Shown here: in pieces, positions 1 through 64,000 of the stretch | How the letters are laid out: each line of letters opens with the position of its first letter | Numbering within the stretch: position 1 is the stretch's first letter | Assembly (NCBI GenBank): GCA_946549035.1 | Contig: CAMNQH010000009.1 | Coordinates: forward strand, 1-64,000 | Direction of reading: 5' to 3' | Source of the DNA: an uncultured Lachnospiraceae bacterium | GTDB taxonomy: Bacteria; Bacillota; Clostridia; Lachnospirales; Lachnospiraceae | Length of the DNA: 64,000 bases | The notes under the pieces: generated by a model | What the model was told of the DNA's origin: nothing | Database searches by the model: none | The model's input: the letters and a program-made list of their open reading frames with translations, nothing else | Made by a program: the position numbers and the translations under genes

Positions 1-1417
1 CCTCGATATGTTGGTCTGAATGAAGTTTGGACAATAAACATACCGTCTCCACATGTGTCGTCCCCGGAAACATATCCACGCAGCACACCCGCTCCACGCG
101 ATACCCATACTCCTGCAGCTTTTCCAAATCCCTGGCCAAGCTGGTCGGCTTACAGGAAATATACACCATCTTCTCCACCCCATAATGCTTCCCCAACATA
201 TCCAGCACCTTAGGATGAATCCCGTCTCGCGGCGGATCCAGCACAATAAACTCTGGCTTCTCCTCAATCCCGTCTAATACCTTTAACACATCTCCGGGGA
301 TAAATTCGCAATTTGAAAGCCCGTTTTCAGCTGCATTCTCCCGTGCGGCCTCCACTGCCTCTGGAACAATCTCCACGCCGATCACCTTTTTGGCCACTGG
401 CGCCAGCATCTGGGCGATGGTGCCTGTCCCGCTATATAAATCATAGACAATCTTTCCGTTCCCTGATTCCGCGACAAATTCCCGGGCCGCCGTATATAAT
501 ACTTCCGCTCCCAGGGAATTTGTCTGGAAAAAAGAGAAGGGAGAGATTTTAAACTTCAATCCTAAGAGCTCTTCATAAAAATAATCCTGGCCATACAGAA
601 TCTGGGTTCCTTTGTCGATGATTGCATCTGACAGACTGTCGTTTCTTGTGTGAAGAATCCCGGCAAGCTTTCCCTCCAACTGCAATGACAAAAGCTCCTC
701 TGCCATACCTTGAAGCAGTGATTTTTCTGCCTCCGTCTCCATCTGGCTGCTGGTTACAAGATCCACCAGGATCTCTCCTGTCTTAACAGCCTTACGCACC
801 AAAAGATGACGTAAATACCCTTCATGGCGCATTTTATGAAAATAAGAAATCTTTCGATTCTTGAAATATTCTAAGGCGGAAACTAAAATTTTACTGTAAT
901 CTTCATCTACAATCCGGCAGCCGTTCACGGTAAGAATATCGTGAAAGCTCCCTCTTTTGTGCAATCCCAAGGATAAGGGGCCGTCCTTTATTTCATCCCC
1001 AAAGGAAAATTCCATTTTGTTGCGGTATGCAAATCGTCTGGGGCTTTCCCGGATTCCCTCGAACACATCATCCCACAAAGTACCGTAAGAGGCTAAAACA
1101 GGAGCAAGCAATTCCTTTACTTGCTGCTGTTTTAAAAGCAGCTGTTCTTGAGGCTTCATCGTAAGATAAGTACAGCCGCCGCAGCTCCCAAAATAACGGC
1201 ACACATCTTCCTCCAACTCCAGAGGGGATGGTTCCAATATCTCAAAAAGACGTCCTTCTCCTTTTCCCTTTCTCACCTTTTGAATAGCAACAGAGACCTT
1301 TTGACCGGGAATTACATGTTTCACTGTCACCCGTTCTCCATTCTCCAAAGAAACGACTCCCTTATTGGGAAACGCAACCTTCTCTACCATACCTTCATAA
1401 ATTTCTCCCTTTTTCAT
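1..1417 (-). CDS. rlmD: 23S rRNA (uracil-C5)-methyltransferase, RlmD/RumA family (partial, C-terminus runs off the window)
   Basis: Manual minus-strand translation from ATG at 1417: MKKGEIYEGMVEKVAFPNKGVVSLENGERVTV...CRYFGSCGGCTYL...QTNSLGAEVLYTAAREF...VYDLYSGTGTIAQML...VLDPPRDGIHPKVL...VYISCKPTSLARDL. TRAM domain, Fe-S cysteines and SAM methyltransferase motifs. Open through base 1. Confidence 0.9.
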   Translation of the reverse strand, partial: MKKGEIYEGMVEKVAFPNKGVVSLENGERVTVKHVIPGQKVSVAIQKVRKGKGEGRLFEILEPSPLELEEDVCRYFGSCGGCTYLTMKPQEQLLLKQQQVKELLAPVLASYGTLWDDVFEGIRESPRRFAYRNKMEFSFGDEIKDGPLSLGLHKRGSFHDILTVNGCRIVDEDYSKILVSALEYFKNRKISYFHKMRHEGYLRHLLVRKAVKTGEILVDLVTSSQMETEAEKSLLQGMAEELLSLQLEGKLAGILHTRNDSLSDAIIDKGTQILYGQDYFYEELLGLKFKISPFSFFQTNSLGAEVLYTAAREFVAESGNGKIVYDLYSGTGTIAQMLAPVAKKVIGVEIVPEAVEAARENAAENGLSNCEFIPGDVLKVLDGIEEKPEFIVLDPPRDGIHPKVLDMLGKHYGVEKMVYISCKPTSLARDLEKLQEYGYRVERVCCVDMFPGTTHVETVCLLSKLHSDQHIE

Positions 1418-1572
1418 ATTCTTCCCTTTCTATATGCAGCTCTGCCTAAAGCATCTCATTTTGCCCCAGAGCGTATTTGAAAATTTATTCCCACCTTCTG
1501 TATTTCCCACTTCCCAGAAGATTTCCTTCTTAATTAGAAAGGAAAATTTCGCTTACAGAAGGAAGCAGAAAA

Positions 1573-1600
1573 GGCTCACATCACTGTGAGCCCTTTTCTC
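1573..1600 (-). terminator. Rho-independent terminator
   Basis: GGGCTCAC-agtgat-GTGAGCC followed by TTTTCT on the minus strand, just after the 1608-1856 ORF. Confidence 0.75.
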
Positions 1601-1607
1601 ATTCAAA

Positions 1608-1856
1608 CTATTCTTCTGTCTCGTCTTCATCATCGAAGAAATCATCTTCAAAGTCATCGTCGAAATCATCTTCAAAATCTTCCAGATAATCTGGTGTGAA
1701 GAAACGATATACGGCATAAGCAATGCCCGCCACTGCTGCAACCGCGCCTACGATTGCCAAAACCCACAAAACCTTGCTCTTCTTCTCTTCCTTGTCTTGT
1801 CTGTGCAGTAATTCATTGATTCTTGCTGTGTTCAAAAGTTCTTCTACTTTATTCAT
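1608..1856 (-). CDS. Small single-TM protein with an extremely acidic D/E/F C-terminal tail
   Basis: 82 aa; one hydrophobic segment (VLWVLAIVGAVAAVAGIAYAVYRFF) then DYLEDFEDDFDDDFEDDFFDDEDETEE; own terminator. Confidence 0.75.
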   Translation of the reverse strand: MNKVEELLNTARINELLHRQDKEEKKSKVLWVLAIVGAVAAVAGIAYAVYRFFTPDYLEDFEDDFDDDFEDDFFDDEDETEE

Positions 1857-1961
1857 ATTTGACCGCTCCTTTTTATCTATTTTTGGTTACATAGATGACT
1901 TTTATTCATGATAATGATTATACCATAACTTTCCTGTTTCGCATACCATATTTTGAAAAAT

Positions 1962-4199
1962 TTATATTTTTTTCAGTTTTGCGAAGACAGCAAACATTTT
2001 TTTCGTTCCCACCGTATCAAAATCCACCGTCACTTCAAAATCCCGGCCCCCAGAAACGATGTTCGTTACCGTGCCTTCTCCGAATTTTATGTGGCTGACA
2101 CGGTCTCCTACATCATAAGACAAGCCTTTAGCGCTGGCTGCGGCGCTGCCGAAATCCACAGGCGGCGCACTGTAAGCCGCTTTCGTGCGAAAGGCCTCCT
2201 TGGCCTGCCGGTAACTGTTGTTGGCATTGGCCATTGTCCGTTCTGGCTTCTCCTTCTCCGGCGTCCTCTCAAAAAGCTCCTGGGGAATCTCACGTACAAA
2301 ACGGGAAACCTTATTATACCGGGTTTCTCCCCGGACCATTCGGCATCTTGCGCTGGTAAGGGTAAGCTCCTTCATGGCTCTGGTAATCCCCACATAACAC
2401 AGTCTTCGCTCCTCTTCAATTTCTAAAGGGTCGTCTGAGGTTATGGTCATATAACTGGGGAATGTCCCATCCTCCATTCCAGCCAGAAAAACATTGGGAA
2501 ACTCCAGTCCCTTGGCGCTGTGAAGCGTCATTAACACCACATAGTCGCTGCCTTCTTCCAGATTGTCAATGTCCGCCACCAGGGCTACCTCTTCCAAAAA
2601 ACCGCTTAATGTGGGCCTTCCTCCCTCTGCCTTGGAATTTTCTTCGTAGGCTGCAGCCTTACTGATCAATTCATCTATATTTTCCAGTCTGGCCAAGGAC
2701 TCGTCGCTGCCCTCCGCTTCTAATTCTTTCACATACCCTGTTTCTTCTATGACTTCCGTTAAAAGCTCTACCACTCCCAGATACGGCGCCTTACTGCGCA
2801 TAGTCTGAATAAATGTTACAAAGGGCTTTACCTTGGCAGAGGCCCGTCCAAGGGTGGAAATATCCTCCGCCAATTTTAATGCCTGGTAAAAGCTCAATTC
2901 ATTCTCGTTGGCATATTCCTGCACCCGGGTAAGGGTGGTGGCGCCGATTCCCCGTTTTGGCACATTGATAATCCGCCGGACTGCCAGATCATCTCTGGCA
3001 TTGTCAATGGTTTTCAGATAGCACAACAGATCCTTGATTTCTTTCCGGGAATAAAAATTCACGCCCCCCACCACTTTATATGGTATGCCGGACATCACGA
3101 ACTGTTCTTCAAAAAGCCGGGACTGGGCGTTGGTACGATAGAGGATGGCGCAATCTCCATAGCTCCAGCCTTCCTTTTTCACATTCCTTCCAATTTCCCG
3201 AACGATATAATCCGCTTCTTCATATCCTGTATCAAACTGTTGAAAATTTACCTTACTGCCCGCCCCGTTCTGGGTCCAAAGGGTTTTCTCTTTTCTTCCG
3301 ATGTTATTTCTGATGACATGATTGGCCGCATCCAATATATTCTGGGTGGAACGGTAATTCTGTTCCAGACGGATTACTTTTGCCGAGGGAAACTCTTTTT
3401 CAAAATTCAGAATATTATAAATATTTGCCCCCCGGAACTTATAGATGGACTGATCATCGTCCCCCACTACGCAGAGATTCTGATATTTCTGGGCCAAAGT
3501 CCGTATCAGTTTAAACTGAGCCGTATTGGTATCCTGGTACTCGTCCACCATAATATAACGGAAACGCTCCTGATAGCTGTCCAGCACCTGGGGATCTGTC
3601 AAAAACAGCTCCACGGTTTTTACAATTAAATCGTCAAAATCCAAGGCATTATTTTTTTTCAGCATTTTCTGGTACTCCAGATAAACCTCAGCCTGTTTCT
3701 TTTTACTGAAATCCCCCTCTGCCTGAAGTAAAAACTGCTCCGGGGATATGAGCTCGTCCTTGGCATGGGAAATAGCGTTTAAAAAGGTTTTTTCCTTATA
3801 GATTTTCGTATCTACATTCAGTCGTTTGCATATGTCCTTCATCAACGTCTTTTGATCATCCCCGTCATAAATCGTAAAACGATTGTCGTAGCCCAGACGG
3901 TCAATATATCTGCGCAAAATCCGTACGCAAGTAGCATGAAATGTGGAAACCCATACGCTTTCCGAGCCAAATCCCACCAGCTTGTCAATCCGCTCCCGCA
4001 TCTCCCCGGCAGCCTTATTGGTAAAAGTAATGGCCAGGATATGGTAAGGCGGCACCCCTTTTTCTTCCATCAGATAAGCGGTCCTATGGGTCAGTACCCG
4101 GGTCTTGCCAGAACCGGCCCCGGCCAAAATCAGAACCGGCCCTTCAGTCTGATATACCGCTTCCTGCTGCATGGAATTTAATGTATCATAAATACTCAT
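1962..4199 (-). CDS. pcrA: ATP-dependent DNA helicase PcrA/UvrD
   Basis: Walker A GAGSGKT, DEYQDTN, GDDDQSIYKFRGA, LEQNYRST, GITRAM motifs; likely start MSIYDTLNSMQQEAV at 4199. Confidence 0.95.
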   Translation of the reverse strand: MSIYDTLNSMQQEAVYQTEGPVLILAGAGSGKTRVLTHRTAYLMEEKGVPPYHILAITFTNKAAGEMRERIDKLVGFGSESVWVSTFHATCVRILRRYIDRLGYDNRFTIYDGDDQKTLMKDICKRLNVDTKIYKEKTFLNAISHAKDELISPEQFLLQAEGDFSKKKQAEVYLEYQKMLKKNNALDFDDLIVKTVELFLTDPQVLDSYQERFRYIMVDEYQDTNTAQFKLIRTLAQKYQNLCVVGDDDQSIYKFRGANIYNILNFEKEFPSAKVIRLEQNYRSTQNILDAANHVIRNNIGRKEKTLWTQNGAGSKVNFQQFDTGYEEADYIVREIGRNVKKEGWSYGDCAILYRTNAQSRLFEEQFVMSGIPYKVVGGVNFYSRKEIKDLLCYLKTIDNARDDLAVRRIINVPKRGIGATTLTRVQEYANENELSFYQALKLAEDISTLGRASAKVKPFVTFIQTMRSKAPYLGVVELLTEVIEETGYVKELEAEGSDESLARLENIDELISKAAAYEENSKAEGGRPTLSGFLEEVALVADIDNLEEGSDYVVLMTLHSAKGLEFPNVFLAGMEDGTFPSYMTITSDDPLEIEEERRLCYVGITRAMKELTLTSARCRMVRGETRYNKVSRFVREIPQELFERTPEKEKPERTMANANNSYRQAKEAFRTKAAYSAPPVDFGSAAASAKGLSYDVGDRVSHIKFGEGTVTNIVSGGRDFEVTVDFDTVGTKKMFAVFAKLKKI

Positions 4200-4284
4200 C
4201 CGTTTTTCCTCTCTCATCTTATCCTTCCCCTTATTCTAATCGTTTTGACAAAATTTTTCAATGAGATTTTTTCCGATTTATCCC

Positions 4285-4313
4285 TTGTCATCTAGTAATG
4301 AATACTATATAAT
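4285..4313 (+). promoter_or_regulatory. Sigma-A-type promoter for the DUF1836 gene
   Basis: TTGTCA-N17-TATAAT (4285-4290 / 4308-4313). Confidence 0.75.
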
Positions 4314-4427
4314 AAATCCGTGGGGAAATAAAGCGGACAATTCCGCTTCCGCTCCCTAAATCCCTCATTCTTGAGGGACTTAAACGGTTTTTTCCAGATC
4401 TGCCCCTAAGAGGAGGAACGATTTAAA

Positions 4428-5081
4428 ATGACAATCGACACAAAGGATTTGCTAAATAGCATTTTAGAAAGTCTTGCCCGCATCGACTATGTGAAGCCGA
4501 CGGACCTGCCCAATATAGATCTGTATATGGATCAGGTGACTACGTTTATGGACTCCCAGATGGCCACCTCGAAACGCCATACAGACGATAAGATTCTTAC
4601 AAAAACCATGATCAATAATTATGCGAAAAATAATCTGCTGCCTCCCCCGGTCAAAAAGAAATATTCCAAAGAGCATGTGCTGATGTTGATTTTTATTTAT
4701 TACTTTAAAGGCATTTTAAGCATCAGCGATATCCAGGAAATTTTAAACCCCATAGCGGAAAAATATTTTGGAAATGAAAATGATTTTAATCTGGAAAAAA
4801 TCTACAGCGAAGTGTTTCAACTGGAAAAAACAGAGGTCAGCTATCTCCAAAAAGATATTGCCAAAAAATTTCAAATCAGCCAAAATACCTTCGAGATGCT
4901 AAAAGGCGCCGACCAGGAGGACATGCAGATGTTTGCCTTTATCTGTATGCTAAGCTTTGACGTATATGTAAAAAAGCAGTTGATTGAACAGATGATCGAC
5001 GCCAGAAAGCAGGATCATCGTGCCCCTGAAAAAACTGCCGACGCCCAAAAAGCGTCAAAAACCAAACATAATAAATCATAA
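4428..5081 (+). CDS. DUF1836 domain-containing protein
   Basis: 217 aa; DILTKTMINNYAKNNLLPPPVKKKYSKEHVLMLIFIYYFKGILSISDI resembles the DUF1836 (MerR-like) family; AGGAGG RBS. Confidence 0.85.
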   Translation: MTIDTKDLLNSILESLARIDYVKPTDLPNIDLYMDQVTTFMDSQMATSKRHTDDKILTKTMINNYAKNNLLPPPVKKKYSKEHVLMLIFIYYFKGILSISDIQEILNPIAEKYFGNENDFNLEKIYSEVFQLEKTEVSYLQKDIAKKFQISQNTFEMLKGADQEDMQMFAFICMLSFDVYVKKQLIEQMIDARKQDHRAPEKTADAQKASKTKHNKS

Positions 5082-5095
5082 GCAAAAAAGCAACA

Positions 5096-5117
5096 GGCTG
5101 CCGTTTTTTCGGCAGCC
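5096..5117. terminator. Bidirectional intrinsic terminator
   Basis: GGCTGCCG-tttttt-CGGCAGCC between convergent DUF1836 and trpB2. Confidence 0.75.
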
Positions 5118-5135
5118 ATGTTTCATTCATTCCTC

Positions 5136-6509
5136 TTATCCAATCTGGGGCAATCCGTCAAACCCTTGTTTCAAATCCTCGTCGGTGGGTACGTAATCTG
5201 CCATTTCTCCGTTGTGGAACTTCTCATATGCCATCATATCGAAATACCCAGTACCAGTCAGTCCAAATACAATCGTCTTCTCCTCCCCGGTCTCTTTGCA
5301 TTTCATTGCTTCATCAATGGCAACCCGGATGGCATGGCTGCTTTCCGGAGCCGGAAGAATTCCCTCTACTCTTGCAAACTGTTCCGCCGCCTCAAATACC
5401 TCAGTCTGAACTACGCTTCTGGCTTCCATCAATCCGTCGTCGTACAGTTGAGACAGAACGGAACTCATTCCATGATACCGCAGCCCTCCTGCATGGTTGG
5501 CAGAAGGAATAAAGCCGCTGCCTAAGGTATACATTTTAGCCAGAGGGCAAACCATTCCCGTATCACAGAAATCATACGCATACCTTCCTCTGGTCAAGCT
5601 TGGGCAGGAAGCCGGCTCCACTGCAATAAAGTGATAATCCTTCTCTCCTCTCAGCTTCTCTCCCATAAAGGGTGAAATCAATCCTCCCAGATTAGAGCCG
5701 CCGCCGGCGCAGCCGATAATAATATCCGGCGTAATCCCGTATTTGTCCAATGCCGTCTTCGTCTCCAGGCCAATGATGGACTGGTGAAGCAATACCTGGG
5801 TTAATACGCTTCCTAACACGTAGCGGTATCCCTCCTTGGCAGTAGCAGCCTCCACTGCCTCGGAAATGGCGCAGCCTAAGCTTCCGGAGGTTCCAGGATG
5901 AGCCTCTAAAATCCGCTTTCCCACTTCTGTAGTCTCTGAGGGAGAAGGCGTAACGCTGGCTCCATAGGTACGCATCACCTCCCGCCGGAACGGCTTTTGC
6001 TCATAGGAAACCTTCACCATATATACGTTGCAGTCCAGGCCAAAATAAGAGCAGGCCATGGAAAGAGCCGTTCCCCACTGCCCTGCGCCGGTCTCCGTGG
6101 TAACGCCCTTTAACCCTTGCTGCTTTGCATAATAAGCCTGAGCAATAGCGGAATTTAGCTTGTGGCTTCCGCTGGTATTGTTCCCTTCAAACTTATAATA
6201 GATTTTGGCCGGCGTCTGCAGCCTTTCTTCCAGACAATATGCACGGACCAAAGGAGAGGGGCGGTACATTTTGTAAAAATTGCGGATTTCCTCTGGAATA
6301 TCAATATATGCCGTCGTATCATCCAACTCCTGTTTCACCAATTCTTTGCAGAATACTGCCTCCAGCTCTTCCGCCTTCATGGGCTGATGCGTCTTGGGAT
6401 GCAGCAGTGGCGCCGGTTTATTTTTCATATCTGCGCGTACATTATACCACTGTCTCGGCATTTCATTCTCTTCCAAATATATCTTATAAGGTATCGTTTT
6501 ATCACTCAT
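5136..6509 (-). CDS. trpB2: TrpB-like PLP-dependent enzyme (TrpB2 type)
   Basis: YYKFEGNNTSGSHKLNSAIAQAYYA, TETGAGQWGTAL, GCAGGGSNLGGL; N-terminal extension typical of TrpB2; likely start MSDKTIPYK at 6509. Confidence 0.9.
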   Translation of the reverse strand: MSDKTIPYKIYLEENEMPRQWYNVRADMKNKPAPLLHPKTHQPMKAEELEAVFCKELVKQELDDTTAYIDIPEEIRNFYKMYRPSPLVRAYCLEERLQTPAKIYYKFEGNNTSGSHKLNSAIAQAYYAKQQGLKGVTTETGAGQWGTALSMACSYFGLDCNVYMVKVSYEQKPFRREVMRTYGASVTPSPSETTEVGKRILEAHPGTSGSLGCAISEAVEAATAKEGYRYVLGSVLTQVLLHQSIIGLETKTALDKYGITPDIIIGCAGGGSNLGGLISPFMGEKLRGEKDYHFIAVEPASCPSLTRGRYAYDFCDTGMVCPLAKMYTLGSGFIPSANHAGGLRYHGMSSVLSQLYDDGLMEARSVVQTEVFEAAEQFARVEGILPAPESSHAIRVAIDEAMKCKETGEEKTIVFGLTGTGYFDMMAYEKFHNGEMADYVPTDEDLKQGFDGLPQIG

Positions 6510-6632
6510 GGTAAATCTCCTTCCCTTTCTGTTAGCTCTTTCGCATTTTACCACTGTAAAGTCTTGGCTGTCAACTGATTATCCTATAGGAACATCACAA
6601 ACTTTATCAAAGACCTCCTATCAAAAAATACA

Positions 6633-6659
6633 GCCTGTCTGGTAAGATACCAGACAGGC
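6633..6659 (-). terminator. Intrinsic terminator after glyS
   Basis: GCCTGTCTGGT-atctt-ACCAGACAGGC followed by a T-rich tract on the minus strand. Confidence 0.8.
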
Positions 6660-6678
6660 CCCATGCTTACTGTTTTCC

Positions 6679-8076
6679 CTAAAATGTAAATTTATCCGCA
6701 AAATAGCGATCCAGATCTTCAATTTTTACCCGTTCCTGTTCCATGGTATCTCGATCCCGAACCGTTACTGCAAGATCCTGCTCCGAATCAAAATCGTAGG
6801 TAACGCAAAACGGCGTTCCTATTTCATCCTGCCTGCGGTAACGTTTTCCGATGTTTCCCCGGTCGTCAAATTCGCAGTTGTACTTTTTGGACAGCTGGGC
6901 ATAGATCTTCTCCGCTCCCTCGTTCAGCTTCTTAGACAGGGGCAATACGCCGATTTTCACCGGAGCTAAAGCCGGATGGAAATGAAGCACGGTACGCATA
7001 TCCGGTTTTTCCGGCGTTCCGATATTCTCTTCGTCATACGCGCCGCACAAAAACGCCAGTACAACCCGATCCGCCCCCAGAGAAGGCTCAATGACGTAAG
7101 GGATATATTTTTCATTTTTCTGATCGTCAAAATAGGTTAAATCCTGACCGGAGGTATTTTGATGCTGAGTCAGGTCATAATCGGTCCGGTCTGCAATCCC
7201 CCACAGTTCTCCCCATCCAAATGGGAACAAGAATTCAATGTCCGTGGTAGCCTTACTATAGAAGGAAAGCTCCTCTTTCTCATGGTCACGAACCCGCATC
7301 TCCTCTTCCTTCATTCCCAAAGATTTCAGCCAGTCAATACAGAACTGTTTCCAATAGGCAAACCACTCCAAATCCGTATCCGGCTCACAGAAAAATTCCA
7401 GCTCCATCTGCTCGAATTCCCTGGTACGGAAGGTAAAATTCCCCGGTGTAATCTCATTCCGGAAGGACTTGCCAATCTGTCCGATGCCAAAGGGGATTTT
7501 TTTCCTGGAAGTCCGCTGCACGTTCTTGAAGTTCACAAAGATACCCTGAGCCGTTTCGGGGCGCAAATATACCGTATTCTTGGCGTCCTCCGTCACTCCC
7601 TGGAAGGTCTTAAACATCAAGTTAAACTGACGGATATCAGTAAAATTATGCTTTCCGCAGGTAGGACAGGGAATATTATGTTCCTGAATAAAGTTTTTCA
7701 TCTGTTCCTGGCTCCAGGCGTCCACAGAACCCTCCAGCTGAATATTCTGCTCCGCTGCAAAATCTTCAATGATCTTGTCCGCCCGGAATCTCTCGTGACA
7801 TTCCCGGCAGTCCATCAGCGGATCGGAAAATCCTCCCAAATGGCCGCTGGCCACCCAGGTCTGGGGATTCATCAAAATAGCGCAGTCCACCCCTACATTG
7901 TAAGGATTCTCCATAATAAACTTCTGCCACCACGCTTTTTTTACATTATTCTTCAATTCTACTCCAAGATTGCCGTAATCCCAGGTATTAGCCAAACCCC
8001 CGTAAATCTCGGAGCCGGGATACACAAATCCTCTGGCCTTAGCCAAAGCTACAATTTTATCCATTGTCTTTTCCAT
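6679..8076 (-). CDS. glyS: Glycyl-tRNA synthetase (dimeric, class II)
   Basis: [35 protein letters not shown]..., [38 protein letters not shown] at 8076. Confidence 0.95.
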
Positions 8077-8087
8077 ATATGAATTCC

Positions 8088-8726
8088 TCATTTCCCTTTA
8101 TATACAATATAAGTAAGCGACATCTCTTCCCCGTCGATAGCGTCTTCCGGCAAGGTAATAGACACTGTGTCCTCTGACGCTAAGCTGGTATATTGAGAAG
8201 AAGCATAGACAATGCTGCCGTCCACCTTTACATCCAGCTTCTCGCTTAAAATAACAACTTTGTAATCTGAAGCGCCGATAATTTCTTCTTTACTGACTTT
8301 TCCTCCCAGCTTGCCCTCTTCTACTTTCAAAAAAGTATCTTCAAAGTCATAGCCGGCCGCCAAAGCCTGAGGCACTGTACCCACAAATAATTCCACTTCA
8401 TTGAGAGCGGCATAATCTTCGTATCCCGCATAACTCACATTCAGCTTCGCCACGCCTTCTTCCACAGAGAACTCATCTACCTTTACACTGTCCTTCTCAT
8501 GGGCAGACACATAAGCTTCTACCCGGTCGTTCACATAGGACTGGAGTTCATCCGCATCGTAATAATCTTTATCAAATTTTTGGACGATGGCCCCGATGAT
8601 GTTTCCTTTTTTTTGTACATAGATGGTATTCTGATCCACATTCAGCTTCTTGCCGCAGCCAGTCAAGGTCAGAAGTACAAGAACAGCCGCCAGACACAAA
8701 CGCATGCATTTTTTCATAACAATCAA
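8088..8726 (-). CDS. Putative lipoprotein, function unknown
   Basis: Signal peptide with lipobox LTLTGCGKK; 212 aa; closely precedes glyS. Confidence 0.7.
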
Positions 8727-8786
8727 AACCTCCTAAAATCTGTAAAACGTAAATCTCATTCATTATACCCTTTTCGGAATTTGATT

Positions 8787-9539
8787 TCAACTGCTGATTG
8801 AAAAAAGATTTTGTTCCAGGACTTCCAGGGACTTGAAGCTTCTGTCCATAAACGCCTTTTGCCAGGATTTAAGAACAGATTCTAAAAGGGTCAGCACCTG
8901 TTGGGATACCGTAAAGGTATAAAGTTTTTCGATAGAGGATGTGACAATATACTGCATGGCATACACCGTGGAACTATCCAGCCGAATCTCACCATGGCCG
9001 CCGCAGGAATCACAAAGAACTCCGCCTCTGGCAGGGGAAAACCAAAACAATTCTTCTTCTTTTTTGCACTCCATACAAGAAAATACATTGGGATACTCCC
9101 CGTTGATCACCATAGCTTTCAATTCATAAATACAACGTACCAGCCGGTTGGGCAGGCTTTCCTTTTCCACCGCCCGAAGGGACTGATACAACAGCTTTAG
9201 CATATGTATTTCATCTGCGTTCTCCCGCGTGTAATAGTCCGCTATTTCCAAAAAATAAAATCCATAATAAACATTTTCAAAATCCAAAAGCAGCTCTCTG
9301 AAATAATTGGAAATAGAAGCCCCTTTCACGGTATAGGAGGTACGTCCCTCATAGACTTCAAATTCTCCAAATGCAAAGGGGCTGGCGGCAGCCGTAAGCT
9401 GGCTGCCCTGCCTGCGGGCCCCTTTGGCAAAAGCCGTAATTTTTCCCCGTTCCCGGGTCAGAAGGGTGATTCTTCTGTCATAATCCCCTATGGGTATAGC
9501 TGCCAGCACCATACCGGTAAGCACAATGGTCCGCCCCAT
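8787..9539 (-). CDS. recO: DNA repair protein RecO
   Basis: MGRTIVLTGMVLAAIPIGDYDRRITLLTRERGKITAFAKGARR N-terminal OB fold; Cys pairs CMEC...CDSCGG; located by era. Confidence 0.92.
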   Translation of the reverse strand: MGRTIVLTGMVLAAIPIGDYDRRITLLTRERGKITAFAKGARRQGSQLTAAASPFAFGEFEVYEGRTSYTVKGASISNYFRELLLDFENVYYGFYFLEIADYYTRENADEIHMLKLLYQSLRAVEKESLPNRLVRCIYELKAMVINGEYPNVFSCMECKKEEELFWFSPARGGVLCDSCGGHGEIRLDSSTVYAMQYIVTSSIEKLYTFTVSQQVLTLLESVLKSWQKAFMDRSFKSLEVLEQNLFSISS

Positions 9540-9669
9540 CCCTTGTCTCGCTCTCCTTTGCATCCCTTCCGGTATCTGTACCGGCATGTTCCCAATCTGA
9601 CTTACTGTAAGCCAGGTAATCCGCCACGCTTCCTGTATGTTCGAACCGTATCCATTCCCGGTTTCTCAT
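9478..9669 (-). CDS. YqzL family small protein, 3' end overlapping recO
   Basis: MRNREWIRFEHTGSVADYLAYSKSD resembles YqzL (W..F..TG.v.aYL.Y) in the conserved era-yqzL-recO position. Confidence 0.65.
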   Translation of the reverse strand: MRNREWIRFEHTGSVADYLAYSKSDWEHAGTDTGRDAKESETRDGADHCAYRYGAGSYTHRGL

Positions 9670-9790
9670 GGAAATACCCCCTTGCTCTTTTGTTATATCC
9701 TGTCTATATAAATAGGATTTCCCAGGGCCCAGGGGATATACCAGATAAAAATTGGCAAATGTAACAGTTGTTTACAAAAAGACATGCTTC

Positions 9791-10705
9791 TTAGGATCGC
9801 TCCTCTTTATAACCAAAATTCTTGATTAAAAAATCACTGTCCCGCCAATCCTTTTTCACTTTTACCCAAAGCTTCAGATTCACCTTGCATTCTAACAGCC
9901 GCTCCATCTCAAACCGGGCGTTGCTTCCGATTTTTTTCAGCATATTACCGCCTTTGCCAATAATAATGCCTTTATGAGAATCTCGTTCACAGATAATTGT
10001 GGCGTCTATATCTGTAATCTTTTGGCCTGCTCCCTTCCGTTCCTTCATCCGGTCAATGGATACGGCAATTCCATGAGGAATTTCCTCCTCCAGGGCATGC
10101 AGCGCCTTCTCCCGAATCAACTCCGCCACAATCTGACGCTGCGGCTGGTCTGTCACCGTATCTTCGTCATAAAACATCGGTCCATAGGGCAGATATTTAA
10201 AAATCAAATCCGGCAAAATTTCCGTATTCTCTCCCCGCAGGGCCGACAGCGGGACAATCTCTGCAAACTCATACACCTTCCGATAGGCGTCAATGTATTC
10301 TAACACCTGCTCCTTTTTTACAGTATCCACTTTGTTGATGATAAGAATGACCGGGGTATTTACTTTTTTCAGCTTCTCTATGATGTGACGCTCTCCGGCG
10401 CCGATAAAGCTGGCGGGTTCCACCAGCCAAAGCACCAGATCTACTTCGTTTAACGCATGTTCCGCCACGTTTACCATATATTCTCCCAGCTTGTTTTTCG
10501 CTTTATGGATGCCTGGCGTATCCACAAACACAATCTGCCCCTTCTCCTCGTCTGTATAGACCGTCTGAATCCGGTTTCTGGTAGTCTGGGGTTTTTTGGA
10601 AGTAATGGCAATCTTCTGCCCGATTAAGTGGTTCATCAATGTGGATTTCCCAACATTCGGCCGCCCAATCAAAGTGACAAAACCCGATTTAAAGCTTTGA
10701 TTCAT
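9791..10705 (-). CDS. era: GTPase Era
   Basis: GRPNVGKSTLMN, DTPGIH, NKVD, KH domain IIGKGGNMLKKIG. Confidence 0.97.
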   Translation of the reverse strand: MNQSFKSGFVTLIGRPNVGKSTLMNHLIGQKIAITSKKPQTTRNRIQTVYTDEEKGQIVFVDTPGIHKAKNKLGEYMVNVAEHALNEVDLVLWLVEPASFIGAGERHIIEKLKKVNTPVILIINKVDTVKKEQVLEYIDAYRKVYEFAEIVPLSALRGENTEILPDLIFKYLPYGPMFYDEDTVTDQPQRQIVAELIREKALHALEEEIPHGIAVSIDRMKERKGAGQKITDIDATIICERDSHKGIIIGKGGNMLKKIGSNARFEMERLLECKVNLKLWVKVKKDWRDSDFLIKNFGYKEERS

Positions 10706-10719
10706 ACATCCTCCGTTTT

Positions 10720-13632
10720 TTAATAAAGATCCTTTAGTTCTCCAAACAGCGACGACTGTTCTTTTAATTTTTCTTCATTGCCAATCACGCAAAAGGCCTG
10801 CTGTTTCAGCATCGCCTCGATGCGGCCGGCCAGCCCCCGGATACTTTCTTCGTCTGCATCCAGCACTTCATTCCGTTCCCGCTGAAGATCCTCATAAGTC
10901 ATTCCGGTATAATAAGCGCTTATGGCCCGCATTACACGGCCGGCCGGGGTCAGAGGAATATCCATATCGCTGATGGTGCCGATAATATATTTTGTCATGT
11001 CCCGCTCCTGAACCTGGAAATTGCGAAGATATTCTACCGTCTCTTCGTACACCTGATTGGTTTTTTCCAAATTAGGATCCCGGTATGAGGTAAAAAAGCA
11101 ATCGCCTCGTCTGGTAAAACCGCTCATACAGCCGTAAGCGCCGCCTTTGACGCGAAGATTCAGCCACAGATAATCATAGCTTAATATCACTTTCAAAATC
11201 CGCAGCGCTCCGGTATATGCTCCGGCCTCTTTATAATTGCCGGCCCGGGAAACATACTGTACCTGAGAAGCATCGCAAAATCCCTCATTCACCTGTACGC
11301 ATTCCAGCTGATCGTGATGCCTTTTGACGTCATTTTTCCACAAAAGTGCAAGAAACGCCGGAAGAGTTTTCACAAATCCTTCATATCCTTCCTGACGGCA
11401 TCCCAGATTCACAATCAAATGCTCCGGGCGGAAAATCAGCCCAATCAATTCCTGAAGCTTGTCTGCCAGAGCTTCCTTCTGGTTCTCATAATCTGATTCC
11501 AGACGGCTTACCAGCCGGTAAAAATCAATACCCGCCGTCATGTCCGTATACTTGGCAAAGGGAGAGAAATAGGACATGGCCCGCACAGCGGAAACTGAAT
11601 GCCCGGAACTGCTTAAGCTCATTTGCAGCCTGGATTTAAGCTGGGCCAAAATCTCATAAATGCGCTTACTGTCCGACAGCTTTGTTTTGGCTATTATCTC
11701 TCCGGCCAGTTCCATGGCCTTGGGAAGCTTATGATAAAGAGCTTTGATTCTAAGTTCAAACTTTCGCTCAAAGTCTTCGTCTCTCATATGAGCGTAAAGT
11801 CCGATGGTATTATCAAATCCTCCCGTGTGAAGATTTATCTCATTGTCCAGCTCCTGATATCCAAACTGCTGGGTATCTACATATCCCAATACGGATTTCA
11901 AAATGCCCAGATAAGGAATGTCCTCTGCGGCCACTTCCGAAATATCAAACTCCAGATTCAAATAGGCGATTCCATTGGTTTCAATATCATGAAAGACAAT
12001 GGGCGTATCTTCCTCCCTGCGCTCCTCTATTTCAAAGTCCTCCGCCTCTCTTTTTAGATCCTCTCTGGAAAGCATAGGAATCGTCTCTAGCTCTTCCTGA
12101 GTGGAGGGTTCTTCCTGATATTCCCTCAAATGAATCGTATCACGAATCATCTGCTCTAAGGTTTCCTGAGAAAGGGTTTTCTTATAGGCTTCCAGCTCTT
12201 CTGCCAATTCTTTCTCTTTTCTGGCATTCAGTCCCCGCTCCGGCTCAATGATAACAACGGATTTGTGCGTATTATGCAAAAGATACGTTTCCACCAGCTT
12301 CTCATAATAATCCGTCTCTACCTGCTTCTTTAACCATTCAATGACTTTCAGTGATTCCAAGTGGACAAAGGGGCGCTTCTCATCGTACAGCCAGCTGTCC
12401 AGACTTAAAATCCCGTACATCAACCCCTTAGGGAACTGTCCGAAATCCGCCTCCCGGTATTTAAACTCCATACTGTTTAACCCCGCCAAAAGGGCTTTCT
12501 TGGAAATGCCTTTCTCAACCTGTTCCCCAAGCACACGCTGAATGATCTCTAGGAACTCCTCCTTTTTCTCAGGATTGCTGTTCTTTGCAATAATAGAAAA
12601 TACAGGCTGATACGTCCCTCCTCCATAGGAGCTCATAATATCCTTGGCTATCCCGGCATCCAAAAGAGCTTGTTTCAAAGGCGCCCCCGGAGCTCCTAAC
12701 AACGCGTAATCCAACACATCAAAAGCTACATAGAGCTTTTCATTTAAAACGGTGTCCACAGCGTAATTACAGGACAAATACGTATTGTCTTGTTCCTCTT
12801 CCCCGCTGGCAATGGAATAGGATCTCTTAAGCTCCACGGGTTCTGTAAAAGGCTCCTGGCTCTTCACCTCAGAGTCTACTGCTGCTGCTTCAAACCGGCT
12901 CAAATATTCCTGGTCTATCCAATTGAGCTTTTCTTCCATATCCATATCCCCATACAGATAAATATAGGAATTGGAAGGATGGTAATATCTCCCATGAAAC
13001 GCCAGAAACTCCTCGTAAGACAGCTTGGGAATCTCCTGGGGATCGCCTCCGGATTCGTAACGATAAGAAGTATCCGGAAACAGACTATTTAAAATCTGCC
13101 GGTCCAACACTCCCTCGGGAGAAGAAAAGGCTCCTTTCATCTCATTATATACGACTCCGTTCAAGGTGACAGGCCCATCCAGCTCCTCCAGCTCGTAATG
13201 CCATCCTTCCTGCTGAAAAATCTCTTTTCTACTGTAAATATTCGGATAAAATACAGCGTCCAGATACACATGCATCAGATTCTGAAAATCCACATCATTT
13301 AAACTGGCCACCGGATAGATGGTTTTATCAGGATACGTCACTGCGTTCAAAAAGGTGTTTAAGGAGCCTTTCACCAATTCCACAAAAGGATCCTTTGCCG
13401 GAAAGCATTTTGAGCCGCACAATACCGTATGCTCCACAATATGCGCCGCTCCGGTGCTGTCGATGGACGGCGTACGGAATCCGATATAAAACACCTTATT
13501 CTTATCGTCATTTAAAACCAGACAAACATGAGCCCCGGTCTTCTTATGGCGCAGAACATACCCCTGAGAGTGAATATCCAAAAGCTGCTGCTGTCCAATC
13601 AGCTCATATCCTTTACAGTTTTCCATTTTCAT
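10720..13632 (-). CDS. Insulinase family (M16C) zinc metallopeptidase, presequence-protease-like
   Basis: Inverted zinc motif HIVEHTVLCGS, large two-half M16C architecture; likely start MKMENCKGYELIGQ at 13632. Confidence 0.92.
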   Translation of the reverse strand: MKMENCKGYELIGQQQLLDIHSQGYVLRHKKTGAHVCLVLNDDKNKVFYIGFRTPSIDSTGAAHIVEHTVLCGSKCFPAKDPFVELVKGSLNTFLNAVTYPDKTIYPVASLNDVDFQNLMHVYLDAVFYPNIYSRKEIFQQEGWHYELEELDGPVTLNGVVYNEMKGAFSSPEGVLDRQILNSLFPDTSYRYESGGDPQEIPKLSYEEFLAFHGRYYHPSNSYIYLYGDMDMEEKLNWIDQEYLSRFEAAAVDSEVKSQEPFTEPVELKRSYSIASGEEEQDNTYLSCNYAVDTVLNEKLYVAFDVLDYALLGAPGAPLKQALLDAGIAKDIMSSYGGGTYQPVFSIIAKNSNPEKKEEFLEIIQRVLGEQVEKGISKKALLAGLNSMEFKYREADFGQFPKGLMYGILSLDSWLYDEKRPFVHLESLKVIEWLKKQVETDYYEKLVETYLLHNTHKSVVIIEPERGLNARKEKELAEELEAYKKTLSQETLEQMIRDTIHLREYQEEPSTQEELETIPMLSREDLKREAEDFEIEERREEDTPIVFHDIETNGIAYLNLEFDISEVAAEDIPYLGILKSVLGYVDTQQFGYQELDNEINLHTGGFDNTIGLYAHMRDEDFERKFELRIKALYHKLPKAMELAGEIIAKTKLSDSKRIYEILAQLKSRLQMSLSSSGHSVSAVRAMSYFSPFAKYTDMTAGIDFYRLVSRLESDYENQKEALADKLQELIGLIFRPEHLIVNLGCRQEGYEGFVKTLPAFLALLWKNDVKRHHDQLECVQVNEGFCDASQVQYVSRAGNYKEAGAYTGALRILKVILSYDYLWLNLRVKGGAYGCMSGFTRRGDCFFTSYRDPNLEKTNQVYEETVEYLRNFQVQERDMTKYIIGTISDMDIPLTPAGRVMRAISAYYTGMTYEDLQRERNEVLDADEESIRGLAGRIEAMLKQQAFCVIGNEEKLKEQSSLFGELKDLY

Positions 13633-13762
13633 AGATTCGTTTTCCTCCATATAAAAAGTATCATTCCAAAGAGCCTTTTCATTTCTGCTATGATGGCAAA
13701 GAGGCTGTCCCAATCTGAGACAACCTCCTGGTATTTATTCCTTATGAAAATAGCCCTTTGAA

Positions 13763-13966
13763 TTATGCCATACGAACAACGTTAGCAGCCTGAGGTCCTT
13801 TTTCACCTTCTACGACTTCAAATTCCACTGCTTCTCCATCTTTTAATTCTTTGAACCCTTCCATGTTCAATGCGGAAAAATGAACAAAGACGTCTTTCCC
13901 CTCCGCATCTGAAATAAATCCATACCCTTTCTTGGCATTAAACCATTTCACCGTTCCCTGTTGCAT
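13763..13966 (-). CDS. Cold shock protein (CspA family)
   Basis: [33 protein letters not shown] (RNP1/RNP2); start at 13966 with GAGGAGG RBS. Confidence 0.96.
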
Positions 13967-14021
13967 AAAACCTGCCTCCTCAATACATTGGAAAATGTCG
14001 GGCAACGCCCACTACACTTTA

Positions 14022-14050
14022 ACCCTAGCACAATTTCCTGCATTTGTCAA
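14022..14050 (-). promoter_or_regulatory. Sigma-A-type promoter for csp, overlapping the mscS stop region
   Basis: Minus strand TTGACA-N17-TAGGGT. Confidence 0.65.
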
Positions 14051-14958
14051 TGCACGGTGTCGGTTTTTATGGAAACTTCCAACTGATTATACGGAATTTC
14101 GACACCATTCTCCTCCAGAGCATATTTCACTTCTTCGGTCAAATGCCATTTCACCGCCCAGTAATCTTCTGTACGCACCCAAAGACGGCATCCCACCTTC
14201 ACGCTGCTCTCTCCCAACTCCTGAACAAATACCATCATCTCCTCCTGGGGTAACCGCCGCTTTTCCTCCTCCAGAAGACGTCTAAGAATTTCTTTCACCT
14301 GTCTGATATTTGCCTGGTACGACACTCCCACATAGATATCTACCCTGCGTTTCTCCTGATGGGTCACATTGGTCAGGCTGCTGTTGGCCAATGTGCCGTT
14401 GGGAATGATGACGAGCTGATTATCCGGCGTGGTTAGAATGGTATAAAACAATTGAATTTCTGTTACGGTCCCTTCATTTTTCTGGCTGTCCTCAATAATA
14501 TAATCCCCAACTTTAAATGGTTTTATTACAAGAATTAAAACCCCGCCTGCAAAATTAGCCAAGCTTCCCTGTACCGCCAGACCAATGGCCAGACCTGCGG
14601 AGCCTAAGATTGCTACCACAGAAGCCGCAGACACTCCGAACCAGCTTAAAATTAACATAACCAGACAAAAATAAAGCCCCGCTTTTGTAAAAGAATCCAA
14701 AAACTGCTTTACACCTTCCTCCGCACCAGAGCGTTCCAGAAAGCGGCGCAAGAGCTTCCGCAGGAATTTTATGATCCGTACCCCCAAAAGATATAACAGA
14801 AATGCCAGCAGTACTTTAATGCCAAAATTTACAATATCCGGCACCAATCCTTTGAAAAATTCCTTCACCTGATCCGGATCGGCCTGCTGTACCTGCTTTG
14901 ACACCTCCTGAAGCGTTTCAAGGTCAGACTTCACGTCCATTCCCAATATCCGATACAT
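14047..14958 (-). CDS. Small-conductance mechanosensitive channel (MscS family)
   Basis: AILGSAGLAIGLAVQGSLANFAGGVLILVIKPFKVGDYI pore/beta-domain signature. Confidence 0.93.
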   Translation of the reverse strand: MYRILGMDVKSDLETLQEVSKQVQQADPDQVKEFFKGLVPDIVNFGIKVLLAFLLYLLGVRIIKFLRKLLRRFLERSGAEEGVKQFLDSFTKAGLYFCLVMLILSWFGVSAASVVAILGSAGLAIGLAVQGSLANFAGGVLILVIKPFKVGDYIIEDSQKNEGTVTEIQLFYTILTTPDNQLVIIPNGTLANSSLTNVTHQEKRRVDIYVGVSYQANIRQVKEILRRLLEEEKRRLPQEEMMVFVQELGESSVKVGCRLWVRTEDYWAVKWHLTEEVKYALEENGVEIPYNQLEVSIKTDTVH

Positions 14959-15005
14959 CCTTCTCCTTCCTTTCTATAACTGGTGTATAAACAACCTTCT
15001 TCTTT

Positions 15006-16241
15006 CTATATCTGGTGTATAAACAACCCGCTTCTAAGCTTTGGTTCAAACCAGGTTGATTTTGGCGGCATCAACATTCCGGCATCCGCTACGGCAAATA
15101 ATTCTTGAATGGACGTAGGGTACATGGCAAATGCAACGGCACAATCCTCCCTGGTCCTTTTTTCCAGCTCCACCAGTCCCCGGATGCCTCCTATAAAATC
15201 AATCCGCGCCTCCAGGCGGGGATCCACAATGCCCAGCACCGGCTTTAGAAGCTTTTCCTGAAGGATCGACACATCCAGTCCCTCCACCGGGTCGCGGCTT
15301 TCGTCTTCTGGACGAATCCGGCACAAATACCAGTTTCCCTCCAGTAGCATGGAAAATTCTCCTTTTTTCTCTGGCCTTAGGGCCTCCTTCTTTGGGGAAA
15401 ACACGTCAAACCGCTCCCGTACTTTTTGCAAAAATTCTTCTGCTGTGTACCCGTTTAAATCCTTCACAACACGATTATAGTCTAAGATTTTAAGCTGATC
15501 ATCCGGAAACAGTACGGACAAAAAGTAATTAAACTCTTCTGTTCCATTATAATCCGGATGCTGCTTTCGGCGCATCAGCCCCACCTTTACGGCAGACGAC
15601 GCCCGATGATGTCCATCGGCAATATAAATTTCCTTCATCCCTTGAAAAGTTTCCTGAATGGCTGTAATCCATTCTTTTTTACGAATCACAAATACTCTGT
15701 GGCGAATTCCGTCTTCTGAGGTAAAATCATAAACCGGCGGCTCATGTTTCGCCTCGTTTACAATCTGGCGAATGCATTCCCTGGAACGATATGCCAGAAA
15801 AATAGGCCCCGTCTGAGCTCTGCAGCTATCCACGTGGCGAATCCGGTCCTGCTCCTTCTCTTCCCTGGTATTTTCATGCTTTTTGATTACATTGTTTAAG
15901 TAATCGTCAATGGCGGCGCAGGCCACCAGCCCGTCCTGCACTCTTCCTGCCATTGTAAGCTCATATATATAATAATATGCTTCCTTCTCCTGGATAAAAT
16001 CCCCCTGTTCCACCATTTCCCAGAGAAGATCATGAGCCCTTTGATAGACACAGTCCTCATACATTCCCACGCTGTCTGGGAAAAAAGTTTCCGCCCGGTC
16101 AATCCGCAAAAAGGACAGGGGTTCTTTGTCCGTTTCTTGTTTTGCTTCTCTTCGGTTATATATGTCATAGGGCAGCGCCGCAATCCTAGACGCCTTCTCC
16201 GCCGTGGGACGGATACATATAAAAGGTTTTATCTCTGCCAT
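15006..16241 (-). CDS. DUF1015 family protein
   Basis: AEIKPFICIRPTAEKASRIAALPYDIYNRREA..., YIADGHHRASSAVK. Confidence 0.9.
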   Translation of the reverse strand: MAEIKPFICIRPTAEKASRIAALPYDIYNRREAKQETDKEPLSFLRIDRAETFFPDSVGMYEDCVYQRAHDLLWEMVEQGDFIQEKEAYYYIYELTMAGRVQDGLVACAAIDDYLNNVIKKHENTREEKEQDRIRHVDSCRAQTGPIFLAYRSRECIRQIVNEAKHEPPVYDFTSEDGIRHRVFVIRKKEWITAIQETFQGMKEIYIADGHHRASSAVKVGLMRRKQHPDYNGTEEFNYFLSVLFPDDQLKILDYNRVVKDLNGYTAEEFLQKVRERFDVFSPKKEALRPEKKGEFSMLLEGNWYLCRIRPEDESRDPVEGLDVSILQEKLLKPVLGIVDPRLEARIDFIGGIRGLVELEKRTREDCAVAFAMYPTSIQELFAVADAGMLMPPKSTWFEPKLRSGLFIHQI

Positions 16242-16399
16242 TCTTTTGTCTGCCTTTCTTTTATAGTTTCACCATGTGATACCGCTGTTTGCACCTTTTT
16301 CTAAGAACAATCATGGCCTGATAACAGTGTACCACACTTTTTCAGTCATTGACACCGGAATTCAATTTATTTATAATAAAATTATGGAGGTGACAGCCT

Positions 16400-17677
16400 A
16401 TGAACCGTCAACAATTCATACATGTAATCGATGTTTTAAGACATGCCTTCGGATACCAGAATCCGCGCCTGATTCACCATGGGGAGCGGGTCGCTTACAT
16501 CCTCTGGAAAATGTTAGAGGATTGCGAGGATTATACCGGAAAAGAAAAACAAAATATTTTCCTGCTGGGACTGCTGCATGATATCGGCGCATATGCAGAC
16601 GAGGAAATTGACAAGATGCTTTCCGACGATGCCTTAGATACCATGGAGCATTCCATCTTCGGATATCTTCTGCTGAAAAAATTTTCTCCTCTGTCCGAAT
16701 ATGCAGATTGTATTTTATATCACCACAACCATACCGCCCAATATTACCCTGTCCCTTTAAGCCAACGGCACCGGGAAATTGCCAGGATGATTCATATGGC
16801 CGACCGTATCGACGCATGTATGATTCGTGAGGGAAGCGAGGCTGTGGCGCCTTTCCTGGAATCTCAGGAGGCCTGCGGATTGTTTTCGAAAAAAGATACC
16901 GCCTTGTTCTGGGCAGGCTGCCGGACTCATCACATTCAAAAGCAGCTTACCTCCATGGCCTATCTGGAACAATTGGATGAGTACACCAGGAAAGAATTAA
17001 GGCTGTCTGAAAAAGAGACCCGGGACTACCTTATGACATACTTAAACTCCATTGATTTTCGGAACGACTATACCGCGTTGCATACTCGATATGCGTTGCT
17101 TTTGTGTACAAATTTTACGAAAGAGCTTCACCTTGCAGAAAACACCTGCAAAATTGCCCGATTCGGCGCCATGCTTCACTGCATCGGCAAGACCGCGGTT
17201 CCTTTTGAACTCAACTCTCCAGTAGAGTTCAAAGAATTTTTGAAGAGACTGTACCACTCTTCCGTTTTTGAAGTTACCCATGGTATCTTAGCAGAAAGCA
17301 TCTCCCAGCCCCTTCTCTTTACGGTGGAACAATCCTTCCGGCTTATGGAATGTTTTCTGGGAAATACGCGTATTTCTTTTTCCCCGTCTCCTCCTGCCGA
17401 GATTATTGCATTGTCCTATTGTCTCAGCAGCAATTGGAACCATCAGACCAACACCGGATATCTGGGAAAAAAACAGTTGATGACATACATTCGCCAGAAA
17501 TACGATTCCTGTGGGCTGGAAGATTCCGTTCTTCAGGCATTGGACAAGCATTACAATGAAATCGTATCCCAGACTCAGATTGCAGCCCTCACGGCAAAAG
17601 AAGAGTATGAACAGATGATTCACGAAATGCGTGGACTGCAGGTGATTTTGGAGCACTATAATAAGAAGTATCTCTGA
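16400..17677 (+). CDS. HD domain-containing protein (tandem HD-GYP-like halves, second half degenerate)
   Basis: GERVAYILWKML...LLGLLHDIGAYADEE...MEHSIFGYLLL...LYHHNH; second half MLHCIGKTAVP. GGAGGTGA RBS. Confidence 0.8.
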   Translation: MNRQQFIHVIDVLRHAFGYQNPRLIHHGERVAYILWKMLEDCEDYTGKEKQNIFLLGLLHDIGAYADEEIDKMLSDDALDTMEHSIFGYLLLKKFSPLSEYADCILYHHNHTAQYYPVPLSQRHREIARMIHMADRIDACMIREGSEAVAPFLESQEACGLFSKKDTALFWAGCRTHHIQKQLTSMAYLEQLDEYTRKELRLSEKETRDYLMTYLNSIDFRNDYTALHTRYALLLCTNFTKELHLAENTCKIARFGAMLHCIGKTAVPFELNSPVEFKEFLKRLYHSSVFEVTHGILAESISQPLLFTVEQSFRLMECFLGNTRISFSPSPPAEIIALSYCLSSNWNHQTNTGYLGKKQLMTYIRQKYDSCGLEDSVLQALDKHYNEIVSQTQIAALTAKEEYEQMIHEMRGLQVILEHYNKKYL

Positions 17678-17742
17678 CGTAACAATTTAGCCTGCGGCCT
17701 CACTGTTACGCTCTGATCAAATAAATTTGAGGTGAAATAATA

Positions 17743-17776
17743 AAAGGAACCTGACAAAATTTCCGTCAGGTTCCTT
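17743..17776. terminator. Bidirectional intrinsic terminator
   Basis: AAAGGAACCTGAC-aaaatttcc-GTCAGGTTCCTTT between convergent HD gene and serA. Confidence 0.85.
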
Positions 17777-17824
17777 TATTCCGTTTAAAAAAACATTTCT
17801 TCTGAATCCAAATACTTTTTTCTT

Positions 17825-18988
17825 TTATTTAATCACTCTTACCCTAAGCACCCCAGGAATGGCCTTTAAAGACTCCACCACTTCCGGCGTAACCGATGCT
17901 TCCAGATCCAACAGGGAATATGCGTAATCTCCCCGGCTCTTATTGGTCATATCGGAGATATTGATATCTGCATCCCCCATCACTGCAGAATACTTACCAA
18001 TAATACCCTTGATATTCTTATGCAGCACCGCTACTCTGGCAGGCATATGGCATATTCCCATATCGCAGTTGGGATAATTCACAGAATTTTTGATATTACC
18101 ATTCTCCAGATAATCCATGACTTCCTCTATTGCCATTCTCGCACAGTTGTCCTCGGATTCCTCCGTGGATGCGCCCAAATGGGGAATCACAATAACGCCT
18201 TCTGCTCCTGCCACTGTAGGATTTGGAAAATCTGTCACATACTTCCTTACTTTTTTGGCCTTCAATGCCAAAAGCATTGCCTCTTCATCTACCAGAAGAT
18301 CTCTTGCAAAATTTAATACTACCGCGCCTTCCTTCATCTGATTGAACGCATCCTCATTGATCATCTTCTTGGTTTCATCCATTAAAGGCACATGAATGGT
18401 AATATAATCGCAATTTGCATAAATTTCCTCTGCGGAATTGGCGTGCTTAATGCTGCGGGACAATTCCCACGCCGCCTTTACGGAGACATAAGGATCATAT
18501 CCATATACTTCCATTCCAAGATGGGTCGCAGCGTTGGCTACTTTTACGCCGATGGCTCCAAGGCCGATAACGCCAAGCTTTTTGCCGGAAAGCTCATTGC
18601 CGGCATACTGCTTTTTCTGCTTCTCCGCCATCTTGGCAATCTCTGCTTCCTGGCTGTTTTCCTTCACCCATTGGATGCCGCCCACCACGTCTCTGGCAGC
18701 CAGCAGCATTCCGGCCAATACCAGCTCTTTCACGCCGTTGGCGTTGGCGCCGGGAGTGTTGAACACCACGATACCTTCTTGGGCGCAACGTTCCAGGGGA
18801 ATATTATTGACTCCCGCTCCTGCCCTGGCAATGGCGTCCAGCCCCTCTGAGAATTCCAGCTCGTGCATTGCTGCGCTTCTCACCAGCACAGCCTGGGCAT
18901 TGGCCATATCCTCTGTTTTCGTGTAATTTTCATTCAGCAATTCCAATCCAACCGGTGAAATCGGATTCAGGCAATGGTATTGATACAT
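17825..18988 (-). CDS. serA: D-3-phosphoglycerate dehydrogenase (ACT domain)
   Basis: GKKLGVIGLGAIGVKVANAATHLGMEVYGYDP; C-terminal ACT; follows serC with TAATG overlap. Confidence 0.93.
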   Translation of the reverse strand: MYQYHCLNPISPVGLELLNENYTKTEDMANAQAVLVRSAAMHELEFSEGLDAIARAGAGVNNIPLERCAQEGIVVFNTPGANANGVKELVLAGMLLAARDVVGGIQWVKENSQEAEIAKMAEKQKKQYAGNELSGKKLGVIGLGAIGVKVANAATHLGMEVYGYDPYVSVKAAWELSRSIKHANSAEEIYANCDYITIHVPLMDETKKMINEDAFNQMKEGAVVLNFARDLLVDEEAMLLALKAKKVRKYVTDFPNPTVAGAEGVIVIPHLGASTEESEDNCARMAIEEVMDYLENGNIKNSVNYPNCDMGICHMPARVAVLHKNIKGIIGKYSAVMGDADINISDMTNKSRGDYAYSLLDLEASVTPEVVESLKAIPGVLRVRVIK

Positions 18989-20070
18989 TACAGATTCTCC
19001 TTCTCAAACTTTTTCATAAACGCGACCAAAGCTTCAACGCCTTCTTTCGGCATGGCGTTGTATATGCTGGCCCGCATACCGCCTACACTGCGGTGGCCTT
19101 TTAAATTCTCAAGCCCTGCTTCCTTCGCTTCTTTTACAAATTTTGCATCCAGCTCCTCATTCCCGGTTACAAAAGGCACGTTCATCAAAGAACGGTCTTC
19201 TTTTCTTACCGTTCCCTTAAACAGGCTGCTGCTGTCCAGGAAATCATAAAGAATTTTTGCCTTCTCTTCATTGTACTGCTTCATTGCAGCAAGACCGCCT
19301 TTTTTCTTCAGCCACTGAAATACTTTTCCACAGATATAGATACCATATGCTGGGGGCGTATTATAAAGGGAGTCTGCGTCTGCATGGGTCTTATATTTTA
19401 ACATGGTAGGCGTACCTGGAAGGGTATCCTCCGTAATCAGATCCTCCCGGATAATTACGATCGCTACTCCCGCCGGACCAATATTTTTCTGAACACCCCC
19501 ATATATCAGGCCGTATTTTTCTACCTCTACAGGCTCGGACAAAAAGCAGGAGGATACGTCCGCCACCAGGGTCTTCCCCTTAGTATTAGGCAGTGTTTTA
19601 AATTTTGTACCGTAAATAGTATTATTTTCACAGATATAAACGTAATCTGCATCTTCGGAAACAGGCAAATCGGAACAGTCCGGGATATAAGAAAATGTCT
19701 CGTCCTCCGAAGAGGCAATCTTATTGGCCCGCCCGTACTTTTGGGCCTCCTGATAAGCTTTCTTTGCCCACTGGCCTGTTACAATGTAGTCTGCTACTTT
19801 GTTCTTCATCAAATTCATAGGGATGGCCGCAAACTGCGTGGAGGCGCCCCCCTGAAGAAACAATACTTTATAATTCTCAGGAATCCCCATAAGTTCCCGC
19901 AAATCTGCTTCCGCATCCTTTATAATCTTATCGTACGCCTTGGAACGATGGCTCATCTCCATTACGGACATGCCTGTTCCTTTGTAATCCAGCATTTCTT
20001 CCGCAGCTTCCTGTAAAACTTCCTCCGGCAGCACTGCCGGACCTGCGGAAAAATTATATACTCTGCTCAT
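18988..20070 (-). CDS. serC: Phosphoserine aminotransferase
   Basis: MSRVYNFSAGPAVLPEEVLQEA, FLQGGASTQFAAIPMN, YGGVQKNIGPAGV. Confidence 0.97.
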   Translation of the reverse strand: MSRVYNFSAGPAVLPEEVLQEAAEEMLDYKGTGMSVMEMSHRSKAYDKIIKDAEADLRELMGIPENYKVLFLQGGASTQFAAIPMNLMKNKVADYIVTGQWAKKAYQEAQKYGRANKIASSEDETFSYIPDCSDLPVSEDADYVYICENNTIYGTKFKTLPNTKGKTLVADVSSCFLSEPVEVEKYGLIYGGVQKNIGPAGVAIVIIREDLITEDTLPGTPTMLKYKTHADADSLYNTPPAYGIYICGKVFQWLKKKGGLAAMKQYNEEKAKILYDFLDSSSLFKGTVRKEDRSLMNVPFVTGNEELDAKFVKEAKEAGLENLKGHRSVGGMRASIYNAMPKEGVEALVAFMKKFEKENL

Positions 20071-20094
20071 AATTTCCTCCTAAACTCTTATCCA

Positions 20095-21774
20095 TTACAT
20101 GTTATCCAGATCTTCTTCTGAAAATGACTGGCTGATGGAAGCTCCCGGCGCCACCATAGGCCACACTTTATCATCGCTGTCAATGATACAGTCGATGACC
20201 ACAGGCTCCTTACTCTCCAACGCCAGGGCAAAAGCTTCTTTAAACTCCTCCTGAGTCGTGGCCCGGTAGCCTGTCGCCCCCATAGCCTGCGCTACTTTAA
20301 CAAAATCCACCTGATCCTTTAAAACGGTAGCCGAATAATGCTCATCATAAAACAAGGTCTGCCACTGCCGCACCATACCCAGCACATGGTTATTCATAAT
20401 AACCTCGACAATGGGTAGTTTCTGGCGCACCGCCGTGGCAATTTCGTTCATGTTCATACGAAAGCATCCGTCCCCGGCAATATTAATCACCTGCTTATCC
20501 GGATTGGCCATTTGCGCGCCGATGGCGGCTCCTAAGCCGTATCCCATGGTTCCTAATCCCCCGGAGCTGATAAAGGTCCTGGGCTTTTTATATTTATAAT
20601 ATTGTGCCGCCCACATTTGATGCTGACCAACCTCTGTTACCATCAGGGCCTCTCCCTGAGTGGCCCGGTAGATTTCCTCTATAATATAAGGACCTGTAAG
20701 CCCTTCATTCCTATATTTCAAGGGATATTTCTCCTTATATTCCATCATATGGGCAAGCCACTGGGAATGTTCCTGGTCTTTTAATTTTTCATTGATCCGC
20801 TTTAAAATTTCCTTCACATCCCCGATAATGCCAAGATCCGCCACAATATTTTTATTCACTTCTACAGGGTCGATATCCAGTTGAAGAATCTTTGCATTTT
20901 TGGCAAAGGTCTGAGCGTTGCCGATAACCCGGTCGGAAAAGCGCGTTCCTATAGCTACCAAAAGGTCGCATTCACTGACTCCCAGGTTGGAAGTCTTGGT
21001 TCCGTGCATCCCCAGCATTCCTGTGTACCGCTCATCGCCGCCGTCAAAGGCGCCTTTTCCCATTAGCGTATCGCACACCGGAGCGTCCAGCTTTCGGGCA
21101 AATTCCGCCAGTTCCTCACTGGCTTCTGAAATAACAGCGCCTCCTCCTACAAAAATATAAGGCTTTTCGGCTTCCTGAAGCATAGAAACAGCTGTGTTTA
21201 TATCTTCCTCTGTAATATCTGCCGTGTACCGTTCTATGGCTTCTACCGGCTTGGGGGAAAAATCTGCTTTCGCCGCTGTTACATCCTTGGGAATATCCAC
21301 AAGGACAGGCCCCGGCCGCCCCTTTCTGGCAATCCGAAACGCCCGCCGTATGGTATCCGCAAGTTTATTTACATCTTTCACAATAAAATTATGCTTGGTA
21401 ATTGGCGTAGTAATACCTGCAATATCAATCTCCTGGAAACTGTCTTTTCCCAAAAGATTTACCCCCACGTTACAAGTAATCGCTACCATAGGCACGGAAT
21501 CCATGTAAGCCGTAGCGATTCCTGTGACCAGATTAGTAGCACCGGGCCCTGACGTGGCAAGGCAGACCCCCACCTTTCCGGTGGAACGGGCATAACCGTC
21601 CGCCGCATGGGAAGCCCCTTGCTCATGGGAAGTCAGCACATGCTTGATTTCATTTCTATGCTTATACAATTCATCGTATACATTCAGGATTTGTCCCCCA
21701 GGATATCCAAAAACGGTGTCTGCCCCCTGCTCCTTCAAGCATTCGATTACGATTTCCGCTCCTGTCAACTGCAT
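20095..21774 (-). CDS. ilvB: Acetolactate synthase large subunit
   Basis: MQLTGAEIVIECLKEQGADTVFGYPGGQILNVYDELYK; ThDP motif GDGCFRMNMNE; start at 21774 just past ilvD stop. Confidence 0.95.
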   Translation of the reverse strand: MQLTGAEIVIECLKEQGADTVFGYPGGQILNVYDELYKHRNEIKHVLTSHEQGASHAADGYARSTGKVGVCLATSGPGATNLVTGIATAYMDSVPMVAITCNVGVNLLGKDSFQEIDIAGITTPITKHNFIVKDVNKLADTIRRAFRIARKGRPGPVLVDIPKDVTAAKADFSPKPVEAIERYTADITEEDINTAVSMLQEAEKPYIFVGGGAVISEASEELAEFARKLDAPVCDTLMGKGAFDGGDERYTGMLGMHGTKTSNLGVSECDLLVAIGTRFSDRVIGNAQTFAKNAKILQLDIDPVEVNKNIVADLGIIGDVKEILKRINEKLKDQEHSQWLAHMMEYKEKYPLKYRNEGLTGPYIIEEIYRATQGEALMVTEVGQHQMWAAQYYKYKKPRTFISSGGLGTMGYGLGAAIGAQMANPDKQVINIAGDGCFRMNMNEIATAVRQKLPIVEVIMNNHVLGMVRQWQTLFYDEHYSATVLKDQVDFVKVAQAMGATGYRATTQEEFKEAFALALESKEPVVIDCIIDSDDKVWPMVAPGASISQSFSEEDLDNM

Positions 21775-21791
21775 GGTATCTCTCCTCTTTT

Positions 21792-23456
21792 CTAGTTGTT
21801 CTTTAGGATCGCCCCGGTATTCCCGGAGGTTACCAAAGAAGCATATCTGGCCAGATAGCCTGTGGTAATCTTGGGTTCTCTGGGCTGCCATTTTGCTCTT
21901 CTTTGTTCCATTTCTTCTTCCGAAACAGCTACGTTCAAGGTATTCTCCGGAATATTAATCTGAATAATATCCCCTTCTTCCACCAGGGCAATGGGGCCGC
22001 CCACCGCGGCTTCCGGAGATACATGACCAATAGAAGCTCCACGGCTCGCGCCGGAAAAACGGCCGTCTGTAATCAATGCCACAGAAGAACCAAGTCCCAT
22101 GCCTGCAATGGCGGAAGTAGGATTGAGCATCTCCCGCATACCTGGACCGCCTTTGGGGCCTTCATACCGAATCACAACCACATCTCCCGCAACAATTTTG
22201 CCGCCCTTAATGGCCTCTATAGCGTCCTCTTCGCAATCAAAGACTCTGGCAGGCCCGGAATGTACCATCATTTCCGGAACGACTGCGGAGCGCTTTACTA
22301 CCCCGGAATCCGGAGCCAGATTGCCCTTCAGCACTGCGATTCCTCCTGTCTCGCTGTAGGGATCTTCCACTGGACGAATCACCTTTGGATTTCTATTTTG
22401 ACAGCCTGCAATATTTTCTTTCACGGTCTTTCCGGTAGCTGTAATCAAATCCGTATAGAGCAATCCCTTTTTATCCAGCTCGTTCATCACTGCATATACG
22501 CCGCCGGCTTCATTTAAGTCCTCCATATAGGTGGGGCCTGCAGGAGCCAAGTGGCACAGGTTCGGAGTTTTAGCGCTAATCTCATTGGCAATATCCAAAT
22601 TTAATTCCACTCCTGCCTCATGGGCAATGGCCGGAAGATGCAGCATGGAATTGGTGGAACATCCCAAGGCCATATCCACCGCCAAGGCATTCAAAAAGGC
22701 TTTTTCATTCATAACATCCCTGGGACAGATATTTTTTTCCAGTAATTCCATAATCTTCATCCCCGCATGTTTGGCTAATTTGATACGTTCTGAATATACG
22801 GCGGGAATCGTGCCGTTTCCTTGAAGTCCCATACCGATGGCTTCTGTGAGGCAATTCATAGAATTGGCGGTATACATGCCGGAGCAGGATCCGCAGGTAG
22901 GACAAACTTTATTTTCAAATTCCACTACGTCTTCTTCACTCATCTTCCCTGCCGCATAAGCGCCTACTGCTTCAAACATGGAAGAAAGGCTGCGTTTTTC
23001 TCCTTTTACATGGCCTGCCAGCATAGGGCCGCCGCTGACAAAAATCGTAGGAATATTCAAACGGGCCGCCGCCATCAAAAGTCCCGGCACATTCTTATCG
23101 CAGTTCGGCACCATTACCAGGGCGTCGAACTGGTGAGCCAAGGCCATGCATTCTGTGGAGTCACAAATCAAATCTCTGGTTACCAGAGAATATTTCATTC
23201 CGGTATGGCCCATGGCAATTCCGTCGCAGACGGCAATAGCGGGAAATACGATAGGGGTTCCCCCTGCCATGGCAACTCCTTGTTTTACGGCTTCTACTAT
23301 TTTATCAAGGTTCATATGGCCGGGAACGATTTCATTGTAGGAGCTGACAATTCCGATTAAGGGTCTGTCCAGTTCCTCCTTGGTATATCCCAGTGCGTTA
23401 AATAAGCTTCTGTGGGGGGCTTGCTGCATTCCTTTGGTTACGTTGTCACTTCTCAT
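21792..23456 (-). CDS. ilvD: Dihydroxy-acid dehydratase
   Basis: [39 protein letters not shown]. Confidence 0.97.
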
Positions 23457-23518
23457 TTGGGGTGGTCTCCTTTTTTTATGTTTTTTTTGGGGGGGAGGGG
23501 GAGGGTTTGGATACGGAC

Positions 23519-23698
23519 GACAAATCAGGGCGTCCTTTCCTCACACAAACGCGGGCAACACTGCGGCAAACTAACTGCTAATTACGACTAAGGAATTCAG
23601 GAAAGCCTTCATTCCTAAGTCTTCATAAGCAGTGGATTTTGCCTCCGTTAAGTGCGCCCTTACATGTTTGTTTAGAGGAAAGGACGCCCTGATTTGTC
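23519..23698. repeat. Palindromic intergenic element with perfect 24-bp terminal inverted arms
   Basis: GACAAATCAGGGCGTCCTTTCCTC at 23519-23542 and its exact reverse complement at 23675-23698; interior imperfectly palindromic, with CTAAGGAAT...ATTCCTAAG. Confidence 0.9.
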
Positions 23699-23870
23699 TG
23701 GGTATCGAAATACTTCATCTCCAAGTGGTCCAGACATGAAAATGTTTCGTTTTCCAGATGGCCTGGGTATCGAAATGCTTCGTCTTCAGGTGGTCCAGAC
23801 ATGAAAATGTTTCGTTTTCCAGATGGCCCGGACTTGAAAATGCTTCGTCTCCAGATGATCTGGATGCGGG
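23697..23870. repeat. About five tandem 32-33 bp degenerate repeats
   Basis: e.g. TCCAGACATGAAAATGTTTCGTTTTCCAGATGG occurs exactly twice, interleaved with CCTGGGTATCGAAATGCTTCGTCTTCAGGTGG-type copies. Confidence 0.88.
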
Positions 23871-23875
23871 AAATA

Positions 23876-24964
23876 TTATTTTCTGATTCTCTCGCAGATG
23901 AAATCTCCCATCTGGGAACAAGCTGTTTGGCGGGTTCCTTCGGAATAGATGTCTATGGTGCGGTAGCCGTCTTTTAATACGTCTTTGACTGCTGTCTCGA
24001 TGGCGTCTGCTTCTTGGTCTAAGTCGAAGGAGAAGCGGAGCATCATTGCGGCGCTTAAAATTGTGGCGATGGGGTTTGCGATGTCTTTGCCTGCGATATC
24101 TGGGGCGGAGCCGTGGCTGGGCTCATAGAGGCCGAATTTTGTATCGTTTAGGCTGGCGGAGGAAAGCATTCCGATGGAGCCTGTGACCATGCTTGCCTCG
24201 TCGGATAAAATGTCTCCAAACATGTTTTCCGTGAGAATTACATCAAATTGGCAGGGGTCTTTTACCAGCTGCATGGCACAATTATCCACCAGCATATGCT
24301 CATAGGACACGTCGGGATATTCTTTTGCCACTTCTTCTACCACTTTACGCCACAGGCGGGAAGAATCCAGTACATTGGCTTTATCCACGCTGGTTACTTT
24401 TTTCCTGCGTTTTCTTGCAATATCAAAGCCTTTTATGGCAATCCTGCGAATCTCATTCTCGTTATATGTAAGGGAATCCTTTGCTGTCATAACTCCGTCG
24501 ATCTCTCTTGTTTCCCGTGCGCCAAAGTAAAGGCCTCCCGTCAGTTCCCGCATAATCACCATATCGAAGCCTTCTCCGATCAGTTCGTCTTTAATGGGGC
24601 AGGCTCCTTTTAATTCTTCATAGAGATATGCCGGCCTTACATTAGCAAACAGATTTAATTCTTTACGGATCTGCAACAATCCGGCTTCCGGCCGCAGGTT
24701 CGGCGGAAGCTGATACCAGGGGGATGAAGTTGTATCCCCGCCGATGGAACCCATCAGCACGGCGTCGCTTGCCTTGGCCTTGTCTATGGCTTCTTGGGTT
24801 AAAGGAACGCCGCAGGCGTCAATGGAAACGCCTCCCATTAAAATCTCTTCATATTGAAACTGATGTCCATATACGCTTGCTACTTTATCTAATACCTTCT
24901 TTGCTTCTCTGACAATCTCCGGCCCGATTCCGTCTCCGGAGATAACGCCGATTCGATATTCCAT
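23876..24964 (-). CDS. leuB: 3-isopropylmalate dehydrogenase
   Basis: MEYRIGVISGDGIGPEIVREAKKVLDKV...VHGSAPDIAGKDIANPIA-type motif (EPSHGSAPDIAGKDIANPIATILSAAMMLR). Confidence 0.97.
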   Translation of the reverse strand: MEYRIGVISGDGIGPEIVREAKKVLDKVASVYGHQFQYEEILMGGVSIDACGVPLTQEAIDKAKASDAVLMGSIGGDTTSSPWYQLPPNLRPEAGLLQIRKELNLFANVRPAYLYEELKGACPIKDELIGEGFDMVIMRELTGGLYFGARETREIDGVMTAKDSLTYNENEIRRIAIKGFDIARKRRKKVTSVDKANVLDSSRLWRKVVEEVAKEYPDVSYEHMLVDNCAMQLVKDPCQFDVILTENMFGDILSDEASMVTGSIGMLSSASLNDTKFGLYEPSHGSAPDIAGKDIANPIATILSAAMMLRFSFDLDQEADAIETAVKDVLKDGYRTIDIYSEGTRQTACSQMGDFICERIRK

Positions 24965-24996
24965 TCTTTATCATCCCTTCGTTATGTACATTCCTT

Positions 24997-25070
24997 ACCG
25001 TTCCCCTCAGCAGACAAAGGGACACACGCCCCAAACGCCGTCTTTTCCTTTGTTCACTGAGGGTACGGTT
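24997..25070 (-). promoter_or_regulatory. Structured 5' leader of leuB (long nested hairpin)
   Basis: AACCGtaCCCTCAGtgaACAAAGG...CCTTTGTctgCTGAGGGgaACGGT immediately downstream of the predicted start site. Confidence 0.7.
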
Positions 25071-25080
25071 CAATATTACT

Positions 25081-25109
25081 ACTATATTATATTTAACATG
25101 AGATTTCAA
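25081..25109 (-). promoter_or_regulatory. Sigma-A-type promoter of the leuB-ilvD-ilvB-serC-serA cluster
   Basis: Minus strand TTGAAA-N17-TATAGT. Confidence 0.7.
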
Positions 25110-25226
25110 CTGGAAAAGATATTTTTATTTTTTATGCCATCCATAAATTGAAATTATAATATGAAATAATTGCATAAAAAATTATTATATACTTACCATT
25201 CCTTGTTTCACATTTACAAGATAAAA

Positions 25227-25260
25227 AGAGACGGTTCCGCCCTCTGGCGTTCGCGTCTCT
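25227..25260 (-). terminator. Intrinsic terminator after yajC
   Basis: AGAGACG...CGTCTCT followed by TTTTT on the minus strand. Confidence 0.75.
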
Positions 25261-25283
25261 TCTCTCTTCTTTCAATGGAACCC

Positions 25284-25598
25284 TTATTTCTGATCCTTCT
25301 CAGGCACCTCGGGCTTCTCTACCATAGATACGGCCCCTTTTTGCATAGGAATACGGCAGTTCTTGTTGCTTCCAAATTCCACAATCACCGTATCATCGGT
25401 AATATCAATTACCATTCCGTAAAACCCGCTGGTGGTCAATACCGTATCCCCTACTGCCAGGGATGCGATCATTGCATTCTTTTTCTTTGTCTCCTTCTGC
25501 TGGGGACGTATCATGAAAAAATACATAAACACAAAAATGATCACCAGCCAGATAATCATTCCGCCATATGTGGTTGCTGCGCTTGCCAAAATCGACAT
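25284..25598 (-). CDS. yajC: Preprotein translocase subunit YajC
   Basis: FMYFFMIRPQQKETKKKNAMIASLAVGDTVLTTSGFYGMV, next to tgt. Confidence 0.95.
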   Translation of the reverse strand: MSILASAATTYGGMIIWLVIIFVFMYFFMIRPQQKETKKKNAMIASLAVGDTVLTTSGFYGMVIDITDDTVIVEFGSNKNCRIPMQKGAVSMVEKPEVPEKDQK

Positions 25599-25747
25599 TC
25601 TTTTTCTCCTCCTAAGTCCTGTATTCTTTGTCTGATTTTCTTTTTTAAACGACTATTACTATTCTACACAAAAGAAATGCTTTGGGCAAGCACTTTTAAC
25701 AGATTTCATACTTTTTTTAGAAGTTGGCGTCTCCAAAGATCTGGGAA

Positions 25748-26884
25748 TTAGTTTTGTCCCATCTGCCCCATCCCATACAATTTTTCTTCCTTGTACGCAT
25801 GGAACCGCCCTTCGTCCAGCGCTTCTCGAATCTCTTCCATCATGGTATTATAAAAATATAAATTATGCATCACGCAAAGACGCATACCCAACATTTCTTT
25901 TGCTTTCAGCAAATGCCGGATATAAGCCCGGCTGTAATGCCGGCAGGCCGGACACTGGCATCCTTCTTCTATGGGCCTCATATCTGTTTCGTATTTCTGG
26001 TTAAACAAGTTTATCTTTCCCTGATTGGTGTACAAATGTCCGTGACGGCCATTTCTGGAAGGATATACACAGTCAAAAAAGTCAACTCCCCGTTCTACGC
26101 CCTCCAGGATATTTGCGGGCGTTCCTACTCCCATCAAATACGTAGGCTTGTTCACTGGAAGACAGGGCACTACGGCGTCCAGAATCCGGTACATTTCTTC
26201 ATGGCTTTCTCCCACAGCCAGCCCTCCTACTGCATAACCGTCCAAATCCAGTTCTGCAATCCGCTTGGCATGGTCCATGCGAATGTCATCATACACCGCC
26301 CCCTGGTTAATGCCAAAAAGCATTTGTTTCTGATTGATGGTGTCCTTTTGGCTGTTCAAACGCTCCAGTTCCTTTTTACATCGGACAAGCCACCGGGTAG
26401 TTCTGGCAACAGAAGCTTCCACATACGAGCGTTCCGCTACGCTGGAAGGACATTCGTCAAAAGCCATTGCAATGGTGGAGCCCAAACGGGACTGAATCTG
26501 AATACTTTCCTCCGGCCCCATAAAAATCTTCCTGCCGTCAATATGGGAATTAAAATAAACGCCTTCCTCTTTGATTTTTCTAAGCTTGGCTAGGGAAAAC
26601 ACCTGAAATCCCCCGGAATCTGTAAGAATCGGCTTGTCCCAGACCATAAATTTGTGAAGCCCTCCCAGCTTGTGAATCAGCTCGTCCCCCGGACGCACAT
26701 GAAGATGGTACGTATTGGAAAGCTGCACTTGGGTCTTTAATTCCAACAAATCCTGGGTGGACACGGCGCCCTTAATTGCCGCCACAGTCCCTACGTTCAT
26801 AAACACCGGCGTTTGAATCACTCCGTGTACCGTATGAAATTCACCGCGTTTTGCGCGGCCTTCTTGTTTTAATAATTGATACAT
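25748..26884 (-). CDS. tgt: Queuine tRNA-ribosyltransferase
   Basis: TDSGGFQVFSL, GVYFNSHIDGRK, zinc site CQCPACRHYSRAYIRHL. Confidence 0.97.
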   Translation of the reverse strand: MYQLLKQEGRAKRGEFHTVHGVIQTPVFMNVGTVAAIKGAVSTQDLLELKTQVQLSNTYHLHVRPGDELIHKLGGLHKFMVWDKPILTDSGGFQVFSLAKLRKIKEEGVYFNSHIDGRKIFMGPEESIQIQSRLGSTIAMAFDECPSSVAERSYVEASVARTTRWLVRCKKELERLNSQKDTINQKQMLFGINQGAVYDDIRMDHAKRIAELDLDGYAVGGLAVGESHEEMYRILDAVVPCLPVNKPTYLMGVGTPANILEGVERGVDFFDCVYPSRNGRHGHLYTNQGKINLFNQKYETDMRPIEEGCQCPACRHYSRAYIRHLLKAKEMLGMRLCVMHNLYFYNTMMEEIREALDEGRFHAYKEEKLYGMGQMGQN

Positions 26885-26938
26885 ATCGTTAGTCCTCTTT
26901 CTTACATTGTTCTTTTATTTTACATCAATAACAGGAAT

Positions 26939-26967
26939 TTGACAAATAGGGAAAGCATGAATATAAT
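26939..26967 (+). promoter_or_regulatory. Perfect-consensus sigma-A promoter of aroC
   Basis: TTGACA-N17-TATAAT. Confidence 0.85.
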
Positions 26968-27040
26968 GAAATTATGTAAGAGCAAAAGCACGGATTCTAC
27001 AGCTGCTTTCGTATCAGTAATACATCAGGAGGAACAGATT

Positions 27041-28210
27041 ATGGCAGGCTCTACCTTTGGAACACATTTTCAGATTACCACATGGGGAGAATCCCATGGC
27101 GCAGCCATTGGCGTTGTGGTTGACGGATGCCCGGCGGGGCTTTCCCTTGCCCCAGAAGATATTCAAGCATATTTAAACCGGAGAAAACCCGGACAATCCC
27201 GTTATTCTACTCCTCGAAAGGAAGACGACGCCGTACAGATTCTTTCCGGAACCTTTGAGGGAAAAACTACGGGCGCCCCCATCAGCCTGGTGGTATTCAA
27301 TCAAGACCAGCGTTTTCGGGATTACAACGAAATTGCCGGCTACTACCGCCCCGGCCATGCCGACTATACCTTCGACGCCAAATACGGCTTCCGGGACTAC
27401 CGGGGAGGCGGCCGCTCTTCCGGACGTGAAACCATCGGCCGGGTAGCGGCCGGAGCCATAGCAGCCAAACTGTTGGAGGAACTTGGCGTCTTTGTTTTAG
27501 CCTACAGCCGTTCCATTGGCCCTGTTGAAATCACATCCGACCCTGGAGCAGCGCTTTTTAACGATTCCTCCCGCAAAGCAGTCTCATCCCTTCGGGCATC
27601 CATTCTTGACAATCCTCTTTACATGCCGGATACAGACGCCGCCGACCGGGCTCAGGAATATCTGGAAAAATGTATGAAGCATCAAGATTCTGCCGGAGGA
27701 ATTATCGAATGTATCCTTACCGGTGTTCCTGCCGGAATCGGAGACCCTGTATTTGAGAAACTGGACGCCGCCTTAGCGAAAGCCATGTTCTCCATCGGAG
27801 CAGTCAAAGGCTTTGAAATCGGGGATGGCTTCGCAGCCGCCAAAAGCCGGGGCAGCCAGCATAACGACAGCTTTTATTATGATAACAACGGCCAGATCCA
27901 AAAGCGAACCAACCATGCGGGGGGCATCTTAGGAGGCATCAGCGACGGCAGTCCCATTCTATTCCGCACGGCCATAAAACCCACGCCTTCCATCTCCGCC
28001 CCCCAGCAGACCGTTCATAAAAACGGAGAGAATATTGAAATCAGTATTCGGGGACGCCACGACCCCATCATCGTTCCCAGAGCCGTGGTGGTGGTAGAAT
28101 CCATGGCTGCCCTGACTTTGGCAGACCTGATGCTGTCCAATGCAGGAGCAAAAATAGCGCACCTGAAAAAAATCTACGAAAAAGAAGAAAACACTTCTTC
28201 TCTCAAATAA
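27041..28210 (+). CDS. aroC: Chorismate synthase
   Basis: MAGSTFGTHFQITTWGESHGAAIGVVVDGCPAG; RBS AGGAGGA at 27027; the longer ORF from 26876 starts upstream of the promoter. Confidence 0.95.
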   Translation: MAGSTFGTHFQITTWGESHGAAIGVVVDGCPAGLSLAPEDIQAYLNRRKPGQSRYSTPRKEDDAVQILSGTFEGKTTGAPISLVVFNQDQRFRDYNEIAGYYRPGHADYTFDAKYGFRDYRGGGRSSGRETIGRVAAGAIAAKLLEELGVFVLAYSRSIGPVEITSDPGAALFNDSSRKAVSSLRASILDNPLYMPDTDAADRAQEYLEKCMKHQDSAGGIIECILTGVPAGIGDPVFEKLDAALAKAMFSIGAVKGFEIGDGFAAAKSRGSQHNDSFYYDNNGQIQKRTNHAGGILGGISDGSPILFRTAIKPTPSISAPQQTVHKNGENIEISIRGRHDPIIVPRAVVVVESMAALTLADLMLSNAGAKIAHLKKIYEKEENTSSLK

Positions 28211-28212
28211 CA

Positions 28213-28299
28213 GGCTGCTGCAAGAGGAGTGGTTCTGCAAGGCAGGATGGGATAATCGTTATCTTCCGTCTTGGCAGAACCTTCCGTCTTACAGCAGCC
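28213..28299. terminator. Long nested hairpin between convergent aroC and lactonase genes
   Basis: GGCTGCTG...GGTTCTGC...GGCAGAACC...CAGCAGCC. Confidence 0.6.
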
Positions 28300-28314
28300 T
28301 CAAGATTTCAACTA

Positions 28315-29400
28315 TCAGCTTTCCTGAGAACTTAACCCTTGCTCCGTCAGCTTATGAATATGAATACAATTTGGCGTCTCAATCCGAATGGGACGTCCTT
28401 TCATGAGAAAATGTTTTTTCTCATAATCTACAGCAAACAAAATAATCTCGTCCGTATCATGGTTTAAGCTCACAAAATATTTGCCGTCGGGAAAAATCCC
28501 CAATGTCTTGGGATAATCCCCGCTGATTGCAGAACTGCATACTTCTGAGAGGATTCCCGTCTCCTGGTTAATTTCGTAAATGATAACCGTATTCGTCCCC
28601 GCATTGGAACAAAACAGGTATCTTCCATCCTCCGTCAGTTCCATTCCGGAAGCCCCGCCGTTGGCCGTTTCTTCTTCATCCACCGTCTGAATGCTTTGAA
28701 TAAAGTCAAATTTGGGTCCATCCGGGGTACACATATAGCGATGAACTTCTACGGTATTTTTCAGCTCACACAATACGTAAGCGTAATTCCCATCCTTGGT
28801 AAACCGGATCATACGGGGAGCGGAGGATAAGGGACAGCGGAGAATATCCGCAATCTTAAGCTTTCCTGCTTCATAATCCAACTGATATATTTTTACATGG
28901 TCCAAACCACCGTCTACGGCACAAAGATAGTTCTGTTTCACAGGGGTCAGCTCTACGCAGTTCACATGAGGACGGGAACTGCGTTCTGCAATGTTTCTCC
29001 CCATGCCTTTATGGAAAATGCCATCCGCAATCTCCCCAATACTGCCGTCTTCCTCCAGGTGCATCATCGTCACTCTGCCGTCATGGTAACCGGCTACAAA
29101 AAGATACCGGTTCTTATCGTCAACCGTCACATAGCAGCCTCTCATTCCGCCGATCCATTTTTTATTCATGGACTCCAAATCTCCGTCCGGCAGGATACGA
29201 AAAGCCTTTACCCCTTCATCTGCAATAGAGTACAAAAATCTCCCGTCCTTTGACACCGTCAAATCGGAAGGATTGTTGATGGGAATCACTTTCCGCTCCA
29301 CCATCTTGCCTTGTTCCACATCCAAATCATAAATGTGAATTCCCACACTGTTTCCATGAGTATAGGTTCCTACATACGCCACATATCGCTCATTGCCCAT
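28315..29400 (-). CDS. Lactonase family protein (6-phosphogluconolactonase-like beta-propeller)
   Basis: MGNERYVAYVGTYTHGNSVGIHIYDLD..., NPSDLTVSKDGRFLYS; start at 29400 next to the U32 stop. Confidence 0.88.
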   Translation of the reverse strand: MGNERYVAYVGTYTHGNSVGIHIYDLDVEQGKMVERKVIPINNPSDLTVSKDGRFLYSIADEGVKAFRILPDGDLESMNKKWIGGMRGCYVTVDDKNRYLFVAGYHDGRVTMMHLEEDGSIGEIADGIFHKGMGRNIAERSSRPHVNCVELTPVKQNYLCAVDGGLDHVKIYQLDYEAGKLKIADILRCPLSSAPRMIRFTKDGNYAYVLCELKNTVEVHRYMCTPDGPKFDFIQSIQTVDEEETANGGASGMELTEDGRYLFCSNAGTNTVIIYEINQETGILSEVCSSAISGDYPKTLGIFPDGKYFVSLNHDTDEIILFAVDYEKKHFLMKGRPIRIETPNCIHIHKLTEQGLSSQES

Positions 29401-30637
29401 TTGTCTGTTCCTCCTGTTCCTGTCTGCGTAATATATCATACTGATCCAGGCTCTCCCCCAGATCAATCCACAATTTTTGTTTGGGATGGGGTGCAGAATC
29501 CATAGGATTCCCTTTCTCATCCAAAATCCGGTTCACTCTGGCCTTGATGTTTCTGCCGTCCGGCTTCATAATCTCAATCTGCTCTCCCAGAGAAAACTTA
29601 TTTCGCTGCTCTATCACATACAACCCGTCCTGGCCGGCTTCCTCTACCATACCCAGGTAGGTATACTCCTTCACATACGTGCTATCTCCATAAATCTGGG
29701 CTTTCTCATCCGGCTTCCCGAAAAAGAACCCTGTTGTGAACTGACGATGGGTACAGCTGGCTATCTGCTCCCGATACCAGTCCATATTCTCTTGGTATTT
29801 CTCTCTGGATTCCAGACAGTCGTCAATGGCTTTTCGATAAGTCCTGGCAACCGCAGCCACATACAGCGCAGTCTTCATCCTTCCTTCTATTTTAAAGCTG
29901 TCAATCCCCGCTTCCAACAGCTGGGGAATGTATTCTATCATACACAAATCCTTGGAATTAAAAATATAAGTTCCCCGCTCATTTTCATAAACCGGAAAAT
30001 ATTCCCCCGGTCGTTTCTCCTCCATCACGGCATAATTCCATCGGCAGGGATGGGTACATGCCCCGTGATTGGCGTCTCTTCCGGCTAAAAAGCTGCTCAA
30101 GAGACATCTGCCGGAATAAGAGATGCACATAGCGCCATGAACGAACGCCTCCAGCTCCATATCCTCCGGCATCTCCCGGCGAATCTGTGAAATCTCCAAG
30201 AGAGAAAGCTCCCGGGCGCACACCGCCCGCTTTGCCCCCATCCTGTGCCAGAAGCGATACGTCCCATAATTAGTATTATTCGCCTGGGTACTGATATGTA
30301 TGTCAATGTGAGGGCAGACTTCCTTTGCAATATCAAAAATTCCCGGGTCAGAAATAATCAATGCATCCACACCCAGCTCTTTGATATCCTGAAAATACGC
30401 GGCTACCCCTTCCAGGTCATAATTATGCGCCAGGATATTTGCAGTGACATAAACCTTCACTTGATGCTTGTGTGCAAACCGGATCCCTTCTGCCATATCC
30501 CCAAGGGAAAAGTTTTTGGCTTTTGCCCGCAGGCCAAAGGCCTCTCCTCCAATGTACACGGCGTCCGCTCCAAATGTAACCGCTGTTTTTAATACCTCCA
30601 AACTGCTTGCCGGCACCAGCAACTCTGGTTTTTTCAT
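29390..30637 (-). CDS. U32 family peptidase
   Basis: KPELLVPASSLEVLKTAVTFGADAVYIGGEAFGLRAKAKNF; ELEAFVHGAMCISYSGRCLLSSFLAGRDANHGACTHPCRW signature. Confidence 0.96.
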   Translation of the reverse strand: MKKPELLVPASSLEVLKTAVTFGADAVYIGGEAFGLRAKAKNFSLGDMAEGIRFAHKHQVKVYVTANILAHNYDLEGVAAYFQDIKELGVDALIISDPGIFDIAKEVCPHIDIHISTQANNTNYGTYRFWHRMGAKRAVCARELSLLEISQIRREMPEDMELEAFVHGAMCISYSGRCLLSSFLAGRDANHGACTHPCRWNYAVMEEKRPGEYFPVYENERGTYIFNSKDLCMIEYIPQLLEAGIDSFKIEGRMKTALYVAAVARTYRKAIDDCLESREKYQENMDWYREQIASCTHRQFTTGFFFGKPDEKAQIYGDSTYVKEYTYLGMVEEAGQDGLYVIEQRNKFSLGEQIEIMKPDGRNIKARVNRILDEKGNPMDSAPHPKQKLWIDLGESLDQYDILRRQEQEEQTNGQ

Positions 30638-31287
30638 CTGCTCTCCTTCTTTCTGCTGCTGACAGTTACTCCATCTCCCACCGGAAGAACCGATGTAATT
30701 AATCGGGAATCATGAGTCAGTTCATACAAATATTCCCGCATTCTCTTATGTATGGTGCGGTTTCTTCTGGTTACTGCAAACCGGGATTCCAAAATATCCC
30801 CCTCCTGCAGCACATTATCGGATACCAGCGTCCCGCCTGCCTCTAAAAGCCGCAACAGCTCCGGCAAAAAATGAATATACTGTCCCTTGGCCGCGTCCAA
30901 AAAAATAAAATCAAAGGTTCCTGATAAGGTGGGGAGAATCTCCATAGCGTCTCCCTCCATCAAATGAATCTGTTCTTCTTTTCCTGCTCTTTTAAAATGC
31001 TCCCTGGCAATGGGAATCCGTTTTTTATAATTCTCTATGGTCACAATCCGGCAGGGGACTGGATTATGCTCTAACAAAAACAACGTGGAAAACCCCACTG
31101 CCGTTCCAATTTCCAAAATGGATGCGGGCCGCTTCATATCCAAAAGCAGGCGCAACAAATTCTGTGTCTCCTGACGAATAATCGGAACCCGTTCTTTTCG
31201 GGCCTCTTTTTCAATTTCCGCTAATATTCCTGTATTTCCTTCATCCAGAGACTGAATAAAGGTCGCCATACGTTCCTCTTGTCTCAT
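30634..31287 (-). CDS. O-methyltransferase (class I SAM, CCoAOMT-like)
   Basis: ILEIGTAVGFSTLFL, FDFIFLDAAKGQY, LVSDNVL. Confidence 0.92.
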   Translation of the reverse strand: MRQEERMATFIQSLDEGNTGILAEIEKEARKERVPIIRQETQNLLRLLLDMKRPASILEIGTAVGFSTLFLLEHNPVPCRIVTIENYKKRIPIAREHFKRAGKEEQIHLMEGDAMEILPTLSGTFDFIFLDAAKGQYIHFLPELLRLLEAGGTLVSDNVLQEGDILESRFAVTRRNRTIHKRMREYLYELTHDSRLITSVLPVGDGVTVSSRKKESR

Positions 31288-31308
31288 GACGCCACCTGTC
31301 TGCCCTGT

Positions 31309-31743
31309 TTATTTTTTCTTGTTTTTAGAAGAATCTTTGGAGGATTCGTCCTTTTTTCCCTCTTTGTCTTCTTCCTTCGGTTCCTCCGCCGCCATCACTT
31401 TTAACATTTCCCGGGCGGTCTGATGGGTGTTTAAGGTATACAGGCCCGGCTTTACCTTTTTTGCATAAGCCGAAAGCATCATCTGAACTGCAAACAGCTT
31501 ATTATCCCTTACCAGTCCTTTCTCCTCCAATACCGTCCCTAAGGATAACGCATTCATTCCTTCAGACACTCGTACCGTCACATCCGTTCCCGGTTCATTC
31601 TCCATGGGACGCTCCGTAAACACCCGGTATCCCAGATCATAGGCCTGGCCTCCAAGCTTTACAAGTCCAAACAGTACCAACAGAAATACCAATATGCTGA
31701 TACAAACATGAAGTATACGAAGCACTACTTTGCTGGCACTCAT
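31309..31743 (-). CDS. MltG-like membrane protein lacking the catalytic domain
   Basis: N-terminal TM, then VTVRVSEGMNALSLGTVLEEKGLVRDNKLFAVQM...LKPGLYTLN-type LysM-like region; K/E/S-rich tail. Confidence 0.75.
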   Translation of the reverse strand: MSASKVVLRILHVCISILVFLLVLFGLVKLGGQAYDLGYRVFTERPMENEPGTDVTVRVSEGMNALSLGTVLEEKGLVRDNKLFAVQMMLSAYAKKVKPGLYTLNTHQTAREMLKVMAAEEPKEEDKEGKKDESSKDSSKNKKK

Positions 31744-31758
31744 AGTATCCCTCTTCTC

Positions 31759-32100
31759 TCATTCGTCAAAGCCCAAATCAAACTCCACCTGTTCTAACAG
31801 GCTCCGGTTGATTTTCTGAAACAGGCGGCACACCGCCAATTCCGCCGCCAGATAGTCATTCACCAAAGCCTCGGACCGAAGTTGGGCAAATTCCTCTCCC
31901 AAACGGTCAATCTCCTCATAAAGATCCAGATTCTCTCCATTTTTCCGCATCTGAAAGCTCCGGCGGCGAAACTCATGGATTGCCTGTTCCGTCTCTGGCT
32001 CCCGTTTTACCTTCTCCCGAACCTCTAAATATTGCCGATACTCTCCGCTGTTTAAAATCGCGTCAATCAGCTTTTCAATACATGCGTCTATCTGCTTCAT
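31759..32100 (-). CDS. YlbF family regulator
   Basis: AILNSGEYRQYLEVREKVKREPETEQAIHEFRRRSFQMRKN, Com_YlbF-like helical protein. Confidence 0.8.
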   Translation of the reverse strand: MKQIDACIEKLIDAILNSGEYRQYLEVREKVKREPETEQAIHEFRRRSFQMRKNGENLDLYEEIDRLGEEFAQLRSEALVNDYLAAELAVCRLFQKINRSLLEQVEFDLGFDE

Positions 32101-32103
32101 AAG

Positions 32104-33768
32104 CTACACTTCCATAATAATGGGCATAATCATCGGTCTGCGTTTCGTCTTTTTCCACACAAATTCTCCCAGGGAATCTTTTATCTCATTCTTAATCTTG
32201 CCCCAGTCTGTAATATTCTTCTGTTCACAGTAAGATACCGTATCCTCTAAAACCATTCTGGCCTCATCCATCAGGCTCTCGGAGCCTCTCACATATACAA
32301 AGCCCCTGGTGACAATATCCGGACCTGCCACTACCTGGCCGCTGTCTCCTTCTAATGTCAGCACCACAATGATAATACCGTCCTCCGCCAAATGCTGGCG
32401 GTCACGCAGCACAATATTTCCCACGTCGCCTACGCCCAGGCCGTCTACCATAATGTCTCCCACCGGTACTTCTCCTGTCACCGCCGCACTGTTTTCATCT
32501 AATTCCAGCACATCCCCGGAAGATAAAATAAAAATATTTTCCTTGTCAATGCCCAGCTCCCTGGCAATTTTAGCCTGAGCCTTTAAGTGCTTATACTCCC
32601 CATGCACCGGAATAGCGTACTGAGGCTTCACTAAAGAATAAATCAGCTTAATATCCTCCTGGCACGCATGGCCGGATACATGGGTATCCTGGAAAATTAC
32701 ATCCGCACCCTTTCTGGACAATTCGTTGATTACCCGGGAAACAGCTTTTTCATTCCCCGGAATGGGGCTGGAGCTGAAAATAACCGTATCTCCCGGCTGA
32801 ATCGTAATCTTCTTATGAAGATTAGAGGCCATACGGGAAAGGGCGGCCATGGATTCTCCCTGGCTCCCGGTGGTAATCAATACCGTCTGCTCATCAGGAT
32901 AATTCTTTAATTCCTCAATATCAATCAAAGTCTTATCCGGAATATTCAAATAGCCCAGTTCCGAAGCAATGGTAATAATATTTACCATACTGCGACCTTC
33001 CACCACTACTTTGCGGCCGTATTTATAAGCGGAATTGATGACCTGCTGCACCCGGTCCACATTCGAAGCGAAGGTGGCCACAATAATTCTGGAATTTACA
33101 TGATCTGCAAAAATATGGTCAAAGGTCTTTCCCACCGTCTTTTCCGAACTGGTATATCCCGGCCGCTCTGCATTGGTACTGTCGCACATCAGCGCCAGTA
33201 CGCCTTTTTTTCCAATCTCCCCAAACCGCTGTAAATCAATGGGATCCCCAAATACCGGGGTATAGTCCACCTTAAAATCCCCGGTATGCACAATGGTTCC
33301 GGCTGGAGAATAAATGGCCAGGGCCGCCGCGTCGGCGATACTGTGGTTCGTCCGGATAAATTCCACCCGAAAACACCCCAGATTGATGTGCTGTCCGTAT
33401 TTGACCACTTTGCGTTTTACCTTTGTCACCATGTTGTGTTCCCGCAGCTTATGTTCAATAATCCCGTTGGTAAGCTTTGTAGCGTACACAGGAACGTTAA
33501 TCTCCTTTAATACATAAGGAATGGCTCCAATATGATCTTCATGTCCATGGGTAATAAAAAATCCCTTCACCCGGTCCATGTTATTTTTTAGATACGTAAT
33601 ATCCGGAATGACCAGGTCAATACCCAGCATATCATCTTCTGGAAATGATAATCCGCAGTCCACAACAATAATACTGTCTTCATATTCAAAGGCAGTAATG
33701 TTCATTCCAATCTGTTCTAAGCCGCCCAGGGGAATGATTTTCAATTTTGAATTTTGTCCTTTCTTCAA
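32104..33768 (-). CDS. rnj: Ribonuclease J
   Basis: THGHEDHIGAIPYVLKEINVPVYAT, HTGDFKVDYTPV, STNAERPGYTSSE, PVHGEYKHL. Confidence 0.96.
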   Translation of the reverse strand: MKKGQNSKLKIIPLGGLEQIGMNITAFEYEDSIIVVDCGLSFPEDDMLGIDLVIPDITYLKNNMDRVKGFFITHGHEDHIGAIPYVLKEINVPVYATKLTNGIIEHKLREHNMVTKVKRKVVKYGQHINLGCFRVEFIRTNHSIADAAALAIYSPAGTIVHTGDFKVDYTPVFGDPIDLQRFGEIGKKGVLALMCDSTNAERPGYTSSEKTVGKTFDHIFADHVNSRIIVATFASNVDRVQQVINSAYKYGRKVVVEGRSMVNIITIASELGYLNIPDKTLIDIEELKNYPDEQTVLITTGSQGESMAALSRMASNLHKKITIQPGDTVIFSSSPIPGNEKAVSRVINELSRKGADVIFQDTHVSGHACQEDIKLIYSLVKPQYAIPVHGEYKHLKAQAKIARELGIDKENIFILSSGDVLELDENSAAVTGEVPVGDIMVDGLGVGDVGNIVLRDRQHLAEDGIIIVVLTLEGDSGQVVAGPDIVTRGFVYVRGSESLMDEARMVLEDTVSYCEQKNITDWGKIKNEIKDSLGEFVWKKTKRRPMIMPIIMEV

Positions 33769-33786
33769 GTCGCACCTCCGTTATAG

Positions 33787-34242
33787 TTATGTAATTCTCT
33801 TTCTTCTGTTCTCCAGACATTCCCTGCAATAGCCATAGAGCTTGACTTCATGGTTCACCACCTGAAAAGACGTTGATTCATAGATTTGGCTCTCCAAATC
33901 ATCCAACAGATCATTCTGAAACGAAATCACTTTTTTACATCCCAGGCATATCAAATGATGATGGCGGTGAGACCTTTCACCGCTTTTTCCGATCTCATAG
34001 CGCACGTACCCGTCTTCCAGATGAACGCTTTCAATCAAGTCAAGATTCAATAGTAATTGTATGGTTCTGTAAACAGTGGCCAGCCCGATCTTGGGATAGC
34101 CTTTTTTTACAATTTCATATATTTCTTCTGCTGTCAGGTGTCCGTCCCCGCAGCTGCCAAGAGCCTCAAGAATCAAAAGCCGCTGCTTTGTCACCTTCAG
34201 TCCCTTTTCACGCAGCATCTGCCTGAATTTGTCCTGCAACAT
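33787..34242 (-). CDS. Fur family transcriptional regulator
   Basis: LKVTKQRLLILEAL...HLTAEEIYEIVKKGYPKIGLATVYRTIQLL; HRHHHLICLGC. Confidence 0.93.
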   Translation of the reverse strand: MLQDKFRQMLREKGLKVTKQRLLILEALGSCGDGHLTAEEIYEIVKKGYPKIGLATVYRTIQLLLNLDLIESVHLEDGYVRYEIGKSGERSHRHHHLICLGCKKVISFQNDLLDDLESQIYESTSFQVVNHEVKLYGYCRECLENRRKRIT

Positions 34243-34244
34243 TT

Positions 34245-34505
34245 TTACACCGTAATATCCACATCGTCCAAAATAGACGCAAATACCTTTGACATATATT
34301 CCAATTCCTCTTCCGATTCCACCATCTCATAGGAGGACTCGGATTCCTCCCCGCCTGGAATCTCTTTTAAGAGGAATGCATCACAGTCTCCGTCCTCTTC
34401 TTCGGTTACCAGCAGATAATCCACCCCGTTAATCCGGGTCTGCTCAATCACGTAAAATAACGCCGTCTCATCGCTGTCCGGCACTCGGAATTCTATCTTT
34501 TCCAT
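34245..34505 (-). CDS. DUF1292 domain-containing protein
   Basis: Acidic 86 aa ORF in conserved ruvX-DUF1292-fur context. Confidence 0.85.
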   Translation of the reverse strand: MEKIEFRVPDSDETALFYVIEQTRINGVDYLLVTEEEDGDCDAFLLKEIPGGEESESSYEMVESEEELEYMSKVFASILDDVDITV

Positions 34506-34538
34506 CTTTTTCCTTTCCTTGGCCCGAAAGCCAGTAGT

Positions 34539-34988
34539 TCAAACACGCTTCATAGAAAGGAAATCCAGATAACTTTGCAGAATAAACACTGCGGCAAGCT
34601 TGTCCACGTATTCCTTTCGGTTCTCTCTTCTTATTCCGGCCTCCATCATGGTGCGGTCCGCCTCCACCGTGGTAAGGCGCTCATCCCAAAGGGTCACGGG
34701 AAGGCCGCTTCTTTTCTCCAACATCTCTTTGAATTCCTGTGTTCTTTCGCAGCGTTCCCCTTCTGTATTATTCATATGCTTCGGATATCCCAAAACGATC
34801 TCTTCCGCTTGATATTCCTCTGCCAATTCCTGAATCCGGGCCAATGTCTGCCGCAGCTTTCCCGGCGACTTTCTGCGTATAATCTCCAGTCCCTGGGCAG
34901 TTACCCCTAATTGGTCGCTTACGGCAACCCCCACAGTTTTTGACCCGAAATCCAACCCCAAAATCCGCATGGCTTCTCCTATTCCCAA
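34539..34988 (-). CDS. ruvX: Putative pre-16S rRNA nuclease / Holliday junction resolvase RuvX (YqgF)
   Basis: [38 protein letters not shown]. Confidence 0.95.
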
Positions 34989-35242
34989 TGGCTGCTCTTA
35001 ATATACTGGCGCAGAATCTCTTCCACCAGTTCGTCCCGCTCCACTTTCATAATCATACTTCTGGCATTCTTATGACTGGTAATATACGTGGGATCTCCTG
35101 ACATAATATAACCCACAATCTGGTTCACCGGGTTGTATCCTTTCTCCCGCAAAGCAGCGTATACAATCTCCAGTACTTCATCTACTCTGATCTGTTTTTC
35201 AATCTCCACTTTAAAATATTGTGTGTTATTTTTATCCTGCAT
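34979..35242 (-). CDS. IreB family regulatory phosphoprotein
   Basis: [35 protein letters not shown]. Confidence 0.95.
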
Positions 35243-35318
35243 AATTCACGCCCCAACTTTTCGTTCTTTCGTTCTTTTCTATTCCTGTATTCTATTCTAA
35301 TATAAATGGTATGAAAAT

Positions 35319-36644
35319 TCAATCTATATTTTCGATGGAATCTGTTTCAAGCTCCAGCACATGGCTTTCAAGCTGTCTTTTCACGATTCCCCGCACCAAC
35401 TTGTTCTCCAGATGTTCTCCGCCGAAATACACCGTTTTTACATATTCCGGGGTATGCCCTATATAACAGCGTTTTCCCTCCAAACATGTCTCTTCTTCCC
35501 ACAGTACTTCCACGAAACGTCCCTGATACCAAGAAGCAAAGGCTTCTCCCATCCCTTTTTTATCCTCTGTCAAAATCCTGCTGCGGAATGTTTTTACGCC
35601 CTCTGAAACCTGCCCCTGCATCTGCGCCGCTTTGGTGCCCTGGCGCTTGGAATAGGGAAATACATGTACCTCAAAAAATCCAACTTCCTGCAAAAACCTT
35701 CTGGTAACCTCAAATTCTTCTTCCGTTTCTCCCGGAAATCCCACAATCACATCTGTAGTAATCGCCGGATGTTCAAAAAATTCCCGGAGATACTCACAGC
35801 TTTCCCTATATTCCTTAGCAGTATACTTCCGGTTCATACGTTTTAACACCGTATCGCATCCGCTTTGGAGGGAGAGATGAAAGTGAGGACAGACCTTTGG
35901 CATACCAGACAGCTTCTTTGCAAACTCTCTGGTTACCACCTTGGGTTCCAAAGATCCCAGGCGGATCCGCCGGATTCCTTCCACTTCATGCACCGCCTGT
36001 ATCAAATGGAGCAAATCCGTCCCGCAATCTGCCCCGTAGGAGCTTAGATGAATGCCGGTAAGCACCAGTTCCTTATGGCCGTTTGCGGCAAGACGCCTTG
36101 CCTCCTCCAAAGCCTCTTTGATGCTGCGGCTTCTGACACGGCCTCTGGCATAGGGAATAATACAGTAACTGCAAAACTGGTTGCAGCCGTCTTGGACCTT
36201 TAGAAATGCTCTGGTATGCTCTGCACTTCGGCCGATGGAAAGAGGCTCGTACTCCGTAGGAGCATTGATATCCACAATCTCTGCCTGTTTCTTGTGACGC
36301 TGCTTTTCAAATTCTTCCAACAGAGCAATCAAATCATGCTTCTTATTATTTCCAATTAAAATATCTATCTCACAATCCGCCAAATCCTGTTCTTTTCCGG
36401 TCTGCACATAGCAGCCTGCCGCCACCACAATCCCCTGGGGATTCTGTCTTTTCGCCCGGCGCAGCATCTGTCGCGACTTTTTGTCCGCTACGTTGGTGAC
36501 GGAGCAGGTGTTAATAACATATACATCCGCTTTCTCTGAAAAAGGGACAATTTCATAACCGTGTTCTTCTAACATCTGCTGCATAGCTTCCGCCTCGTAG
36601 GCATTTACTTTGCATCCCAAATTGTGCACTGCTGCTTTCTTCAT
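35319..36644 (-). CDS. mtaB: tRNA t6A37 methylthiotransferase MtaB
   Basis: MKKAAVHNLGCKVNAYEAEAM; VQDGCNQFCSYCIIPYARGRVRSR; TTDVIVGFPGETEEEF; start at 36644. Confidence 0.94.
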   Translation of the reverse strand: MKKAAVHNLGCKVNAYEAEAMQQMLEEHGYEIVPFSEKADVYVINTCSVTNVADKKSRQMLRRAKRQNPQGIVVAAGCYVQTGKEQDLADCEIDILIGNNKKHDLIALLEEFEKQRHKKQAEIVDINAPTEYEPLSIGRSAEHTRAFLKVQDGCNQFCSYCIIPYARGRVRSRSIKEALEEARRLAANGHKELVLTGIHLSSYGADCGTDLLHLIQAVHEVEGIRRIRLGSLEPKVVTREFAKKLSGMPKVCPHFHLSLQSGCDTVLKRMNRKYTAKEYRESCEYLREFFEHPAITTDVIVGFPGETEEEFEVTRRFLQEVGFFEVHVFPYSKRQGTKAAQMQGQVSEGVKTFRSRILTEDKKGMGEAFASWYQGRFVEVLWEEETCLEGKRCYIGHTPEYVKTVYFGGEHLENKLVRGIVKRQLESHVLELETDSIENID

Positions 36645-36684
36645 AATGCTATCCATCCTCCCCAAAAGTTGTGAAAGCTCGCTC

Positions 36685-36713
36685 TTGACTTTTATTACCA
36701 AAACCGTTACTAT
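36685..36713 (+). promoter_or_regulatory. Sigma-A-type promoter of the HPr-like gene
   Basis: TTGACT-N17-TACTAT. Confidence 0.65.
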
Positions 36714-36773
36714 TAAAGAAACTATGAGTTCTACATACATTGGAACAATAATAATCCCAAGGAGGTTTTCTTT

Positions 36774-37007
36774 ATGATGAAAACAGTACAAATTTCTTTA
36801 AACTCTATCGACAGGGTGAAATCCTTTGTGAATGCCATCACTCAATTCGATTATGATTTTGATTTAATTTCCGGCAGATATGTCATTGATGCAAAATCCA
36901 TCATGGGTATTTTCAGCCTGGATCTTTCCAAGCCCATTGATCTTGCAATCCATTCTGAAGCAAATATGGATGAGATCCTGGAAGTATTAAAGCCCTATCT
37001 GATTTAA
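36774..37007 (+). CDS. HPr-family (Crh-like) protein lacking His15
   Basis: 77 aa; AKSIMGIFSLDLSKPIDLAIHSEA aligns to the HPr Ser46 region (LKSIMGVMSLGIAKG); no GIHARPA motif. Confidence 0.85.
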   Translation: MMKTVQISLNSIDRVKSFVNAITQFDYDFDLISGRYVIDAKSIMGIFSLDLSKPIDLAIHSEANMDEILEVLKPYLI

Positions 37008-37032
37008 TCCACACCATTATATACGTTTTTTG

Positions 37033-37060
37033 TCCCCCGGAATTCTCCGGGGGATGTTTT
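37033..37060. terminator. Bidirectional intrinsic terminator
   Basis: CCCCCGGA-attc-TCCGGGGG followed by atgttttattttttt. Confidence 0.85.
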
Positions 37061-37066
37061 ATTTTT

Positions 37067-38263
37067 TCATACCTCTTCCTGTGAAGCTTCTACTACAATC
37101 GTCTCTGCCGTCTCAATGGCTGTCTTTACCATATCCTGAATTTTTTCAGATAATTTCTGCTCCGACCGCCGAATGATGTTGAGATTCGGTTTGGTCACCG
37201 GATGCTTGGCCACAAAAATCGTGCAGCAATCTTCGTAGGGCAAAATCGACGTCTCATACGTTCCAATCCGCTCTGATACATCAATAATCTCCTGCTTGTC
37301 AAAGCCAATCAAAGGCCGGTACACCGGCATGGTACACACCTCATTGGTGGCGGCCAAAGACTGCATGGTTTGGCTGGCCACCTGGCCGATGCTCTCCCCG
37401 GTAATCAGTCCCATGCTTTTTGTCTCTTTTGCAAAATGCTCCGCAATTTTCATCATATATCTGCGCATAATAATGGTCAGCTCTTCATGGGGGCATTTTT
37501 CATAAATATATAACTGAATATCGGTAAAGTTTACGACCTTCAGGCAGATAGGGCCGCTGTAACGAGCCACAAGCCTTGCCAGATCCACTACCTTCTGCTT
37601 TGCCCGCTCGCTGGTATAGGGGGGCGCATGAAAATAAACCGCGTCAATCTTAACGCCACGTTTGGCAATCATATACCCCGCCACCGGGCTGTCGATACCG
37701 CCGGACAAAAGCAGCGTCCCTTTGCCGCTGGTTCCCACCGGCATCCCCCCGGGCCCTGGAATGACCTGGGAATAGAGATTAATTTTCTGCCGGATCTCAA
37801 TATTCAATAAAATCTCCGGCTCATGTACATCTACCTTCATATCAGGAAAAGCATCCAGGATTTTCTCTCCCAGCCTGGCATTGATCTCCATGGATTCCAT
37901 GGGATAGTCTTTTCTGGCTCTTCTGGCATGTACCTTAAAGGTTTTATGTTTGTCCGGATAACAGGCGTCAAGATAAGATATCACATCCTGGCACAATTTG
38001 TCAAATCCCTGGTCTTCTAAAAGCACCGCGGGACAAATCCCCACTATGCCAAACACCCGCTTTAAGCTTTCCACCGCTTCTTCATAATCAAACTCTGACA
38101 ACGCTTCAACATAAACTCTGCCTTGCTCCTTGGATATCTTAAATTCTCCTTCCACCGGCTTTAGAGCATATTTGATCTGCTGCATCAATGCGTCTTCAAA
38201 AAGGTGCCGATTTTTTCCTTTGACGCCGATTTCTCCGTATTTTATTAAAAATGCTTGAAACAT
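37067..38263 (-). CDS. thiI: tRNA 4-thiouridine synthase ThiI
   Basis: MFQAFLIKYGEIGVKGKNRHLFEDAL; PP-loop LLLSGGIDSPVAGYMIAKRG; THUMP domain. Confidence 0.96.
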   Translation of the reverse strand: MFQAFLIKYGEIGVKGKNRHLFEDALMQQIKYALKPVEGEFKISKEQGRVYVEALSEFDYEEAVESLKRVFGIVGICPAVLLEDQGFDKLCQDVISYLDACYPDKHKTFKVHARRARKDYPMESMEINARLGEKILDAFPDMKVDVHEPEILLNIEIRQKINLYSQVIPGPGGMPVGTSGKGTLLLSGGIDSPVAGYMIAKRGVKIDAVYFHAPPYTSERAKQKVVDLARLVARYSGPICLKVVNFTDIQLYIYEKCPHEELTIIMRRYMMKIAEHFAKETKSMGLITGESIGQVASQTMQSLAATNEVCTMPVYRPLIGFDKQEIIDVSERIGTYETSILPYEDCCTIFVAKHPVTKPNLNIIRRSEQKLSEKIQDMVKTAIETAETIVVEASQEEV

Positions 38264-38298
38264 ATCATTCTCCTTTTTCTTACACCTACAAGCAAAGG

Positions 38299-39456
38299 CT
38301 AATGCCTGGTATATCTGGCAAGCACAGGAACCAGCTCTTTTAATGCTCTTATGCAAATTTCCACTTCTTCCAGGGTATTATATACGCTAAAGCTAAACCG
38401 CAGTGTGGACTTAAGATGCTCCTGGCCAAGTCCAATACTCTTTAACGTCTCGCTGACGGCAGGCTTATTGGAGGAGCAGGCGCTTCCGGCGGAAACATAA
38501 ATCCCCCGCTCTTCCAGGGCATGAAGGAGCACTTCGCTGCGTACGTTGTCAAAGCTGACGCTGACAATGTGGCAGACTGCTTCTTCCTGGTTGAGGCTTC
38601 CGTTTACATGAGCCCACGTTACTCCCTCTAGTCCCTGCAAAAAATGATTCCGAAGCATCATAAGATGCTCCTGCTTTTGTGAAAAGTCCTCATAGGCTTC
38701 CATAGCCGCCTGGCCCAGTCCTGCTATTCCCGGCACATTTTCTGTACCGGAGCGCATTCCCCCCTGATGGCCTCCCCCAAATACAATCGGAGCCAGCTTT
38801 GTTTTTTCTTTTTTATATAGAAATCCCACGCCTTTCGGCCCGTGAATTTTATGACCGCTCACCGTCATCAAGTCAATTCCCATCCTCCCGGGATAGATCT
38901 GGTATTTTCCATACGCCTGAACCGCGTCTGTATGAAACAGAGCGCCTGGATGTTTTTCCTTCACAATCCGGGCGGCTTCTTCTACAGGCTCCAACGTTCC
39001 GATTTCATTGTTGACATACATCACGGATACTAAAATGGTATCCGACCGGACAGACTCTTTCAGCTGTTCTAAGGAAATACGCCCCTGCCTGTCCACATCC
39101 AGCCAAGTCACCTCAAATCCCTGCTCCTCCAGAAAATGCATGGGAGCCGCCACCGCTGGATGCTCAATTCTGGTGGTAATCAAATGCATTCCGGACCGCC
39201 GATTGGCCATGGCAGCCCCCAGCACCGCCAAATTGTCCGCTTCTGTCCCTCCGGATGTAAAAATCAGTTCTTTCTCCTGCACTTTCAGGGTTTTCGCAAT
39301 CCGTCCTCGGGCCTTACGGATATAATGCTCCGCCTCCATGCCCTTTTGATGGAGGGAGGAAGGATTCCCGTAATCTGCCAAGAAGGCTTTTTGCATCAGC
39401 TCCATCACTCCCTGGGAGCATTTCGTGGTGGCAGAATTGTCAAAATAAATCTCCAT
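38299..39456 (-). CDS. Cysteine desulfurase (NifS/IscS-like)
   Basis: MEIYFDNSATTKC, SGHKIHGPKGVGFLY, SAGSACSSNKPAVSETL. Confidence 0.95.
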   Translation of the reverse strand: MEIYFDNSATTKCSQGVMELMQKAFLADYGNPSSLHQKGMEAEHYIRKARGRIAKTLKVQEKELIFTSGGTEADNLAVLGAAMANRRSGMHLITTRIEHPAVAAPMHFLEEQGFEVTWLDVDRQGRISLEQLKESVRSDTILVSVMYVNNEIGTLEPVEEAARIVKEKHPGALFHTDAVQAYGKYQIYPGRMGIDLMTVSGHKIHGPKGVGFLYKKEKTKLAPIVFGGGHQGGMRSGTENVPGIAGLGQAAMEAYEDFSQKQEHLMMLRNHFLQGLEGVTWAHVNGSLNQEEAVCHIVSVSFDNVRSEVLLHALEERGIYVSAGSACSSNKPAVSETLKSIGLGQEHLKSTLRFSFSVYNTLEEVEICIRALKELVPVLARYTRH

Positions 39457-39460
39457 AATT

Positions 39461-40195
39461 TTATTCCTCCAGATGGTACAACAGCATAGACAGTATCACA
39501 AGCCCCGCCGTCTCCGTCCTTAAAATCCGGTTTCCCAAAGAGAGCAGCTCGGCCCTTCCCAAAACCTCCTGAATCTCTTTGGGGTCAAATCCTCCCTCGG
39601 GGCCAATGAATATCCCAAGGCTTCCTTCTCGTTTCAAATTCCCCAGAAGCTCTCTGGTGTGCTCCATGCCCCGTTGATTCTCATAGGGAATCAGACGTAC
39701 GTCCAGTGTCTCGCTATAGGCAAATGCCTCCGGAAAGCCCATAACCTCACGAACCACAGGAATCCGGCTGCGTTTTGACTGTTTGGCGGCGCTTTCTGCA
39801 ATGGCCTGCCATCGCCGAATCTTTGCAGCGGCCTTTTTATCATCCAGTTTTACCACACAGTTTCTCATGGCCACTGGGACAATTTCAGAGACTCCTAATT
39901 CCACGGCTTTCTGGATAATAAATTCCATCTTATCTCCCTTGGGAAGTCCCTGAAACAAAACGATGTTTACCGGAAGCTCTCTGGCCTCCCGTTCTTGATA
40001 AAGAATTCGGGCTAAAACCCGTTTGGGGCCCACTTCTTCAATCTGACAAAAATAATCTGCTCCCTGCGCTTCGCTGATGCGCACCTGCGTCCCTGTTTTC
40101 ATGCGCAATACATTTTTGATATGGTTCACATCGTTACCGGTAATCTCAATCTGCCCTTCCGTCACCTGATTGCTCTCTACAAAAAACTGGTACAT
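39461..40195 (-). CDS. rsmE: 16S rRNA (uracil1498-N3)-methyltransferase
   Basis: MYQFFVESNQVTEGQIEITGNDVNHIKNVLRMKTGTQV; FIGPEGGFDPKEI; LGNRILRTETA. Confidence 0.95.
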   Translation of the reverse strand: MYQFFVESNQVTEGQIEITGNDVNHIKNVLRMKTGTQVRISEAQGADYFCQIEEVGPKRVLARILYQEREARELPVNIVLFQGLPKGDKMEFIIQKAVELGVSEIVPVAMRNCVVKLDDKKAAAKIRRWQAIAESAAKQSKRSRIPVVREVMGFPEAFAYSETLDVRLIPYENQRGMEHTRELLGNLKREGSLGIFIGPEGGFDPKEIQEVLGRAELLSLGNRILRTETAGLVILSMLLYHLEE

Positions 40196-40224
40196 CTTTT
40201 CCTCCCTCGGCGCAGCTTTCCGGC

Positions 40225-41181
40225 TTATGCTCTTTGCGCCGTAATACTGACCCATTCTCCCTGGGACGTCACCTCCAGGATCAGAAAGCCTGCTTCCTTC
40301 AAAGCCTTTGTTACGGCATCCTCTTTAAAATCAATGATACCGGAGGTAATACAGATCCCGCCTTTTTTTAAACGTCCCAGTAAAGCGGGAGCCAGGGGGA
40401 TAATAATATCCGCTAGTATATTGGCCACTACAATATCATAACATTCCGTTCCCACTTTATCCTGCAGCTGCCGGTCCGTCGTCAAATCTCCCTGATAAAA
40501 ATTTCCCATCTCTTTTGTCAGATGATTCACATCCATATTCGCTTTCACAGCTTCCATACAGATCGGATCCACGTCTGTTCCATTCACCTTGCCGGCCCCC
40601 AGCTTTAAACTGACGATAGACAAAATCCCGCTGCCGCAGCCCACATCCAGTACTGCATCCTTAGGCTTTAGGAACTTACGAAGCTGCCTGATACAAAGCT
40701 GGGTGGTCTCATGTTTTCCGGTGCCAAAAGTAGTTCCCGGATCAATCTCTATGACGCAGCGATAATCTCCCTCTTTTGGCCCCTCCTCCCAGGTAGGCTT
40801 TATATAAATATCATCTATGGAAAAAGCTTTAAAATATTGCTTCCAGTTATCAATCCAATCCTTATCTTCCGTCTCTCCCCGGGAAATGGTTCCTTCTCCC
40901 ACATCCACAAATGCCCGAAGTCCCTCCACTTCTTCCCGAACCTGGGACAAAAGCTCCTCTAGCCCCAAGGTTCCTTCTTCCAGAAAAAAGCTTACATAAG
41001 CAATCCCTTCATCCGGGGGCAGCACAGGCAGGATATCAATAAACAGTTTTTCCTTATCCTGGGGAGAAAGGGGGATATTGTCTTCTATTTGCACCCCTTC
41101 AACGCCCAAGTCTGCAAGGACGCTGCTGATATAATCTTCCGCCTCTGTGGTTGTTTTTATGGTATATTTTTCCCACTTCAT
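40225..41181 (-). CDS. prmA: Ribosomal protein L11 methyltransferase
   Basis: IDPGTTFGTGKHETTQLCI, VLDVGCGSGILSI. Confidence 0.96.
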   Translation of the reverse strand: MKWEKYTIKTTTEAEDYISSVLADLGVEGVQIEDNIPLSPQDKEKLFIDILPVLPPDEGIAYVSFFLEEGTLGLEELLSQVREEVEGLRAFVDVGEGTISRGETEDKDWIDNWKQYFKAFSIDDIYIKPTWEEGPKEGDYRCVIEIDPGTTFGTGKHETTQLCIRQLRKFLKPKDAVLDVGCGSGILSIVSLKLGAGKVNGTDVDPICMEAVKANMDVNHLTKEMGNFYQGDLTTDRQLQDKVGTECYDIVVANILADIIIPLAPALLGRLKKGGICITSGIIDFKEDAVTKALKEAGFLILEVTSQGEWVSITAQRA

Positions 41182-41323
41182 CTATATTCTCCATTTCCTT
41201 TTCTGCATGATTCTTTGTCTCGGGCGCTATACTTAAGTCTACATAATAGCACAAAAGTTCTGAGGCCGCAATGGATTTCTAATGTTATATCATGGCCTTT
41301 TTCCTCTTATACAGGGAGGGCAG

Positions 41324-41992
41324 TTAAACAAAATTTGTATCATCCTTTTCCTGTCTCACATATTTGATACAAAACTTTTTCATAAAATCAATCAGTTTCC
41401 CATCATTTCCAGTTTCATAAAAGTCTATCAACATTTTTTTAAACTCTTCTAATTTTTCAATCGGGATCTGAAATATCCCAATATCGTTCTGAATCAATAC
41501 TTTATTTGCCATTAACTGGGCCACTCTTTTATTTCCGTCTATAAACATTTGCGTCCGTGCGATATAACAAAAATACTTTAACGCCTTTAATTCAACATCC
41601 TGAATTTTTTCTATTTCCTTGATTTCATCCATAATGATTCCTGTATGGGGCATTTCCGGTTCCCAAGATGTGCCGCCAATCTGCACAGGGATCGTCCTTA
41701 TCTCACCGGCATAGTGAAACAGCAATTCTCCCACTATCTTATCAAATTCTCTTAATAGCATCACACAATTCTCATACGCAAGGTGATCCAGAAGAAATTG
41801 CCATGCGCGTTTCATATTGATTACAAACAGCACTTCTTCTGTTTTGGTAGTTGTAGGAGCATTTGCCAGAATCGCTTCTGTTTTTGGAAATGTAGTCCCC
41901 AATCCCTCCAAATTCGCACTTTTCCATATACTATCCACCAACAATCTCTTTGCCATTTCTATTGCCGTATCTTTCACGCTCTTAACCCCCAA
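41324..41992 (-). CDS. Fic/DOC family protein with altered catalytic motif
   Basis: FIDGNKRVAQL core with Gln in place of the Fic His (ARTQMFIDGNKR); SANLEG inhibitory-type motif. Confidence 0.85.
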   Translation of the reverse strand: MGVKSVKDTAIEMAKRLLVDSIWKSANLEGLGTTFPKTEAILANAPTTTKTEEVLFVINMKRAWQFLLDHLAYENCVMLLREFDKIVGELLFHYAGEIRTIPVQIGGTSWEPEMPHTGIIMDEIKEIEKIQDVELKALKYFCYIARTQMFIDGNKRVAQLMANKVLIQNDIGIFQIPIEKLEEFKKMLIDFYETGNDGKLIDFMKKFCIKYVRQEKDDTNFV

Positions 41993-42118
41993 CTCTTTCT
42001 ATTTTTTCCTCTATGTCCGCAGACGCCACATTTCTTCTTTGTCATTTATTCATTATAACCAAAGCTGACGGATTAATCAACGAGGGATTTACCCCCTCCA
42101 AAGCAATAGCATACGCAA

Positions 42119-42153
42119 AAAAACCGGAGCAACCCAAAAGGATTGTTCCGGCT
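42119..42153 (-). terminator. Intrinsic terminator of the flagellin gene
   Basis: GCCGGAACAATCC-ttttg-GGTTGCTCCGG followed by TTTTTTT on the minus strand. Confidence 0.85.
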
Positions 42154-42181
42154 TTGAAGCTTATCAGAGTAAATTTGCCCC

Positions 42182-44188
42182 TTACTGAAGCAGGGAAAGT
42201 ACTCCCTGATTGGACTGGTTTGCCTGAGCCAGCATAGACTGTCCAGCCTGCGCAAGAATATTGTTCTTGCTGTATTCCACCATTTCGGTAGCCATATCGG
42301 TATCGCGGATACGGGATTCTGCTGCAGTGGTATTCTCTACAACATTATCTAAGTTGGCAATGGTGTGGTCCAAACGGTTTTGTACGGCGCCCAGGGCGGA
42401 ACGCTGTGCAGATACTTTTGAGATTGCGTCTGCAATAGCGTCAATGGCATAAGTAGCCGCAACACCGCCGTCATTGATATTTCTGCCGTCTGCATCCTTG
42501 CCGATCACATCCAGTCCCTGAACGCCAAGGCTTGCAGCGCTCATGGATTCAATGGTAACGCCAATCTTATTGGTCATATCGGCGTCCGCCCCAACGTGAA
42601 GGTTAAAGGAAAGGCTTTCTTTTACCATAGCAGAGCCCTTTGTAATTGTGAAATTGCCCTTTCCATCGCTGGTAACTGCTGCTTCCTTGCCCTCGTCTGT
42701 GCCGATGCTGCTGGCTTTTTGCAGTTCCTGAGCCATCTTGTCGTACGCTTCTGCCGCACTGATGGTTTTTTCAGAAGCGTCATTTGAAGCGGGAGTTCCG
42801 ATATCGCCGATTACAGTATTTGCTGCTGCAGCATTCAGGGCTACCAGGTCTCCGTCATGAATCATGGCAAGCAAGGTATCCATGTGTACCTTATAAGATT
42901 CAGCGTCTTCCTCATCATTGTCTGCAATAATCGTCCATTTCTTCGCATCGGTGCCAGACCCAATCGTAACCGTCTGCGTTCCGTCTTTTGCCAGTGCGCT
43001 GATTGCGTCATAAGTAGTTCTGGCAGCCTGCGGATCCTGAACAGCAGTCTTCGTTACCCCGTCTGCAGTGGTATAACTGTCGCCTTCTTTGAAGGTAACG
43101 GCGGTTCCTTCATTTGCTTTCTGTGCAAGTGTTTTAAGCTTCAGATCTGTAGCGCCAACAGAGCTGACTTCATTTTTTCCATACGCAAGGACAATTTGCG
43201 TCTCCCCTGTGGTAATTGCTGTGCCAGGCGTACCGTCTTCTTTTGTGGGAACAAAATTAGTAGCAAAAACCTGGTCGCCCCGCTCCAGGGCTTCCGCTAT
43301 TTTCGCTTTCGCAGCGTCTTCATCCGCAAGTATAAAGGGATCGGCTGATGTTCCTGTTCCTGTGCCGGTAGCAGCTATTTTATAAAACTCATTTCCAATT
43401 TTGAACCCGCCGTTTGTAGCGTTTAATGTAATCTCATCCAGGGAAACTTTGTTTGTTACGGTATAGGTCTCCCCGTCAACGGTAAAGCTGTCCCCTGCTG
43501 CAAGAACTTTATCCTCAAAATCTGCTGCAGTCCCTAAATCTACATAATCGCTGATATCCTTATTCATTTCTTTCGGATTCAAAACAGACCCGGAGGACCC
43601 TTTTCCAGAACCGGCTCCGATGGTGTAGTCCACTCCGGCAATCTTGACCTTGTCTCCATCCTCTAAAACCTTTGTAAAAATAGCTGTAGAGCCGTTATCC
43701 ACCAGCTTCCCGTCAATTCCCGCGTCATGAGCGTCCAGCTTCTTCTCGGATGTAAGGCCGGCTTCATTGCCTTTCAGCAAATATGTCTCATTGAACTTGG
43801 TGGTTTCGGATACGCGGTCAATTTCGGTTACCAGCTGGTCAATTTCCGCCTGGATGGCGTCGCGGTCCGATTCGCTGTTGGTGCCGTTGGCTGCCTGGGT
43901 TGCCAGTTCATTCATACGCTGAAGCATAGAATGTACTTCTGTCAAAGCGCCTTCCGCCGTCTGTACTGCGGAAACGCCGTCCTGGGCATTGGTAGATGCA
44001 CGGTCAAGGCCCCGCATCTGCTTGCGCATTTTTTCGGAAATGGTTAATCCGGCGGCATCGTCAGCAGCCCGGTTAATCTTATAGCCGCTGGAAAGCTTTT
44101 CTGAAGATTTTGCCTGTGCGCTTGTGGTTACGCCCAACATTCTGTTGGAATTCATCGCTGTTAAATTGTGTTGTACTACCATTGACAT
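42182..44188 (-). CDS. Flagellin with large (about 400 aa) variable central domain
   Basis: N-terminal MVVQHNLTAMNSNRMLGVT...SSGYKINRAADDAAGLTISEKMR; C-terminal AESRIRDTDMATEMVEYSKNNILAQAGQSMLAQANQSNQGVLSLL. Confidence 0.97.
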   Translation of the reverse strand: MSMVVQHNLTAMNSNRMLGVTTSAQAKSSEKLSSGYKINRAADDAAGLTISEKMRKQMRGLDRASTNAQDGVSAVQTAEGALTEVHSMLQRMNELATQAANGTNSESDRDAIQAEIDQLVTEIDRVSETTKFNETYLLKGNEAGLTSEKKLDAHDAGIDGKLVDNGSTAIFTKVLEDGDKVKIAGVDYTIGAGSGKGSSGSVLNPKEMNKDISDYVDLGTAADFEDKVLAAGDSFTVDGETYTVTNKVSLDEITLNATNGGFKIGNEFYKIAATGTGTGTSADPFILADEDAAKAKIAEALERGDQVFATNFVPTKEDGTPGTAITTGETQIVLAYGKNEVSSVGATDLKLKTLAQKANEGTAVTFKEGDSYTTADGVTKTAVQDPQAARTTYDAISALAKDGTQTVTIGSGTDAKKWTIIADNDEEDAESYKVHMDTLLAMIHDGDLVALNAAAANTVIGDIGTPASNDASEKTISAAEAYDKMAQELQKASSIGTDEGKEAAVTSDGKGNFTITKGSAMVKESLSFNLHVGADADMTNKIGVTIESMSAASLGVQGLDVIGKDADGRNINDGGVAATYAIDAIADAISKVSAQRSALGAVQNRLDHTIANLDNVVENTTAAESRIRDTDMATEMVEYSKNNILAQAGQSMLAQANQSNQGVLSLLQ

Positions 44189-44417
44189 AATATTACCTCC
44201 GTGTGTTTTGTCCCCTTGCGGAATCCGTTCCTGGGGAAACTTCCTGTGCTGGTTTACAGTTACTTTATAATCAGCAGGAACCTTCCGGGATGCTGCAAAT
44301 GCGATTTGTCACTCACGCCAAAGCATCCCCTGTATCATTCCTGCAAATTACCAAAATCCAACTACTGCCAAGGCCTGAGGCAGCCGTATCAAACCCATGG
44401 TTTTTGCAAGCTTCTAT

Positions 44418-44696
44418 TTATTTCTTGGCCCGGGCCTGTCTGCGCTCTTCCATAAGGATGGCCTTAATCTTGCTTTTGGCTTCCGGGGAAAGCTCCCTGT
44501 CCTTGTAATACGTTGTTTCATTGCCTGGCTCCGCAGCCATGCCATACCGTTGTAATGCAGAGCTTCTTACAACGTTCATCGTTTTAGGCGCATCTACCAG
44601 AATCCGTAAATTGCCTGTACTCCCTCCGGTAAACACCAATTTAATTTCCTCCCCGATCAGCAAATACTCACCTGGCTTTACTGTCAGCTTCAGCAT
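44418..44696 (-). CDS. csrA: CsrA-family carbon storage/translation regulator with C-terminal extension
   Basis: MLKLTVKPGEYLLIGEEIKLVFTGGSTGNLRILVDAPKTMNVVRSSALQRYG aligns with CsrA; AAGGAGG RBS before 44696; flagellin neighbour. Confidence 0.83.
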   Translation of the reverse strand: MLKLTVKPGEYLLIGEEIKLVFTGGSTGNLRILVDAPKTMNVVRSSALQRYGMAAEPGNETTYYKDRELSPEAKSKIKAILMEERRQARAKK

Positions 44697-44855
44697 AAAA
44701 ACCTCCTTGTTTGCGCTCCCTGTAGAAAACAGGACTCCCCTTTGGAGAAATGAGCCTGATACAACTATTTTTTCAATTTGTTGCATGAAGCCTCAAAACC
44801 ATAAAAGGATCAGACTTTTGCCAAAGAATTTTTTTGATTTTTTTCATAAAAGGGG

Positions 44856-44882
44856 TTAAGTACTGGACAGAACGTCCGATAA
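44856..44882 (+). promoter_or_regulatory. Sigma-28 (SigD/FliA)-type promoter candidate
   Basis: TTAAGTAC-N11-TCCGATAA versus consensus TAAAGTTT-N11-GCCGATAA. Confidence 0.55.
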
Positions 44883-44888
44883 TATAAG

Positions 44889-44940
44889 TGTAAGGAAGTA
44901 TGCAACAAATTGAAAAGTTTGTTGTATGCGTTTTTTATTT
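44889..44940 (+). ncRNA. Candidate short RNA: promoter-proximal hairpin with T-run terminator
   Basis: GTATGCAACAAA-ttgaaaag-TTTGTTGTATGC-g-TTTTTTATTTT (12-bp stem with two G-U pairs) beginning about 10 nt after the predicted start; no plus-strand gene upstream. Confidence 0.4.
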
Positions 44941-44951
44941 TATGGCAAACG

Positions 44952-44980
44952 AAAAAGCAGGCGGCCGACGGCCGCCCACA
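44952..44980 (-). terminator. Intrinsic terminator downstream of the 45064-45480 gene
   Basis: GGCGGCC-gtc-GGCCGCC then TGCTTTTTCG on the minus strand. Confidence 0.7.
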
Positions 44981-45063
44981 AAAACTTCCATATTACATTC
45001 CGATACTTGCAAATATTCTTAACAATCCGATGCTTGCTATCCCTGTGGAATGACTATGCCCAA

Positions 45064-45480
45064 TTATTCCTCAGTCGTATCTACATTGACATACACTGCT
45101 TCCTCTGATATTCTTTCGTATACCTCCAACTGTTTCTCCGATAAATTGTAGATATATATGGTATCCGCGCCATCGTATACAATACATTCTGAGTGCATGT
45201 CTCCTGATGGAGAAAGAAGATAAATCATATCCCTGCCTTCCGGTTCGTAAGAGCCTTTCTCCAGTGATTCAAACTGACGATACCTCCCATAAACACCATT
45301 TTGTTCAAACACGATATATTGATTCGTATCTGTCGGGCCATTTCCAGTACAATATGTCCCCCTGATGGGTTTCTCTGATTTACCGTTAGCAAGACATATA
45401 CTTAATATAATATTGGCCGCAAGAGAAATTACCAACACTGTAATGATAATACTTATTTTCCCAGAACGCTTCTCCCTCAT
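45064..45480 (-). CDS. Hypothetical single-TM exported protein
   Basis: MREKRSGKISIIITVLVISLAANIILSICLANGKSEKPIRGTYCTGNG...; RBS GGAGAGGGG before 45480. Confidence 0.65.
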   Translation of the reverse strand: MREKRSGKISIIITVLVISLAANIILSICLANGKSEKPIRGTYCTGNGPTDTNQYIVFEQNGVYGRYRQFESLEKGSYEPEGRDMIYLLSPSGDMHSECIVYDGADTIYIYNLSEKQLEVYERISEEAVYVNVDTTEE

Positions 45481-45505
45481 CTTCCCCTCTCCTTTCCTAC
45501 TTTGT

Positions 45506-45583
45506 TCAAATAGGTGATTGCTGAATTGCAAGATTTGTATTTTCTTCTGTATCAACCAAAATCGAAAATGTAGGTTTCGTCAT
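45506..45583 (-). CDS. 25-codon small ORF, possible peptide
   Basis: Manual translation MTKPTFSILVDTEENTNLAIQQSPI*; AAGAGGA upstream of ATG. Confidence 0.35.
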   Translation of the reverse strand: MTKPTFSILVDTEENTNLAIQQSPI

Positions 45584-45608
45584 ATTTACATCCTCTTACC
45601 TCAATTCT

Positions 45609-45730
45609 TATTCCAATTACCAAATAACAAAAATTCCGAATAATCTTCCATGGAAAAAGCGGAATCTGTTGGATGATTATGCACCAATATACAAACTTTA
45701 TCATCTTTTCTATTTCTAATTTGAGTTCTT
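45609..45730 (-). pseudogene. Fragment of an HNHP-motif (MPN/JAB-like or phage MuF C-terminal-like) protein
   Basis: Manual minus-strand translation without start codon: RTQIRNRKDDKVCILVHNHPTDSAFSMEDYSEFLLFGNWNKN*; in-frame stop just upstream. Confidence 0.5.
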
Positions 45731-45753
45731 TATTGAACCTGAAAAGTATTTCT

Positions 45754-45782
45754 ATTATACACAATACAATAATAAATATCAA
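45754..45782 (-). promoter_or_regulatory. Sigma-A-type promoter upstream of the HNHP fragment
   Basis: Minus strand TTGATA-N17-TATAAT. Confidence 0.55.
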
Positions 45783-45880
45783 CCAACTTACTAAAAAGCA
45801 TCTGTAAGAATACTTTTTTATTAAGTAATCCCTTTGCGTACGTAGACAGACCGCCCCTCGCCTTTCACTACGAAAAAGCA

Positions 45881-45912
45881 GCCGGGACAGAATCCATCTG
45901 TTCCGGCTGTAT
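45881..45912 (-). terminator. Intrinsic terminator after the coat-like gene
   Basis: AGCCGGAACAG...CTGTCCCGGCT followed by GCTTTTTCG on the minus strand. Confidence 0.7.
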
Positions 45913-45919
45913 TTTCAAC

Positions 45920-46195
45920 TTAAAACTGCTGTGCACACTGGGAAAATTTCTGTTTTGCTTCCTGCACCTTCTGAAGCTCTGCCGCAGGGGTAGGATAAAA
46001 TCCTTTTCCATGCATCATATGAAATACATCCTGCTGAATAGCATGTTCTTTGCTCAGGCAGTCCAGAATGGCGTCTCTTACGTTCGAATGCACACACTCA
46101 TTTGCCCAAAGATTGTAATGCTCTGTGGCCGTCTTTTCGGATGTCAGCGCATCCGCCAATACTTCTTTTTCTGAAAAAATCTGCTGCTGTTCCAT
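45920..46195 (-). CDS. Spore coat protein (CotF-like family)
   Basis: MEQQQIFSEKEVLADALTSEKTATEHYNLWANECVHSNVRDAILDCLSKEHAIQQDVFHMMHGKGFYPTPAA. Confidence 0.75.
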   Translation of the reverse strand: MEQQQIFSEKEVLADALTSEKTATEHYNLWANECVHSNVRDAILDCLSKEHAIQQDVFHMMHGKGFYPTPAAELQKVQEAKQKFSQCAQQF

Positions 46196-46206
46196 GAAAT
46201 TCCCTC

Positions 46207-46392
46207 CTATCTCAACTGTGCATACAGAGATCTGAAATGCTCCTGATGCTTTCCTGCGATTTCTGTAAATTTAGCTTTTGTCTCGGTGTCCTGGCTATGC
46301 TGGGCCAGCATTTGGAATTTCTTTACTAGCAGCTCTTCCTCATTCAGAAGCTCATTTAAGCCGCTTAATTCTTTTTCGGTCAACTGGTTCAT
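46207..46392 (-). CDS. Small coat-associated-like helical protein
   Basis: MNQLTEKELSGLNELLNEEELLVKKFQMLAQHSQDTETKAKFTEIAGKHQEHFRSLYAQLR; AAAGGAG RBS; next to the CotF-like gene. Confidence 0.7.
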   Translation of the reverse strand: MNQLTEKELSGLNELLNEEELLVKKFQMLAQHSQDTETKAKFTEIAGKHQEHFRSLYAQLR

Positions 46393-46592
46393 GAGATATC
46401 TCCTTTCAGGGTATTTACACCTTCCGGTGCCGGAACACATGATATTCTGCAAATGAATTGCCGGATATCGTGTATCCCATATACTATCTTCTCCAGATAT
46501 CTCTGTTCTATACCTTAATTGCCCGCCCAAAGGACGCGGCTTACGGTGTGACCTTGGGATTATGCAATGGGTGTGAAACATTACCAATAAGA

Positions 46593-47774
46593 CTACATAT
46601 CTTCCAGCGTCTCTTTAATTTTCCCCATAAACCCTTTCTTTTTTCCGTGTTTTTCAGTAGTATGGGATGTACTTTTTTGCTCTTTTAAAGTCTGGCCGCT
46701 GGCCTCGTCAAATTTGCGCAGTGCTTCCTTCGCTTCTGCATTCAAAGAAGTAGGCACCTGAATCACCAGGGTCACGTAATGATCCCCTCGAATAGATTTA
46801 TTCCGCAATGACGGAATTCCTTTTCCTTTCAGCCGGATCCTGGTATCGGTCTGGGTTCCCGGCTTCACTTCATACAGTACGTCTCCGTCTATGGTACTGA
46901 TCTTTACCTCTCCTCCCAAAGCCGCCTGGGCGAAGGAAATAGGCGCGGTGGAATAGACGTTCATATCCTGCCTCTGGAAAATGGGATGTCTGGATACCCG
47001 AATTTCCACCAGCAAATCGCCTCTTGGCCCGCCGTTGGTTCCCGGTTCTCCTTTATCCCGGATACGAACGCTTTGGCCATCGTCAATTCCTGCGGGAATG
47101 CTGACTTTAATCTTTTTCCTGCTGGCAATATAACCGGTTCCCCGACAATCCGGACATTTTTCTTTGATGATTTTACCAGTTCCATGGCAATCCGGACAAG
47201 TCTGTACATTCTGTACCATGCCCAAGAAGGACTGCTGCGTATAGACAACTTTTCCTTTTCCGCCGCACTTAGTACAAGTCTCCGGAGACGTCCCGGGCTT
47301 CGCCCCTGTGGTATGACAGGTCTGACAGTCGTCCTTTAATGTAATCTCAATTTCTTTCTCGCATCCGAAAGCGGCTTCCTCAAATGTCACACGGACTGCC
47401 GCCCGCAAATTGGCGCCTTTCATAGGGCCATTGCTGGCGGAACGTCTTCTTCCTCCTCCAAAGAAATCTCCGAACAGATCTCCGAAAATATCCCCCATAT
47501 CCATACTGGAAAAATCAAATCCTCCGGGACCTCCGGCGCCTCCCTCAAAGGCTGCATGGCCAAACTGGTCATACTGGCGGCGTTTGTCCGCATCGCTTAA
47601 AACGGCATACGCCTCAGAAGCTTCTTTGAACTTCTTCTCCGCCTCCGTATCTCCCGGATTCATATCCGGATGGTATTTTTTCGCCAAAGAACGGTACGCT
47701 TTTTTAATTTCTGCATCGTTGGCATTTCTTTCAATGCCTAAGACTTCATAATAATCTCTTTTCTGTTCTGCCAT
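46593..47774 (-). CDS. dnaJ: Chaperone DnaJ
   Basis: J domain HPD, four CxxCxGxG-type zinc motifs. Confidence 0.97.
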
Positions 47775-47890
47775 AACTTATTCCCTCTTAGAAACGGTCC
47801 CGGAAAACAAGACGACTCCGGTGATTTCCCTGTTGTTTTACCGATTGTAAGGGCTGGCAGCTCTGCTGCCAACCCTTGCATCCTTTACCC

Positions 47891-50486
<2,596 letters not shown>

Positions 50487-50491
50487 CTTTC

Positions 50492-51538
50492 CTATCCCTC
50501 TTTGCCGTCCGGCTTCTTAAATATATTGTCTAACTGAACCTTTAGGTTCTTCAAATTGTCCACCACATTCTCATAATCCATACGCTTGGGCCCGATAATG
50601 CCAATCGCTCCCTGCATACCGTCCCCCAGTTCATAAACGGCTGTCACTACGCTGCAGTCCTTCATGGTCTCCACCGGAGATTCATCTCCAATATACACTT
50701 GGATCCCCGTCTCTTCCTGGCTTGCAAGCTGCCGGTTCACCAATCCTGCCAGCTGCTGTTTTTCTTCAAAAGCCGAAATCAATTCACTGGCTTTCTGAGA
50801 ATCGCTAAGCTCCGGATACTTGAAAATATTCGTAGCGCCGCTGGTATAAATCTGTAATCCTTCATCTTCCTGCACCGCTGCCGCCACCGCATCCAATACA
50901 TCGCTGATAATGTCGCTGTGGATGCCTGCCTGTTCCTTGAGCCTAGCAATGGTGCCCAGATTAATCTCTTCTAATGAAAGGCCGTTTAAGCTGGTGTTCA
51001 ACAGGATATTCAGCTTTAACATGGTCTCGTTATCCAACCTCTCCTTTACAGAGATCATCTTATTCTTTACCATGTTCCCTTCTGTCACCACCACAGCCAA
51101 TATTTGCGTTTCATCAATCTGGGACAACTGGATGAACTTTACTTTATTCCTGTGATAAGAAGGAGCGGTAATCATTGTGGCATAATTGGTATTGTTGGCA
51201 AGCAGCTTCACCACTTGCTTTAGCACCTGTTCCATCTTCTCGGTGCGTTCGATCATAAACTCCTTAATCTCGGTGACCTCTTGATCCTTCTGCTTCATCA
51301 GATTATCTACATAAAACCGATACCCCAGATCCGAAGGAATCCGCCCCGCCGAAGTATGAGGCTGCAAGATATATCCCAGTTCCTCCAAATCCGACATTTC
51401 ATTGCGAATCGTAGCGGAACTCAAGTTCAGATCCGAATACTTGGAAATCGTTCTGGAACCCACCGGTTCCCCGGTCTCCAGATAATTCCGGATGATTGCA
51501 TTTAAGATTTTTGTCTTTCTTTCATCTAATTCGTGCAT
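50492..51538 (-). CDS. hrcA: Heat-inducible transcription repressor HrcA
   Basis: MHELDERKTKILNAIIRNYLETGEPVGSRTISKYSDLNLSSATIRNEMSDLEELGYI. Confidence 0.97.
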   Translation of the reverse strand: MHELDERKTKILNAIIRNYLETGEPVGSRTISKYSDLNLSSATIRNEMSDLEELGYILQPHTSAGRIPSDLGYRFYVDNLMKQKDQEVTEIKEFMIERTEKMEQVLKQVVKLLANNTNYATMITAPSYHRNKVKFIQLSQIDETQILAVVVTEGNMVKNKMISVKERLDNETMLKLNILLNTSLNGLSLEEINLGTIARLKEQAGIHSDIISDVLDAVAAAVQEDEGLQIYTSGATNIFKYPELSDSQKASELISAFEEKQQLAGLVNRQLASQEETGIQVYIGDESPVETMKDCSVVTAVYELGDGMQGAIGIIGPKRMDYENVVDNLKNLKVQLDNIFKKPDGKEG

Positions 51539-51589
51539 TCACTCACTCCCTGGAAACGTTCCGCCCATTTGTCCTTGTGCTGTTCCTTG

Positions 51590-51616
51590 TTAGCACTCGA
51601 CGTTTTAGAGTGCTAA
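51590..51616. promoter_or_regulatory. CIRCE element (HrcA operator)
   Basis: TTAGCACTC-N9-GAGTGCTAA, exact consensus, upstream of hrcA. Confidence 0.98.
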
Positions 51617-51629
51617 CATCTATGTACTT

Positions 51630-51658
51630 AAGATAGCACTATCAAAAATCTTTGTCAA
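51630..51658 (-). promoter_or_regulatory. Sigma-A promoter of hrcA-grpE-dnaK-dnaJ
   Basis: Minus strand TTGACA-N17-TATCTT just upstream of CIRCE. Confidence 0.8.
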
Positions 51659-51714
51659 TAGGGAAAATGAAAATTTTTTCGAATCCTGGATACGAAGGTC
51701 AGGCTCTTCTCCTT

Positions 51715-52878
51715 TTAAGAAAGCAAAAACTCCGCCATTACATAATTACTAAGGGAAATCCCCTGGGAAGTTAAGGCCAGGCGGTCTTCCTTTTTTTTCA
51801 ATAATCCCTGGCGGCATAATTTTTCTATTGTATCGGCATAAACATGCTTAAGGGATACTTGAAAAGCGTTTTGAAATTCTCTGGAAGAGACGCCCTTTCC
51901 CAGGCGAAGGCCCAGAAACATGAATTCTTCCATTTGTTCCTGAACGGAAAGAATCTGCAGGTCACAAGGTTCATAGAACCCTCTCCCATATGCATTCAAA
52001 TCTCTGGTATTGGAAAAACGGCGGTTTTCGATCAAAGAGGCGCTGCCCAGGCCAAGACCCAGGTAATTTTCACGTTTCCAGTAACCGATATTGTGGCGGC
52101 ACACTTTGTCCGGTTTGGCAAAGTTGGAAATCTCATAATGATGGTAGCCCTGGTCTTTCAAAAATTCTTTGGTATATTCATACATACCTCGTTCTGTGTC
52201 CTCATCCGGCAAATAATAAGGCGCCTCTCCCCTGTCTCTTCGTAAGCAGTCTTCTTCAAATTGCTGAAAAAAGGGCGTCCCTTCTTCTATGATTAAGCTG
52301 TAGGCAGAAATATGCTCCGGCGCAAGAGCGGCGGCTTGTTTCAAGGTATATTCCCAATGAGAACGCTTCTGCATAGGCAGGCCAAACATCAAGTCAAGAT
52401 TGACGTTGTCGAAGCCTGCGCTGCGAACCGCGTCATAGTTTTTTAAAAAGGCTTCAAAGGTATGGATACGGCCCAACAGCTTTAATTCCTCATCCCTGGC
52501 GGATTGCAGTCCCAGGCTGATGCGGTTGACGCCCGCCTGTCTATAGTGTGCTGCTTTTTCTCGATTTAATGTACCAGGATTGCATTCTATTGTAATTTCT
52601 GCGTTTTTTTCCACGGAAAAAAATGTATACAAAGACTCCATCAGCCTTGCTATGGCTGCCCCGTCAAATACAGACGGCGTACCGCCCCCAATAAATACGG
52701 ACGGTACGCTGTAATGTTCATATGCTTTGCTCTTTTGCCTGATTTCCTCATGCAAAGCCTTTATATAGCTTTCTTTTACTTCTTCCTGGGCCGGAGCGGA
52801 CAAAAAGTCGCAATACCTGCATTTTTCCTGGCAAAAAGGAATGTGCAGATATAACTCCAGCTGCTTTTTTTCATTCAC
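51715..52878 (-). CDS. hemW: Heme chaperone HemW (radical SAM)
   Basis: YLHIPFCQEKCRYCDF; SVFIGGGTPSVFDG; next to lepA. Confidence 0.93.
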   Translation of the reverse strand: MNEKKQLELYLHIPFCQEKCRYCDFLSAPAQEEVKESYIKALHEEIRQKSKAYEHYSVPSVFIGGGTPSVFDGAAIARLMESLYTFFSVEKNAEITIECNPGTLNREKAAHYRQAGVNRISLGLQSARDEELKLLGRIHTFEAFLKNYDAVRSAGFDNVNLDLMFGLPMQKRSHWEYTLKQAAALAPEHISAYSLIIEEGTPFFQQFEEDCLRRDRGEAPYYLPDEDTERGMYEYTKEFLKDQGYHHYEISNFAKPDKVCRHNIGYWKRENYLGLGLGSASLIENRRFSNTRDLNAYGRGFYEPCDLQILSVQEQMEEFMFLGLRLGKGVSSREFQNAFQVSLKHVYADTIEKLCRQGLLKKKEDRLALTSQGISLSNYVMAEFLLS

Positions 52879-52882
52879 ATCA

Positions 52883-54697
52883 TCACCTGTCGTCTAACTT
52901 CAAAACGCTCATAAAAGCTTTTTGGGGAATCTCTACATTCCCAATCTGGCGCATCCGTTTCTTGCCCTCTTTCTGCTTCTCCAAAAGCTTGCGTTTCCTG
53001 GTGATATCACCGCCGTAGCACTTGGCTAAAACGTCTTTTCGCACGGCTTTTACCGTCTCTCTGGCAATGACCTTGCTGCCGATAGCCGCCTGAATGGGAA
53101 TCTCAAAGAGATGCCTTGGAATCTCCTCCTTAAGCTTTTCGCACATTTTCCGGCCTCGCTCATAGGCAGTGCCGCTGTGAACAATAAAGGAAAGGGCGTC
53201 CACTTCTTCTTTATTTATGAGAATGTCCAGCTTCACCAGTTCGCTTCTGGCGTATCCCTTCATCTCGTAGTCAAAGGATGCATATCCTCTGGAACGGGAT
53301 TTCAACGCGTCAAAAAAGTCGTAAATAATCTCATTTAAGGGAAGGTCATACTTTATCAACGCCCGGGTTTCTTCCATATATTCCATACTGATGTAAATGC
53401 CTCTGCGCTCCTGGCACAAATCCATAATGGCCCCGATAAATTCACTGGTTACCATAATCTCCGCGCTGACCATAGGCTCTTCCATATAGTCGATTTCCGT
53501 AGCCTCCGGCAAGTTGGAGGGATTGGTCAAATCAATTACTTCCCCGTCCGTCTTATGCACCTTATAAATAACGCCGGGAGCCGTAGTCACCAGATCCAGG
53601 TTAAATTCCCGCTCCAACCGCTCCTGAACAATCTCTAAGTGCAGCAATCCCAAAAACCCGCACCGGAAGCCAAATCCCAGGGCAATGGAGGTCTCCGGCT
53701 CAAATTGCAGAGCCGCATCGTTTAACTGGAGCTTCTCTAAAGCATCCCGGAGATCCGGATATTTTGCCCCGTCCGCGGGATACAGGCCGCAGTACACCAT
53801 AGGATTCACCTTTTTATAGCCGGGAAGCGCCTCGCTGCAAGGGTTTTGGGCGTTGGTAATGGTATCCCCCACCCGGGTATCCTTCACATTTTTCAGGCTT
53901 GCGGTAATATAGCCAACCATACCGGCGGTAAGCTCCTGACAGGGAATAAACTGCCCGGCCCCAAAATATCCCACTTCCACCACTTCCGCCGTAGCTCCCG
54001 TGGCCATCATCTTAATGGGAGTTCCCACCTTTACCGTTCCCTCCTTGATTCTGCAAAATACGATAACCCCTTTATAGGGATCGTAGAGAGAATCAAAAAT
54101 CAAGGCCTTTAAGGGAGCGTGTTCGTCTCCTACAGGCGCAGGGATTTTGGCTACAATCTGCTCTAACACTTCCTCCACATTCAGCCCTGTCTTGGCGGAG
54201 ATTTGGGGAGCGTCCTGAGCTTCCAGCCCAATCACGTCTTCAATCTCATCAATGACATGCTGGGGCTGTGCACTGGGAAGGTCGATTTTATTAATCACGG
54301 GAAGCACATCCAGGTCATGATCCAGGGCCAAATACACATTGGCCAGAGTCTGGGCCTCGATGCCCTGGGCCGCATCCACCACAAGAACCGCCCCGTCGCA
54401 GGCCGCAAGACTCCTGGACACCTCGTAATTAAAATCCACATGCCCCGGTGTGTCAATCAAATTAAAAATATATTCTTCCCCGTCTTTGGCCCGGTAGACA
54501 ATCCGCACCGCCTGAGCCTTAATGGTAATCCCCCGCTCCCGCTCCAGCTCCATATTATCCAATACCTGGGCCTGCATCTCCCGGCTGGTCAAAAGCCCCG
54601 TCATCTCAATGATACGGTCCGCCAGGGTAGATTTTCCATGATCTATATGTGCAATAATGCAAAAATTCCTGATTTTACTCTGATCTATCACTGCCAT
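52883..54697 (-). CDS. lepA: Elongation factor 4 (LepA)
   Basis: [18 protein letters not shown]...; start MAVIDQSK at 54697. Confidence 0.97.
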
Positions 54698-54815
54698 GTC
54701 AGATTCCTCCTGCTTTTCCTGGTACACGCCCGCAAGTCCGGGTACAAAGAGACTCAAAGAGCGTGTTCTTATCGGATAACAGTATATCACACCCGCCATG
54801 CCTTGTCCAAAACTT

Positions 54816-55751
54816 TTACAGAAGTTTTTTCCATTTAAAAAACACCAGGCATCCCGCCACCACCAGCAGGGAAAGGAATACTGCCATGGGATATCCCCAT
54901 GTCCAGGACAGCTCCGGCATATGGGTAAAATTCATGCCGTACCACCCGGTAATCAGACTTAAGGGCAAAAAAACCGTGGTCACCACGGTAAAGACCTTCA
55001 TAATGGAATTTAAGTCATAATTTAAAGCCGCGTCCAAAGCCTCTCTCACATGAATCAAATCCCCGCACAAAAGCTGGGTATTATTTTTCAGCTCCCCCGC
55101 CTGATCCGTAAAAAGCCTGAAATAATTCATGTCCTCCTTCCAGAAAATTTTATTTTCATTTTCCATCAAAGCCGCTCCCACATTAGCCAGCTGCTGATAA
55201 TAATTTTTCTGAAGGGTCAGCATTCGTTTCAGCTGGAAAATCCGTTTATTCAAATGCTTGTCCATATGGCCCTCCACCAGATCCCGCTCCATGGCGATCA
55301 CCGCCTGTTCTGTTTCCTCCAGGACGCCGTATCCTTCCTGAAGAAAGGATTCCAAAAATTCAAACACAATTTTCTCTAATGTGGTATTGGCCCCTTCCTT
55401 CTCCATCACTTCCAAAAACTGTTTTCGGAACATGTTCTGGGGATCTTTGATTTCTACAAACACAAACAAATTCTCCCGCATAAAAAACGCCAGATAGCCG
55501 CTCTCCATTTCCGGATTCCGAAGCTGCAATATTTTTAACATGGCAAAGCCGAAGGTATCATAATATTTCAGTCCCAGGCGGTATCTGGCTTGACGATACA
55601 TACATTCCTCCAAGGTTTTAACGGAAATTTTTAATAATTCTTCCTGGTGCTTTAGTTCTGATAAGGCGACATATCCAATTCCATCCGTCTCTTTGTTCCA
55701 GTCCGACAAGGCTTTGGCCCTGGGCCCTTCTGATTCAATGGCATAAAACAT
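54816..55751 (-). CDS. CorA family divalent cation transporter
   Basis: C-terminal two TM helices with GWYGMNF motif. Confidence 0.9.
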
Positions 55752-55810
55752 GGCAGGTCTCCTTTTCTCATCTTGCTTTTATTTGTGTCTCCCGGCGCCT
55801 GCCTCCCCCA

Positions 55811-57190
55811 TTACGGCGCCAACACTTTATGTAATAAATCCGCCAAAGGCTCCATAGCGTTCTTGGCTTCTTCCAGAGTATTGGTCTGGGCCCCCACTTC
55901 CACCAACATGCTCTTTGGGACATAATGCAGGTTATAGCGGTAGCCTTTCAGATAATTGGCCCGGGTGAATCCTGGATAATATTCCTCCGCCGCCAGCTTC
56001 ATCTGAAGAGAAAAGGCAAGATTATCCTGAAGATAGGGATTGTATAAATAATCCAGATTCCCATTGGCCGCGGTTCTGCTTAAGCCGTTGAAAAACATAA
56101 TTTTAGCCGTCTGTTTACCATTGACTTCTGTGACCAGACGGCCTTCTTTGATACCGTCTCTGTGCATGTCAATCACCACTTCAATGGAGGGATTCTCCGC
56201 TAAAATTTGCTCCACAGCAGGTCCCGCATAGGAATAGGCGTTTTGATGATCCAATACATCATAAGCCCCCGTATCATGGATGACATGAAAGCCATACCCC
56301 CGCAGCAATTCTGTCAAATATTCGCCTACTGCCACAATAGACGTAGAGGGATCTCCATTGGAATCTGCATACCCCTCCTGAGAATGAGTATGATGAATCA
56401 AGATTTGGGGCTGCTCTGATGGAGTGGTAAGCTTCATGTCCTTTGCCAGAAGTTCCTGAGCATTTAACAGGCTGCCGTCTATGGTGGTCGTTTTGTCCAC
56501 TACATAAAAATGTTGAATTAAATAATCGAAATCATTCAATTTTTCCCGGGAAATATATACCGCCTGTTCCGTAGCGGGATTTAAAGGCAGCCCGGAAGCC
56601 TCTTTTGTGTCTGCTTCCTCTTTTTCCCCTGCTTCCTCTTTTTCCTCTGCTTCCTCTTTTTCCTCTGCTTCCCCCTTTTCGTCCCCCTTCTTGTCTTGAT
56701 TGTCATGTTCTTTTTGACCGTCTTCTTCTGTCTCTTTTTTCGCCAAAGCCTCTCCGTCCTTCCCTTCATCCTCCTTAAGCTCTTCGATTACATTCCCATC
56801 GTCAATCAGCTCCCCGTCCCGGTATTGTTCATCCGCCCCTTCCCGGGCAAGAAGCATTTCATAGGTCAGCTCGCTTTCCACCTGGGTATCATATTCTGTT
56901 AAGTCCATGGCATAAGACTGGATGGGAAGCACCCCGAAAAGCAGCTCTCCAAAAAATTCCTTAAGCTGCTTCGGTCCACCGACGTCCTCAGGCTCTCCGG
57001 TAACGCCCGGCATATGGGTATTTAAAACCTTGCGGTAAAGATCCCCCTGAAAATAGCCAATCATTTCCCAAAGCGCCGGCGCTTCTCCCGAGGCTTTCAG
57101 GTTCTGCCAACAGACTACCACTAAAAGCACCAAAAGCGCCAGACATGCATTTCTTATATAATTTCCTTTGTTTTGATTTCGTCCATGCAA
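55811..57190 (-). CDS. spoIIP: Stage II sporulation protein P
   Basis: ILIHHTHSQEGYADSN, VIDMHRDGIKEGRLVTEVNGKQTAKIMFFNGLS; next to gpr. Confidence 0.94.
   Translation of the reverse strand: MHGRNQNKGNYIRNACLALLVLLVVVCWQNLKASGEAPALWEMIGYFQGDLYRKVLNTHMPGVTGEPEDVGGPKQLKEFFGELLFGVLPIQSYAMDLTEYDTQVESELTYEMLLAREGADEQYRDGELIDDGNVIEELKEDEGKDGEALAKKETEEDGQKEHDNQDKKGDEKGEAEEKEEAEEKEEAGEKEEADTKEASGLPLNPATEQAVYISREKLNDFDYLIQHFYVVDKTTTIDGSLLNAQELLAKDMKLTTPSEQPQILIHHTHSQEGYADSNGDPSTSIVAVGEYLTELLRGYGFHVIHDTGAYDVLDHQNAYSYAGPAVEQILAENPSIEVVIDMHRDGIKEGRLVTEVNGKQTAKIMFFNGLSRTAANGNLDYLYNPYLQDNLAFSLQMKLAAEEYYPGFTRANYLKGYRYNLHYVPKSMLVEVGAQTNTLEEAKNAMEPLADLLHKVLAP
56610..56680. repeat. 18-bp in-frame minisatellite inside spoIIP
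   Basis: (T/C)CTGCTTCCTCTTTTTCC x3 plus a partial fourth; encodes (EEKEEA)n. Confidence 0.85.
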
Positions 57191-57275
57191 AAAACATTCC
57201 CTCAGTTCTATACGTAGTATCTATTACACTGTCCACTGTCCATAAATACTATAGTATATGTTTGTCCTTTGGGAA

Positions 57276-58232
57276 TTATGCAACGCCAAATGCAATATTC
57301 AGCCCTTCTGAAACCGTAAAGCTCAAACGTTTGATGGCCTCGTCAATATCCTTTGGGGTTACAAACATAGTGTTTAAGCTGGGTGACAGCAGCTCCCGAA
57401 TCAAATCATACTTTTCCGCGTCATTTAAGGATTCCAGGGAATTACTCAGGCTGCTTAAATAATTGGACTGGGACATGGCCTGTATCAGCGTATGCATGGT
57501 ATCGCTGACAATCGTAGCTGCATCTACCACCGTAGGAATCCCAATGGCAATCACCGGAATCCCCAAGCTCTCCCGATTCAGCCCGTGCCTATGGTTCCCT
57601 ACCCCAGAACCTGGATTAATACCAGTGTCCGTAATCTGAATGGTACGGCCCAGCCGTTTGGTGCTTCTGGCCGCAAGGGCGTCAATGGCGATAACACAGT
57701 CCGGCTTTGTCTCTTCAATCACACCCCGGACAATTTCCATGCTCTCCATCCCAGTCTGGGCCATAACGCCGGGAACAATACTGCTGACGGCATTTGTTTC
57801 TTCTTCTCCAAAGGCATATTTGCCAAATTCCTGAATAATATGCCGGGTGATCATAAGATTATCCACCACTCTTGGGCCCAATGCATCCGGCGTCACTTCC
57901 CGGTTTCCAAGCCCCGCCACCAAGATGGAGACAGGAGGCTTTTTGTCCGGCATCAGCCGCAAAAGTATTTTGGCCAAATGCTTGGAAATCTCCCGGTGAT
58001 AGTCTTCATCCTGCTCGCTCATGCCTGGGGCCTCCAGGGTAATATAAGTTCCCTTTGGCTTTCCCATTACTTTTGCGCCGTTTTCTGTTTCAATTACCAC
58101 ATTGGTAATTTTGATTTCTCCCTCTTCTGCCATCTCCTCCTCAATGCGGACGCCTTTGATTTCCACGTTATCCTCTTCAAATTTTTCCCTGGCTTCCAAT
58201 GCCAAATCCGTCCTTACCTGAAAATGACTCAT
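57276..58232 (-). CDS. gpr: GPR germination endopeptidase
   Basis: RTDLALEAREKFEEDNVEIKGVRIEEE; VAGLGNREVTPDALGPRVVDNLMITRHI. Confidence 0.96.
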   Translation of the reverse strand: MSHFQVRTDLALEAREKFEEDNVEIKGVRIEEEMAEEGEIKITNVVIETENGAKVMGKPKGTYITLEAPGMSEQDEDYHREISKHLAKILLRLMPDKKPPVSILVAGLGNREVTPDALGPRVVDNLMITRHIIQEFGKYAFGEEETNAVSSIVPGVMAQTGMESMEIVRGVIEETKPDCVIAIDALAARSTKRLGRTIQITDTGINPGSGVGNHRHGLNRESLGIPVIAIGIPTVVDAATIVSDTMHTLIQAMSQSNYLSSLSNSLESLNDAEKYDLIRELLSPSLNTMFVTPKDIDEAIKRLSFTVSEGLNIAFGVA

Positions 58233-58302
58233 TGCTGTTCCTCCGTAGCATATTTTCCGTTATTGTTTTCTATATTTTTCGCAAAAAAATCAAGATTATG
58301 TA

Positions 58303-58331
58303 TTGACAGATAGATTTTGATGGAATAAAAT
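58303..58331 (+). promoter_or_regulatory. Sigma-A promoter of rpsT
   Basis: TTGACA-N17-TAAAAT. Confidence 0.75.
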
Positions 58332-58420
58332 GTATGAGTATGTTTCCATTAGAACGTCCGTGTCCGGCTTTAATGAAACATCCATGAACGATAAACCATA
58401 TTGGATTGGAGGTGTACGGA

Positions 58421-58684
58421 TTGGCTAACATCAAATCTGCAAAGAAAAGAATCTTAGTGGCAGAAGCTAGAACTGCCCGCAATAAAGCAATCAAGTCCAA
58501 AGTTAAGACTTCCATTAAGAAGGTAGACGCTGCTGTTGTAGCAAAGGACAAGGAGGCTGCAAAGGCTGCCCTGGTTGCCGCTATTTCTGAGATCGACAAA
58601 GCAACCAGCAAGGGCGTGTTCCACAAGAACACTGCTTCCAGAAAAGTCTCCCGTTTAAGCAGAGCCGTGAATGGAATCGCTTAA
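58421..58684 (+). CDS. rpsT: 30S ribosomal protein S20 (TTG start)
   Basis: (M)ANIKSAKKRILVAEARTARNKAIKSKVKT; TTG at 58421, GGAGG RBS at 58408. Confidence 0.95.
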   Translation: MANIKSAKKRILVAEARTARNKAIKSKVKTSIKKVDAAVVAKDKEAAKAALVAAISEIDKATSKGVFHKNTASRKVSRLSRAVNGIA

Positions 58685-58704
58685 TTTTAGAGAGCAATAG
58701 ATTA

Positions 58705-58740
58705 CCCCGCCTGGTACCGTCAGCCAGACGGGGTTTTTTT
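58705..58740 (+). terminator. Intrinsic terminator of rpsT
   Basis: CCCCGcCTGG...CCAGaCGGGG then TTTTTTT. Confidence 0.85.
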
Positions 58741-58763
58741 ATTTCATAAAAGGCCTCTAAAAA

Positions 58764-59741
58764 TCATCCGCTGTAAGATACAATCAGCAATTCCACCGCC
58801 AATCTGTCATTTATATTTCCCGTTTTTACGGCTTCTTCCATCTGGACGCACTCCGTAACGGCTTCTATTAACTTCTTGGAGGTAAAGCTTTTGGCCTGTC
58901 CCTGATTTTTCTTTACTGCAAACTCCGGAATCCCCGCCTGAGAAGCAATGAACTTTAAGTCATGGCCTTTCCCGGAAAGCTCCTTAATCTGTAAAAGAAT
59001 CTGAAACTGCCGGGCAATCAAAAATAAAATTCGCATGGGAGGTTCCTTCAACGCCAGCAAATCATAATACAAGGACAAGGCCTTTTTCTGATTTTTTTCT
59101 GCAACAGCATTTACCATATCGAAAATTTTATTCACGGTCTGATGCGTACATACTGCCTGTACATCCCCCGCCTCAATCGCCTCCTTCGTTCCACAGTAAC
59201 ATAATAGCTTCTCCAGCTCGTTATTTATATTTCCCATATCGTCTCCCACTGCCTGAAGGAACTGTGAAAGAGCGTCTCTTGTAATATTCTTCTGTTCCCT
59301 TTTGATACGCCCCAAAATCCACTGGGTTAAAACCTTTTCCTCCTGCCTGGAAAATTCCACGGCCCGTCCCGCCGATTTTACCCGCTTGAACATCTTACTG
59401 CGTTTGTCCACTTCTTCTTCCACAAATACAAAACAGGAAGATGGCGCGCTGTTTTTTATATATTCCGCCAATTCTTCGCAGGCATTCTTAAACATTCCGC
59501 TGTTCTCCACCAGAATCAGCCTTCTGTCTGCAAAAAAAGGCATAGTCTCCGCCAGATCAATCAAAGCCTCCGGGCGGATATCTTTTCCTTCAAAGGAAGA
59601 AAAATTCATAGTATCCCCTTCTGCCACAAGAGCCTTGATTAACTTTTCTTTATATTGTTTTTTTAAATAATTTTCTTCCCCGTAAAGAAGATATACCGGG
59701 GCAAAGCTGCCTGCTTTCAGGTCCGCGTCGATAGTTTTCAT
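58764..59741 (-). CDS. holA: DNA polymerase III subunit delta
   Basis: AGSFAPVYLLYGEENYLKKQYKEKL...; rpsT neighbour. Confidence 0.93.
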   Translation of the reverse strand: MKTIDADLKAGSFAPVYLLYGEENYLKKQYKEKLIKALVAEGDTMNFSSFEGKDIRPEALIDLAETMPFFADRRLILVENSGMFKNACEELAEYIKNSAPSSCFVFVEEEVDKRSKMFKRVKSAGRAVEFSRQEEKVLTQWILGRIKREQKNITRDALSQFLQAVGDDMGNINNELEKLLCYCGTKEAIEAGDVQAVCTHQTVNKIFDMVNAVAEKNQKKALSLYYDLLALKEPPMRILFLIARQFQILLQIKELSGKGHDLKFIASQAGIPEFAVKKNQGQAKSFTSKKLIEAVTECVQMEEAVKTGNINDRLAVELLIVSYSG

Positions 59742-59819
59742 AATTTATCTGCTCCTTTACCAAGCATTATTATACACCAGATTTCTATACTGGCATAGTG
59801 CATTTTCCAAAAACAAAAC

Positions 59820-59860
59820 CGCCGCAAAACAGATTCTCTCTTCTTCTGTTCTGCAGCGGC
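59820..59860 (-). terminator. Intrinsic terminator after the Ig-like/NlpC gene
   Basis: GCCGCtGCAgAACAGA...TCTGTTTTGCGGCGGTTTTGTTTTT on the minus strand. Confidence 0.65.
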
Positions 59861-59875
59861 TGTTTACAGAGCTTT

Positions 59876-62440
59876 TTACGGCACAGGCCTTGCAATCATA
59901 ACAATTTTTTCGTTTGGAAAATATCCATACATGGGCTTCTCCAGACGAAGCCCGTTTCCATAATACATGGACACATGATAAATTCCCAGGTAACGCCCGT
60001 TTGACGCGCCCCCATAGAATATCAAATCACCCGGCCGCAGATCCTCCACCTTCGCCTGGCCCCAGTACAGAACTTTTCCGGTACTGGCCATATGCATAGC
60101 CATTCCCGCCGCTGTGGGAGCCCAGGAATACTGTCCTCCCAGCAGTTTTGTATTTTTTCCGTAAGCCCGGAATACCAGGGAGCTGCAGTCGTAATAACCT
60201 TCTGTCATTCTTAAAGCCTGGCTGTAATCGGAACGGTCCATAATCGCCTTTCCTTCCTTACATGCCTGCAAAGCTGTGGGAGACGCAACCTCCACCAGAT
60301 AGTGAAGCTCCCTTCCATCAGCATTCACTGTAATCTGGGTACGGCCCCCGCTTTTGGCAGTAATCTTGCCGGATTTATTTACCGACGCTACCCATGGGCT
60401 GGAGCTTTTATACGTTACCTTGCTCTTAGAAGAAAGACCTTTGAGTGAAACAGAAGCTTTTCCTCCTGGGGACAATGCGCTGTAGCTGGATTTTAATTTC
60501 GGATCCGTCACATATACCCGGCAGGTCAGTTTCTTCCCATCCACCGTTGCTGTCAGCAAGGCGCTTCCTTTTTTCTTTGGCGTCAGGGTCCCGTCCACAT
60601 CTACTGTTACGACAGACTCCTTATTACTCTTCCACCGAATGGAAGTATACGTGTTGGTTCCCTTCACACCAAGGGTTTTGCTGCTATTTAAAGCAACTGC
60701 AACCGTGGAAGCTTTCATACTGGGGTTGGAAACCTTCACATCTGTGGTATAAGTCTTCTTTTTCCCGTTGCTGTAAGTGATGGTCGCCGTAATTTTAGCC
60801 TTCCCTGATTTTTTTCCGGTGACTTTTCCGGTTTTCTTATCCACAGAAACCACCTTCGGCGCAGAAGAAGACCAGGTAATACTTTTAATCCCCTTTCCAC
60901 CGTTTACCACTTTCAGCTTTTGGGAAGTGTTCTTGGCAATGGACGACTGCTGAGCATTGATACCGGCGTCAATTACCTTTACGGTGCAGCTTTGTCTGAA
61001 CAGAACGGTTTCCGTTCCCAGATATACCCAAAAGCTGGCCCATATGGTTTCTTTGCCTTTCCCGTTGGCGGTAATCGTACATTGACGTCCAGAGGAAGCA
61101 AGGGATATGCTTCCGTTATACTCCGCCTGGCTAAAAGATACGCCTCCATATCCTGGAAGATTTTTCACAAACAGAGTCGCCTGACTGCCCGCCATCATCG
61201 TTTTACTGGTATAGTTCAACTTATAAGAGCTTTTTATCACATGAACCTTCCATGTGGCCTTGGCTCCTGAAATAGAAGCTGTAATCGTTACAGTCCCGGC
61301 TTTGATTCCGGTTACCTTCCCCTTACTGTCTACTTTTGCCACCTTGGAGTTGGAACTTTTCCATTTTATTTTACCCGCAGGCTTGGCCGTCGCGTTTAAT
61401 TGTAAACTGCTGCCCTGAAATATGGACGTCTTTTTCCCTGTAGTTCCAAAATTATCCGTAATACGAATCGTGGGCTTTTTCACTGTCACTTTGCATTTTT
61501 TTGTAATGCCATTGGCTTTTGCCGTAATTGTCACAGTCCCGGCTTTTTTACCGGTCACTACCCCCTTGGAATTTACTGTGGCAATTTTGGAATTTGATGT
61601 GCTCCATTTCACAGCTGCTTTGGGAGACACTTGATATGACAAGGCTGCCGGATGGCTTATGTATACTGTTTTTTTGGAAGACAGGCTCAAGCTTGGTTTC
61701 TGAACCGTCACCTCGCAGGAAGCAGTGACGCCGTTTGCCGTAACGATAATTTTTGTCTTACCTGCCTTCTTGGGCGTAATGACCCCTTTCTGACTCACAG
61801 TGGCAACCGAAGTCTTGGAAGATTTCCAGGTTATGGTTCCATGGGGCTTAGACGCAGCTTTTAGCTGACAGACTTCTTTTTGCCCCAGATAAACGGTAAG
61901 GTTCTTTTTATTCAGTGAAACAGTATTTTTTACTGTGACATAACAAATCTCTGACGTCATATCCTGGGGATTCTTCGGATTGATGCAGCTAACTTTTATT
62001 CCCACAGTAGCCAAACCGGATTTTCCGCCGCTTACGGCAGTAACCAAACCCTCCGCAGAAACAGTAGCTATGGAAGAATCCTCTGATTCATACTTTAATT
62101 CCTTCTTAGGAGCATCGGTTTCTACCTTTAGCTGCTGGCTCTCCCCAGGCTCCATATTCTTCTTAGGCAAGGATAAGGTAATCTGATACTTACTGTAGGT
62201 TCCCTCCTCCGGGGGCTGATCTGCAGAATCATTCGCATCCTGCTGTGTCTCTCCTGCTGCCGAAGGCTTTGCATAAAGCTTCTCTCCCTCTCTGCTGCCC
62301 TGCATTCGTTCTGTGTTGTTCTCCTGTGTCTCAAAAGAGTACACGGAAGAATCGGCAGCCTGCGCTCCCTGAGCCGGAATTTTATCCGCCAGGATCAACA
62401 TACACAACAATACCGCCAGCCATCGTCTGGTCTTTTTCAT
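59876..62440 (-). CDS. Secreted protein with about 8 bacterial Ig-like (Big2) domains and C-terminal NlpC/P60 domain
   Basis: Signal peptide; repeated WKSSNSKVAKVDSKGKVTGIKAGTVTITA modules; C-terminal YDCSSLVFRAYG ... DLRPGDLIFYGG ... YHVSMYYGNG. Confidence 0.93.
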   Translation of the reverse strand: MKKTRRWLAVLLCMLILADKIPAQGAQAADSSVYSFETQENNTERMQGSREGEKLYAKPSAAGETQQDANDSADQPPEEGTYSKYQITLSLPKKNMEPGESQQLKVETDAPKKELKYESEDSSIATVSAEGLVTAVSGGKSGLATVGIKVSCINPKNPQDMTSEICYVTVKNTVSLNKKNLTVYLGQKEVCQLKAASKPHGTITWKSSKTSVATVSQKGVITPKKAGKTKIIVTANGVTASCEVTVQKPSLSLSSKKTVYISHPAALSYQVSPKAAVKWSTSNSKIATVNSKGVVTGKKAGTVTITAKANGITKKCKVTVKKPTIRITDNFGTTGKKTSIFQGSSLQLNATAKPAGKIKWKSSNSKVAKVDSKGKVTGIKAGTVTITASISGAKATWKVHVIKSSYKLNYTSKTMMAGSQATLFVKNLPGYGGVSFSQAEYNGSISLASSGRQCTITANGKGKETIWASFWVYLGTETVLFRQSCTVKVIDAGINAQQSSIAKNTSQKLKVVNGGKGIKSITWSSSAPKVVSVDKKTGKVTGKKSGKAKITATITYSNGKKKTYTTDVKVSNPSMKASTVAVALNSSKTLGVKGTNTYTSIRWKSNKESVVTVDVDGTLTPKKKGSALLTATVDGKKLTCRVYVTDPKLKSSYSALSPGGKASVSLKGLSSKSKVTYKSSSPWVASVNKSGKITAKSGGRTQITVNADGRELHYLVEVASPTALQACKEGKAIMDRSDYSQALRMTEGYYDCSSLVFRAYGKNTKLLGGQYSWAPTAAGMAMHMASTGKVLYWGQAKVEDLRPGDLIFYGGASNGRYLGIYHVSMYYGNGLRLEKPMYGYFPNEKIVMIARPVP

Positions 62441-62539
62441 TTCTATTCCCTCTTTCTAATTCTGTCTGTCATTATCATACTCGTATCGACAAAAAATAGC
62501 AAGGGTTCTTTGTACTCATTTTCACATTCTTTGGAAAAA

Positions 62540-62581
62540 GAGCCGTCGCTTTCACAATTAAATATCGTGAAGCGGCGGCTC
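62540..62581 (-). terminator. Intrinsic terminator after the coiled-coil gene
   Basis: GAGCCGcCGCTTCAC...GTGAAaGCGaCGGCTC followed by TTTTT on the minus strand. Confidence 0.75.
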
Positions 62582-62601
62582 CTCTCATTAACTCCCACGG
62601 A

Positions 62602-63540
62602 TTATACATTACTGTCCACTTGAATCCCTTTCAAATCTTCTTCCAAAAGCTTCTGGCGCATCCGAATCTCCATAAGCTGCTGATCTACTTCGCTCTGGGC
62701 CTTCTGAACGTCCGGCATATTCTTCAAATTCTGATTCATTTCTTCCTGCTGGGCCTTCTTTTCCTCCCGGATAGCTTCCTGCTCTTCCTTCTCTTCTTTC
62801 TGCTCCTTGGCCTCTTCTACCTTTTCGTCAATCTCCTCTTGAACATGCTCCATGCCTTCCTGACGCAGCATTCCAAGAATCTCATCGCTGGCAGCCTCCA
62901 GGGAATCTTCCGCCAGATTAACAGCGTCCACCATACCGTGATGCTTTAAGAGTTCCTGCTCCGTTGCCCGAATCACCTGGGTCTCCTGGGCGATTACCTT
63001 GTGAGCCTCCTTAATCTCTGTATTCCAAACGTCTTTTGAGGACTCTATCGCCAAAGCAGCCTTCTGGTATTCTGTCTCGGGCCCCATATTCTGCAGCCGT
63101 TCCCATTCTTCCTTGCTCAATTCCAAACGGGACCCCGGCTTTATGGACTCCCGCATCTTAATCCGCAGCTCTAAATCGGACTGTTCCTCACTGTCCAAAT
63201 CAACGCCATACTGCTCCCGCAGCTTTTCCTGCTCCTCAGATAAGGCCTGCTTCTCTTTCAATGCCATACTGGCTTTCTGTTTGCTGTCTGCAATCCGCTC
63301 CCTGCGGGCGTCTAAATCTGCATCAATCTTCCCATCCACACCAAACTGCTTTCCAATGATGTCCATAGCGTCCGCCATCGCTTTTTTTCTCCGCTCTAAA
63401 ATACCGTCTTGCATCAAATTCAACTGAGACGCCTGAATGGATACACGCTCCTTGGTCTGTTTTTCTTTTTGCTGTCCTTTTGCGGCCTCCGCCTGACTAA
63501 TCAGCTCCTGGCTGCCAGGCCTGTTCCCATCAATTCTCAT
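62602..63540 (-). CDS. Coiled-coil hypothetical protein, E/K/Q-rich
   Basis: MRIDGNRPGSQELISQAEAAKGQQKEKQTKERVSIQASQLNLMQDGILERRKKAMADAMDIIG...; GGAGG RBS before 63540. Confidence 0.7.
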   Translation of the reverse strand: MRIDGNRPGSQELISQAEAAKGQQKEKQTKERVSIQASQLNLMQDGILERRKKAMADAMDIIGKQFGVDGKIDADLDARRERIADSKQKASMALKEKQALSEEQEKLREQYGVDLDSEEQSDLELRIKMRESIKPGSRLELSKEEWERLQNMGPETEYQKAALAIESSKDVWNTEIKEAHKVIAQETQVIRATEQELLKHHGMVDAVNLAEDSLEAASDEILGMLRQEGMEHVQEEIDEKVEEAKEQKEEKEEQEAIREEKKAQQEEMNQNLKNMPDVQKAQSEVDQQLMEIRMRQKLLEEDLKGIQVDSNV

Positions 63541-63647
63541 GTCCTTACCTCCCGAAAAAAAGAGTACGATATATTTTTTCATAGATCCGGCAATTTTTAA
63601 CCTTATACTATATCTTTTATATCGTACTCTTTCCCTTTTCTCTTAAA

Positions 63648-64000
63648 CTAATTCACGTCATTTTCTGCTTCATTGGATACATTTTTCTGATAATTCATAT
63701 GAGCGATCACCATCAAAGCTATTTTAAACAGCATTGCATCCTCAAATGCGCGAATATCCAGGCCAATGGCTTTTTCAATCCGTTCCAGGCGGTACACTAA
63801 CGTATTGCGGTGCACATAAAGCTGCCTGGCTGTCTCGGAAATATTTAAATTGTTATCAAAAAATCTCTGAATCGTTACCGTCGTCTCTTCGTCAAATACA
63901 TCGGGAAGCTTTTCTCCGAATACTTCTTTCAAAAACATTTCGCACAGATTCACCGGAATCTGATAAATCAATCGCCCGATACCCAGACGGCCGTAGGAGA
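63648..64000 (-). CDS. PucR/CdaR-type transcriptional regulator (C-terminal part; N-terminus outside the window)
   Basis: FFDNNLNISETARQLYVHRNTLVYRLERIEKAIGLDIRAFEDAMLFKIAL, typical PucR C-terminal HTH; open to base 64000. Confidence 0.88.
   Translation of the reverse strand, partial: SYGRLGIGRLIYQIPVNLCEMFLKEVFGEKLPDVFDEETTVTIQRFFDNNLNISETARQLYVHRNTLVYRLERIEKAIGLDIRAFEDAMLFKIALMVIAHMNYQKNVSNEAENDVN

What the first reader, a model, noticed from the sequence alone, without database searches (positions are those of the whole stretch)
44856..44940. Sigma-28-type promoter driving a ~50-nt hairpin/terminator RNA next to csrA and flagellin
On the plus strand, TTAAGTAC-N11-TCCGATAA closely matches the motility sigma factor consensus (TAAAGTTT-N11-GCCGATAA). 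About 10 nt after the expected start comes a 12-bp stem (GTATGCAACAAA/TTTGTTGTATGC, two G-U pairs) with loop TTGAAAAG and a T-run. No plus-strand gene lies upstream to need this terminator, and the promoter points away from csrA. A tiny motility-co-regulated RNA is the simplest reading. It also carries a GGA (AAGGAAG) before the stem, so CsrA titration or antisense action on the csrA leader are possible.
Basis: partly seen in the sequence, partly recalled or inferred. Interest (0 to 1): 0.68.

Follow-up and report, generated by a model that had tools for sequence, protein, structure and literature searches.

The report
Invertible flagellin promoter in gut bacteria
The promoter-plus-hairpin that looked like a tiny RNA gene is one end of a flippable DNA segment that probably switches a flagellin operon on and off in Lachnospiraceae, and in nearly every relative sequenced it sits in the off position.

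Summary
In detail: a sigma-28-type promoter (44856-44882) followed by a hairpin and T-run (44898-44938). The hairpin, however, is one arm of a 28-bp inverted repeat (44759-44786 / 44900-44927; 25 of 28 bases) that flanks the promoter. Each arm is built like a tyrosine-recombinase site: two inverted arms around an asymmetric spacer, as in loxP. The same module, fliC <- csrA <- [site | (recombinase), sigma-28 promoter | inverted site], occurs in dozens of Lachnospiraceae. The two sites of a locus share their spacer, while spacers differ between loci (0.93 identity within a locus, 0.52 when sites are permuted). A 192-aa tyrosine recombinase usually lies inside the segment; in the window's genome it is encoded elsewhere. 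Two relatives carry the promoter facing csrA; for one, a related species with collinear flanks has the segment inverted. Assembly fold-backs and a graph branch fall at such sites. Best reading: a phase-variable sigma-28 promoter for csrA-flagellin, here in the OFF orientation. Inversion in the window organism itself is inferred, not shown.

The parts
44759..44786 (-). csrA-side recombination site (site L), read on the minus strand ATGCAACAAA-TTGAAAAA-ATAGTTGTAT
   Evidence: inverted repeat, 25/28 to site R; the same position is conserved in relatives
   Evidence: in the seven module-bearing genomes the site motif is found almost only at csrA/flagellin loci, recombinase loci and contig ends (two sites in other contexts), control pattern 0
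44787..44899 (.). predicted invertible segment of 113 bp between the sites; no recombinase gene inside
   Evidence: short segments of 113-125 bp also in five other loci, others carry the recombinase inside
44856..44882 (+). sigma-28-type promoter TTAAGTAC-N11-TCCGATAA, now pointing away from csrA (OFF)
   Evidence: conserved in relatives with the -10 element mostly 15-21 nt before site R
44898..44938 (+). hairpin plus T-run: intrinsic terminator of the OFF-facing transcript (predicted RNA about 44889-44938)
44418..44696 (-). csrA paralogue (92 aa), first gene of the switched operon
   Evidence: PF02599, 54.6 bits against a cut-off of 27; canonical csrA-fliW lies elsewhere, at G000:C36
42182..44188 (-). 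flagellin (668 aa), downstream of csrA on the same strand
   Evidence: PF00669 and PF00700; no forward sigma-28 promoter found within 420 bp upstream
44957..44979 (-). separate intrinsic terminator of the facing minus-strand gene; not part of the element

Best explanation
It is a DNA-inversion switch. Two inverted 28-bp sites flank a sigma-28 promoter upstream of csrA-fliC. A small tyrosine recombinase, encoded inside the segment in most relatives but elsewhere in this genome (G000:C27:42682-43263), is proposed to bind the ATGCAACA/TGTTGCAT arms and exchange strands within the shared asymmetric spacer, inverting the segment. In the orientation seen here (OFF) the promoter reads away from csrA and its transcript should end after about 50 nt, because the distal site plus its outside T-run forms an intrinsic terminator. 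In the inverted (ON) orientation the same promoter would read through the weaker csrA-side site, which lacks a T-run, into csrA and flagellin. Shown by sequence comparison: the sites, their inverted spacer match, the promoter, the terminator asymmetry, the recombinase with catalytic residues, and both orientations among relatives. Inferred: inversion in this organism, which recombinase acts here, and the effect on flagellin expression.
For: (1) Inverted repeat flanking the promoter, 0 of 1000 shuffles as good. (2) 47 csrA loci with both sites: spacer-core identity between the two sites, inverted, 0.934 within a locus against 0.516 +/- 0.025 (maximum 0.641 of 10,000 permutations) when sites are swapped between loci; in the 35 loci with 29-nt sites the six central positions are identical in every locus. 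(3) This csrA type and a close recombinase (E below 1e-85) occur in the same 7 of 61 relatives; recombinase hits in other genomes are weaker (best E 1.2e-72). PF00589 match; R, K, H-x-x-R conserved in 83/83, H and Y in 82/83 sequences. (4) Orientation: 49 OFF and 1 ON by motif, plus one ON by eye, G001:C40. L165 (ON) and L160 (OFF), two Roseburia sp. MAGs, align on both flanks with the recombinase-promoter segment inverted and the ends at the sites. (5) Population signals: two G002 contigs overlap by exactly 141 bp and part at a site; contig ends lie near the recombinase in 16 of 80 loci against 4.25 expected, P about 1e-5; in L125, the locus of a related recombinase, the segment is joined at both ends to the same flank. 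(6) Terminator asymmetry: at least 5 T of 8 beyond site R in 39/47, beyond site L in 1/47; hairpin -16.4 against -9.7 kcal/mol in the in-silico ON junction.
Against: No read-level or strain-level evidence of both orientations at the window locus itself; the contig runs through it unbroken. The in-window segment lacks a recombinase gene, and the in-trans enzyme's own upstream site has a different spacer. Only 2 ON orientations were found, so switching may be rare or strongly OFF-biased. The L165/L160 comparison is between species. Expression effects are untested. The site arms and promoter pattern were defined from these same loci.
Confidence: 0.91

Rival explanations
1. A sigma-28-driven small regulatory RNA of about 50 nt, acting on csrA, by CsrA titration or on flagellar mRNAs; the inverted copy in the csrA leader would be its target or a relic.
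For: Promoter and terminator hairpin are conserved; Rfam has no family for it, so an undescribed RNA is possible.
Against: Loop and spacer sequences are nearly unique per locus but match the inverted partner site; GGA mostly absent; a recombinase gene usually lies between the two hairpins; segments occur inverted.
Confidence: 0.05
2. A fixed insulator: the hairpin is only a terminator that stops sigma-28 transcription from a promoter of no further importance, and the inverted repeat is a chance duplication.
For: Strong hairpin plus T-run at the distal side only; the OFF orientation dominates.
Against: Does not explain the second inverted site, the spacer match confined to each locus, the recombinase, or the ON examples.
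Confidence: 0.02
3. A mobile element (recombinase cassette or its recombinase-less derivative) that inserted upstream of csrA; inversion is incidental.
For: Segments vary in cargo and length (113 to 2216 bp), and paralogous recombinases sit at other kinds of loci.
Against: The element is tied to csrA-flagellin over many genera with promoter and sites at fixed positions, and the flank comparison shows inversion rather than gain or loss.
Confidence: 0.04

Closest known systems
Salmonella Hin / fljBA flagellar phase variation (hixL-hin-promoter-hixR)
   Same: Invertible segment that carries its own recombinase gene and the promoter of a flagellin operon that includes a flagellin regulator; flagellin ON or OFF by orientation (established knowledge; review PMC11868660).
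   Different: Hin is a serine invertase; here the enzyme is a 192-aa tyrosine recombinase with loxP-like sites, the neighbouring regulator gene is a CsrA paralogue, the distal site is also a terminator, and in the window the recombinase is in trans.
Clostridioides difficile flagellar switch (RecV)
   Same: Tyrosine recombinase RecV required for inversion of a short stretch (154 bp) flanked by imperfect inverted repeats upstream of flagellar genes (PMC7446863); the size is close to the window's.
   Different: There the switch lies in the flgB leader, downstream of the transcription start, and Rho ends OFF transcripts; here the promoter itself inverts and an intrinsic terminator at the site would end the OFF transcript.
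E. coli fimS with FimB/FimE
   Same: Small tyrosine invertases inverting a promoter segment; weak profile similarity to the invertase models NF007371 and NF007370.
   Different: Scores are far below the family cut-offs (49.7 against 222 bits); target is flagellin, and the recombinase is often inside the segment.
Invertons catalogued in bacterial genomes (PhaseFinder, PhaVa; named in PMC11868660)
   Same: Promoter between inverted repeats, recombinase-mediated.
   Different: I found no open-access paper describing this csrA-flagellin family; catalogue tables were not available to check.

Membership tests
Invertible promoter (inverton) | Promoter flanked by inverted repeats | tested here: met
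Invertible promoter (inverton) | Both orientations exist at the locus | tested here: inconclusive
   Not seen at the window locus; seen between related species and as one ON among three paralogous loci of G001; assembly fold-back at a related recombinase locus
Invertible promoter (inverton) | Crossover sites share a spacer | tested here: met
   window spacer TTGAAAA identical in both sites
Invertible promoter (inverton) | A dedicated recombinase is present | tested here: met
   in trans in the window genome, G000:C27; in cis in most relatives; activity not tested
Tyrosine recombinase | Phage_integrase domain with catalytic R-K-H-x-x-R-H-Y | tested here: met
   PF00589 94 bits; catalytic columns; XerA/XerD by sequence in PDB
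FimB/FimE-type DNA invertase (NF007371) | Score above the curated cut-off | tested here: not met
   49.7 against 222 bits
Sigma-28 promoter | -35 and -10 elements with 11-nt spacing as in the clade | tested here: met
   B. fibrisolvens sigma-28 -35 TAAA, -10 MCGATAa cited in PMC3720852
Sigma-28 promoter | Dependence on sigma-28 in vivo | not testable with these tools
   needs 5' RACE and a sigma mutant
CsrA-titrating RNA (CsrB/RsmY type) | Several exposed GGA motifs in loops | tested here: not met
   one GGA before the stem in the window; GGA in 14/49 leaders and 3/49 sites of relatives; no Rfam hit
Serine-invertase (Hin/hix) switch | Serine recombinase | tested here: not met
   the recombinase found at these loci is PF00589; the genome was not searched for serine recombinases

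The most novel reading that the evidence does not exclude
A widespread flagellin phase-variation system of Lachnospiraceae in which a small tyrosine recombinase inverts sigma-28 promoters of csrA-flagellin operons, locus-specific spacers let several flagellin loci in one cell switch independently without cross-recombination, and the distal site doubles as a terminator that is strong only in the OFF state. Flagellins of these gut commensals would be OFF in most cells by genetic design.
Probability: 0.6. Interest if true: 0.8.

Novelty: new variant of a known kind. Interest (0 to 1): 0.72.

Why it matters
Lachnospiraceae flagellins are major gut antigens, with antibody responses reported in Crohn's disease and chronic fatigue syndrome (PMC11285207, PMC11580831). 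If csrA-flagellin operons across the family are controlled by invertible promoters that sit OFF in almost all assemblies, then having a flagellin gene says little about making flagellin, and orientation in metagenomic reads becomes a direct readout. It also gives a testable case of many heterospecific sites (same arms, different spacers), in some genomes perhaps served by one recombinase, and of a recombination site that doubles as a state-dependent terminator.

Tried and rejected
Small RNA as the main function: rejected because loop sequence is not conserved across loci and is instead matched to the partner site. CsrA titration by GGA: not conserved. Known RNA family: no Rfam hit in the window. 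A repeat or MITE family: the site motif occurs almost only at csrA/flagellin and recombinase loci and contig ends in seven genomes, two sites excepted, control pattern 0. Plain drift after duplication: the spacer should diverge faster than the arms, the reverse is seen. Searches failed on a frame error of mine and were repeated. L170 first looked ON; on inspection its promoter faces away from csrA and only the recombinase gene is turned. The recombinase tree shows that csrA linkage is clustered but not one clade; L094, L113 and L116 carry the wrong label there because I had removed duplicate loci.

Full report
1. What is in the sequence. The promoter TTAAGTAC-N11-TCCGATAA (44856-44882, +) and the hairpin with T-run (44898-44938) are present as described. 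The hairpin is strong for its composition (z = -6.9). That repeat matches in 25 of 28 positions; the best in 1000 dinucleotide shuffles of the intergenic region was 21. The repeats bracket the promoter. Each has two inverted arms (ATGCAACA...TGTTGTAT) around the asymmetric spacer TTGAAAA, the layout of a tyrosine-recombinase site such as loxP or FRT (architecture compared from general knowledge).

2. The same module in relatives. A DNA search of 98 related genomes found homologous csrA loci in the same genus and family with the promoter and hairpin on the far side, and in several a 192-aa ORF between the two hairpins. It is a tyrosine recombinase: PF00589, 94 bits; XerA/XerD-like in PDB by sequence; catalytic R, K, H-x-x-R in 83 of 83 relatives, H and Y in 82 of 83. 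Among 61 genomes the csrA type and a close recombinase (E below 1e-85) occur in the same seven. The window genome has one such recombinase, at G000:C27:42682-43263, with a site of the same kind about 30 bp before its start codon but a different spacer. In the seven genomes the site motif TGCAACA-N12/13-TGTTGYA turns up almost only at csrA/flagellin loci, recombinase loci and contig ends, with none for the reversed control pattern; G013:C4:25005-25031 and the single site G003:C176:206-232 are not explained.

3. Statistics on named genomes. A scan of 84,980 species genomes with the recombinase alignment returned 80 loci, mostly Lachnospiraceae. Most show fliC <- csrA <- [site | recombinase, sigma-28 promoter | site]. 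In the 47 csrA loci where both sites could be placed by their arms and position, without using the spacer, the inverted spacer cores agree at 0.934; permuting sites among loci gives 0.516 (sd 0.025, maximum 0.641 in 10,000). In the 35 loci with 29-nt sites, six central positions are identical within every locus but only 0.29-0.63 identical between loci, while the outer half of the site is near the between-locus level. Unconstrained drift would give the opposite; strand exchange that needs matching overlap explains it.

4. Orientation. By motif, 49 loci have the promoter facing away from csrA and one (L165) facing it; nine could not be classified by motif. Of these nine, G001:C40 faces csrA by eye, while two other csrA loci of the same genome face away. 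L165 and L160, two Roseburia sp. MAGs, align collinearly on both flanks (csrA-fliC side and distal side) while recombinase and promoter are inverted, with alignment ends at the sites. In a sample chosen by csrA, not by recombinase, 20 of 25 loci had the recombinase nearby and all loci with a recognised promoter (19) were OFF; this sample overlaps the first. The OFF excess is a fact about assemblies, which report the majority state; whether it reflects switching bias, selection in the gut or something else is open.

5. Signs of mixed populations. In G002 the contig carrying the recombinase and the contig carrying the flagellin overlap by exactly 141 bp and part at the end of a site; 141 is a usual largest k-mer of a common metagenome assembler (general knowledge), so this looks like a graph branch. 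Contig ends fall within 600 bp of the recombinase in 16 of 80 loci against 4.25 expected. In L125, a non-csrA locus of the same recombinase family, the segment is joined at both ends to the same 110-bp flank in opposite orientation, as expected if both orientations were in the sample. These are indirect.

6. What the hairpin does as RNA. Beyond the outer end of the distal site, 39 of 47 loci have at least five T in eight bases; beyond the csrA-side site, one of 47 (Wilcoxon p = 4e-9). The distal hairpin averages -16.4 kcal/mol; the junction expected after inversion averages -9.7. So the OFF-facing transcript should end at the site and the ON-facing one should pass into csrA.

7. Context. The operon CsrA (92 aa) is a second paralogue; a canonical csrA next to fliW lies at G000:C36. 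A second flagellin at G000:C4 has no sigma-28 match close upstream. The likely effect is ON/OFF expression of this flagellin together with its own CsrA; how that CsrA acts is unknown.

8. Known or new. Works like: Salmonella Hin (recombinase and flagellin promoter inside the invertible segment), C. difficile RecV flagellar switch (short segment, tyrosine recombinase; PMC7446863) and fimS. It is not Hin (other enzyme class) and fails the curated cut-off of the FimB/FimE-type family. Literature searches in open-access papers found no description of this csrA-flagellin family; subscription papers and inverton catalogue tables were not checked, so some of these loci may already be listed. Verdict: a new variant of a known kind.

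Noticed in passing
L125 (JAAWEL010000089.1, contig start) 1-137 and 915-1051: Recombinase segment joined at both ends to the same flank in inverted orientation; a clade of related recombinases at non-csrA loci (L122, L127, L147, L151, L166 and others) also has matched inverted sites, so other genes may be switched the same way.
   Followed up: partly
G003:C176:206-232 (L091): A single site between a flagellin leader and a CBS/nucleotidyltransferase gene (probable flagellin-glycan synthesis), without recombinase or second site; in G000:C27 and G002:C3 the recombinase sits there.
   Followed up: partly
L010, L012, L015 and others, between csrA and fliC: A TAATAA...CCTAGGG...TTATTATA stretch recurs in the csrA-fliC intergenic region and looks like a hairpin with a conserved loop; possibly a CsrA target or leader element.
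   Followed up: no
L101, L096, L065 (G001:C40): Invertible segments of 2-3 kb between the sites; the one in L065 holds extra genes (an AAA-ATPase-like ORF) besides the recombinase, the others were not annotated.
   Followed up: no
L170, L208, L215, L220, L223: The recombinase gene inside the segment is turned relative to the usual arrangement, and in several of these the site arms are changed to GTAACA/TGTTAC.
   Followed up: partly
G000:C4:95211-95624 (L180): The window genome's other flagellin has no recognised sigma-28 promoter just upstream.
   Followed up: partly
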